IMG/VR virus record: IMGVR_UViG_3300037347_000015
Coordinates: 1-29,836 of that record
Source of the DNA: a virus
Direction: 5' to 3' (one strand)
Length of the DNA: 29,836 nt
Every line of letters starts with the position of its first letter. The first letter of the stretch is position 1. A program made the position numbers and the translations under genes. The notes below the pieces were generated by a model. The model was not told the origin of the DNA. It was given only the letters and a program-made list of their open reading frames with translations, and made no database searches. This document shows, piece after piece, positions 1 through 29,836 of the stretch.

Positions 1-185
1 TAATCGAGTTTCTACCTGTTTGAACCCTTTCATTTTCGACTACTTTCCCAGTAATATTCGTGTAACGCATTCGCCACTTTACGCCGCTCGGCATTAGCCG
101 TCTTGCATTTTGCTCTAACTTTGAGTTGGTTCCAAATTGACCGTAAAAAACCTCAACAAAAATAAAAACATTTTTTTCAACTGTG
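1..185. repeat. Left copy of 185-bp terminal direct repeat
   Basis: Bases 1-185 repeat at 29652-29836 with a single difference (T at 58, C at 29709). This is what an assembler produces from a circular or terminally redundant, circularly permuted genome. The unique genome length would be 29,651 bp. The reading frame continues through the join, which supports true circular closure. Confidence 0.93.
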
Positions 186-289
186 TAAGATATAGACCTT
201 CTTAAAAATCCTGTATCCCTTTTTGCTGTCGCTTTGGATAAATTAACCACCTTTTCCGCAATTACCCTTGTTTCTTTTGTTATTAGCAC
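1..289 (-). CDS. HK97 gp10-like head-tail/tail-completion protein, 5' part of junction-spanning gene
   Basis: The gene starts with GTG at 289, overlapping the stop of the preceding gene, and runs off the left end. It resumes at 29651 and stops at 29542, giving 132 residues in all. The start VLITKETRVIAEK leads into TGFLRRSISY and a beta-rich stretch ending FYGQFGT. That layout (TGxLRxSI, strands, Y-G-x-F) is the signature of the HK97 gp10/tail-completion family, which closes the tail-head interface. An ATG start inside (Met at the end of ARRLM) would give only 67 residues and would lose the family signature, so I prefer the GTG. A paralog follows immediately downstream. Confidence 0.7.
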   Translation of the reverse strand, partial: MLITKETRVIAEKVVNLSKATAKRDTGFLRRSISYTVEKNVFIFVEVFYGQFGTNSKLEQNARRLMPSGVKWRMRYTNITGKVVENERVQTGRNSI

Positions 290-735
290 CCGCTTCCTAG
301 ATTAGACATTGCTAATTCTATTGTAATCTGGTGTCCGTCTAAAGCGTTTTTGTTAAAATTCTCTAGCTTACTGGCTTGCGTGTTTGAAAACAACTCTATA
401 TTATTTGCAAAATTATTACTTCTCATTTGATTTAAAAACCTTGTAATTATTGCAAGCGTTTCCCCTAGGTTATCAATTAAATTTGTATCTAATCTTAACT
501 TGCTGTCTGTTTTTTTAGGGCGTATATCTCGCTGCTGAACGACCGTAATTAAAAAAGTAGCAACTATTGCATCTTCTAGGGTATCGCTGTTTAAATAGTC
601 TATATTAACAAGGCTGTAAATGTTTTCTTTGTTGTTGTCAATATGCTTTGTTTCTACCAAAGTAACCGTATTAACTAAATCGTTTTCCGAAAATTTGTTG
701 ATTAAAAAGTCAGTCAATAAGTATAGTTCGTTCAT
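283..735 (-). CDS. Putative tail terminator/completion-like protein (unknown function)
   Basis: A 150-residue acidic protein with a helical N-terminus (MNELYLLTDFLINKF) and a conserved-looking stretch TNLIDNLGETLAIITRFLNQ. It lies between a post-terminase gene and the gp10-like pair, with gaps or overlaps of a few bases. Phages usually keep connector and tail-terminator genes next to gp10-like genes, so a neck or tail-terminator role is likely by position. No catalytic motif is visible. The role is inferred from context rather than recognised homology. Confidence 0.55.
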   Translation of the reverse strand: MNELYLLTDFLINKFSENDLVNTVTLVETKHIDNNKENIYSLVNIDYLNSDTLEDAIVATFLITVVQQRDIRPKKTDSKLRLDTNLIDNLGETLAIITRFLNQMRSNNFANNIELFSNTQASKLENFNKNALDGHQITIELAMSNLGSGC

Positions 736-736
736 T

Positions 737-1213
737 TTATTTTAAATTTTCAACGGTTCTTTTTCTTAATAAATATTCACTCCAAAACAGAAAATAATTT
801 GTTTCGTAGTGAAAAATAACTTTCGGACTTACGCCTTCAAAGGTAGAGCAAAGATATACCATTTCTGTGTACCCGCCGTATGTCAAAGAAAAGTTTTGCC
901 TTTCTATACTTCCTTGCGTTGTTTCGCTTGTGTTAGCAAACTGCGGAGGGTTGTATATCCACGGAAAATTGGCTTTTACTTCTTCGGCTTCTTGCAAATA
1001 TAAAGCGACTGCAAAACGCTTTACAAACTCTGGTATCTTTACAAACCAAAGTCTAGGCTTTACAGTCGCTTTAATAAATGCGGCATCATCTTCATCTTTA
1101 ATAAACGTTTCTAGGTCTATAAATCTACCCGCATTTTTAAAAGTAACGTCAATTTTAAACAAGATTTTGATAATCAAAAATAACTTTAAGCTTTTTAATG
1201 TCTGTTTCATCAT
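737..1213 (-). CDS. Conserved hypothetical protein downstream of terminase
   Basis: A 158-residue protein starting at tandem ATGATG codons. The first 59 bases overlap the end of the preceding small gene in another frame, so the true start may be an alternative codon inside the overlap. The body has aromatic and beta-type segments (NPPQFANTSETTQGSIERQ, YGGYTEMVYLCSTF). It ends 1 base before the next gene starts. Its place in the terminase-to-neck block suggests a virion connector or a structural accessory protein. I do not recognise the family. Confidence 0.55.
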   Translation of the reverse strand: MMKQTLKSLKLFLIIKILFKIDVTFKNAGRFIDLETFIKDEDDAAFIKATVKPRLWFVKIPEFVKRFAVALYLQEAEEVKANFPWIYNPPQFANTSETTQGSIERQNFSLTYGGYTEMVYLCSTFEGVSPKVIFHYETNYFLFWSEYLLRKRTVENLK

Positions 1214-1337
1214 TGCCGAATAGTTCTTTTAACGTTTCTTTTTTTCTTAACTCTTTTTTTTCTAGCTTCCTATATTCCTTTTTTAAATAAGGGAAAAATC
1301 TTCGCAAGTGCATTCGTGTAGTTTCTTTTTGTGTCAT
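1155..1337 (-). CDS. Small basic protein overlapping terminase end
   Basis: A 60-residue, very Lys/Arg/Glu-rich, probably helical protein (LKKEYRKLEKKELRKKE). Its ATG overlaps the terminase stop (ATGA-type, 4 bases), a strong sign of translational coupling. Its 3' end overlaps the next gene by 59 bases. Function unknown; a charged helix next to the terminase could bind DNA or protein. Confidence 0.5.
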   Translation of the reverse strand: MTQKETTRMHLRRFFPYLKKEYRKLEKKELRKKETLKELFGNDETDIKKLKVIFDYQNLV

Positions 1338-2539
1338 AGTGGCATAGGTGTTTTACGTTGTATATTAATAAAATATCCAGCGGCTTCTGTTATGTGGTCA
1401 AAGCCTGTTGTTTTGTCGGGTTCTCCATTCTTATATGTTTGTCGCTCGGTGGCTTCTGTGTAAACAGGGCAGTTGTTTGTATTGATAAAATATACCCTTT
1501 CGCCTTTTGCGTTCTTAAAAGCAGCGTTAACAGCGTTTACTCGGTCCTTTACAAATGGGTTCTTGTTTGGTTTTCTTATATTAAACCCTGCATCGCGTAG
1601 TACTATTATATCGCTTTTACCGCTTGACTTTCTATTGTCGCCACTTGCATCTGGATAAATTACGATTGAATGACCTGCGTACTTTGACTGGATCAAAGAA
1701 ACCATTTCAAAAGTATCATAAGCGTTTACTATTTCAGCCACCGCGGTCTTAATGTTGCCGTCAATTACGTGGACCACTGCGTTCATTTTAGTGATGTTAA
1801 AATCCATTCCGATATGCAGCACATCATTTGCTTGTATCTCTCGAATAGAATTGTTTTCAATCCTGTCAAAGTGGTGGTAAACGTTACCGCTTGTTAAGTT
1901 GACAAACTCGCCATTTAGGTATGCTTCTAGTTGTTGAGCTGTATAAATGTCTGAAAGGGTTTCAATATATTCTTCTGGAATAAAGGGGTTATCTAATGTT
2001 TTGCCCTTTATCATTTTGCGGTTTGCCTTTGTTTTGGTTACGAAAAACTCATAAGCCCACTTAAACCCTTCTGGTGTACCTACCACATCAGTTTTATTTT
2101 TATCGCCATTTGGCAACTGGCAGCGGTTTCTTGCGATAATCTTCACGAACACATCACTCATTGCGTCCTTAGAAAGTATATCTGTTTCGTCAATTAACGA
2201 ATACCCAACCTCGTAGCCTACAATGCGCTCTGGGTTTGACATAGACCTTAAAATTATCTTACCGTACTTAGTGTTAAAAAAATGTTTTGATTGGTTTAGA
2301 ACGTACGGTATGTTCATATTTGTAAGAAGTTCCGCAAATTTAGGTATTGCTACGTCCTCAATCAGTCCGTACGTTGGTAAGTAGTAAGCAACTGGAATGC
2401 TTGGATATTTCAACTTCATTAAAGTAGTTTTTAAAACGCCCGCAAAAGATTTGCCCGAACCGTAACCTCCAATTAGCCCTGTGTGTGTTGCGTTACTGTT
2501 TACAAAAGCTGCCTGATTTTTCAAAACTTTTAATTCCAT
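1334..2539 (-). CDS. terL: Terminase large subunit
   Basis: The 401-residue DNA-packaging motor: an N-terminal ATPase drives DNA into the prohead through the portal and a C-terminal RNase H-like nuclease cuts the concatemer. Visible motifs are Walker A GGYGSGKS (residues 24-31), Walker B with acidic pair SLIDETD (D117, E118), and nuclease acidic residues in HIGMDFN (D246), YPDASGD (D297) and DHITEAAGYF (D381). Length and motif spacing fit the PBSX/Terminase_6-like group. It starts directly after the small-subunit stop, and its own stop overlaps the next gene. Confidence 0.95.
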   Translation of the reverse strand: MELKVLKNQAAFVNSNATHTGLIGGYGSGKSFAGVLKTTLMKLKYPSIPVAYYLPTYGLIEDVAIPKFAELLTNMNIPYVLNQSKHFFNTKYGKIILRSMSNPERIVGYEVGYSLIDETDILSKDAMSDVFVKIIARNRCQLPNGDKNKTDVVGTPEGFKWAYEFFVTKTKANRKMIKGKTLDNPFIPEEYIETLSDIYTAQQLEAYLNGEFVNLTSGNVYHHFDRIENNSIREIQANDVLHIGMDFNITKMNAVVHVIDGNIKTAVAEIVNAYDTFEMVSLIQSKYAGHSIVIYPDASGDNRKSSGKSDIIVLRDAGFNIRKPNKNPFVKDRVNAVNAAFKNAKGERVYFINTNNCPVYTEATERQTYKNGEPDKTTGFDHITEAAGYFINIQRKTPMPL

Positions 2540-2839
2540 TTATATAATTTTAAACGTTATCGGTTCGACGGCTGTAAATTCTTCGTTTATATTATGCTGC
2601 ACAGATTTACCAGCGTACCTATCAAGTACTTCTTTGATTGCGTTCATATCGCCCTTCACAGCCATTGTAGTAAGCTTATTTATAATTGCCGTTAGCTTAT
2701 CCACTCCACCGCTTTCGGTCTGTAATTCAGCCGTTAAAACCTCTTTAAGGAGTTTTGTTTTGGGTGCGCCTTTGCGGTTTATGTTTTGCGGGTTTACATC
2801 AAACCCTTTGCCCTTTTTTAAATTGTCGTTTTTTTCCAT
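2540..2839 (-). CDS. terS: Probable terminase small subunit
   Basis: A 99-residue protein immediately upstream of terL with no gap. The N-terminus is basic and polar (KKGKGFDVNPQNINRKGAPK), followed by helices (LKEVLTAELQ, DKLTAIINKLTTMAVKGDM, IKEVLDRYAGK). The NRKGAPK stretch and the later VLDRYAGK are typical of small DUF5681-like or terminase small-subunit proteins in Bacteroidota phages. It should bind the packaging site and recruit TerL. The call rests mostly on position and this layout. Confidence 0.7.
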   Translation of the reverse strand: MEKNDNLKKGKGFDVNPQNINRKGAPKTKLLKEVLTAELQTESGGVDKLTAIINKLTTMAVKGDMNAIKEVLDRYAGKSVQHNINEEFTAVEPITFKII

Positions 2840-2860
2840 TATTCCGTTGTTAGTCGGTTG

Positions 2861-3643
2861 TTATTTTAAATTTACAAATGCTTTTAATGGATAAAATATT
2901 AGCGAGTTTCTATAACCGCCTTCGTGCGTTGGTATAATAGGGGTTACTCCGTGTATATTTTTCCACGCTGGGTAAACCAGTATTGAGTTGTTTGCGCTGT
3001 CCATTGTCGCATTATAATCTGGCACGTGTAAATTACCCCCTTTTGCGTTTAATCTTTTTGTTATAATAACATTAACCGCTCCAACTATGTTTCCTGTGTC
3101 CCTGTGAAAAGGAGCTGAAAGGTTTAAGTTAGAAACGCTGCTTGTCCAAAGACTACCAAACTTCCATTTATCATGTACTTGTTCAAATAGTTTTTTTTGT
3201 GCTTCATATTGATTTGGTAGTATTTCTTTTATTAACAATTCACTTTCTTTTGCAAGTAATAACATTGCCTTTATAAAAAGTGTTGTTTTTTTATTATTAT
3301 GTTGTGATGAGATGCTTTTAAACGGTCTACCTATGTATGGTTTTGGAGGAACGCTCCCAAGTATTACGCTTGCACCCTCGCCAACGGGTCTATCTTTACT
3401 AGCCAAAACGCTTTTACTCCCCCCTCCTAGCCGACCCTCTTTCTTTACGTTATCACTCATCAATTCTTTTGAAGCCAAGTTTGCCAGCTTACACATCTTG
3501 TCAGGCATCTGTTTAATGTAGAAACCTATTGCAACACCATCCTCATAAAAAATACAATCATCAGTTATGTTTGGCTCAATGTACGGACATTCTTGCCCTA
3601 TCTTTGTGTCGTGCTGAACCTTTACTAAATCAATTCTTTTCAT
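2861..3643 (-). CDS. 2OG-Fe(II) dioxygenase, probably TET/JBP-like DNA base hydroxylase
   Basis: The 260-residue protein carries the double-stranded beta-helix iron site in its C-terminal half: HRD (H180, D182), then H231 in NIHGVTP, and R245 in GGYRNSLIF, which would bind 2-oxoglutarate. Between them lies NVIITKRLNAKGGNLHVPDY, the strand and GG-x-L turn usual in this fold. Its ATG overlaps the end of a glycosyltransferase gene (4 bases), which itself overlaps a ParB-like gene. That trio is characteristic of phage systems that hydroxylate 5-methylpyrimidines in DNA and then glycosylate them. The first ~160 residues I cannot assign. Other 2OG oxygenase roles remain possible, but the context favours DNA modification. 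Confidence 0.75.
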   Translation of the reverse strand: MKRIDLVKVQHDTKIGQECPYIEPNITDDCIFYEDGVAIGFYIKQMPDKMCKLANLASKELMSDNVKKEGRLGGGSKSVLASKDRPVGEGASVILGSVPPKPYIGRPFKSISSQHNNKKTTLFIKAMLLLAKESELLIKEILPNQYEAQKKLFEQVHDKWKFGSLWTSSVSNLNLSAPFHRDTGNIVGAVNVIITKRLNAKGGNLHVPDYNATMDSANNSILVYPAWKNIHGVTPIIPTHEGGYRNSLIFYPLKAFVNLK

Positions 3644-4371
3644 ATTACTTGTCTTTTATAGTGGTTTGCTAATGCTTTTATATCTGTTTTCATATCTAAC
3701 CTTTCGCCTTTGCGTTTTAAGGTTACAAATGGTTGCCATTCTTGGCACATTTTTTTTGCACTTGCTTCGTCTTTTTTTAATTTGTATTCATCTTGCAAAC
3801 CACCTTTGTTACTTCCAACGTCTGGACAACTAAACCAATAATGATTAAACCTTAAAACTCCGTTACCTTTTTGTATTGTTTGTAAAGCAAAATCTCTATC
3901 TTCTTTTAGATTAAACTCTGGTCTATAATTCCATCTAATTTTTGAAACATTCATTAAAACACAAACTTCAGCAAACTTTTTATTTATAGAATATTTTGTT
4001 TTCTCGTGCCATGCGTGCTGTGTGTAATTTATACCAACTAATTCAAATGGTAAAGCCTTAACTTTATTATAAATATCAATCCAAATAGAAGCGTCTTTTT
4101 TAACTGTTTTTCCGTTGTAAATTCCAAAAGAAGTAACATCGTCGTCGCAAACTATAATCCATTCTTCTTTGTTTTCTTTTGCCCAATTTAAAACAAAGTT
4201 TCTAACATATCCAATACCACCGTTATTTTTTTTAATACTAACTTTGTTTGGAACGTTGTATAATTCTAACTCTTGTGGCTCAATAAAATGAAATACTTTT
4301 ATCCGTACATCTTCAAATAGTTTGTATGTTTTTGTTGTTGGTCTGCCTTTTGTCGGTATACAAACTATCAT
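3640..4371 (-). CDS. GT-A glycosyltransferase, probably TET-associated (TAGT-like)
   Basis: A 243-residue protein. The N-terminal strand MIVCIPTKGRP is a nucleotide-sugar binding start. GGIGYVRNFVLNWA leads to the metal-binding acidic motif IIVCDDD (D76-D78), the DxD of GT-A enzymes. LKEDRDF (E158, D159, D161) is the usual later acidic motif near the acceptor. Gene coupling to the 2OG oxygenase on one side and ParB on the other (both ATGA-type overlaps) points to a DNA-base glycosyltransferase acting on hydroxymethylated pyrimidines. The sugar and target base cannot be read from sequence. Confidence 0.78.
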   Translation of the reverse strand: MIVCIPTKGRPTTKTYKLFEDVRIKVFHFIEPQELELYNVPNKVSIKKNNGGIGYVRNFVLNWAKENKEEWIIVCDDDVTSFGIYNGKTVKKDASIWIDIYNKVKALPFELVGINYTQHAWHEKTKYSINKKFAEVCVLMNVSKIRWNYRPEFNLKEDRDFALQTIQKGNGVLRFNHYWFSCPDVGSNKGGLQDEYKLKKDEASAKKMCQEWQPFVTLKRKGERLDMKTDIKALANHYKRQVI

Positions 4372-4943
4372 AATTTATTCTTTTCGGCTTTTAAAAAGTC
4401 CAATATCATTTTACCTACATAAGCGTCTTGTTCGCGCCAAAACTTTACAAGTGCATACGCTTCTTCGTAATGGTTTGGTTCAAATTCAATTTGAATAGCT
4501 TTCTTGACGCCGTTTTTCATTTCGTCAAGTTGGTTGTCCAAATCATCGTTATCATCAAGTAAAGAGTAGTCAACTTCTACTGGCTGTTGCCAAACATCCA
4601 AGCCCCACTCCGTTAACTCCTCAGCATCCCATTTGTTTGCTAAGCTATCCCAATCCCATTCTCCAAATCCAACGTTATCTTTTATGATAAATTCCTTTTG
4701 CTGTTGCTCTGTAAGGTTGCTTGCTTTGATAATCGGCACTTCTTTTAAACCAGCTTCTTTACACGCTTTTAAACGCATATTACCACCCAATACAATCATA
4801 TCATCGTTGACTACAATCGGACGTAAGTTAAGCATTTCTGGGAACTCTTTAATAGATTTTACCAACTTAGCAAATTTGTCGTCTTTTATAATTCTGGGAT
4901 TGTTCGGGTTTGTTTTAACCTCTGATATTTTTACTACTTGCAT
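4368..4943 (-). CDS. ParB-like N-terminal domain protein
   Basis: A 191-residue protein with a ParB/Srx-fold domain at residues ~1-90: KISEVKTNPNNPR, then IVLGGNMRLKAC with the GxxR motif (G53-R57), then EVPIIKASNLTEQQ. The segment NVGFGEWDWDSLANKWD and TEWGLDVW is usual in phage ParB domains that are often fused to DNA methyltransferases. Here the methyltransferase part is absent and the protein ends in an acidic linker and a short helical tail. It heads the three-gene modification operon. It may be a sequence-specific adaptor, CTPase or nuclease; no direct evidence decides. Confidence 0.82.
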   Translation of the reverse strand: MQVVKISEVKTNPNNPRIIKDDKFAKLVKSIKEFPEMLNLRPIVVNDDMIVLGGNMRLKACKEAGLKEVPIIKASNLTEQQQKEFIIKDNVGFGEWDWDSLANKWDAEELTEWGLDVWQQPVEVDYSLLDDNDDLDNQLDEMKNGVKKAIQIEFEPNHYEEAYALVKFWREQDAYVGKMILDFLKAEKNKL

Positions 4944-5149
4944 AACACCGTTCTTTTAACTCTAAAACCTGTATCTAGGACATCTAACGACACTTTGCCG
5001 TTATTATTACAATCATTACCATAATAGTAAGATTCACCGTTAGGCACGTTGTCAATCGTTACCACGGCGTTACAGTCGCAAATGGTAGGCTTGTTTTCTG
5101 GTGTGCAGCTTGCCATTAACAATGCAAAAATAAATAGTGTTTTTTTCAT
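4934..5149 (-). CDS. Small lipoprotein
   Basis: A 71-residue protein with a clear lipoprotein signal peptide: MKKT, a hydrophobic core (LFIFALLMA) and lipobox LMASC. I start it at the Met of MKKT rather than at an upstream in-frame codon, because that places the charged n-region correctly. The mature part has three more Cys (CDCNAV, CNNN, VLCK) and is small and polar. Exposed on the host cell envelope, it could be a superinfection-exclusion protein, which is inference only. Its end overlaps the ParB-like start by 10 bases. Confidence 0.65.
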   Translation of the reverse strand: MKKTLFIFALLMASCTPENKPTICDCNAVVTIDNVPNGESYYYGNDCNNNGKVSLDVLDTGFRVKRTVLCK

Positions 5150-5173
5150 TGTTTTGATTTTAATTGTTAAACG

Positions 5174-5181
5174 CAAATATA
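5174..5181 (-). promoter_or_regulatory. Possible Bacteroidota -7 promoter element
   Basis: On the minus strand this reads TATATTTG, a full match to TAnnTTTG, placed 25 bases before the lipoprotein ATG. I find no matching -33 TTG at the usual 19-21 base spacing, so strength is uncertain. It could drive the lipoprotein, the modification operon and perhaps the terminase genes. Confidence 0.35.
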
Positions 5182-5205
5182 CAAATAAATTTTGGTTGCT
5201 ATTTG

Positions 5206-5403
5206 CTATTCGTTTTTTTCGTTTGCGAGGTGCAAAATAGTTTTGTTGATTGCTTGCATTATTGTTTTCGTTATGTGGTCTACTTTACCCATTACTTCGC
5301 GGTCTGGGTAGGTTACTAAAACCCTTATTTTATAATAGTAGTTTTTCATTCCTACCTTTATACCTTGCGCAGATAGTTTCTGTATTGCTTGTTGTGTTTC
5401 CAT
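5206..5403 (-). CDS. Small conserved hypothetical protein
   Basis: A 65-residue protein, METQQAIQKLSAQGIK at the start, then beta-type KNYYYKIRVLVTYP and a C-terminal helix (ITKTIMQAINKTILHLANE). It is preceded by an A-rich leader without a Shine-Dalgarno sequence, as elsewhere in this genome. There is a weak hairpin (GTATG/CATAC) in the leader. No recognised function. Confidence 0.5.
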   Translation of the reverse strand: METQQAIQKLSAQGIKVGMKNYYYKIRVLVTYPDREVMGKVDHITKTIMQAINKTILHLANEKNE

Positions 5404-5489
5404 TTTTATTGTGTATGCTTTTTATTTTTTAAACATACAAATATGTCGTTAAATTGTTAGAGTTTCACATATCCGATGTTAGCAAAAAC

Positions 5490-5672
5490 TTAATCTAATA
5501 AGTCTAGGTATTCTTTACACTTTACGCATTGCTTAATTTTATAGTCAATATCTATAAAGTCGTGGGCGCATTTGCTAACACTGTATAAATACAATAGCTT
5601 ATCTATTGCCTCCTGTTTACTTATATCATCCCTAATTAGGTCTGTTACTATATCAAATATTTTATCTTCCAT
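5490..5672 (-). CDS. Small protein with C-terminal CxxC
   Basis: A 60-residue acidic protein. The N-terminal half is helical (IFDIVTDLIRDDISKQEAIDKLL), and the C-terminal half has Cys and His (KCAHDF, QCVKCKEYLDL) that could bind one zinc ion. Small proteins with this layout are common among early genes of Bacteroidota phages. The function is unknown. Confidence 0.5.
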   Translation of the reverse strand: MEDKIFDIVTDLIRDDISKQEAIDKLLYLYSVSKCAHDFIDIDYKIKQCVKCKEYLDLLD

Positions 5673-5766
5673 ATCGCTACTGTTTTTATACTATTTCGTT
5701 ATCTACAAATATCATTTTTTAGTTTTAAATTTTGTTAAAAACGCAAGTTTATGCGTATATCTAATA

Positions 5767-6111
5767 GTTATGCACCATAAAAACTGAGTGTATCTATACA
5801 GGCATTTAGTGTTGAAATTGGCTCTGAATAACATTTGCGTTCAAAGTCAATGTTGCGATTATATCCGTGCTTACTTTTATACCATTCTATGTAGTCTTTT
5901 ATTCTAATATGCATTTCACAATCAGAAGCATCAGCATTACCATCATTAGTAAGCACTAACAATCCACGCAATTGATATTTTAATGCTTTTGCAAAAGGTA
6001 TATGCTGTTTACCTTCACAACATTGGCAGTAATGTTTATGTACGTTTTCGCCAATTTCTATATTAGGGCATTGTATCTTCATCATAATTATTAGAATTTA
6101 CGGTGCATAAC
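5767..6111 (-). repeat. Perfect 10-bp inverted repeats bounding one gene (cassette 1)
   Basis: GTTATGCACC at 5767-5776 and GGTGCATAAC at 6102-6111 are perfect reverse complements, and exactly one gene lies between them. In the gene's direction the unit begins GTTATGC and ends GCATAAC, as an integron gene cassette begins with GTTRRRY and ends with an inverse core. The stop codon of the gene (5768-5770) lies inside the boundary site. Confidence 0.6.
5768..6085 (-). CDS. Cys-rich hypothetical protein carried on attC-like cassette
   Basis: A 105-residue protein with an N-terminal Cys/His cluster (QCPNIEIGENVHKHYCQCCEGKQ split by spacers) that could hold zinc, then helices, an acidic Cys patch (NADASDCEM) and IEWYKSKHGYNR. 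It starts at ATGATG, so the start could be 3 bases later. Its stop codon is part of a 10-bp inverted repeat that bounds the gene on both sides. This makes it look like an acquired single-gene cassette rather than a core phage gene. Function unknown. Confidence 0.6.
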   Translation of the reverse strand: MMKIQCPNIEIGENVHKHYCQCCEGKQHIPFAKALKYQLRGLLVLTNDGNADASDCEMHIRIKDYIEWYKSKHGYNRNIDFERKCYSEPISTLNACIDTLSFYGA

Positions 6112-6197
6112 ATTGTATATGGTTAATGCGCCAATGAAGGCCAGTGCTTAATTTGAAAATTTGTGGTAGGCGCACTAACCATATACCTACCGTTAGC
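6102..6197 (-). other. attC-like recombination site B
   Basis: The ends TAAC (6108-6111) and GTTA (6192-6195) pair. After unpaired spacers of 3 and 5 bases comes a long stem, 6115-6132 with 6169-6186, 17 of 18 positions complementary. The one exception becomes a G-T/G-U pair on the minus strand. The apical loop is 36 bases. R box, spacer, L box, stem and variable loop in ~96 bp is the layout of integron attC sites. A transcribed RNA hairpin is the main alternative. Confidence 0.55.
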
Positions 6198-6528
6198 GGA
6201 AACCCTGCAACAAATCGGCATTTTCATAAATATTACCTATTTTTATAATTGACTCTTTGTGCCAACCACCTAAACGATACCTTGAAACAGTACTCACGTA
6301 ATAACATCCAAGTTCAAATTTAACTTGAGCAAGGCCTTTGGGTGTTTGAATTATATCGCTTTCAAATATTTCATTATAATTAGCATCATATATTCCAGTT
6401 GACATCATTAATTTTTTATCTCCAAAATGGTGCATAAAACTTTGTATTGTTTCTAAATCGGGGTTTCCTTGGTATGCCATGTATTTTTGACTTTTATCCC
6501 ACGCTCTAAATTTTATTTCTCTATTCAT
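6193..6528 (-). CDS. YopX family protein on attC-like cassette
   Basis: A 111-residue protein of the YopX family, common in phages of Firmicutes and Bacteroidota. Signature pieces are REIKFRAWDKSQKYM at the start, STGIYDANYNEIFESDII in the middle (an STGLKDKNGKEIYEGDI-type motif) and IKIGNIYENADLL at the end. The fold is a small beta-barrel; the molecular role is unknown. I start at the Met before NREIKF because family members begin there; the upstream in-frame codons are TTG and lie in the palindromic region. The stop codon sits inside the GTTAGC core of attC-like site B, and GCTAAC lies upstream at 6584-6589. Confidence 0.88.
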   Translation of the reverse strand: MNREIKFRAWDKSQKYMAYQGNPDLETIQSFMHHFGDKKLMMSTGIYDANYNEIFESDIIQTPKGLAQVKFELGCYYVSTVSRYRLGGWHKESIIKIGNIYENADLLQGFR

Positions 6529-6613
6529 TCTATTTTTAGATTTGTGAAGAAAGGCAGCCACTATGTCATATTTTAACCATATTGCTAACGTCAGCAAAAA
6601 GGTGTAAAACTAA

Positions 6614-6740
6614 TGATAACAATGTATATAAAAAAGGCGGTGTTCGTTGCTGAACTTTAATCTTCGTCTAAGTTAAGGTAATATCAAAACCCTTAACGCA
6701 CTGGTACGAAACCGCCAATTTAATATACTAAACGTTACGT
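6614..6740 (-). other. attC-like recombination site A
   Basis: GATAAC (6615-6620) and GTTACG (6734-6739) form the outer boxes. GTATAT-type inner boxes follow, and then GGCGGT-G-TTCGT (6636-6647) pairs with 6706-6716, leaving one bulged G, like the extrahelical bases of attC sites. A nested hairpin GTTAAGG/CCTTAAC (6672-6678 with 6691-6697) sits in the apical loop. The motif TAACAATGTATAT closely matches TAACATTGTATAT in site B. The stop of the 71-residue gene (6735-6737) lies in the core. Confidence 0.5.
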
Positions 6741-6950
6741 ATGCCGTTTATTAAACAGATACTCCTGCACCTCTTTTGTTGCCTTGCGCTTTGCCTTGTG
6801 CAAACTTAAATAGTTAGGATCGTTTTTGTTATTCTCGTACTCGTTTGCTTCCCTTACTTCTACATAAGTAAATATCTCACGTTGCCCCTGCGTGAGGGTG
6901 TTAAAGTCGTCCTCACGCATTCTTAGGAACATTTCTTTTGCGCCTTGCAT
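6735..6950 (-). CDS. Small conserved hypothetical protein
   Basis: A 71-residue charged, helical protein (MFLRMREDDFNTLT at the start; HKAKRKATKEVQEYLFNK at the end). Its start overlaps the stop of the Rad52-like gene by one base, so it belongs to the recombination operon. Its stop codon forms part of attC-like site A and marks the boundary between core genes and accessory cassettes. Function unknown. Confidence 0.55.
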   Translation of the reverse strand: MQGAKEMFLRMREDDFNTLTQGQREIFTYVEVREANEYENNKNDPNYLSLHKAKRKATKEVQEYLFNKRHT

Positions 6951-7651
6951 TATTGTAGTTTTAATTTCATAGCGTCTTTTATTGCAGCGGTTGCGGCTTG
7001 TTCTGCTTGTGTAAAAGCCTTGTAAGTAGTTTGTAGTTCACCCATAGCAAGGCAAGCGTTTAGCCTATTATTTAAACGTGGTATGTCTAGTATTGTTACT
7101 GTTGGTATTGGTTGGTTTGCAACGCCCCATGAATATCTTAAAACATCGTTTTGGTCTTTTGCAAATAAACCGACTATTTTTTTTTCGTTAAAAAAAGAAA
7201 CCCATTTCCATTCCTTTATTTTTAAATCAAAAGTCGCGCGGTATTTTGGTCTGTCTTGACCTGTTAATTGCACTTCATTTTCTTTTAAAAGTATGCTTAT
7301 TTGTGGGTAGTCGTATAATTCCCTGCCTATACCTAAATTAAAACAAGCGCGCTTAAAGCTATCACTTGCAAGCCCTTTCTCTTTTTCTGTTAGGCTTTGC
7401 GTTCCGACATCTTCTTTTCCTACCCACTCATTTATATTCTCGTTCCAGATAGATACGCGGCATCTAGTATTACCGTCAAAGTGTTCTCGCTTCCAATATG
7501 CAGCACCTACGACATCATCTAGTCTATTCATATCCACGCGAGCATCTTTATACGCTAATATTGTGGCATACTTTCCGTTATTTATAGACTGCACCCAAAA
7601 ATCAATCTCGTTTATTTTTAAAGGCGTTCTTAATAGTTCTAAATTTTTCAT
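6950..7651 (-). CDS. Rad52-like single-strand annealing protein
   Basis: A 233-residue protein of the Rad52/Rad22-type phage recombinase group. The N-terminal domain has EIDFWVQSINNGKYATILAYKD, then DVVGAAYWKREH and CRVSIW. The hallmark motif is EKGLASDSFKRACFNLGIGR, split here as GLASDSFKRACF and NLGIGRELYDYP. It anneals complementary single strands at double-strand breaks and at phage DNA ends. The C-terminal third is a helical low-conservation tail. The DUF3127 (SSB-like) gene and NinG lie upstream in the same direction, consistent with one recombination module. Confidence 0.88.
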   Translation of the reverse strand: MKNLELLRTPLKINEIDFWVQSINNGKYATILAYKDARVDMNRLDDVVGAAYWKREHFDGNTRCRVSIWNENINEWVGKEDVGTQSLTEKEKGLASDSFKRACFNLGIGRELYDYPQISILLKENEVQLTGQDRPKYRATFDLKIKEWKWVSFFNEKKIVGLFAKDQNDVLRYSWGVANQPIPTVTILDIPRLNNRLNACLAMGELQTTYKAFTQAEQAATAAIKDAMKLKLQ

Positions 7652-7679
7652 TATATTTGCGTTGTTTTGATTGTTATTT

Positions 7680-7716
7680 AACCGCTGTACTCCTTGTGCA
7701 GCGGTTTTTTATTTTA
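7680..7716 (+). terminator. Strong intrinsic terminator in plus-strand orientation
   Basis: An 11-bp stem, 7680-7690 with 7696-7706 (AACCGCTGTAC against GTGCAGCGGTT), has a TCCTT loop followed by TTTTTTATTTT on the plus strand. The only non-Watson-Crick position is a T-G pair on the plus strand (A-C on the minus). So it is optimised as a plus-strand RNA terminator, though all genes are on the minus strand. On the minus strand it has an A-run before it and no U-run after it. Confidence 0.7.
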
Positions 7717-7911
7717 AAGTAATCCTTTGTATTCGTAGCCTTCGTGCCTTCCGTCCTGTATAAATTCTTTTGCAAGGCGTTTAAATCCAAGTTCTAACGC
7801 GGTGATGATTAGTATAGGGGCTTCTTGGTAGATATACTCGCTGTGCCAGTCTATTGCGTTAAAATCTTTTTGCAATAACTCTTTTAACTTGTCTTTTACT
7901 TTTGTTTTCAT
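7714..7911 (-). CDS. Small conserved hypothetical protein
   Basis: A 65-residue protein: basic N-terminus (MKTKVKDKLKELLQKDF), then IDWHSEYIYQEAPILIITALELGFKRLAKEF in two blocks, ending GRHEGYEYKGLL. It begins a short transcription unit below a diverged copy of the repeated promoter. A strong hairpin in plus-strand orientation overlaps its stop. Function unknown. Confidence 0.5.
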   Translation of the reverse strand: MKTKVKDKLKELLQKDFNAIDWHSEYIYQEAPILIITALELGFKRLAKEFIQDGRHEGYEYKGLL

Positions 7912-7933
7912 TTCTCTGTGTTTAGATTGTTAG

Positions 7934-7960
7934 GTGTAAATATACACTATTATTTGTAAT
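7934..7960 (-). promoter_or_regulatory. Diverged third copy of the early promoter repeat
   Basis: The minus strand reads AATAGTGTATATTTACACC, as in the two better copies at ~9258 and ~13946. The -7 box is TATATTTA (7937-7944), one base off TAnnTTTG. The -33 TTG found in the other copies is missing here. It precedes the 65-residue gene. Confidence 0.45.
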
Positions 7961-8178
7961 TAAAGCCATTTTATAAAATCTATGTAGTTAAAATATAGCG
8001 TTAGGTCGTAACATTCACCCCTTTCAAATCGTCTTATTTTTGTAAGATTACAATTCAACTCCATTGCGATGTTTTCTACCGATATATCCGCAGCGATTCT
8101 GCTTGCGCGTAAGGACTTAACCTGTTCTGATACAAGGTGTCTTGTTGTTAAGTCCTTTATGTCGTTTAAAGTAGTCAT
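7960..8178 (-). CDS. Small helix-turn-helix (XRE-like) protein
   Basis: A 72-residue protein. Residues ~20-60 (SLRASRIAADISVENIAMEL, then NLTKIRRFERG) have the pattern of a Cro/CI-type helix-turn-helix: helix, polar turn, recognition helix, then the R-x-E-x-G end. I start at the ATG one base after the stop of the SSB-like gene rather than at an ATG 18 bases upstream inside it. It could regulate phage transcription, for example at the repeated promoters, but that is inference. Confidence 0.6.
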   Translation of the reverse strand: MTTLNDIKDLTTRHLVSEQVKSLRASRIAADISVENIAMELNCNLTKIRRFERGECYDLTLYFNYIDFIKWL

Positions 8179-8179
8179 A

Positions 8180-8530
8180 TTACCACGGTAAATCATCCGC
8201 CTGCGAGTCTAGTTTAGACGTTGCTGGCTGGAATGGTGCTGTTGCGTTTAACCCTTGTTTTGCTTTGTCAATTCTCCATCCTGTAATAGTATTAAAATAC
8301 TTGTTTTCGCCCTGTGGTGATACCCATAAACGACCGCGAATATTTATACCTACCGTTACAGCTTCGCCTACTTTAACAGCGTTTAAAAGGTCTGTTTTGT
8401 CTTGGTGAAACTCCAATAAAATATCTTGTGGATATTGTTCTTCGGTTGTGATTACTAACTCGCGCTTTTTGAATTTCTCGCTTACCGCTTGCGCTTCTTT
8501 AATTACTTTTACTGTTCCTGTTATTTCCAT
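8180..8530 (-). CDS. DUF3127 (SSB-like OB-fold) protein
   Basis: A 116-residue protein starting MEITGTVKVIKEAQAVSEKF and continuing KKRELVITTEEQYPQDI, LEFHQDKTDLLN and VGEAVTVGINIRGR. This matches the DUF3127 family, an OB-fold group found in Bacteroidota and their phages. The C-terminus is a flexible linker ending QADDLPW, an acidic-hydrophobic tip like the DDIPF of bacterial SSB that recruits replication proteins. It probably binds single-stranded DNA beside the Rad52-like protein. The next gene starts one base after its stop. Confidence 0.8.
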   Translation of the reverse strand: MEITGTVKVIKEAQAVSEKFKKRELVITTEEQYPQDILLEFHQDKTDLLNAVKVGEAVTVGINIRGRLWVSPQGENKYFNTITGWRIDKAKQGLNATAPFQPATSKLDSQADDLPW

Positions 8531-8537
8531 TTGTTGT

Positions 8538-8834
8538 TTATTTAGTTGTTAATTTATTGGTAATTTCTTGCAAGCAGTCCGCTTGTATTTCGGTAGCCGT
8601 TACAAGTAACTCATTCGCTATCTTTAAATCTGCTGGCCTTGTGAGGTCTAGCTCGTTAAACTTTTGCGCTATGTAACTATCCGCGCAGTCAAAACCGCAT
8701 AGTTCTAAATACTCCCAGTCATCGTCTTGAAAGTCTTGCTGGCAACATAAACAATTTGCTGGGTCTGGTGTTACGTGGTTGTAGTTCCACGGTGCGTGTG
8801 GGTCGTGTTCCGCACCTGCTGGTAGATTGCTCAT
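8538..8834 (-). CDS. Conserved phage protein of the MSNLPAGAE type, possible zinc binding
   Basis: A 98-residue protein beginning MSNLPAGAEHDPHAPWN, a start shared by many small phage proteins of unknown function. Cys residues in NCLCCQQDF and ELCGFDCAD could form a zinc site. The C-terminal third is helical. It lies in the recombination/replication operon, 7 bases before the SSB-like gene. Function unknown. Confidence 0.6.
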   Translation of the reverse strand: MSNLPAGAEHDPHAPWNYNHVTPDPANCLCCQQDFQDDDWEYLELCGFDCADSYIAQKFNELDLTRPADLKIANELLVTATEIQADCLQEITNKLTTK

Positions 8835-8845
8835 TGTGTTTTGTT

Positions 8846-9226
8846 TTAATTGTTATTTTGTAACACCCTTTTAAAGTCGTCAACCGTTAATAAGGGAAAT
8901 TTAATGTTGTCTAGTTCCGATAGATATTCTAGCACTGCCATTAGTGCATTGTATTGGTTTTCTTTGGTCATACTTTGAGCATTCCATAACGCTCTTTTAT
9001 TTATATCTCGTTCTCCAAACATAAATAAGTTTTCTATGTTTTTTATTTCCTCCATATCGTAGCCAGTTATATTTTTAGTTTTAAAGGGTTTATAATTACT
9101 GCCTGTCCAAAAATCTTCATTATTACATAGATTTCCGACGGCACAAGCGCAGGTATCCATTGCGTTTAATTCCCCCTTGTTAAAGGCATTGTACAGCTTT
9201 AACGCTGCGTTTTCAAATCTGTTCAT
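8846..9226 (-). CDS. Conserved hypothetical protein, first gene after the repeated promoter
   Basis: A 126-residue protein: ENAALKLYNAFNKGELNAMD, a Cys patch (CACAVGNLC), a middle with TGYDMEEIKNIENLF and a helical end NALMAVLEYLSELDNI. Homologs of this type occur widely in Bacteroidota phages, with no known function. It is the first gene below a promoter repeat and so is likely made early with the SSB-like protein and the genes that follow. Confidence 0.6.
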   Translation of the reverse strand: MNRFENAALKLYNAFNKGELNAMDTCACAVGNLCNNEDFWTGSNYKPFKTKNITGYDMEEIKNIENLFMFGERDINKRALWNAQSMTKENQYNALMAVLEYLSELDNIKFPLLTVDDFKRVLQNNN

Positions 9227-9257
9227 TGTGTTTTGTTTTGTTTGTTATTGTATGGTG

Positions 9258-9287
9258 TAAATATACACTATTATTGTTATTACGCAA
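9258..9287 (-). promoter_or_regulatory. Repeated Bacteroidota-type promoter, copy 2
   Basis: On the minus strand TTG (9285-9287) is followed by 19 bases and TATATTTA (9258-9265), one base off the Bacteroidota consensus TTG-N19-21-TAnnTTTG. About 41 bases around it match the copy at 13946-13975 with a single difference. It abuts the NinG stop and is followed by an A-rich leader into the 126-residue gene. Confidence 0.7.
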
Positions 9288-9290
9288 ATA

Positions 9291-9896
9291 TTAAAGCGTT
9301 TTTATTTTGTCGCGATAGTAAATATAAAGGGCTTTTAATTCTTGCCTATCCCATTTGAAAGCGCTTTGTTTGCTTTCGGCTGCCATTTTTACAACTGTTT
9401 CAAAATTTTCTTTACCTATTCTACTAGGTAATCGCAGCGCGTACTCGTTTTCGTTCCCTTGTTTGTGTAAATTACATATTCGGCATTGCCCTAATATGTT
9501 AAACTCGTGATATTTAAGATTACTATACAACTCCGCTTTAAAAAAATGCCCTGCTTGGAATTGGTCGTTCCATTTAGCACCGCAAGAAATGCACGGCAAA
9601 CCTTTGTCGCGCAGCCTTATGTACTTATGGCAAATCGTCATAACCTGCTTTTTAAGCGTTTCTAAGTCCTTTGTTTTTTTCTCGCTTGCTATTTGCTTAT
9701 CCATATCTAAACGTGGCGCAGCGGCTTTAAAAATAGCCTTATGCATCTTTGTACGACCAGCTTCGCTTGTTAGTAGCCAGTTTGAGTAACAACACATCTT
9801 GCCTAAGCCATAAACGCGATGGTAAGTAAGCTTCCCGCATCCGTAGCCTTTTGTTTGTCCTGTTCCCTTGCAGGCTTTTTCTTTTGGTTTAATCAC
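9291..9896 (-). CDS. ninG: NinG-like recombination protein (Rap family)
   Basis: A 201-residue protein. Two metal-binding clusters are visible: PCISCG (C102, C105) with GHFF (H117), and QCRICNLHKQGN (C138, C141, H144). The QAGHFFKAELY and NLHKQGN stretches are the NinG/Rap signature; lambda Rap is a structure-specific endonuclease of Holliday and D-loop junctions. An N-terminal Cys-rich segment (KACKGTGQTKGYGCGK) precedes a helical linker. The start is GTG, and it overlaps the stop region of a 46-residue gene just upstream. The promoter for the next operon follows its stop directly. Confidence 0.88.
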   Translation of the reverse strand: MIKPKEKACKGTGQTKGYGCGKLTYHRVYGLGKMCCYSNWLLTSEAGRTKMHKAIFKAAAPRLDMDKQIASEKKTKDLETLKKQVMTICHKYIRLRDKGLPCISCGAKWNDQFQAGHFFKAELYSNLKYHEFNILGQCRICNLHKQGNENEYALRLPSRIGKENFETVVKMAAESKQSAFKWDRQELKALYIYYRDKIKTL

Positions 9897-9897
9897 T

Positions 9898-10038
9898 TTA
9901 AATTACCTTATTTTGTTTTTTTTGCCATTCTACACCAGCTTCAAAACCTTTTTTTAGTTCCTTATAACTATTTGTTTCGTGCATGTTAAATTGGTTGTGA
10001 GCGTAGTGTTCTGCTGCTTTTTTAATTTCGTTTTCCAT
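9898..10038 (-). CDS. 46-residue small phage protein
   Basis: A short reading frame from ATG at 10038 to TAA at 9898: MENEIKKAAEHYAHNQF, then NSYKELKKGFEAGVEWQKKQ. The ending GFEAGVEWQ is frequent in small proteins of Bacteroidota phages. It fills the gap between the 146-residue gene and ninG; its stop is 1 base upstream of the ninG GTG. Function unknown. Confidence 0.6.
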   Translation of the reverse strand: MENEIKKAAEHYAHNQFNMHETNSYKELKKGFEAGVEWQKKQNKVI

Positions 10039-10061
10039 TGTGTTTATGTTTTTGTTAAGTG

Positions 10062-10502
10062 TTATTGTGTTTGTTCGTAATCTGTTAAAATTTGGTTTAT
10101 TTGATTAATCAAAAACTTAGTTAGTTTACTTTGGTCTATGTGAGCCGCTAAAATATCCTCTGTTTTTAGGTTTTCCTTTGCGGTCACATTACCTATCCTT
10201 ACTGTTTCCATTTCGCTTTTAATATTACCTATGTGAAAATCAATAGGTACGCTTAGAGCATCTACTAAAGCCTTTCGTAAAGGTATGTTAACATCTTCAA
10301 ACTGTTTCTTTAAAATCATTTCTCTGTAAAGGTAAAGATACATTTTTGCAAACGGTTCTTGCGAGAAACTTATTTGTTCCTGCTGCTGGTTATAAAATGC
10401 TATTATTCCATTCAAAGCGTCCGTATCATTTTCATTAGGTAAAAATGCTTTACCCTGTGAAAATCTCCAGGCAATGCGCTGAATTGATTTAGTAATTTCC
10501 AT
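10062..10502 (-). CDS. Conserved hypothetical protein of the replication operon
   Basis: A 146-residue helical protein (IQRIAWRFSQGKAFLPNEND at the start; ALVDALSVPIDFHIGNIKSE in the middle; LTKFLINQINQILTDYEQ at the end). Its start overlaps the end of the ATPase gene by 14 bases, which suggests coupled translation and a replication role, perhaps as a partner of the ATPase. I do not recognise a domain. Confidence 0.55.
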   Translation of the reverse strand: MEITKSIQRIAWRFSQGKAFLPNENDTDALNGIIAFYNQQQEQISFSQEPFAKMYLYLYREMILKKQFEDVNIPLRKALVDALSVPIDFHIGNIKSEMETVRIGNVTAKENLKTEDILAAHIDQSKLTKFLINQINQILTDYEQTQ

Positions 10503-11322
10503 TTTTTTTATTTTTTACTTCGGTTTGTATTGGCAGGCTATTATTATCAAGGTTAAACGCAATATCATAAAAAGCGCGGTTCCGTGTATATTGAGCAGAT
10601 AGCGTTGTTGTATAATCTTCGGTTACAACGCTTATAACTGTTTCCGCTTTCTTTGTCACGCTGCTTCCTAAGTGACCTGTGGCTTTCAAAGTGCCGTAAT
10701 TCATGTGCAAAACAGTACCTATTGCGATTTTGTATTCTTTGCTCCAACTCATTAGCAACTGCACCACCGCGTTACATTCCTCAATATCATTAACGTTTTT
10801 TACTAGGTCAGCGATTCCGTCAATAAACATTAAACCAATGTTTTTTATGTTTTTAAGTTGCCATTTTATTAAGCCTATTCGCTGTTCTACGTCAAGGCTT
10901 CGCATACTGTAAGGATAATAACCGCCATATTTGTAACCGACCATTTCTAGCACCTGCCTTGCGCCTTGCTGGGTGTGGAATAAAGATTGTTCTGTGTCGT
11001 TGTCTATGACTATTTTATTTTCATTGTCGTGTCCTGCAATATCTGGAAAGTAGTCGCTTGCATTACCGCCTATGTAACTGGCTATAATAGCCTTTTTTGC
11101 AAAGGTTTTGCGTGACTTACTTGCACCTACTAAGCAAAAGAAGTCTCCATAAGATGCAATAGGTGTTGGGTATCGGTTTCCCTTGTATTCGTGTTTACCG
11201 ATACTAATCGCGATAGGCTGCTGTTTTATTACTTCGTCAATATTTACAAAGGTGCTTGCGTTTATTGCTGAATAGTCGATGTCGCTTATTGTCTCACTGT
11301 GAAATTTTATAGGCTGTATCAT
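10489..11322 (-). CDS. RepA-like P-loop ATPase, putative replicative helicase or loader
   Basis: A 277-residue RecA-fold ATPase. Walker A is GASKSRKTF (G66, K72, T73), with Arg at the usual second Gly, a variant shared by many Bacteroidota plasmid and phage ATPases of the RepA type. Walker B is IGLMFIDG (D168), followed by the sensor-like TVLHMNYGTLKATGHLGSS, with a conserved His and the GHLGSS turn. It is a candidate hexameric helicase or loader working with the protein encoded just upstream, whose stop overlaps this start by 4 bases. Confidence 0.75.
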   Translation of the reverse strand: MIQPIKFHSETISDIDYSAINASTFVNIDEVIKQQPIAISIGKHEYKGNRYPTPIASYGDFFCLVGASKSRKTFAKKAIIASYIGGNASDYFPDIAGHDNENKIVIDNDTEQSLFHTQQGARQVLEMVGYKYGGYYPYSMRSLDVEQRIGLIKWQLKNIKNIGLMFIDGIADLVKNVNDIEECNAVVQLLMSWSKEYKIAIGTVLHMNYGTLKATGHLGSSVTKKAETVISVVTEDYTTTLSAQYTRNRAFYDIAFNLDNNSLPIQTEVKNKKNGNY

Positions 11323-11966
11323 ATCGACCCAATTTGTTTAACGGTTCTAAACTTTGCTAATCTACCCGCTTGAATCTCCGTTCCAATCCAGTTACTGCAA
11401 TAAGTTCTAAAGTTATTAAACGGCTCGTTGTATTCTCCACCTGTTTGTGTTCCTAAGTGGATTATAAAGTGGTCAACTAACTCGCGCAAATTACCTTGCT
11501 TTATTTTGTGTTTACGGTAAACGCTTTCACGCCATATATCGCTTTCAGATTCGCCTATTTGATTTGAGTATAAATCCATAACATCTTTAAAATCTACCTT
11601 ATTAATTACATTATCATTATCATTAACATTAACAGTTGGTTTTGTTGAGGTTTGTTGAACACTTTCAACACTTGTTGCTTTTGTTGTATTTTGTTGTTCT
11701 TTGTTTAACGCTCTTAGTCTTGCTGATTCTTTTCCAGCATCGCTGCGCTTGCCTTTAACTTCCTCAAACTTTACCAAATCCCTTTTAAGCTGGCTTTGTA
11801 TAAACTTCCACGCTGACAATACAACTCTATTTTCTAATATTGGATTCATATCATTAACATACTCAAGTAGGTGCGTGAATAGTATTCCCTTTTCTTCATT
11901 TGTTAAGTGGTCTATATTGTTTATTAAGTCAGCGTAAAGAACAAATGATTTTTTATTTTCTGCCAT
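11319..11966 (-). CDS. DUF6291-like putative replication initiator
   Basis: A 215-residue protein. The N-terminal ~75 residues (SFVLYADLINNIDHLTNEEK, then LFTHLLEYVND) match the DUF6291 type common at the start of Bacteroidota phage replication modules. A Gln/Thr/Asn-rich linker (~90-125) follows, then a helical C-terminal domain (WRESVYRKHKIKQGNLRELV, FNNFRTYCSNWIG). The order initiator-like gene then ATPase is like lambda O-P. The linker DNA carries a phased repeat array that may be the origin. Confidence 0.72.
   Translation of the reverse strand: MAENKKSFVLYADLINNIDHLTNEEKGILFTHLLEYVNDMNPILENRVVLSAWKFIQSQLKRDLVKFEEVKGKRSDAGKESARLRALNKEQQNTTKATSVESVQQTSTKPTVNVNDNDNVINKVDFKDVMDLYSNQIGESESDIWRESVYRKHKIKQGNLRELVDHFIIHLGTQTGGEYNEPFNNFRTYCSNWIGTEIQAGRLAKFRTVKQIGSI
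11610..11696. repeat. Iteron-like array and AT-rich repeat inside the initiator gene (candidate origin)
   Basis: On the plus strand, TTTGTTG or CTTGTTG occurs at 11641, 11651, 11671, 11680 and 11690, with spacings of about 10 bp or twice that. At the missing 11661 position lies an inverted repeat (TGTTGAA-CACT-TTCAACA). Next to it are four hexamers, ATTATC twice and ATTAAC twice (11610-11633). Phased repeats beside an AT-rich tract inside an initiator gene recall the lambda origin. A low-complexity protein linker could also give such repeats. Confidence 0.4.
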
Positions 11967-11985
11967 TACTAAATATTTTTAACGT

Positions 11986-12033
11986 AAATACCCTTTCGAT
12001 TTAACCAGGCACGGCTAAAAAGAAAGGGTATTT
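11986..12033 (-). promoter_or_regulatory. 12-bp perfect hairpin in the leader of the initiator-like gene
   Basis: AAATACCCTTTC (11986-11997) pairs perfectly with GAAAGGGTATTT (12022-12033) around a 24-base loop. It sits ~20 bases before the initiator ATG and after a possible -7 box. No U-run follows, so it is not an ordinary terminator. A translational control element, a protein-binding RNA or a remnant cassette structure are possible. Confidence 0.5.
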
Positions 12034-12068
12034 TATAATTTCGTTTTGGTTAGTGCCTTAACCGTTTA

Positions 12069-12076
12069 CAAATGTA
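12069..12076 (-). promoter_or_regulatory. Possible -7 element upstream of the replication genes
   Basis: The minus strand reads TACATTTG, an exact TAnnTTTG match, about 100 bases before the initiator-like gene. There is no TTG at the expected -33 distance. It would place the 12-bp leader hairpin inside the transcript. Confidence 0.35.
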
Positions 12077-12089
12077 ATACTATTTATTA

Positions 12090-12471
12090 GTTATAGGGCA
12101 TTTAAGCGAAACCCATTTCAATTTCTACCAAAACCCAACTTCCGCAATCTGAACGCTCATACCTTGCTTCTCTCAACGGTAATATTAAATGAGCCTCCCA
12201 CTTACTTTGTGGAAATTCTTTTGCTTCAAGTTCAATTTCTTTAAGTTTTTTAATATTGTCCCAGTTTTTAAATCGGTCTTTAGAATCATCCACAAAATAA
12301 GTTTCCCCGTCTTTTAAAATAGTCCATCCACCAAATCCGCTATAAAGTGTGGTTTCTATATCTAATAATTCTTCACTTCCACCACAACATAGGCATCCTA
12401 CCTGTTGTGTTTTTCCTTTCATCTTTTCTTTTAGTTCATTTAATTCAGCCATAATAAAAACGCCCTATAAC
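12090..12471 (-). repeat. Perfect 10-bp inverted repeats bounding one gene (cassette 2)
   Basis: GTTATAGGGC (12090-12099) and GCCCTATAAC (12462-12471) are perfect reverse complements and enclose exactly one gene. In the gene's direction the unit begins GTTATAGG, 18 bases before the ATG, and ends CCTATAAC just after the stop. This is the same design as the cassette at 5767-6111. Confidence 0.6.
12102..12452 (-). CDS. Hypothetical protein carried on attC-like cassette
   Basis: A 116-residue protein. The N-terminus is a charged helix, then a Cys motif (VGCLCCGGSEELL), then LYSGFGGWTILKDGETYF and VDDSKDRFKNWDNIKKL, and a C-terminal strand SCGSWVLVEIEMGF-like end. Proteins with the GFGGWTI-type core occur as isolated accessory genes in Bacteroidota, as far as I can recall. 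It interrupts the replication module between the 73-residue gene and the initiator, and is bounded by inverted repeats, so it is probably an insertion. Function unknown. Confidence 0.6.
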   Translation of the reverse strand: MAELNELKEKMKGKTQQVGCLCCGGSEELLDIETTLYSGFGGWTILKDGETYFVDDSKDRFKNWDNIKKLKEIELEAKEFPQSKWEAHLILPLREARYERSDCGSWVLVEIEMGFA

Positions 12472-12615
12472 ACTATGTATAGCAAATAGCCGTGTTACGG
12501 GTCTTTTTAAAACTATTTGCTTAATTATTAATTACTGTTTATTTACTTCCTTCCGTGCTTAAATCGGCTACTTGCCATACACAAACCGATATACAATAGT
12601 TTTTAGTTGTTAGTT
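12462..12615 (-). other. attC-like recombination site D
   Basis: The 17-base arm at 12476-12492 (TGTATAGCAAATAGCCG) pairs with 12565-12581 at 15 of 17 positions; both exceptions become G-T/G-U pairs on the minus strand. CTATAAC (12465-12471) is the outer box on one side, and GTTAG (12608-12612) is a weaker candidate on the other. The 72-base apical region holds a competing hairpin, AGCAAATAG (12481-12489) with CTATTTGCT (12513-12521). The 214 bases between genes here hold nothing else that I can see. Confidence 0.45.
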
Positions 12616-12666
12616 TAGATATTAGTAATACTAAAGTTTGACTTTTTTCTTTTTTTTAGTTATTGT

Positions 12667-12888
12667 TTAAATTAATATCCCTTTGTATAATTCAATCGCT
12701 GTTTTAATACTTTCGATTGCTTCGTTATAATCTTTGTTAACGTCTTTAAAACCTCGCTGACCTCCTTTTAGTAGTTTCTTTATAGCGTGCTGGGTTGCAG
12801 GATTAACAACGTTAAAAGCCTTTAAAACATCGTATACGTCAATCATTTGACCGTTACACTCTACGTGGTACTTGCTTTGTGGTTTCAT
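12667..12888 (-). CDS. Conserved small phage protein
   Basis: A 73-residue protein with a highly recognisable pattern: KYHVECNGQMIDVYDVLKAF, then NPATQHAIKKLLKGGQRGFK and a helical end EAIESIKTAIELYKG. This family is widespread in small phage operons (including those of Proteobacteria) with no assigned function. It overlaps the preceding gene by 4 bases. Confidence 0.65.
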   Translation of the reverse strand: MKPQSKYHVECNGQMIDVYDVLKAFNVVNPATQHAIKKLLKGGQRGFKDVNKDYNEAIESIKTAIELYKGILI

Positions 12889-13241
12889 AGCCCTTTAATC
12901 TCAAAGTCTATATTTAGTTTTACGCCTTTGTCAATCCATTTTTGCACCTTAATGCCGTGTATCTTCTTGCGAACTGCAAGTATTACCTCTGGCCGTGTTT
13001 CTATTGCGTAGCGTGGAACGTCAAAACTTGCATCTTTATTCGTCACGTAAACAACGCCTAAGTTTTTAAGTTTATTTAAGATTGGCGTTAACTGATTATA
13101 CGTATATTTAAGCGTTAAACTCAATCTTTGAATGTCGTAACCCTCTACGCTATAAATAAGGTCATATACTCTTTGCGTTTGTTCTTGTGCGGTTCCGTTT
13201 TGCAGTTGCTTAACGTAACCCTGTGCTTTTATTTCTTTCAT
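12885..13241 (-). CDS. Winged-helix DNA-binding protein
   Basis: A 118-residue protein. Residues ~20-75 (TQRVYDLIYSVEGYDIQRLS, then YNQLTPILNKLKNLGVVYVT) fit a winged helix: helix 1, helix 2, recognition helix with LxxLxxLG, and the wing strand. The C-terminal segment is basic (AVRKKIHGIKVQKWIDKG). It overlaps its neighbours by 4 bases on both sides. It may control transcription or help initiate replication. Confidence 0.6.
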   Translation of the reverse strand: MKEIKAQGYVKQLQNGTAQEQTQRVYDLIYSVEGYDIQRLSLTLKYTYNQLTPILNKLKNLGVVYVTNKDASFDVPRYAIETRPEVILAVRKKIHGIKVQKWIDKGVKLNIDFEIKGL

Positions 13242-13348
13242 TGTATTTGTGTGTAAAAGTTAGATTGTATTTTTTGCATCCATAGCATAAAAGCTAGTTT
13301 GTCGTTTGGTTTCCAGTCCTTCGGAATGTGCTTAATGGTTAGTTGCAT
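13238..13348 (-). CDS. 36-residue small protein
   Basis: From ATG at 13348 to TGA at 13238: MQLTIKHIPKDWKPNDKLAF, then a Met/Gln-rich end. It overlaps the upstream gene by 10 bases and the downstream ATG by 4 (ATGA). That double overlap, filling an otherwise empty ~97-base gap, is the main evidence that it is translated. Function unknown. Confidence 0.5.
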   Translation of the reverse strand: MQLTIKHIPKDWKPNDKLAFMLWMQKIQSNFYTQIQ

Positions 13349-13656
13349 TGTAGGTTTTTTTCTAGTTTTTCATCCAGCCTTTGGATGCTATCAAAGTAAG
13401 CGTCAAAATGCATGACATTATCTACTGCAATCATCGAATTTGTAACCGTTCTATTCAGCTGCATCCCTATTTCATAATACTGACCTATTGATGCTATATG
13501 CTCGATAGTGTAGTTAGTGTATTTTTTGCAAAAGTAAAAGAAAATTTGTCTAGGTCTTACAAATTGTACCGCCTTTGACTTTTTAAAAAGTATGTTAGGA
13601 GTGATGTTGAACTCCTCGCATACCCTATTCATTATTATTACGTGATTGTTGTACAT
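13339..13656 (-). CDS. DnaA domain IV-like DNA-binding protein
   Basis: A 105-residue protein. The stretch VRPRQIFFYFCKKYTNYTIE, followed by HIASIGQYY, resembles the DNA-binding C-terminal domain of DnaA: the R-x-x-A/R-x-I-x-x-Y-L helix, then the T-x-x-S-I-x-x-I-G turn. In DnaA a GRDHTTV-type helix follows; here RTVTNSMIAVDNV is a counterpart with the terminal helix. No AAA+ domain is present. It may bind DnaA-box-like sites to direct host replication proteins to the phage origin. Confidence 0.65.
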   Translation of the reverse strand: MYNNHVIIMNRVCEEFNITPNILFKKSKAVQFVRPRQIFFYFCKKYTNYTIEHIASIGQYYEIGMQLNRTVTNSMIAVDNVMHFDAYFDSIQRLDEKLEKNLQCN

Positions 13657-13665
13657 TGCGTTGTT

Positions 13666-13914
13666 TTAATTGGTTATGTAAGCGTTTCCAGCGTCATAGC
13701 TTAATGAACCGCCGCGTGAGTAGCTTACTGTTTCGTCTTGCTTTAAATACTGGTAAGCATTACTAAGAGCCTTAACCGCTTCTTTTTTAGTTTTGAAAAT
13801 TAAATCAATACTATTTCCTTGAAGCTTGTTTATGCTTAACTCTTTTCCTATGATAGCATTTCTAAGAGTTGAAACGCTCATTATTTGTCCTGTGATGATG
13901 ATTGAAGTTTTCAT
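13666..13914 (-). CDS. Small hypothetical protein below the best promoter
   Basis: An 82-residue protein: MKTSIIITGQIMSVSTLRNA, KELSINKLQGNSIDLIFKTK, a helix (KEAVKALSNAYQYLKQDE) and a Gly/Ser/Tyr-rich end. I start at MKTS because in-frame codons further upstream would run through a promoter and a terminator hairpin. A leader rich in TTTT/AAAA lies between the promoter and the ATG. Function unknown. Confidence 0.6.
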   Translation of the reverse strand: MKTSIIITGQIMSVSTLRNAIIGKELSINKLQGNSIDLIFKTKKEAVKALSNAYQYLKQDETVSYSRGGSLSYDAGNAYITN

Positions 13915-13945
13915 TTTGTTTTGTTTTAGATTGTTAACTATGGTG

Positions 13946-13975
13946 CAAATATACACTATTATTGTTATTACGCAA
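13946..13975 (-). promoter_or_regulatory. Repeated Bacteroidota-type promoter, copy 1 (exact consensus)
   Basis: On the minus strand, TTG (13973-13975), 19 bases, then TATATTTG (13946-13953) and C: a complete Bacteroidota sigma consensus. Nearly the same 41 bases occur at 9253-9293. It would start the transcript for the 82-residue gene and the DnaA-like, winged-helix and following genes. Confidence 0.75.
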
Positions 13976-13984
13976 ATATTCTGC

Positions 13985-14016
13985 AAAAAAAAACCACTTA
14001 AATAAATAAGTGGTTT
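13985..14016 (-). terminator. Intrinsic terminator of the predicted small RNA
   Basis: AAACCACTTA (13991-14000) pairs with TAAGTGGTTT (14007-14016), a 10-bp stem with loop AATAAA on the plus strand. The A-run 13985-13993 gives nine U in the minus-strand RNA. Confidence 0.8.
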
Positions 14017-14071
14017 AAATTTTATTGGTAACAATTCACCCGAAAGCAAACCAATAACCCTTTGTACTTAG
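13985..14071 (-). ncRNA. Predicted ~87-nt small RNA
   Basis: A consensus promoter (14078-14107) would start RNA near 14071. An intrinsic terminator (13985-14016) ends it. Between them there is no gene and one further hairpin, TTATTGGT (14022-14029) with ACCAATAA (14050-14057), a perfect 8-bp stem with a 20-base loop. One hairpin followed by a terminator hairpin is the usual design of bacterial small RNAs. A separate promoter for the next gene lies beyond the terminator, which argues against an attenuated leader. Confidence 0.55.
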
Positions 14072-14077
14072 GAAATA

Positions 14078-14107
14078 CAAAAGTAGGCAATAATATTACA
14101 TATGCAA
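14078..14107 (-). promoter_or_regulatory. Bacteroidota-type promoter of the small RNA
   Basis: Minus strand: TTG (14105-14107), 19 bases, then TACTTTTG (14078-14085). Both boxes and the spacing fit the Bacteroidota housekeeping sigma consensus TTG-N19-21-TAnnTTTG. It lies just after the metallophosphoesterase stop. Confidence 0.68.
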
Positions 14108-14134
14108 GTAATAATACATCTTTATTTCTAAATG

Positions 14135-15253
14135 TTAGAATATGTGTGTGAGCTTTGCTACTTGTCCTTGTGTTTCATGGTGTAGAAAACCTACCACCGC
14201 TTTAGGTGCGTGCTGGTAGCCGTTGCGATGATGCCAGCCGTCTGTGCCGCTTGGGCTTCTAAGCGTTTCTATGCACACACTAAACACATCTTTTGCACTT
14301 GTGTGGTGTATGTGATGTCCGTATACATAACGGTGCTTACAGGCGTGCCAAAACTCGCTCGCTTCTTCTGCCATTAAGCCGTGCAGCTTATCAACTTTCG
14401 CGCTATCCATGTGCGTAGTACCTATAAGGTTGTTTCCGTAAACGGTGTATTTTCGATGCCGCATGTCATTATCAAATGTAACCTGTTTGCAGTTGTGAAA
14501 CCAACTTGAAACACTATCTAGTAACATAAAACCGTGAGTAAAGTCGTGGTTACTTGGATTGTAAACAACCTCAACATCTGCAATAGTTAGCAGCGTTTCT
14601 ATAATTTCCACTAGCAATTTTTTAGCCATTATAAAATTATCATACCACATTCCGTCGGTGTCTTGATGCGTGCCGCTTGTAGTGGTAGCGCGTGCATTGT
14701 CTACGTGCAAAATGTCATTACCAGCAATAAATAGAACTTTGTTAATATGGTAGCCGCTAGCCTTTTGTATAATGCCTTTTAAGCCCTCTCTAACGCGTTG
14801 TACGGCAATTTGTGAGTTATATGTCTCCCCTGTTTCAAAGCTGCTGCAAATCTTACCTATATGTATGTCGGCAGCGTCAAATACTAAGCAATGATTCTCG
14901 TTAGATTTTTCACGGGTAAACTTTGGGTAAATAAAAGCGTATTTTTTTGCTTCCTTTATAAATGATTCATGCAACTCTTTTACGTGCTGCATTTCCTGTT
15001 TAATTTCTGGCTTAATAAATAGCGGGTTTGTTACTCTTACGCTTTCTTGTTTAGTCTTTAGCCAAAGCATCGGCGCGGTTGTTGGGTCTGCGCCTACATT
15101 TGCGCAGGCTTCTACAACGCCTTTATTTTTAATCTCTAAATAAAGTCTTTCTTTTCGGCTGTTTAAGTAGTACCTTGGGTTTCCGTTGCCTGTATAAGGC
15201 TTTAACGCAAGCCCTAGAGCCAGCGCAAAATCGCTTGTTAATCTGACTTTCAT
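14135..15253 (-). CDS. Calcineurin-like metallophosphoesterase
   Basis: A 372-residue protein with all the motifs of the two-metal phosphoesterase fold: DIHIG (D129, H131), AGNDILH (N179, D180), NPSNHDF (N235, H236, D237), GTTHMD (H281) and YGHHIHH (H314, H316). The N-terminal ~110 residues are a separate helical/basic region. SbcD/Mre11-type and other nucleases and phosphodiesterases share this fold, so DNA processing is likely but the substrate cannot be read. It lies between the lysis genes and the small RNA; its leader has a 7-bp hairpin (GTAAAGT/ACTTTAC). Confidence 0.85.
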   Translation of the reverse strand: MKVRLTSDFALALGLALKPYTGNGNPRYYLNSRKERLYLEIKNKGVVEACANVGADPTTAPMLWLKTKQESVRVTNPLFIKPEIKQEMQHVKELHESFIKEAKKYAFIYPKFTREKSNENHCLVFDAADIHIGKICSSFETGETYNSQIAVQRVREGLKGIIQKASGYHINKVLFIAGNDILHVDNARATTTSGTHQDTDGMWYDNFIMAKKLLVEIIETLLTIADVEVVYNPSNHDFTHGFMLLDSVSSWFHNCKQVTFDNDMRHRKYTVYGNNLIGTTHMDSAKVDKLHGLMAEEASEFWHACKHRYVYGHHIHHTSAKDVFSVCIETLRSPSGTDGWHHRNGYQHAPKAVVGFLHHETQGQVAKLTHIF

Positions 15254-15293
15254 GGTGTTTTGTTTTGTTTCTGTAAAAGTAAAGTAAAAAACT

Positions 15294-15785
15294 TTACCGA
15301 AAAAAAGATAATATTTTCCAGCCTTTTAAGTAATTGTGTACAATAAAAACCAAAGCGGCTACCACAATAAGTATCCACCAAGGGAAGGCTTTTTTAATTT
15401 CTACTTCTTTACTTTTGGCTTTTACCTCAACGCTTGCCGTTGTTGCCGTTTTATCTGCTATTTGCTGCGTTATCTCTTGCTTTGTGTCTGTTTGTATGTC
15501 TGCTATCTTTGCAGCCGTTTTAACGTGCTTAAAATTAGTAAACGTTGTTTTATTACCTTGCTTTGTGATTGTTGCGGGTTGGGTTACGTCTGCAACCTCG
15601 CCTGTAAAGTCGTCGTTTGTTTGCTTATCTACTTGCAGAACCTTTACAACGTCTTTGGTTTTGGTTTTAATATCTTTAGCAACCTCTATTTTTGTTTCCG
15701 TTTCTAGTTTGTCAACGGCTTTTTTCTTAGAGCCGCAGGATATTAAAAGTGCTGCAAATATTATTAATGTAATTTGTTTTACCAT
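15294..15785 (-). CDS. Lipoprotein with C-terminal membrane anchor, candidate unimolecular spanin
   Basis: A 163-residue protein. The N-terminus is a lipoprotein signal with lipobox LLISC (C17). The middle (20-130) is polar and rich in Lys/Thr/Ala, long enough to cross a periplasm. Near the end a hydrophobic helix (FPWWILIVVAALVFIVHNYL, ~134-153) is followed by a basic tail. An outer-membrane lipid anchor plus an inner-membrane helix in one chain is the design of u-spanins such as T1 gp11, which fuse the two membranes in the last step of lysis. It directly follows the endolysin with a 7-base overlap. Confidence 0.7.
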   Translation of the reverse strand: MVKQITLIIFAALLISCGSKKKAVDKLETETKIEVAKDIKTKTKDVVKVLQVDKQTNDDFTGEVADVTQPATITKQGNKTTFTNFKHVKTAAKIADIQTDTKQEITQQIADKTATTASVEVKAKSKEVEIKKAFPWWILIVVAALVFIVHNYLKGWKILSFFR

Positions 15786-16150
15786 CTTGCTTTTTTTAGT
15801 CGTACATCATAGTGTACAAAAGTCGGATATAATCCTACACCGCCCTGTAACATTGCTTTGTCCATTATTAATATTTCAATTGCTTCGTGTACCTTTTTAC
15901 TGCTTAATCCCTCCACGCTTATGTCGGCTGCCATTCCTAGTAAGTGCTTGCTGTTTTTAACGCCACCTATTGAACGATTATGCTTTGGGCTGCGATAACC
16001 GCTGTTTATTGTTATAGGCTTGTTTAAATAGTCGCGTAGTTCTTGCAGTTGCTCGGCTAGTATTTTGATATTGTGCAAAACTTTTGAAGGCATTAACGCA
16101 CCGTCTTTGCTGTCAAATTCTGATTTGGTAAAGTTACTAGTTATTTTCAT
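15779..16150 (-). CDS. Peptidase M15-type endolysin
   Basis: A 123-residue zinc D-Ala-D-Ala peptidase of the M15A type. Motifs: NSGYRSPKHN (50-58), SKHLLGMAADI (H69, D76) and FVHYDVR (H113), the three metal ligands in the usual order. It cuts peptide stems in the host peptidoglycan during lysis. There is no signal peptide, so it depends on a holin-like protein, for which the neighbouring membrane protein is a candidate. It overlaps both neighbours by 4-7 bases. Confidence 0.92.
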   Translation of the reverse strand: MKITSNFTKSEFDSKDGALMPSKVLHNIKILAEQLQELRDYLNKPITINSGYRSPKHNRSIGGVKNSKHLLGMAADISVEGLSSKKVHEAIEILIMDKAMLQGGVGLYPTFVHYDVRLKKARW

Positions 16151-16470
16151 AATTTTTTACACCTTGCTATCTCTTTGTTTTGCTTTGCGATGATTGCTTT
16201 TGATTCTTTTATAACCGTTTCCAACTGACCGATTATACCTTTTAATTCAGTATTAATTGCTAGTAAATTAGTAACGTTTTCCTGCATATCTTCAAGTAGT
16301 TGTTTTTCCACTTCGCGGACTGTTTTTAGGTTTTGCAGTTCTACACCTACCGCATTGGCTTCCGCTTCTTTGTTTGTTGATGCTTGTATTTTACGTCCTG
16401 TAAACCATGCAGCAACTGCGCTTAGTGCTAGGAAAATATTATCCCAGTGGCTCTTAATCAAATCAATCAT
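16147..16470 (-). CDS. Small membrane protein with coiled coil, holin-like
   Basis: A 107-residue protein with one membrane helix near the N-terminus (IFLALSAVAAWFTG, ~12-25), followed by a long helical polar region (KEAEANAVGVELQNLKTVRE and so on) with heptad character. It is fused by a 4-base overlap to the endolysin gene. Bacteroidota phages often have such a protein at this place. Possible roles are a holin or an inner-membrane spanin component; the sequence alone does not separate them. Confidence 0.6.
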   Translation of the reverse strand: MIDLIKSHWDNIFLALSAVAAWFTGRKIQASTNKEAEANAVGVELQNLKTVREVEKQLLEDMQENVTNLLAINTELKGIIGQLETVIKESKAIIAKQNKEIARCKKL

Positions 16471-16487
16471 TTTAAAAATATTATTAG

Positions 16488-16883
16488 TTACATTTCTACT
16501 GCATCGTCTTGCGGTGCTTCTTTTTCGGTTGCTGCTTCTTGCAAGTCTGCAATTTCTTTGGCTGCTTGCGTTGCGCTGGCTTCAAGTTCTGCAATTTCTT
16601 TGTCCTTAGTTTCTACTTCCGACTTTAAAGCTGTGTTATCACTTTGCAAAGTTTCTATTAAAAGCAAAGCATCTATTAATACTTGCTCTAAAACATCACC
16701 TAAAGGAAAGCCTTCTTGCATTCCTATCGCAACGCTCTGCACGTTGTTTTGCTTTTGCGTTAGTACTTGACCATCTTTTAAAACGGTGTCTAAAAAGCCC
16801 ACGTGTGCGCCTGATATAGTACTATCTTGATTCCAACGTACTAAAAATTCGTATGGTGTTCTACTTTCTGTAAATTTTGACAT
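16488..16883 (-). CDS. Conserved phage protein with C-terminal coiled coil
   Basis: A 131-residue protein. The N-terminal part, TPYEFLVRWNQDSTISGAHV and GFLDTVLKDGQVL, recurs in Bacteroidota phages between the fibre and lysis genes. The second half (~75-120) is a coiled coil (LQSDNTALKSEVETKDKEIA). The end is very acidic. A structural or fibre-assembly role is possible; no function is known. Confidence 0.6.
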   Translation of the reverse strand: MSKFTESRTPYEFLVRWNQDSTISGAHVGFLDTVLKDGQVLTQKQNNVQSVAIGMQEGFPLGDVLEQVLIDALLLIETLQSDNTALKSEVETKDKEIAELEASATQAAKEIADLQEAATEKEAPQDDAVEM

Positions 16884-16900
16884 AATTTTTATTTTATTTA

Positions 16901-18868
16901 TTAACTTGATGTTACTGTTTCGTAAGCGGTCGCCCCGCCTATTCTCATTTTGTTTAATGTAGTATTGAAGAATTGCCCGCCTTTAAGGTAGGCTGGTTCG
17001 GTTGCTGTGGTAAATTGTGCAAATGATACCGCACCTCTCAATATAGTGTTTGTTATTGTAGTGTTGCCTAACGTTACGGTGTTTGAACCTGCACCAATTG
17101 CGTTGTGTCCAATTACAATCTGATTTGTTTGATTGTCTGCTAAAGCTTTTGTATTTCCTCCTAAAAACACTGAATTATTTGTAATAGTGTTTTCAGTAGT
17201 GCCATTTTGAATAAAACGACCAGAGTTTGCACCGCCCGCAAAGTTATTACTTCCTGTGGTGTTTGAAAGCAAAGCACTTAAACCATAACCATTATTGTCA
17301 TTTCCTGTGGTGTTATTTCTTAAAGAGCTTGTACCACTTGCTGTGTTAAAACTTCCGGTTGTATTTAATAACAAAGAGTCTTTTCCGTTTCCAGTATTAC
17401 CAGTTGCTGTTGTGTTTGCAAACAAAGCACTTACTCCATTTGCTGTGTTAGAAGAACCTATGGTGTTATTGTATAAAGAATTTAATCCATTTGCAGTGTT
17501 ATTAGAACCTGTGGTGTTAGACCTTAAAGCGTTTTGACCATTTGCTGTGTTGGTAGATATATTACCGCCACCACGACCTACTGTCAAACCGTTTGCAACT
17601 ATGTCAGCTCCTGATGTGATTGAGCCGCTAAACTTTCCATTACCTACAACGTCTAGTTTTTCTGTTGGGGTTTGTTGGTTTATACCAAAGTTTCCATTTG
17701 CAATTATATTATCTGAAAATGTTTTAACCCCAGCAACTGTCTGCGCACCTGTAAGCTGCACGCTGTTGTCTGCTTTAACACCCTGCGCAAGTGTTGCCAC
17801 TTCATCACTAAACGCAACAGCCTTAAACGCGGTTCCGTCGTGTATGTTTAACCTTGCGTTTTCGTCTAGCATTACAGAGCCTTTAACAGCGTTTGTAATA
17901 GTAGATAATGCAGCGGTAAAGAACTTTTGCATACCGTTTTTAAACAGCGTGTACGCGTCTGAACGGTTGCTTGTGTTTACTCCATTACCGTAGTTTACTA
18001 AGCGGTCTGTAAGGTCGAATCCTGTTGCGTTTTGTGGCGTGTAGTCTGTTCCGTTTACACCTCCCGAATGTTCTCCGAATGAACGCGAAAAAGTTTGAGT
18101 ACCCTCTACATGTGATGAACTACCGCTTGCTACTGCATTAGACCCTTCTGCGTGTGATGCTCGACCGCTTGCTGTTGTTGCGTTTCCCTCTGCGTGTGAT
18201 TCATCAGCACTTGCGGCTGTATTATTGCCCTCCGTGTGTGAATTATTACCACTTGCGTTTGTGCCGTTTCCCTCTGCGTGTGAATTATTACCACTTGCGG
18301 TTGTTAACTCTCCTTCTGCGTGTGATATATCACCACTTGCGGTTGTGTCAGCTCCTTGTGCGTGTGAATTATTACCTGTCGCACCATTTGTAGTACTTTC
18401 ATCAATTTGAAAACTTAAATCTACCGCATTATCTCCAATATTGCCATAGTTTGCAGGGTCAGCATCTTTAAGCCTGTAACCTGTTTTACCGTTTTCTGTA
18501 ATTTTTACAAGTTGACCACCCGATTCTATTGCATCGTCTAAATCCTGCGCCGTTCCAGCATAACCACCGTTTAAAAGATAGTCGGCAACAACTGGTATTG
18601 CTGGCTTATTTTTAATAAAGTCGTCTTGCGTATCATCATTTTGTAAAAAGTCCGATTGTACGTTTAATTCTGCAAAATCTTCAATATTAGCAAGCTTGTT
18701 TTTTTGAGTTGTTGTATAGTCGTTTGAGCTCAACCCCTTCCCAACTTCTTTATCTACTTTCTCAGTAAACAAGTCGGTAAAATTAGACTGAACCTTGATA
18801 AACGCGGATCTTAGTTTGTCGCCTAGTCCGTCATTCGGCTGTGATACGTTAAAATTTTCCTGTGCCAT
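16901..18868 (-). CDS. Tail fibre with YadA-like head repeats
   Basis: A 655-residue putative receptor-binding fibre. Residues 1-90 are a collar-like N-terminus (KLRSAFIKVQSNFTDLF). Residues 163-260 hold seven 14-residue units of ASGxxSHAEGxxTT type, the beta-roll repeat of trimeric autotransporter (YadA) heads. A middle domain follows with TGAQTVAGVKTFSDN. Residues 448-549 hold six 17-residue units of the LxxNTTGSxNTANGxxS type. The end, AYLKGGQFFNTTLNKMRIGG, is usual in Bacteroidota phage fibres. It should trimerise; no chaperone domain is evident. Confidence 0.85.
   Translation of the reverse strand: MAQENFNVSQPNDGLGDKLRSAFIKVQSNFTDLFTEKVDKEVGKGLSSNDYTTTQKNKLANIEDFAELNVQSDFLQNDDTQDDFIKNKPAIPVVADYLLNGGYAGTAQDLDDAIESGGQLVKITENGKTGYRLKDADPANYGNIGDNAVDLSFQIDESTTNGATGNNSHAQGADTTASGDISHAEGELTTASGNNSHAEGNGTNASGNNSHTEGNNTAASADESHAEGNATTASGRASHAEGSNAVASGSSSHVEGTQTFSRSFGEHSGGVNGTDYTPQNATGFDLTDRLVNYGNGVNTSNRSDAYTLFKNGMQKFFTAALSTITNAVKGSVMLDENARLNIHDGTAFKAVAFSDEVATLAQGVKADNSVQLTGAQTVAGVKTFSDNIIANGNFGINQQTPTEKLDVVGNGKFSGSITSGADIVANGLTVGRGGGNISTNTANGQNALRSNTTGSNNTANGLNSLYNNTIGSSNTANGVSALFANTTATGNTGNGKDSLLLNTTGSFNTASGTSSLRNNTTGNDNNGYGLSALLSNTTGSNNFAGGANSGRFIQNGTTENTITNNSVFLGGNTKALADNQTNQIVIGHNAIGAGSNTVTLGNTTITNTILRGAVSFAQFTTATEPAYLKGGQFFNTTLNKMRIGGATAYETVTSS
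17222..17527 (-). repeat. Six 51-bp coding repeats in the fibre gene
   Basis: Six consecutive 17-residue units (residues 448-549) with consensus LxxNTTGSxNTANGxxS. Unit copies have diverged at the DNA level, so this is an old protein repeat rather than a recent duplication. It may vary in copy number between relatives. Confidence 0.75.
18089..18382 (-). repeat. Seven 42-bp coding repeats (SHAEG type) in the fibre gene
   Basis: Seven 14-residue units with SHAEG, SHAQG, SHTEG or SHVEG at a fixed place (residues 163-260), the YadA-like beta-roll. On the plus strand the repeated word is (CC)CTCTGCGTGTGA or close variants. Confidence 0.8.
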
Positions 18869-18871
18869 AAG

Positions 18872-19330
18872 TTAATACCATTGAATTACGTTAGTTTCTC
18901 TTTTTACTTCTTCTATTTTGTACTCTGGAACTGGGTTTAATTGCAGAAAGTCCTTGAATTGTATGAAAACATTGTTTCCTAATTGATTGTAAAGAGCTGA
19001 AAGCCTGTTTATTTCGCTTAAATCCGTTCTTTGCTCTGGTTTTATGATGCCATTTTGGCTTATCTGGCTGCTGTTTATTGCTATATAATGCGAACAACTA
19101 AAATACGCAAGCATAAATATTATAAATTTATCATAAAATTGTAGGTAAAGACCGCTTAAAGTGTCGTTTTCTATATCTGTATTTATTTTATTGTATAAAT
19201 CAACGCCTAAAATTGGCAATATATCGTTTGTTTGCGCTATCACTATAAAAGGCTTTAGTGCGTCGGTGTCAATATTACCTGCAAAGCTTGTTAATGCAGG
19301 TATGTCATTTTCTGTTAACCAAATTTTCAT
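18872..19330 (-). CDS. gp6/DUF6712-like head-tail adaptor
   Basis: A 152-residue mostly helical protein. It shows LTENDIPALTSFAGNIDTDA, then LPILGVDLYNKI and a helical bundle through FIIFMLAYFSCSHYIAI, as in gp6-like adaptors that bind below the portal (the LxxLG-DLY turn is typical of the Bacteroidota DUF6712 type). It follows the portal gene with a 2-base gap, fitting this role. Confidence 0.65.
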   Translation of the reverse strand: MKIWLTENDIPALTSFAGNIDTDALKPFIVIAQTNDILPILGVDLYNKINTDIENDTLSGLYLQFYDKFIIFMLAYFSCSHYIAINSSQISQNGIIKPEQRTDLSEINRLSALYNQLGNNVFIQFKDFLQLNPVPEYKIEEVKRETNVIQWY

Positions 19331-19332
19331 AT

Positions 19333-20481
19333 CTATTCTGTTTTGTCTAGTTCCGTTTCTTCTTTAAAGTCTTTGAACCACGGCTTAATCTGTGCATCTA
19401 TTAAATCGGTAATTTGCTTAATTCCGTCTACCCAATTTTGTCGGCGTGGATTAATTTTTTTACGATAAAATATCTTTAAAGCCATCGAATATTCGTCTGC
19501 ATTATTTGAAAAACCACCCCCTTGATTGTTACCGCTAAAAAGTATATTCGGCATTCCGTGACCCACTTTAATTTTTCGTTCGGCTTCTTCTGTAAAAAAT
19601 GTTATATTTTCGCTTAGATTGCTAGGCGGTAACTTGTCAAAAGTTACTGATTCTTCAATACTGTCATTAAAAGATACTACTACTTTTGCGGTGTTGTCAG
19701 TTCCTGTTACGCGGTCCCTTACCTTTTCAGCTTCTGACCTTGCAAGTTCTGGTGTGGCCTGCCTGCCTTGATTGTAGTTAACTATTATAATATCGTGCGC
19801 GCTGTTTTTAATATAATTGTCCGCGTAGTTTCCTACGCCACCTTCAAACTTTGCAAAAGGTATGCAGCTAAAGTAATCTGGCACGGCAAAAAACGGCTCG
19901 GCGGTTGGTTGTCGAACTAGTAGTATTTCTAAATTTTGACCTTCCGTATATTGACCCGTAAATCTAGGGTATAATTCTGGTCGGTATCTTTGCTTATTAT
20001 CCCAGTCGTAACTGAACCAATATCCCTCTACTTCTAAAGTTAATTGATTGTATTTAATACCTAATTTATAAATAGGAATGTACTTTATTTTTAAAGGTGT
20101 TTTTGTTTGTTCATCCCAAATAACCTGCACAGAAAAGCCGCCATAAATACCATCGTCTTTGCACGTCAATAATACGTCCTCTGGTGACATATATTGCTTT
20201 AGGTTTACATTTCCTACGCCCTCGTCAATTAAGCCTTCTCCGTACATATACGTGCGTATGTCGTTAATTATAGAACTGTTTGTTGGGCTATCTTCGTACG
20301 CATCTTTATAAGTAATATAATTTGCGTTGTTTGTGTTGTTTTTGCTGTTTAAAATGTAGTCTATTCCTACCCTTGGCTTAATGTCAATAGGCTGGTAAAC
20401 GCTAAATTTTTCAACTTTATTTTCAAACGTAAAAGTTTGCAGTCCTTTATTTGTACGTAAATCTTTCATTTTGTTCGGCAT
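19333..20481 (-). CDS. Portal protein
   Basis: A 382-residue portal of the SPP1/HK97 group. It shows TNSSIINDIRTYMYGEGL near the start, the barrel region with YIPIYKLGIKYNQ, and the C-terminal signature KVGHGMPNILFSGNNQGG followed by NADEYSMALKIFYRKKINPR and QNWVDGIKQI, the helix that ends many portals. It forms the dodecameric ring at one vertex through which terminase pumps DNA. Unusually it follows rather than precedes the capsid gene. The ATG may be at 20481 or four codons later. Confidence 0.88.
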   Translation of the reverse strand: MPNKMKDLRTNKGLQTFTFENKVEKFSVYQPIDIKPRVGIDYILNSKNNTNNANYITYKDAYEDSPTNSSIINDIRTYMYGEGLIDEGVGNVNLKQYMSPEDVLLTCKDDGIYGGFSVQVIWDEQTKTPLKIKYIPIYKLGIKYNQLTLEVEGYWFSYDWDNKQRYRPELYPRFTGQYTEGQNLEILLVRQPTAEPFFAVPDYFSCIPFAKFEGGVGNYADNYIKNSAHDIIIVNYNQGRQATPELARSEAEKVRDRVTGTDNTAKVVVSFNDSIEESVTFDKLPPSNLSENITFFTEEAERKIKVGHGMPNILFSGNNQGGGFSNNADEYSMALKIFYRKKINPRRQNWVDGIKQITDLIDAQIKPWFKDFKEETELDKTE

Positions 20482-20773
20482 AGTTAAAATTTTGTACGCT
20501 TGTACCCTCTTTTAAAATTTGTATTTTTCCTAAGTATAAAATATCTTCACCCCTTTTTAATTCAAACTCAAATTTATCTAAAGTTTTAAATTGATTAGGT
20601 TGCGTTGTTATTGTAATTTCTAATTTTTGACCCACTGTAAAAGTAAAGGCAGGGTTCAAAATTGTACTGCCTGTTTCTTTGCGTAAATTTAAAACTAAAT
20701 TATCGTTTTCGGTTGGGTAAATTCTAGGAATTAATGAAAAAATTAACGGCGTGTTTAAAAAAAGTACTTTCAT
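20447..20773 (-). CDS. Small hypothetical protein before the portal
   Basis: A 108-residue protein: MKVLFLNTPLIFSLIPRIYP, then beta-rich segments (NPAFTFTVGQKLEITITT, FEFELKRGEDILYLGKI). I start at this Met because extending upstream would run through a strong terminator. Proteins of this size with the same pattern sit before portals in other Bacteroidota phages in my recollection. The end overlaps the portal start by ~35 bases. Function unknown. Confidence 0.6.
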   Translation of the reverse strand: MKVLFLNTPLIFSLIPRIYPTENDNLVLNLRKETGSTILNPAFTFTVGQKLEITITTQPNQFKTLDKFEFELKRGEDILYLGKIQILKEGTSVQNFNYAEQNERFTYK

Positions 20774-20785
20774 TTTTTTTGGTAT

Positions 20786-20815
20786 AAAAAAAGCCGTACG
20801 GATGCACGGCTTTTT
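20786..20815 (-). terminator. Strong (bidirectional) terminator after the tail-tube gene
   Basis: The AAAAAGCCGT stem (20788-20797) with ACGGCTTTTT (20806-20815) extends inward on the minus strand to 12 bp with one G-U pair and an ATCC loop. U-runs lie on both sides, so it could stop transcription in either direction. It sits between 20832 (tube stop) and 20773 (next ATG). Confidence 0.85.
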
Positions 20816-20831
20816 GTTTAGTATTTCAGAA

Positions 20832-21380
20832 TTATACCACCGCCTTAATTGCTGCTGCATATTCTGTTAACGCTGCCGAGGTCAACAAGTACTCCCTTGA
20901 AAAGTCAGGTTCCATTGTTTGAAAAGTAACGGTAAAACCGTTTAAATCTCCGATAGTTCCTCCTGTTTGGTCATCAATAGTTATTGCCATAGCGCCGTTC
21001 TGTGAGCCTGCTGCCGTAACCGTTCCGTCCTTCCGCTCTATAAATAAAACCACTTCACCGTTTAGCAACTGCTTAACATCTGAAACCGTTTTAACTAGAT
21101 CGCCCTTTGGCACGTTTAATATAATTGGCAAATTACCAGTAACTCCTTTGCTTCTGTTATCCCCACCGCTTACACCGTTTTCTACGTAGTTTGCAGTTGT
21201 AGATTTTACAGCAAATCTCGCTAAAGTTGTTGAACCGAAAGCCGTTGCTATTTCAGTAACTCCTGTTACCGTTGCTTCTAGTCTGTTTGCAGAATCATAT
21301 ACTCCTACCGATACGGCTAGTATTCCTGCTTCGCCTGATATACAAGCTAATTTTCTGCTTCCGCCTAATGTAACACACAT
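20832..21380 (-). CDS. Probable major tail tube protein
   Basis: A 182-residue beta-rich protein. CVTLGGSRKLACISGEAGIL at the start and the C-terminal motif GDLNGFTVTFQTMEPDFSRE (D-x-NG-x-x-x-TF) with preceding VVLFIERKDGTVTAAG are typical of tail tube or head-decoration proteins in Bacteroidota phages. Strong terminators flank it on both sides, as expected of a gene made at high level. Decoration protein is the alternative. Confidence 0.6.
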   Translation of the reverse strand: MCVTLGGSRKLACISGEAGILAVSVGVYDSANRLEATVTGVTEIATAFGSTTLARFAVKSTTANYVENGVSGGDNRSKGVTGNLPIILNVPKGDLVKTVSDVKQLLNGEVVLFIERKDGTVTAAGSQNGAMAITIDDQTGGTIGDLNGFTVTFQTMEPDFSREYLLTSAALTEYAAAIKAVV

Positions 21381-21392
21381 ATATTTTTAGTT

Positions 21393-21420
21393 TAAAAAAG
21401 GGCGTATTTTCAACGCCCTA
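21393..21420 (-). terminator. Intrinsic terminator after the major capsid gene
   Basis: AGGGCGT (21399-21405) pairs with ACGCCCT (21413-21419) with a 7-base loop. The minus-strand RNA then has a run of six U. It lies between the capsid stop (21429) and the tube gene ATG (21380), so some readthrough must supply the latter or a promoter lies within. Confidence 0.8.
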
Positions 21421-21428
21421 TTATTTAT

Positions 21429-22445
21429 TTATCCACCATAAAGAACACCGTCAGCTTGTGACATTACTGTCGCGTCTAGTGTGTAGATTGTTCTCACAAA
21501 CATCACATCGCTGTCGTTGTCTACTTTTCCAGTTTCAAATGAAGCCACGTCAGCGGTGGAATCAGTTGAAAAGAAAATAACGCTTGGTCTGTTTACGTAC
21601 ACAAAGCCAACTGGTATCGGTACGAACTCAATCACAACGCCGTTGTAAGATATTACCTCATCTGCGCCTGCGCCTGTAACTAAAAAGTTAATTTGTTGTG
21701 ATGCGCCTACTGCATTGTTAGCAATTAATATTAATTGTCTGTGTGCGTATGGTGCGTACATTACTGGTAATTCAGCGGCTTCAAAGCTTTCTGGCTTAAC
21801 TGCTGCGAATATCTTAGCATATTCAGCGGCTATGTTTGCAGCTGTAATAGTTGTCCCTGTTACTTTGCGGTACTCACCTAAAGCAGTTTCATCAAATAGC
21901 ACTCTAGAAAGTACACCGTCTACACCTGCTGCATCAGCATCGTAAGAGGCAACAGCTGACTTAGCGGCTGCGGTTATAAAACCTTGACCTGCACCTGCGG
22001 TTAACGCTGCAACTGCTGTCTTTGTAGATGCTGAAAAGCCTGCCCAAAATTTAAGTTGTGCGTCCTGTGATGTCTTAGGCGCTGTAAGTTGTAGTACTTG
22101 CGTATTAAACTCTGAACTATCAATGTTTAAAGCGCCTTGTGCCATATCACGATTAAATCGAGACTGTCTTAAGGCTTCCATTTTAAAAGTGTACTTGTAT
22201 TCAATCTTTTTCGGATTGGCTACGCGGTCTTTTAAAAGTGGTCCACCTGCGGAATTTAGCCTTTCGCCAGTGTATGCTTGACCTACAACGTTAACAGATG
22301 TTTCTGTTATAATTGTAGATGCTTTTACATCATCTGCGAAATTTACAAGTCCTTTTTCCACGGTTTTGTTTAAGAAAAATATTTCTTGTATAATAGGTGA
22401 AACTGCTTCACCTCTGATTGCGATTGGGCTATAAGTTATTGCCAT
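21429..22445 (-). CDS. Major capsid protein
   Basis: A 338-residue protein of HK97-like size. It shows VSPIIQEIFFLNKTVEKGLV near the start, ETSVNVVGQAYTGER, the long YKYTFKMEALRQSRFNRD region, and a C-terminal half with NAVGASQQINFLVTGAG and VVIEFVPIPVGFVYVNRPSV. It follows the protease gene by 14 bases and is bounded by a terminator, consistent with the main structural product. The call rests on size, position and pattern; no cleavage site is assigned. Confidence 0.85.
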   Translation of the reverse strand: MAITYSPIAIRGEAVSPIIQEIFFLNKTVEKGLVNFADDVKASTIITETSVNVVGQAYTGERLNSAGGPLLKDRVANPKKIEYKYTFKMEALRQSRFNRDMAQGALNIDSSEFNTQVLQLTAPKTSQDAQLKFWAGFSASTKTAVAALTAGAGQGFITAAAKSAVASYDADAAGVDGVLSRVLFDETALGEYRKVTGTTITAANIAAEYAKIFAAVKPESFEAAELPVMYAPYAHRQLILIANNAVGASQQINFLVTGAGADEVISYNGVVIEFVPIPVGFVYVNRPSVIFFSTDSTADVASFETGKVDNDSDVMFVRTIYTLDATVMSQADGVLYGG

Positions 22446-22459
22446 AGTATATTATTTTT

Positions 22460-23407
22460 TTATTGGTTTTTTTTTGATTCTCTGTACTTCTCTAGTGCAG
22501 TCATTTGTGCAAACTCTTTTTGTTTTGGCAAATTTTGTATTGCTAATTTTTCAGCTTTGAAAATTGCTAAATCCTTTTCAGCTTTTGCCTTTTGGGATTT
22601 CATAGTTTCTAAGTCCGCAGAATCCTCAACTTCTTTAGCTTCCATACTTGCTAGCTTTTCTTTGAGGTCCTCATTCTCTAGCAATAAAGCATCGTGCTTC
22701 GCTTGCAGTTCAATCATCGCTTCAACTGTTGGACCATCTTCTTCTAACAGAATTTCGTCCTCCATTTCTTCTTTGATTTCATCTTCCATTTCTTCTTTAA
22801 TCTCTCCGTCTAATGCGAAGAAACTCATCATGTGATTAAAAAAGTTTTCTTTTTTGTCTTTTGTATTCATATTTATATCTGGGTTAATTAATTCATAATC
22901 TAAAAATGCTTCTAAACTTATGCCGTCAACTTCGCCTGTTTTAACAAAGTTTTGCCAAACATCGTCATTTTCAATTTTAAAGCCTAATATCAAATCGCCT
23001 GCCTGCACATCTTCCATTAAAAGCGTCTTGCTTTTGTCCTGCTCTGGGTTTAATACTATCCAGCTTTCAATCGGGTAAACACCTGTAATTTCTTCGTCAG
23101 AGTGGTTTAAACTCATTTTTGCAAGCCCTTGATTATTGCTTTTAAAATAAGACTGCTGCATTTTTTCAACTTCTTCTTCGTCAAAAGTGATGTATCCAGG
23201 TTCGCCGTTTATATCTTTTCGGAATATTTGCTTATTGGGGCGCATTGCAACAGAATAAATAATTCTTTTTTCTTGGTTGGCAAAGAACACTGGGGTTAAA
23301 ACCTCGTCAGCAAATTTTGAAAGTTTAGTTTCAACGGCTGCACCCAAAACTATTGAGAAACAGTTTACGTCGGTTCCAGCTTTTAATTTTGCTTTGTAAA
23401 CTTTCAT
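22460..23407 (-). CDS. XkdF-like prohead protease with C-terminal scaffold region
   Basis: A 315-residue protein. N-terminal ~175 residues are an XkdF-like serine protease: VAMRPNKQIFRKDINGEPGY, KMSLNHSDE (catalytic His, H102), GVYPIESWIV, and DGISLEAFLDYE (catalytic Ser, S164). The C-terminal part is a highly charged coiled coil with a tandem repeat (DEIKEEMEDEIKEEME), as in fused protease-scaffolds. It processes itself and probably the shell before packaging. I start at MKVYKAKL; an ATG at 23431 would add 8 unusual residues. Confidence 0.8.
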   Translation of the reverse strand: MKVYKAKLKAGTDVNCFSIVLGAAVETKLSKFADEVLTPVFFANQEKRIIYSVAMRPNKQIFRKDINGEPGYITFDEEEVEKMQQSYFKSNNQGLAKMSLNHSDEEITGVYPIESWIVLNPEQDKSKTLLMEDVQAGDLILGFKIENDDVWQNFVKTGEVDGISLEAFLDYELINPDINMNTKDKKENFFNHMMSFFALDGEIKEEMEDEIKEEMEDEILLEEDGPTVEAMIELQAKHDALLLENEDLKEKLASMEAKEVEDSADLETMKSQKAKAEKDLAIFKAEKLAIQNLPKQKEFAQMTALEKYRESKKNQ

Positions 23408-23454
23408 AAGTGCAAAGATTAGACTAATCATTTTTTAATATTAAAAAGTGGCAC

Positions 23455-23487
23455 ACAAAAAAACCACTACGATTAAATAGTGGTTTT
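23455..23487 (-). terminator. Intrinsic terminator between the tape-measure unit and capsid genes
   Basis: AAAACCACTA (23460-23469) pairs with TAGTGGTTTT (23478-23487), a 10-bp stem with an 8-base loop, followed on the minus strand by a run of U (A-run 23457-23463). It closes the transcription unit that ends with the 45-residue gene. Confidence 0.8.
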
Positions 23488-23495
23488 AATTAAAT

Positions 23496-23633
23496 TTATT
23501 TTTTATTGAAGTACTGGAAAAGCGCTTCGCTTATTATTTCGCTTATTGAGCATTCCTGCCTTTTTGCTTGAAGTCTTAATTTTAAAACTATCCACATTTT
23601 AGGGTAGGCAACTAATCTGTTTTCTTTTTGCAT
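23496..23633 (-). CDS. 45-residue RHH-like small protein after tape measure
   Basis: From ATG at 23633, sharing its A with the tape-measure stop (TAATG), to TAA at 23496. It reads MQKENRLVAYPKMWIVLKLR, then an Arg/Lys turn, then CSISEIISEALFQYFNKK. One strand followed by two helices with the second beginning SISEIIxEAL is the layout of Arc/MetJ ribbon-helix-helix proteins. If so it would bind DNA as a dimer, an odd location within the tail block. A terminator follows. Confidence 0.55.
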   Translation of the reverse strand: MQKENRLVAYPKMWIVLKLRLQAKRQECSISEIISEALFQYFNKK

Positions 23634-25645
23634 TATATTGAGTTTGAATTAATCCTATTGTTATCTAGCTGCTGCTGGTCTGTAATATCTTTACTTACCA
23701 CAAACGCCTGTATTGGTCTTTGCGTGTTTAGATTGCTTGCTACTGTGTTACCTATCTGGTTTTCTCGGCTTGCCTGAAAGTCTACTTGCGGCGTGCTTGC
23801 TGCTGTACCGCCACGCACTGATGCACCACCTGATTGACTTAATGCACCACCGCCACCACCTAAAGATTTTAAGGCCGTTGCGGTGCTTGCTATAATTGAA
23901 ACACCACTTAACGCACCGCTAACTGTGTTTGCAGTTATTGCGGGTGCTGCAATCGCTGGTCCTGCTACTGGTCCAGCTTGTGCAATACCTAATGCTAAAG
24001 CGGCCGCATTACCTGCTGATGTGTTTACTGCTGTTCTGCCTAATGCAACGGCCCCTTCTGCTATAATTGCGGCCTTTTGTAGCTTCTTGTTTTTACTTGC
24101 CAACATACCGAAAATGCCTAATGCTTTATCAGTAATTGAAACTTTTGATGCTTCTAGTTTTTGGGCGAGGTTTAATTTTGCTTCATCTATTAATTTTTGC
24201 GCTTCAAGTTGTTTATCAGCTATTTTTTTATCCGCTTCTAATTTATCTGCTGCTGTTTTTTCGTCTATTACCTTATTTTCTTCAACTCTTTTAGCTTCCA
24301 ATTCTTTTTCTAAAGTAGCAAACTTTTCAGCGTTTAAAATAGTTATATTTTCAACATCTATATTTTTAGCAATTAGTGCTTTAACTTCTTCGGCTGCCCT
24401 ACTTTTTAGCCTTGCTAGTTTTTTTTCTTCGGTTTTGTCTAGCAAGTCCTCGTTTGCTAAACGCAAAGCAGTTTCTTTGTCTGTGCCTTCTTTAATTAAC
24501 GCAAGCCTTGCATCTTCAATAACCTTTGCATCTGCTGTCCTTTTTGCAGCCGCTTCTTTATCTAGTGATTTTTGTTCGTTTCTTAGGCTGTTTGCGTTTG
24601 CTAGCTGTTCGGATTCTTGACCAGATATACGCTCGTTAATATCTGAAATCTTTAAAAGTGCTTCGGCTCTTTCATCTAGGTTTGCACTGCTTTTTCCTTC
24701 TTGCGATATTCTTAAGTCAGAAACTGTTTTTCCTAAATTAGCAATTTTTAATTCTTCTAAAGACTGTTGTTTTAAAACCGCTGCCAGTTCTTTGTTTAAC
24801 TTGGACCTTTCAGCAATAGACAAATTACTGTCATTATCTCTTTTTTGCCGTATCTTTTCTGCTTTGTTTTGAAAGTCTAACTGCGTTTGCTGTGCGTTTC
24901 TCCTTTCAGTTACCAACTTAGCTTCTGCGTCTGCTAGCTTTTTGCTTGCTTTTATGTTGGCATTAACACCCTCCTCTAATCCTTTTAATCCAGCCGCCGC
25001 AGCATCTAATCCTATAAATTTTAAGCCCTTTTGAATTATAGCACTTGTTGCCAATATTGCCTGTCCTGCTAGTTCAAAGTTTTTAATTAGCCTATCAACT
25101 AAAAAGCTGGCAATCGGCTCGATAACTTTTAACAGCCCGCTAAAAATACCACTAATAACTGCTAAACCTTTCTGTAATTTATTACCACCTGCTTCTGTTG
25201 ACAAAAAAGCCTTCCCAAGTAACGCCACTGCGCCAACTATAACCGCTAAAACAGCTCCGACTGGATTGGCTACTATTGCAAACATTTGAATAACCATCGC
25301 TTTAAAGCCAGTTATAGCGCTTGTGATAGGATTGTTTAGTCCTTCAATGTTTTTGCCTAAGCTTTTGCTAGACTTTCCTGCCTTTTCTTGCGTGTCGCTT
25401 AACTTTGTTACGCTTGCCTTTGCATCTTCTGTGGCGATAGAAGCCTTTTTTTGCGCTATCTGTAAATTTCGTATTTCTTCAACTGATTTTCCTGTTGAAT
25501 TTGCTAATGCTTCGTTAGCCTTTTTTAGTTTAATCTCGGCTTCTTCTACTTTAATGGTAGCTGATTCTAACTTGCGTACTTCCTCGGCTGTTTTGTTTGC
25601 GTTGGTGTCAAACTGGATTTTTATTTTTTGTTCTTTATCTTCCAT
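23633..25645 (-). CDS. Tail tape measure protein
   Basis: A 670-residue protein. The N-terminus is helical (EEVRKLESATIKVEEAEIKL and so on). Residues 108-185 have three hydrophobic segments (SAITGFKAMVIQMFAIVAN, PVGAVLAVIVGAVALLGKAF, GIFSGLLKVIEPIASFLV), typical of tape measures. Residues ~230-500 are coiled coil rich in Ala, Lys, Glu. The end is Gly/Ala-rich (LKSLGGGGGALSQSGGASV). At ~0.15 nm per residue this fits a tail near 100 nm (inference). It starts 1 base after the tail protein. Confidence 0.85.
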   Translation of the reverse strand: MEDKEQKIKIQFDTNANKTAEEVRKLESATIKVEEAEIKLKKANEALANSTGKSVEEIRNLQIAQKKASIATEDAKASVTKLSDTQEKAGKSSKSLGKNIEGLNNPITSAITGFKAMVIQMFAIVANPVGAVLAVIVGAVALLGKAFLSTEAGGNKLQKGLAVISGIFSGLLKVIEPIASFLVDRLIKNFELAGQAILATSAIIQKGLKFIGLDAAAAGLKGLEEGVNANIKASKKLADAEAKLVTERRNAQQTQLDFQNKAEKIRQKRDNDSNLSIAERSKLNKELAAVLKQQSLEELKIANLGKTVSDLRISQEGKSSANLDERAEALLKISDINERISGQESEQLANANSLRNEQKSLDKEAAAKRTADAKVIEDARLALIKEGTDKETALRLANEDLLDKTEEKKLARLKSRAAEEVKALIAKNIDVENITILNAEKFATLEKELEAKRVEENKVIDEKTAADKLEADKKIADKQLEAQKLIDEAKLNLAQKLEASKVSITDKALGIFGMLASKNKKLQKAAIIAEGAVALGRTAVNTSAGNAAALALGIAQAGPVAGPAIAAPAITANTVSGALSGVSIIASTATALKSLGGGGGALSQSGGASVRGGTAASTPQVDFQASRENQIGNTVASNLNTQRPIQAFVVSKDITDQQQLDNNRINSNSI

Positions 25646-25646
25646 T

Positions 25647-27722
25647 TTAGTAATTAAGTAGGGTTATTTTTGTTTTGCCTGTGGCTATGTCTATGGTGGA
25701 GTCTACTATCGTAAATTTATTTTCGCCTATTATAACATCATTTTCTAGCCTAAAATCTCGTACTTCGTTTTCGTTTAATTCTAGGGTAAAATCTTGCTTC
25801 ATTACATTCTGGTCTATGTACCTTTTGATTATATCGCTGTAATATCTGCTGAATAAATTATCGCGATATGCCACGTTATTATTTACTAAAATAGAAAATG
25901 CAAAACTTTTGTTATCCGTTGTGTATGGCAATACTTGAATATATGTAGATATGCTTTGCGTTTGCAGCTCCCCACTTTGCAAAGAACTCTGAACGCCAAA
26001 TAAAGCGTTTAACGGCTTGTTACCGTGTGAATAGAAAACAACCAGCTCGCCAAAGTTTGCAGTGTACCTTGCTTCGCCTGTGTCTATTATTTCGGGCTGC
26101 CCTGATTCAAAACCGTAAATAGTGGTCGCGTTTGTTCTCGCAATGCTTACAGGTGGAATGATTGTGAAATTAGTTTCTACTTTAAATTCTTTTGCGTTTG
26201 CTGGTTTTATTTCTGGAAACGCTGTAAGTCCATAATCTAACCCCGAGCCTGTTTTATAATCTACATTGCTTTTAAATTTGCTTTCAGCGTGTTTAAAAAT
26301 ATAGTAGTTGAAATCGTCTTGCGTGGATTTTTCCACGTTTGAAATGTCTGCTACGTAAGTAACCTCTTTTTTATTCTCTAAAATATCTTGCGGCGTAAAG
26401 AAAAACAGACTATCATCATCTGGATTTACATCTAGTATTGCAATATTGAACGACTTTAAAAACGAACTTAAAAAGTCAATTACTTTTATTTTTGGTAGTG
26501 ATTTTATAAGGTCTATTTTTGACCCACCCATTAACGCAAAATTATTGTTATTTGTTACTAGGCTTACGGTTCCGCGATCTGGGATATCCATTCTAAAGCT
26601 TAAAACCGAATTGGTCCAGCTTATAGCATTTGTAAATTCTAAAGTGATAAAATATTCAATTTCTAAACTTGAATCAAAAAATAAAGTTTCTATAAAGATA
26701 CCTATCGCTTCATTTGATTGCGATAAAGCAAAGGTTTCTGTTTTAATAGGGAAATCTTCGCCAACCCTAAAGATTTTCATAGTGCAATCCGTATTGGGCG
26801 CGGTTAAATAGTTTATTCCCTGTAAAATAATAGACTGTGCTACTTTGTCGTTTTCCACTCCTAAAGTGGTGATTTTAATTTTTACGGTATCGGTTGCAGC
26901 AAAGTAGTCAATTCGATTGCCTAAAAATGAAACACGGCTGTCATTTTGCGTTATAATAAATTTGCTTTGTATTTCACTTCCAAAGTTTTCACCCATACAC
27001 CAAACAAATGCTTCGGTATATTCCGTTCTGTTTTCCAACGGCGTAACTACTTGCAGTTCGTACTTTTCTTTGATTAATTCAACTATTGTATAAAAAGTTA
27101 TTGCTGGTCGTAATTCGTTAGCCTTTAAAACCTTATTAGAAGTAGGTAAGTTTGCCGCATCAAAATATACATTGTCTTGACCTAAACCGTCTTGATTGTA
27201 GTTTATAACTCTATTTGTAGACGCTAAAGGTACAAAGTACTTTATAGGCGTTCCCTGCACGTTTGCTGATTCCACACCTGTTAATAATGCCTTTACAGTT
27301 GATGGCTTCCAGTCCACAACTAGAGTGCCTAGTAAATCTATTGTATCATCACCTATTTTGTCTTTTAGATTTGTTAAACTAGTTGAGAAACTCGCGGTAA
27401 TAACTGACGGCTTACCCATTTTATAGGCTATTTTTTCGAGTTTTAAAAGCCCTGTTTGGTTTAAAAGGCTACCAACGTAAACTTTTGCGCTAACTTTGCG
27501 CAGGTCCAAGGGCTTTATTACGTCAGTATTGCCAAAATAACCCAGCGCAAACAAGTTAGTAGGCGTTGCATCAAAAGTAAATCCTAAAGAATAAGGAGAA
27601 AAAACCTTAGAAATGTCCTTAGTATCAACAAAAGTGTATCGCATCGGGATTGATTCATCTTTTATGAGGTCTAATTTGTTATAATTCAATCCGTCAAGCG
27701 ATACATATACCTCTGTTATCAT
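25647..27722 (-). CDS. Large tail protein, possibly distal tail/baseplate
   Basis: A 691-residue protein, beta-rich, starting MITEVYVSLDGLNYNKLDLI. The motif YTFVDTKDISKVFSPYSLGF and later VKIKITTLGVENDK, VIDFLSSFLKSFNIAILDVN and FIIPPVSIART-like segments recall phage baseplate hub or distal-tail proteins in Bacteroidota phages, which have an N-terminal domain of this kind and a later gp27-like region. Its start overlaps the previous gene by 4 bases. Exact role uncertain. Confidence 0.65.
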   Translation of the reverse strand: MITEVYVSLDGLNYNKLDLIKDESIPMRYTFVDTKDISKVFSPYSLGFTFDATPTNLFALGYFGNTDVIKPLDLRKVSAKVYVGSLLNQTGLLKLEKIAYKMGKPSVITASFSTSLTNLKDKIGDDTIDLLGTLVVDWKPSTVKALLTGVESANVQGTPIKYFVPLASTNRVINYNQDGLGQDNVYFDAANLPTSNKVLKANELRPAITFYTIVELIKEKYELQVVTPLENRTEYTEAFVWCMGENFGSEIQSKFIITQNDSRVSFLGNRIDYFAATDTVKIKITTLGVENDKVAQSIILQGINYLTAPNTDCTMKIFRVGEDFPIKTETFALSQSNEAIGIFIETLFFDSSLEIEYFITLEFTNAISWTNSVLSFRMDIPDRGTVSLVTNNNNFALMGGSKIDLIKSLPKIKVIDFLSSFLKSFNIAILDVNPDDDSLFFFTPQDILENKKEVTYVADISNVEKSTQDDFNYYIFKHAESKFKSNVDYKTGSGLDYGLTAFPEIKPANAKEFKVETNFTIIPPVSIARTNATTIYGFESGQPEIIDTGEARYTANFGELVVFYSHGNKPLNALFGVQSSLQSGELQTQSISTYIQVLPYTTDNKSFAFSILVNNNVAYRDNLFSRYYSDIIKRYIDQNVMKQDFTLELNENEVRDFRLENDVIIGENKFTIVDSTIDIATGKTKITLLNY

Positions 27723-29227
27723 CGTATATTGTTTATTTTGTTGTTTGTTTCTTCCAGTTTTAAGTTGTAGTCAATCGCTATTTTGTCATTTAGTCTAGTT
27801 TTGCGTGTGAAATCTTCATCCGTGATCACTACTGGTATTTGCTGGTGTGTTTTAAAGTACCCTAGAGCATTTTCTGTTATGGTTTGACTGTCTATTGTTA
27901 TGTCGTTGTTGTCAATGCTTAAAACAGCGTTATCAATAGTTATACCGACCGTGGTAACTGTTTCTAAATCTCCTTTAAAATTAATCAAATAAACAACAGG
28001 GCTGTATATTAATTCTTCAACTATTGAAGTCATGTTTTCATCAAGCGCGCCTGTGTTAATTAAATAAGATTGTTCTGCATCAATAGCCGTTATTTGCTTA
28101 GAATGTTTATAAGTGTTATCAATTTGCGAAGGGTCGCGGTGTGATATATTGCTTACCGTTCGGTTTACTTTTACGCTCGCTGTTTTCTTACCGTGGGGTG
28201 TAAACGATTCCCAAAGGCCCAGCTTATTTATGAACACTATTAAACAAGGGTCTAAAGTGCATCGTAATTTTGTAGGGTTTACCGCAATGTAATTGACCAT
28301 ATTTTTAGTGCTTCCTTCCTCCACCGTTCTAGTAAAATTAAAAGTCTGATTAAAATAGTTGCTTATCTTTGGATTAAACCATTTTTCAACAGGAATAACA
28401 AAGCCACTAGCACCGTAATTCTGCACTCCGTTATCTTCTATTAGATTCTGTTCGTAGTTCCATCTATAACCTAGGGTACAAAAAAATGTGTTGGTATATC
28501 GCGTAGTTTGACTTGCATCAAAATTTATGTTAATTATTTGTGCCTGCAGAAAAACACCTTGATTTGTAATCGCTGGTGGAGCTGCCCTATTATAAGCAAA
28601 GCGCGGTTTGATAAAAGGTCTTACAATATCGGAAATTTCCATCGATATGTAATTATCTGACTTACTTACTTTGTCCTTTTTTAATATTACCGTTGGCTGG
28701 TTAATGGTTCTGTCTTGTTCGCCATCCCAAATGTATATATTAACGGTTACAGACTTTGTTTGTTCGGTTGCGTTTTCACGAATAAAAAGAGGGCTGTTAA
28801 TAAGTTTTATTTTACTTTCGCCGTCAATCGCTGTGCGAGCGTCAACTGGTAATGCAACGGCTTCCGGGTTAATATCTGGAACGCTAACGTTAACAATGGA
28901 AAAAGTGAACCCGCTTGTTATTTCTGTTACATTACCGAAAACAGGTGCAGTATAACCTTTGTAACCTGTTAAAACGATGTTTGATTCTAAGCTTTGAAAA
29001 CTAAAAGAAGAACTACCTGTTAGTTGCGCTATAAACAGGCTAGTAGGGTAAAAGGCATTTACTATAAAATAGTTAACCCATCCACTAGGTGTGAGCGCCC
29101 CGCCGCTTTCATTTGTTACGCTTATATTGTTTGTGATGTTGGTGTTTGTGTCTATATAAGAAATTACATACTTTTGGATATAAAGTATGTTTGCCGTATG
29201 GTTAATATTGATTTTACTAACTGTCAT
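27719..29227 (-). CDS. Large structural tail protein (unknown domain)
   Basis: A 502-residue beta-rich protein. Near the end CLIVFINKLGLWESFTPHGK leads to KTASVKVNRTVSN, TGALDENMTSIVEELIYSPV and VVITDEDFTRKTRLNDKIAI, a pattern shared by long tail or receptor-binding-associated proteins of Bacteroidota phages. It ends with ATG overlap into the 691-residue gene (4 bases), so the pair is one translation unit. No enzymatic motif is visible. Confidence 0.65.
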   Translation of the reverse strand: MTVSKININHTANILYIQKYVISYIDTNTNITNNISVTNESGGALTPSGWVNYFIVNAFYPTSLFIAQLTGSSSFSFQSLESNIVLTGYKGYTAPVFGNVTEITSGFTFSIVNVSVPDINPEAVALPVDARTAIDGESKIKLINSPLFIRENATEQTKSVTVNIYIWDGEQDRTINQPTVILKKDKVSKSDNYISMEISDIVRPFIKPRFAYNRAAPPAITNQGVFLQAQIININFDASQTTRYTNTFFCTLGYRWNYEQNLIEDNGVQNYGASGFVIPVEKWFNPKISNYFNQTFNFTRTVEEGSTKNMVNYIAVNPTKLRCTLDPCLIVFINKLGLWESFTPHGKKTASVKVNRTVSNISHRDPSQIDNTYKHSKQITAIDAEQSYLINTGALDENMTSIVEELIYSPVVYLINFKGDLETVTTVGITIDNAVLSIDNNDITIDSQTITENALGYFKTHQQIPVVITDEDFTRKTRLNDKIAIDYNLKLEETNNKINNIR

Positions 29228-29579
29228 AATTTCCTGTTATTTGTTCCATAATTTCACCAACTATTAAGTTAACTGTTCCTTCTAAATTATCAGCTATTGC
29301 TACTTGCAACTCGTTAGGCTCTTGAAATTTACCGTAATTTACTTGCACTACTAAAAGGACCGTATCCCTTAAAGGCTTGTAGTTTACAGAATCTCTTAAA
29401 GTACCTCCCGCTTTTCTTAAAGTTCCTTTTGGTTCAACTCTATCTGTTAAATAATACAAATCTTTTGCAACTCGTGATTGTTCCCTTGCTTGCTGGTATA
29501 TTTTTTCGCCCAAATCCATTAACTGTGCCCTAATAATTTTATCAGCGTCTATTTGTTTCCGTGTCCTTCTTCTTGCCAA
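29217..29579 (-). CDS. Second HK97 gp10-like tail-completion protein
   Basis: A 120-residue protein paralogous to the junction gene. AGGTLRDSVNYKPLRDTVLL matches TGFLRRSISYTVEKNVFIF there, and VVQVNYGKFQEPNE matches VEVFYGQFGTNSK. The N-terminus is basic (RRRTRKQIDADK) and the C-terminus acidic. It overlaps the first paralog by 38 bases and the next gene by 11. It likely occupies the neck or the tail end together with the first copy. Confidence 0.68.
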   Translation of the reverse strand: MARRRTRKQIDADKIIRAQLMDLGEKIYQQAREQSRVAKDLYYLTDRVEPKGTLRKAGGTLRDSVNYKPLRDTVLLVVQVNYGKFQEPNELQVAIADNLEGTVNLIVGEIMEQITGNYDS

Positions 29580-29836
29580 AACCTTTAATTTTGTTAATTA
29601 GTGCGGTTACCGCCGTTGTGCTTTGCCTTCCAATAGTGTCAACTATTTTATTAATCGAGTTTCTACCTGTTTGAACCCTTTCATTTTCGACTACTTTCCC
29701 AGTAATATCCGTGTAACGCATTCGCCACTTTACGCCGCTCGGCATTAGCCGTCTTGCATTTTGCTCTAACTTTGAGTTGGTTCCAAATTGACCGTAAAAA
29801 ACCTCAACAAAAATAAAAACATTTTTTTCAACTGTG
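29542..29836 (-). CDS. HK97 gp10-like head-tail/tail-completion protein, 3' part of junction-spanning gene
   Basis: This is the same gene as at 1-289, seen at the right end of the contig; its 5' end lies beyond 29836 in linear view. The C-terminal half carries MPSGVKWRMRYTDITGK and a basic tail rich in Lys and Arg (KKKDTETNRR). The stop overlaps the start of the next gp10-like gene by 38 bases (29542-29579), which suggests translational coupling. The family assignment comes from the N-terminal half. Confidence 0.68.
   Translation of the reverse strand, partial: TVEKNVFIFVEVFYGQFGTNSKLEQNARRLMPSGVKWRMRYTDITGKVVENERVQTGRNSINKIVDTIGRQSTTAVTALINKIKGFGKKKDTETNRR
29652..29836. repeat. Right copy of 185-bp terminal direct repeat
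   Basis: Second copy of the sequence at 1-185. The one mismatch (29709 C versus 58 T) changes Asp to Asn in the gp10-like gene that crosses the junction. It is either a strain variant in the sequenced population or a sequencing error. Confidence 0.93.

Follow-up and report, generated by a model that had tools for sequence, protein, structure and literature searches.

The 29,836-nt viral genome IMGVR_UViG_3300037347_000015, the whole of which was analysed and is called the window here, encodes a ParB-like protein, a glycosyltransferase and a TET/JBP-like dioxygenase side by side, raising the question of which base such a cassette would modify. The first-pass annotation of this DNA had offered two readings: conversion of thymine to a glycosylated hydroxymethyluracil, or use of host-made 5-methylcytosine (5mC). 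We consider it likely that the cassette writes a post-replicative DNA hypermodification in which thymine becomes 5-hydroxymethyluracil (5hmU) and then glycosyl-5hmU. Here the TET/JBP enzyme would hydroxylate the 5-methyl group of thymine in replicated phage DNA, and the glycosyltransferase, a member of the TAGT family, would then move a sugar onto the hydroxyl of 5hmU, giving an O-glycosyl-5hmU that is chemically base J-like. The ParB protein, whose gene always lies immediately upstream, is probably a DNA binder that chooses the site of modification or loads the enzymes, and the modified phage genome would withstand host restriction.

Genes and predicted activities of the cassette

The three cassette ORFs (Table 1) are joined by overlaps of exactly 4 bases at both junctions, and the terminase genes lie directly downstream of TET. 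The first-pass annotation had the three genes, their positions and their overlaps correct to the base, and its family assignments held as well, with all three proteins scoring above the curated Pfam cut-offs: ParB_N (PF02195; 6.2e-8, 33.0 bits, cut-off 26.3), TAGT (PF20691, 'TET-Associated Glycosyltransferase'; 8.3e-14, 52.4 bits, cut-off 27.5) and Tet_JBP (PF12851; 7e-10, 38.8 bits, cut-off 34.9). The motifs that it had named are likewise present (DDD and EDRD in the glycosyltransferase; HRD at 180-182, H231 and R245 in the oxygenase). The genome is circularly closed by a 185-bp end repeat with 1 mismatch, which supports the earlier description of it as complete and makes the absence of a C5-cytosine methyltransferase meaningful: as had been claimed, PF00145 has no match in the closed window genome. 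The Pfam scans of window ORFs turned up no other methyltransferase, and the window genome has no thymidylate-synthase-type hydroxymethylase (PF00303).

Table 1. Cassette genes, adjacent terminase genes and end repeats in the window
Feature	Coordinates	Strand	Remarks
ParB_N-domain protein, 191 aa	4368..4943	-	PF02195, phrog_498; cassette gene 1
TAGT-family glycosyltransferase, 243 aa	3640..4371	-	PF20691; GT-A fold; exchangeable slot gene
TET/JBP-family Fe(II)/2-oxoglutarate dioxygenase, 260 aa	2861..3643	-	PF12851, AF2 model; predicted thymine 5-methyl hydroxylase
Probable small terminase-type protein	2540..2839	-	Between TET and large terminase, as in MED4-184; Pfam DUF5681/DUF6730 only
Terminase large subunit	1334..2539	-	PF17289 6e-13, PF03237 1e-10
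End repeat, left copy	1..185		184/185 identical to 29652-29836
End repeat, right copy	29652..29836		184/185 identical to 1-185

An AlphaFold2 (AF2) model of the window TET, built from 28 relatives (mean pLDDT 91), ranked closest among solved structures to human TET2 (Z 19.4), NgTet1 (19.0), CcTet (16.8) and CMD1 (16.5), followed by FTO (14.5) and the AlkB group (ALKBH3, 14.4). The iron triad (H180, D182 and H231), the 2-oxoglutarate-binding R245, and N185 and Y251 are invariant in 161 relatives. The window TET is predicted to oxidise a methylpyrimidine in DNA. The first-pass annotation had also named a small-molecule or protein hydroxylase as an outcome that would speak against its proposal; we rejected this identity, as DNA-base dioxygenases lead the structural ranking.

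The glycosyltransferase model (pLDDT 89.6) matches GT-A nucleotide-sugar transferases; within its acidic metal motif, D77 is invariant and D78, E157 and D158 are at least 90% conserved. The family evolves fast (16-26% identity between divergent members, compared with 45-71% for TET), and a search of PDB sequences with the TAGT profile gave non-significant matches only. In phages T2 and T6, a TAGT enzyme puts a second glucose onto glucosylated hmC (PMC13216743), and the family therefore acts on modified pyrimidines in DNA and is not tied to one base. For the window TAGT, the predicted acceptor of the sugar is a hydroxymethylated base of the DNA.

That the cassette modifies a tRNA, a protein or a small molecule, and not DNA bases, seems very improbable to us. 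Such a substrate would agree with the label 'queuine tRNA-ribosyltransferase' carried by phrog_6059 and several RefSeq records, but a transglycosylase domain was not found in the TET protein, the Tet_JBP match and the best structural matches point to DNA-base dioxygenases, and the partners are ParB and, in relatives, ADDT, an amino acid:DNA transferase. The label is a propagated annotation error, found also on NC_020847.1 CPAG_00035, NC_051582.1 gp2 and many Mycobacterium phage records, and its correction concerns a wide database error. One family member is labelled 'DpdA-like tRNA-guanine transglycosylase' despite its Tet_JBP match and TET fold.

A fixed ParB-TET pair beside an exchangeable tailoring gene

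Searched against viral contigs, the window TET returned 80 loci, the weakest at ∼51% identity, and the TET of Mycobacterium phage LilMcDreamy, used as a second query, returned 80 more. The cassette is far beyond chance: the order ParB-X-TET recurs in scores of contigs, including Prochlorococcus phage MED4-184, in which ParB, one gene, TET, small terminase and large terminase follow one another as in the window. Cassette-bearing genomes of about 28-40 kb are common among the relatives, and the cassette is thus less notable in a 30-kb phage than the first-pass annotation had supposed. In bacterial genomes, PF12851 is very rare (1 of 398 and 2 of 292), and a lysogen search of the genome collection found only 3 loci, all in MAGs.

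Within the window clade, the position between ParB and TET is held by TAGT in 33 loci, an FkbM-type SAM methyltransferase in 9, a P-loop kinase alone in 5, an amidotransferase with ADDT and kinase in 6, ADDT and kinase in 2, and a 301-aa protein of uncertain family in 2; it is empty in 15. In a sister, actinophage-like clade the tailoring genes follow TET, the order being mostly ParB-TET-ADDT-kinase, as in Rhodococcus phage Tonitrus (ADDT 9.4e-23, Ploopntkinase3 3.6e-50), and sometimes including TAGT (1.3e-13 in locus L132; 1.3e-5 in Arthrobacter phage Lilmac1015). Overall, TAGT occurs in about 40 loci and ADDT in 69 of 168.

Placed on the TET tree, the slot labels require at least 28 changes of type, and close neighbours differ. 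For example, locus L048, with TAGT, and locus L051, with a kinase, have TETs that are 98.1% and ParBs that are 98.4% identical and DNA flanks that are ∼91% identical, and homology stops on both sides at the borders of the slot gene. The same pattern, with homology ending at the slot-gene borders, was seen between a TAGT locus (L008) and an FkbM locus (L012). Slot genes have a lower GC content than ParB and TET in 55 of 56 loci, which are not independent of one another; in the window the values are 0.30 for TAGT and 0.365 for ParB and TET. Overall, the results show that ParB and the TETs of this subfamily occur as a constant pair, next to which the tailoring gene is exchangeable.

Other genes of the cassettes hint at further chemistry. 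The FkbM methyltransferase (L082 16431-17132, and L004, L010, L012, L014, L029, L035, L042 and L047, MED4-184 being included) could possibly O-methylate the base, giving 5-methoxymethyluracil. The 301-aa slot protein (L020 2080-2985; L021 4083-4988), which has no significant Pfam or PHROG match, looks as though it may be another glycosyltransferase. In LilMcDreamy, gp4 (L092 2656-3756), an Asp/Asn beta-hydroxylase-like oxygenase (PF05118, 1.5e-10), follows ADDT and may carry out a second hydroxylation step in the hypermodification of that phage.

ParB lies upstream and on the same strand in all 96 TET loci that have at least 2.8 kb of upstream sequence. The window protein matches phrog_498 (5.6e-28, residues 2-138 against 36-172 of 633) and is similar to the N-terminal portion of phage proteins in which ParB is fused to a DNA methyltransferase, the methyltransferase domain itself being absent from it. 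A motif, NPR...GGNMR...DNvg.geWDwd, is conserved across 68 relatives, with the ParB box (GG-x-MR) kept. ParB probably targets or loads the enzymes. ParB/Srx-fold proteins can bind or hydrolyse nucleotides, and this ParB is as invariant as TET, so that it might itself be a catalyst of the pathway, such as a base kinase, and not a DNA-binding or targeting factor. We regard this as improbable, since ParB is present also where a separate P-loop kinase exists, its conserved motif is the ordinary GG-x-MR box, and it is akin to ParB domains fused to methyltransferases.

Thymine or cytosine as the substrate

Thymine is favoured as the substrate because the partners found beside this ParB-TET core in relatives, ADDT (PF18724, 'Amino acid:DNA transferase') and the kinases, are enzymes of the 5hmU pathway. 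In that pathway a kinase first phosphorylates the 5hmU of phage DNA, and amines are then added (PMC6449724); the authors of the Tonitrus genome arrived at the same thymine reading for that phage (PMC11955845). In M6-type phages, 5hmU is supplied by a thymidylate-synthase homologue (PMC9599517). However, PF00303 was found in none of 33 records (the window and 32 related records, ADDT carriers included), leaving TET as the only visible source of 5hmU. Further, because near-identical TETs serve different tailoring genes, they presumably provide the same base, 5hmU, in the window also. The window itself has neither the 5hmU kinase nor the ADDT/aGPT-Pplase found beside the same core in relatives. 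Thymine is thus the better supported of the two alternatives of the first-pass annotation. Counted against it are the kinases of the window clade, which are divergent and score above the cut-off for no family of thymidine-specific kinases, and the TAGT family, which is not thymine-specific.

The other alternative, in which TET oxidises 5mC made by the host (or by an unrecognised methyltransferase family) and TAGT glycosylates the resulting 5hmC, appears unlikely. Characterised TETs do prefer 5mC, and the T6 TAGT works on a cytosine derivative. In the alignment with TET2, window Y251 corresponds to Y1902 and the conserved N185 to N1387, a 5mC contact, so that the TET pocket is compatible with cytosine too. 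The position of TET2 H1904, another 5mC contact, is Leu in 157 of 161 relatives, a replacement that would be compatible with a different base but falls short of proof. Two MAGs that bear relatives of the cassette encode many C5-methyltransferases, and host 5mC therefore exists in some hosts; one MAG encodes none. Finally, of the 80 related records searched, 10 have a PF00145 match, in several cases a short fragment, and the remaining 70 have none. ORFs of ∼213-231 aa (L040 3420-4061; L084-L087) align with the C5-methyltransferase profile over its N-terminal third alone and are possibly truncated or divergent methyltransferases.

However, ADDT and kinase partners act on 5hmU, not on 5hmC, and near-identical TETs could hardly serve one pathway confined to cytosine and another confined to thymine. 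No locus has a C5-methyltransferase in the cassette slot. Host 5mC is sparse and varies between hosts, and the phage family spans cyanobacterial, actinobacterial and probably Bacteroidota hosts. Host 5mC would explain neither the constancy of the cassette across them nor the presence of ADDT; it accounts for none of the ADDT/kinase context. The missing methyltransferase, which had struck the first-pass annotation as surprising, is the rule in the ParB-linked TET family. Nor did we find a linked C5-methyltransferase beside the contrast TETs of Nonlabens phage P12024L, its relatives, Cr30 or S-CBWM1. As the TET-TAGT cassette of P12024L also does without one, the lack of a methyltransferase is by itself weak evidence, and it is the ADDT/kinase swaps that carry the argument for thymine.

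We lean, by a small degree, towards a broader proposal: that ParB and a thymine-specific TET are the standard 5hmU-writing platform of many phages, fitted with swapped modules for sugar transfer, O-methylation, phosphorylation or amino-acid attachment, and that the window phage carries the base J version. This would be the first glycosylated 5hmU from a phage, and it might be related to the source from which base J arose.

Known systems and the sugar

The kinetoplastid base J pathway (JBP1/JBP2 thymidine hydroxylase and base J glucosyltransferase) likewise uses a TET/JBP dioxygenase followed by a glycosyltransferase, and the product predicted for the window, O-glycosyl-5hmU in DNA, is alike. 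Unlike that pathway, the window cassette is phage-encoded and ParB-coupled, has no J-binding domain, and its enzymes are only distantly related to those of kinetoplastids. In the thymidine hypermodifications of phages M6, ViI and phiW-14 and in Tonitrus, 5hmU is the common intermediate. The M6/ViI-type partners, ADDT/aGPT-Pplase and a P-loop kinase, are present in the sister cassettes, Tonitrus having ParB, a TET-like gene, ADDT and a kinase (PMC11955845), whereas the window has TAGT instead. Moreover, 5hmU arises at the nucleotide level in M6-type phages, whereas the window TET would make it in the polymer.

Phage TET/JBP-TAGT operons were reportedly predicted by Iyer et al. in 2013, and Burke et al. 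are said to have described phage TETs acting on 5mC in 2021. These systems share the enzyme families and the operon idea with the window; the window differs in having no cytosine methyltransferase, such as supplies 5mC in the cytosine-directed phage TET systems, and in a gene context that points to thymine. Thus, TET/JBP-TAGT phage operons and ParB/TET thymidine-hypermodification clusters have already been proposed; added here are a ParB-TET core that stays constant while the decoration gene is cleanly exchanged, and the possibility of a base J in phages. To our knowledge, glucosylated 5hmU was unreported in phage DNA as of 2019.

If the thymine reading is true, these phages obtain 5hmU by oxidising the thymine of finished DNA and not via the nucleotide pool, and one core builds several different hypermodified thymines. 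It would also provide bacterial parallels of base J and enzymes with which modified T could be written into DNA, and the phages would form a natural series in which each decoration could be matched to the restriction enzymes that it defeats. The swapping of the slot makes the older prediction directly testable, and because the family includes isolates with genome records (Prochlorococcus phage MED4-184/P-HS2, Arthrobacter phage Lilmac1015 and Mycobacterium phage LilMcDreamy), this can be done without cultivating the window phage.

The identity of the sugar in the window is not predictable, and the window has no gene for a PIG-L GlcNAc de-N-acetylase. Such a gene follows ParB-TET-TAGT in the cultured Lilmac1015 (L179 3652-6993) and suggests GlcNAc as the sugar of that phage; its cassette could possibly place glucosamine on 5hmU.

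The flavobacterial phage P12024L (gp26-gp28; L178 7122-9384) has adjacent PF12851 and PF20691 genes, as in the window, but no ParB annotated alongside, a different gene order (TET-TAGT-N6/N4 methyltransferase) and a TET that is 19% identical. In that TET, HKDSGD and YYR take the places of the HRDxxN and YxL of the ParB-linked family.

Follow-up and report, generated by a model that had tools for sequence, protein, structure and literature searches.

The window analysed here, a 29.8-kb virus record from IMG/VR (29,836 nt), carries a 185-nt direct repeat at both ends (99% identical), which agrees with a circular genome. The original prediction had described two imperfect palindromes, at 6102-6197 and 6614-6740, with the stretch TAACA(A/T)TGTATAT common to both, and palindromes and shared stretch are indeed present. 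They correspond to two attC-like sites on the minus strand, site A (6108..6195, top strand TAACATTGTATAT...ATATACCTACCGTTA) and site B (6617..6737). Among named phages both have counterparts in unannotated DNA: site B matches Nonlabens phages P12024S/L at 80.5% identity over 130 nt, and site A matches Tenacibaculum phage Gundel_1 at 75.6%. The covariance model R1 revealed two additional minus-strand sites that had not been noted before: site C (5576..5701), whose core is 91.5% identical to a core in the viral contig L088, and site D (12468..12591), in which the right GTTA reads GATA. The two sites first noted stand, and the window holds four in all.

The cassettes that carry these sites also lie on the minus strand. 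Cassette A (5767..6191) comprises GTTATGCACC, a Cys-rich gene (5768-6085), GGTGCATAAC and site A. The perfectly complementary pair announced for the ends of the Cys-rich gene, GTTATGCACC (5767-5776) and GGTGCATAAC, was recovered; the stop codon TAA of this gene, which matched no Pfam family, coincides with the crossover TAAC. Cassette B (6192..6733) contains site B and the YopX gene (6193-6597), whose identity was borne out by a match to PF09643 (2.5e-14) and whose stop codon lies inside TAAC. Since its start GTTAGCGG is not complementary to the R'' box of site B, we infer that cassette B is probably a fused or rebuilt cassette. Cassette C (5478..5697) starts with GTTAGCAAA and has the R'' box TTTGCTAAC; a 60-aa ORF (5490-5672) begins within the hairpin and reads out through site C. 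Cassette D (12090..12587) starts with GTTATAGGGC, has the R'' box GCCCTATAAC in site D and encodes a 116-aa gene (12102-12452). Between cassettes C and A lies a minus-strand piece of 69 nt (5698..5766), which resembles both ends of a cassette with a NinB/Orf-like gene of 145 aa in the related contig L314 and may be the remnant of a cassette. Much the same 69-nt piece occurs in contig L126, followed by another cassette. The array is bordered on the minus strand by a GTTA/TAAC at 6734..6737, which provides the stop codon of a 71-aa gene (6735-6950), and by one at 5478..5481; these are the upstream and downstream edges of the empty site found in the relative L366. TAAC holds the stop of three window genes, namely the 71-aa, YopX and Cys-rich genes. 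A motif scan of the whole window for tyrosine recombinases found none, in line with the prediction that it contains no integron integrase. An Rfam scan of the window returned six matches with E-values up to 5, none over the gathering score and none at the sites.

We then compared the sites with other genomes. The window has two exact copies of TAACAWTGTATAT; when up to two mismatches are allowed there are 10 matches against 4.84 expected, a number reached by 3 of 100 shuffles. Sites A and B both fit the pattern TAACANTGTATA-(loop)-TATAC-NNNN-CGTTA. When IMG/VR was scanned twice for exact forms of this pattern, 35 and 95 stretches were obtained, which amount to 129 viral loci, some of them near-identical; a scan of bacterial genomes gave at least 120 stretches. 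Among the matches listed from the bacterial scan (80 of at least 120), most titles name Bacteroidota, and Neomarinimicrobiota, Cloacimonadota, Chlorobiota and a few more occur as well. The sites on bacterial chromosomes are arranged in arrays, all on the same strand. Here, "virus" stands for IMG/VR or phage records and "cell" for genome records, in which prophages were kept. Of 118 genomes sampled from the Bacteroidota phylum, 50 contain the site family according to the search outside the window that had been proposed for the motif. Because filtering was stricter in this search and no more than 27 candidates were scored in any one genome, a zero is not proof of absence. By eye, hairpins with other inner boxes precede many cassette starts, and the search pattern therefore catches one subset of a larger site family. 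The site family is also the ground on which we infer a Bacteroidota host, since a tblastn search with the terminase listed phages from other hosts, all below 60% identity. A megablast search of the viral contig L024 against phages returned only an HNH endonuclease gene of Staphylococcus phages.

Model R1 was built from 57 sites and 20 base pairs, including site B but not A, C or D. The attC covariance scan suggested earlier, carried out with this model of our own, scored all four window sites on the minus strand, with E-values of 3e-12 (B), 3e-11 (D), 2e-10 (A) and 1.1e-9 (C); the next match in the window was site A on the other strand (0.16). In the 57-site alignment, 94.9% of pair cells are standard pairs compared to 78.1% after shuffling, 186 cells have changed on both sides compared to 69.7, and the covariation score is 0.397 compared to 0.110. 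Chance palindromes are ruled out by the model E-values, this covariation and the spread of the family. An attC site should be an imperfect palindrome with two box pairs and a variable loop, which is met here.

The strand that folds was addressed in several ways. When folded as DNA and compared with 200 dinucleotide shuffles, site A gave z-scores of -3.66 (minus strand) and -2.57 (plus strand), and site B of -3.33 and -3.72, respectively; 0 of 200 (A) and 1 of 200 (B) shuffles were as good as the minus strand. Both strands beat the shuffles, and for either site the energies of the two strands differ little, hence single-site energies do not settle the strand. The claim that the G-T wobble in site B favors the minus strand is thus not decided by folding the single site but holds across the family. 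A bottom-strand G.T wobble occupies stem position 7 in 95 of the 117 viral sites and position 12 in 84 of them; among the 122 cell sites the counts are 105 and 110. In the two groups together, a top-strand wobble was never seen at position 7 and only once at position 12. Pair cells are filled better on the bottom than on the top strand, both in viruses (94.5% versus 84.0%, 40 sites) and in cells (95.9% versus 85.9%, 17 sites), and without the invariant pair 13/143 the values are about 94% versus 88% and 96% versus 90%. These percentages rest on a structure predicted on the favored strand. The better bottom-strand fold expected of attC sites is therefore met, mainly via the wobbles at positions 7 and 12. 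In attC sites the choice of strand is set by extrahelical bases; the strand-biased feature that we observed consists of wobbles at two fixed stem positions, bulged bases being left uncounted. The outer boxes do not follow the attC consensus GTTRRRY/RYYYAAC beyond GTTA, and the prediction was right to call this fit loose. R'' reads RYYYAAC in 16 of 117 viral and 10 of 122 cell sites and R' reads GTTRRRY in 18 of 117 and 20 of 122, close to the 1/8 expected by chance once GTTA/TAAC is given.

An integron cassette is expected to begin with bases complementary to its own R'' box. We scored this with GTTA plus 5 nt, up to 3 kb upstream, at sites with enough flank, and found the complementary start for 65 of 102 viral sites, compared to 5.0 expected with shuffled tags (sd 2.3, maximum 11), and for 61 of 111 cell sites, compared to 2.6 (sd 1.6, maximum 8). 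On the other side of the site the count was 0 in viruses and 0 in cells. In the window, complementarity extends over 10 nt in cassette A, 9 nt in C and 10 nt in D; the claim that a cassette start matches its own inverse core hence applies to the Cys-rich cassette A, but not to cassette B, where only the 4 nt of GTTA pair. Near-identical cores (at least 90%) lead to the same boundaries. Among 240 such pairs, 226 have no common flank, so that the same site does stand beside different genes elsewhere, as the integron reading had demanded; 13 share the cassette-body side only, none the other side only, and one pair, two overlapping calls on one contig, shares both. The core therefore travels with the body that precedes it, in attC orientation, with the crossover at the GTTA end. 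A mirror model, in which the core moves with its other neighbor, is supported by 0 of 240 pairs and was ruled out.

Gene direction within the cassettes separates viruses from cells. Among the cassettes whose start had been located by complementarity, 73 are viral and 67 come from cells. In the viral set, 67 have their genes directed away from the site, 3 toward it and 3 are undecided; in the cell set, 62 have them directed toward the site and 5 away. Without this filter, 66 of 108 viral cassettes have genes pointing away (13 toward, 29 undecided), and 97 of 113 cell cassettes have genes pointing toward the site (5 away, 11 undecided). Viral cassettes have a median length of 363 bp, those of cells 1266 bp. 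Of 72 viral cassettes with inverted ORFs, 28 use the TAA within the crossover TAAC as stop codon, and in 65 the stop lies within 30 nt of it; the start codon follows the site at a median of 15 nt, but in a quarter of these cassettes it is located at least 54 nt inside the site. For this reason the window sites look reversed compared to a textbook integron, the point behind the caution in the original prediction; with respect to the site itself their polarity is normal. The inverted, stop-codon-fused arrangement suggests selection for clean insertion into a phage operon. Since the wobble strand stays constant while phage and cell genes run in opposite directions, the structure follows the polarity of the site and not the mRNA.

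Exchange at the locus was traced in relatives. Of the 547 matches to the ParB-like gene (4368-4943), 80 loci were retained as relatives; the gene at 6950-7651 led to no relatives. R1 sites occur in 2 of the 80 relatives (L314 and L384), many loci stopping short of the array region. Among the best-aligned 20 of the 80, the array flanks are matched in DNA by L314, L366 and L369. In L366 the match to window positions 6734-7104 (88.4%) is joined to the match to 5413-5481 (92.8%) with a single TAAC. The block 5482-6733 is absent and so is the hairpin, leaving TAAC alone. This is the precise presence or absence that had been anticipated in related phages, with the break at the GTTA box. L314 (flanks 91-97%) encodes genes of 79 and 145 aa between the same flanks, the latter the NinB/Orf-like gene (phrog_72), and its junction at the site-B-like end is imprecise and without GTTA. 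Thus, related phages do not always hold the same genes between these flanks; had they done so, the integron reading would have been refuted. L369 has ORFs of 101 and 60 aa before the same downstream flank, the upstream flank being beyond the contig end.

Shared cassettes outside the locus add to this. There are 15 matches confined to the cassette side, and the G of GTTA is their exact starting point in 8 but not in the other 7; of the matches on the site side only, 649 of 1368 pairs end at the A of GTTA, which is partly forced by the search pattern. Of nine longer cassette matches on the list, five (L024/L192, L280/L146, L150/L162, L162/L196 and L174/L238) have homology starting at G on both sides; in L150/L196 it starts 14 nt before G, and L026/L105, L037/L126 and L218/L234 are not whole-cassette matches. 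At the far end, for which 400-nt flanks of L024/L192 and L150/L162 only were compared, homology stops 5-6 nt into the next box. The L024/L192 pair is a single 302-bp cassette in a phage and in a bacterial contig, 87% identical and bounded by the box at either end, with unrelated flanks; the bacterial contig may be a prophage. Different genes exchanged at one crossover point, as attC sites require, are therefore met via L366, L314 and the shared cassettes. Read from these comparisons of sequence, the window feature is a set of exchangeable cassettes whose units run from the G of one GTTA to the next GTTA.

Integrons are usually tied to the integrase IntI and its extra segment. In the parts of the viral contigs examined from both IMG/VR scans, a recombinase motif was seen in L091 only. 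Bacterial site arrays often adjoin a tyrosine recombinase, mostly of about 270-390 aa and up to 728 aa in L302. These array-type recombinases match the IntI model TIGR02249 below its cut-off and in two pieces that omit positions ~180-238. Their KDR and H.LRH motifs are 53-63 residues apart in 25 of 26 proteins (one was not measurable), compared to 100 in nine IntI; four of five XerC/D-like controls have 62-68 and the fifth 34, a further control (L410) having been dropped as too short. An IntI with its specific insertion next to the array, a mark of integrons, is hence not met. In a tree of 40 proteins, a fully supported branch (100/100) separates IntI and the array type together from the controls, and the tree does not resolve the array type into a clade of its own next to IntI. 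Profile A2 was made from 12 proteins, three of which (L262, L264 and L311, also among the 26 of the tree) were not seen next to a site; in the regions fetched for the array-type recombinase, no site was found in L310-L312.

We asked how closely this recombinase and the sites go together. In 20 genomes picked for having sites, none of which had contributed to profile A2, a site lies within 10 kb of 16 of 20 IntI-related recombinases (at least 290 bits) versus 6 of 35 other, weaker tyrosine recombinases (p 7e-6). Restoring one omitted row, the second piece of a broken recombinase in G132, gives 7 of 36 (p 1.4e-5). Several recombinases came from one genome (G123), and four of the 16 positives share a genome. 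In the 118 genomes the IntI-related recombinase is present in 34 of 50 with sites and 10 of 68 without (p 3e-9); 16 of the 50 site-bearing genomes lack it at this threshold, and 10 of the 44 genomes that have it are without detected sites. A true IntI, defined by a score above the TIGR02249 cut-off, was detected in 39 of the 118 genomes, 14 of 50 with sites and 25 of 68 without (p 0.33).

The explanation that fits these data best, to which we give a probability of about 0.9, is that attC-type recombination sites bound integron-like cassettes that would be exchanged through an IntI-related recombinase, likely supplied by the host. This supports the reading of the locus as an integron-like cassette array. 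The evidence is comparative and no recombination was observed at these sites; which enzyme acts on the phage sites, and its catalysis of cassette excision and insertion, are inferred. During replication or entry of the phage the single-stranded bottom strand, gene-sense in phages, would fold. A tyrosine recombinase could then bind the two boxes and exchange one strand between G and TTA, and this exchange would insert or remove a cassette at TAAC, which often doubles as the stop codon of a gene. The enzyme likely comes from the Bacteroidota host and would be the insertion-free relative of IntI often found next to chromosomal arrays. For the phage the outcome would be a small region of swappable accessory genes, read in its own transcription direction. 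Against this explanation stand the single empty-site relative (L366), the imprecise end in L314 and the 7 of 15 matches that begin off G. To these are added the missing complementarity in cassette B, the chance-level fit of the R boxes, the genomes with only sites or only the recombinase, the recombinases without a neighboring site, the true IntI near a site in G025 and the choice of the 20 genomes for their sites.

Two readings without a site-specific enzyme have to be weighed. The hairpins might be structured RNAs in phage mRNA, such as 5' UTR regulators, processing sites or terminators, spread by ordinary recombination. The original prediction held an RNA structure to be a real alternative, and phage hairpins directly 5' of genes, with start codons shortly past the site, wobbles that favor the sense strand and strong stem covariation would all suit it. 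In cells, however, the wobbles remain on the same strand of the site while the genes run the opposite way (62 of 67), so that the better fold would be antisense. This constancy of the wobble strand despite the flipped gene direction is the main reason why we rule out an RNA regulator. Moreover, an RNA would not call for cassette ends that are complementary far from the hairpin or for breaks located at GTTA, and no Rfam family exceeded its gathering score in the window. We consequently regard this alternative as very improbable. Homologous recombination between dispersed similar repeats receives equally little credence. Near-identical cores do occur in many places, the L314 junction is imprecise, and the remnant between cassettes C and A resembles a short-repeat deletion. 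But the L366 empty site retains TAAC alone and no hairpin, homology starts at the G of GTTA in 8 of 15 one-sided matches, and repeat-driven exchange gives no reason why R'' should complement the cassette start.

A third reading keeps the attC sites but assigns them to the classical IntI of the host, the IntI-related recombinase next to the arrays having another role. True IntI is not rare in the phylum, and since in G025 it sits 3.8 kb from a site, it may act on some of them. Furthermore, in the part of the study available to us, IntI1 is reported to have recombined five of six attC sites taken from phages, a Polaribacter phage being the source of one (Qi et al., 2023, PMC9892861). Yet true IntI does not co-occur with the sites, unlike the insertion-free recombinase, and the agreement of the R boxes with GTTRRRY is about what chance would give. 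No R1 site at E<0.1 is present in eight IntI loci from the G019 phylum (Neomarinimicrobiota by title), which is weak evidence as these loci span 2.6-3.9 kb. Classical IntI as the enzyme is not excluded, and we consider it unlikely.

Judged by sequence alone, the feature would work like an integron cassette array, save that the R boxes depart from the extended consensus and cassette B lacks a complementary start. With integron cassettes and attC sites of the IntI/attI/attC system it shares outer boxes, complementary inner boxes and a long loop, the crossover at GTT, a start that complements its own R'', a favored bottom strand and arrays that often adjoin a tyrosine recombinase. Unlike in integron attC sites, only GTTA is conserved in the outer box and most pattern sites have bottom-strand T.G wobbles at stem positions 7 and 12. 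The departure from classical integrons lies in the inverted phage genes, which point away from the site, and in the insertion-free recombinase beside chromosomal arrays. It seems probable to us, with clearly less assurance than for the cassettes themselves, that this is a second integron system, in which an insertion-free sister recombinase of IntI would run the large Bacteroidota arrays and phages would draw on it with a pool of their own, made of reversed miniature cassettes with TAAC as the stop, so that every insertion would lengthen a phage operon cleanly. If the enzyme works as inferred, the system would offer a direct test of whether the insertion is needed for recombining folded single strands, and it would be a route of gene exchange between phages and bacteria.

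Clusters of attC sites in phages have been reported before. As far as the accessible part of that study shows, IntegronFinder and HattCI with Infernal identified 17 CALINs in phages, including Polaribacter phage P12002L (Qi et al., 2023, PMC9892861). The window resembles these attC cassettes without integrase in phage genomes, and by CALIN criteria applied with our own model it has four sites and no recombinase motif. Compared to what we could consult of that work, the difference is one site family in 129 viral loci, with the evidence from the empty site and cassette sharing, the inverted genes and the stop-codon junctions going beyond it. P12002L has one R1 match (14494-14633), which may or may not be one of the published sites. 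For Bacteroidetes proper, the sections seen of the IntegronFinder 2.0 paper (PMC9024848) name one complete integron, in Salinibacter ruber, others being from Chlorobi and Ignavibacteriae; a 2021 review, likewise available in part, counts Bacteroidota among integron-bearing phyla (PMC8618304), and the portion of Ghaly et al. (2021, PMC8352920) at hand has no Bacteroidota model among its 11 taxa. Among the literature matches listed, the system is undescribed, subscription papers and preprints being outside the scope of this search.

The recombinases also have known relatives. Smyshlyaev et al. (2021, PMC8138268) describe, in the excerpts consulted, an integron-like subgroup in which simple recombinases are grouped with IntI, as here, and in which the IntI insertion is not fully conserved. 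The same excerpts term the insertion essential for integron function; in contrast, insertion-free relatives sit at cassette arrays here. XerA (NF040815) was the best NCBIfam match for 10 of 10 recombinases scanned (177-230 bits), and its cut-off of 220 was reached by 4 of the 10. Unlike XerA, all but one (L091) of the 12 aligned proteins have (N/S)P(L/F/I)D close to the C-terminus, and most of the recombinases lie at hairpin arrays. As a whole element, an integron also has an attI site and a Pc promoter next to its integrase. Inspection by eye of L273 and L235 revealed short palindromes just before the cassette start near the recombinase.

True IntI, defined as a match above the cut-off of profile TIGR02249, was recovered in 39 of the 118 genomes sampled from the Bacteroidota phylum. 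This is more than passages of the IntegronFinder 2.0 paper (PMC9024848) suggest for Bacteroidetes.

One bacterial genome (G123) carries four tyrosine recombinases of the IntI-related type, which lacks the IntI insertion, on a single contig, C1, each scoring at least 290 bits with profile A2, which was built from 12 such recombinases, and each lying 4.6-7.4 kb from a site. A recombinase of the short kind is encoded on a viral contig itself (L091, 6327-7139), where the cassette start follows 700 nt after the gene. At two further loci, L273 and L235, short palindromes close behind the recombinase gene end a few bases 5' of the GTTA box that starts the cassette, and we regard these palindromes as candidate attI-like sites. 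Near the recombinase of Zobellia uliginosa (L296) we observed a reverse transcriptase-like gene (11048-12085) with a YADD motif, which by eye appears retron-like.

Within the phage window, a 60-aa ORF (5490-5672) starts inside the attC-like hairpin of site C (5576-5701, minus strand), and its reading frame exits across the hairpin. A related site in the viral contig L088, whose core is 91.5% identical to that of site C, encodes a similar ORF start in its loop. Elsewhere, a TAAATATACACTATTATT-like stretch is repeated at 7937-7960, 9258-9281 and 13946-13969, possibly representing a phage promoter or operator. Repeats with periods of 51 nt and 42 nt (17238-17551 and 18102-18376, respectively) lie inside a gene encoding 655 aa (16901-18868).
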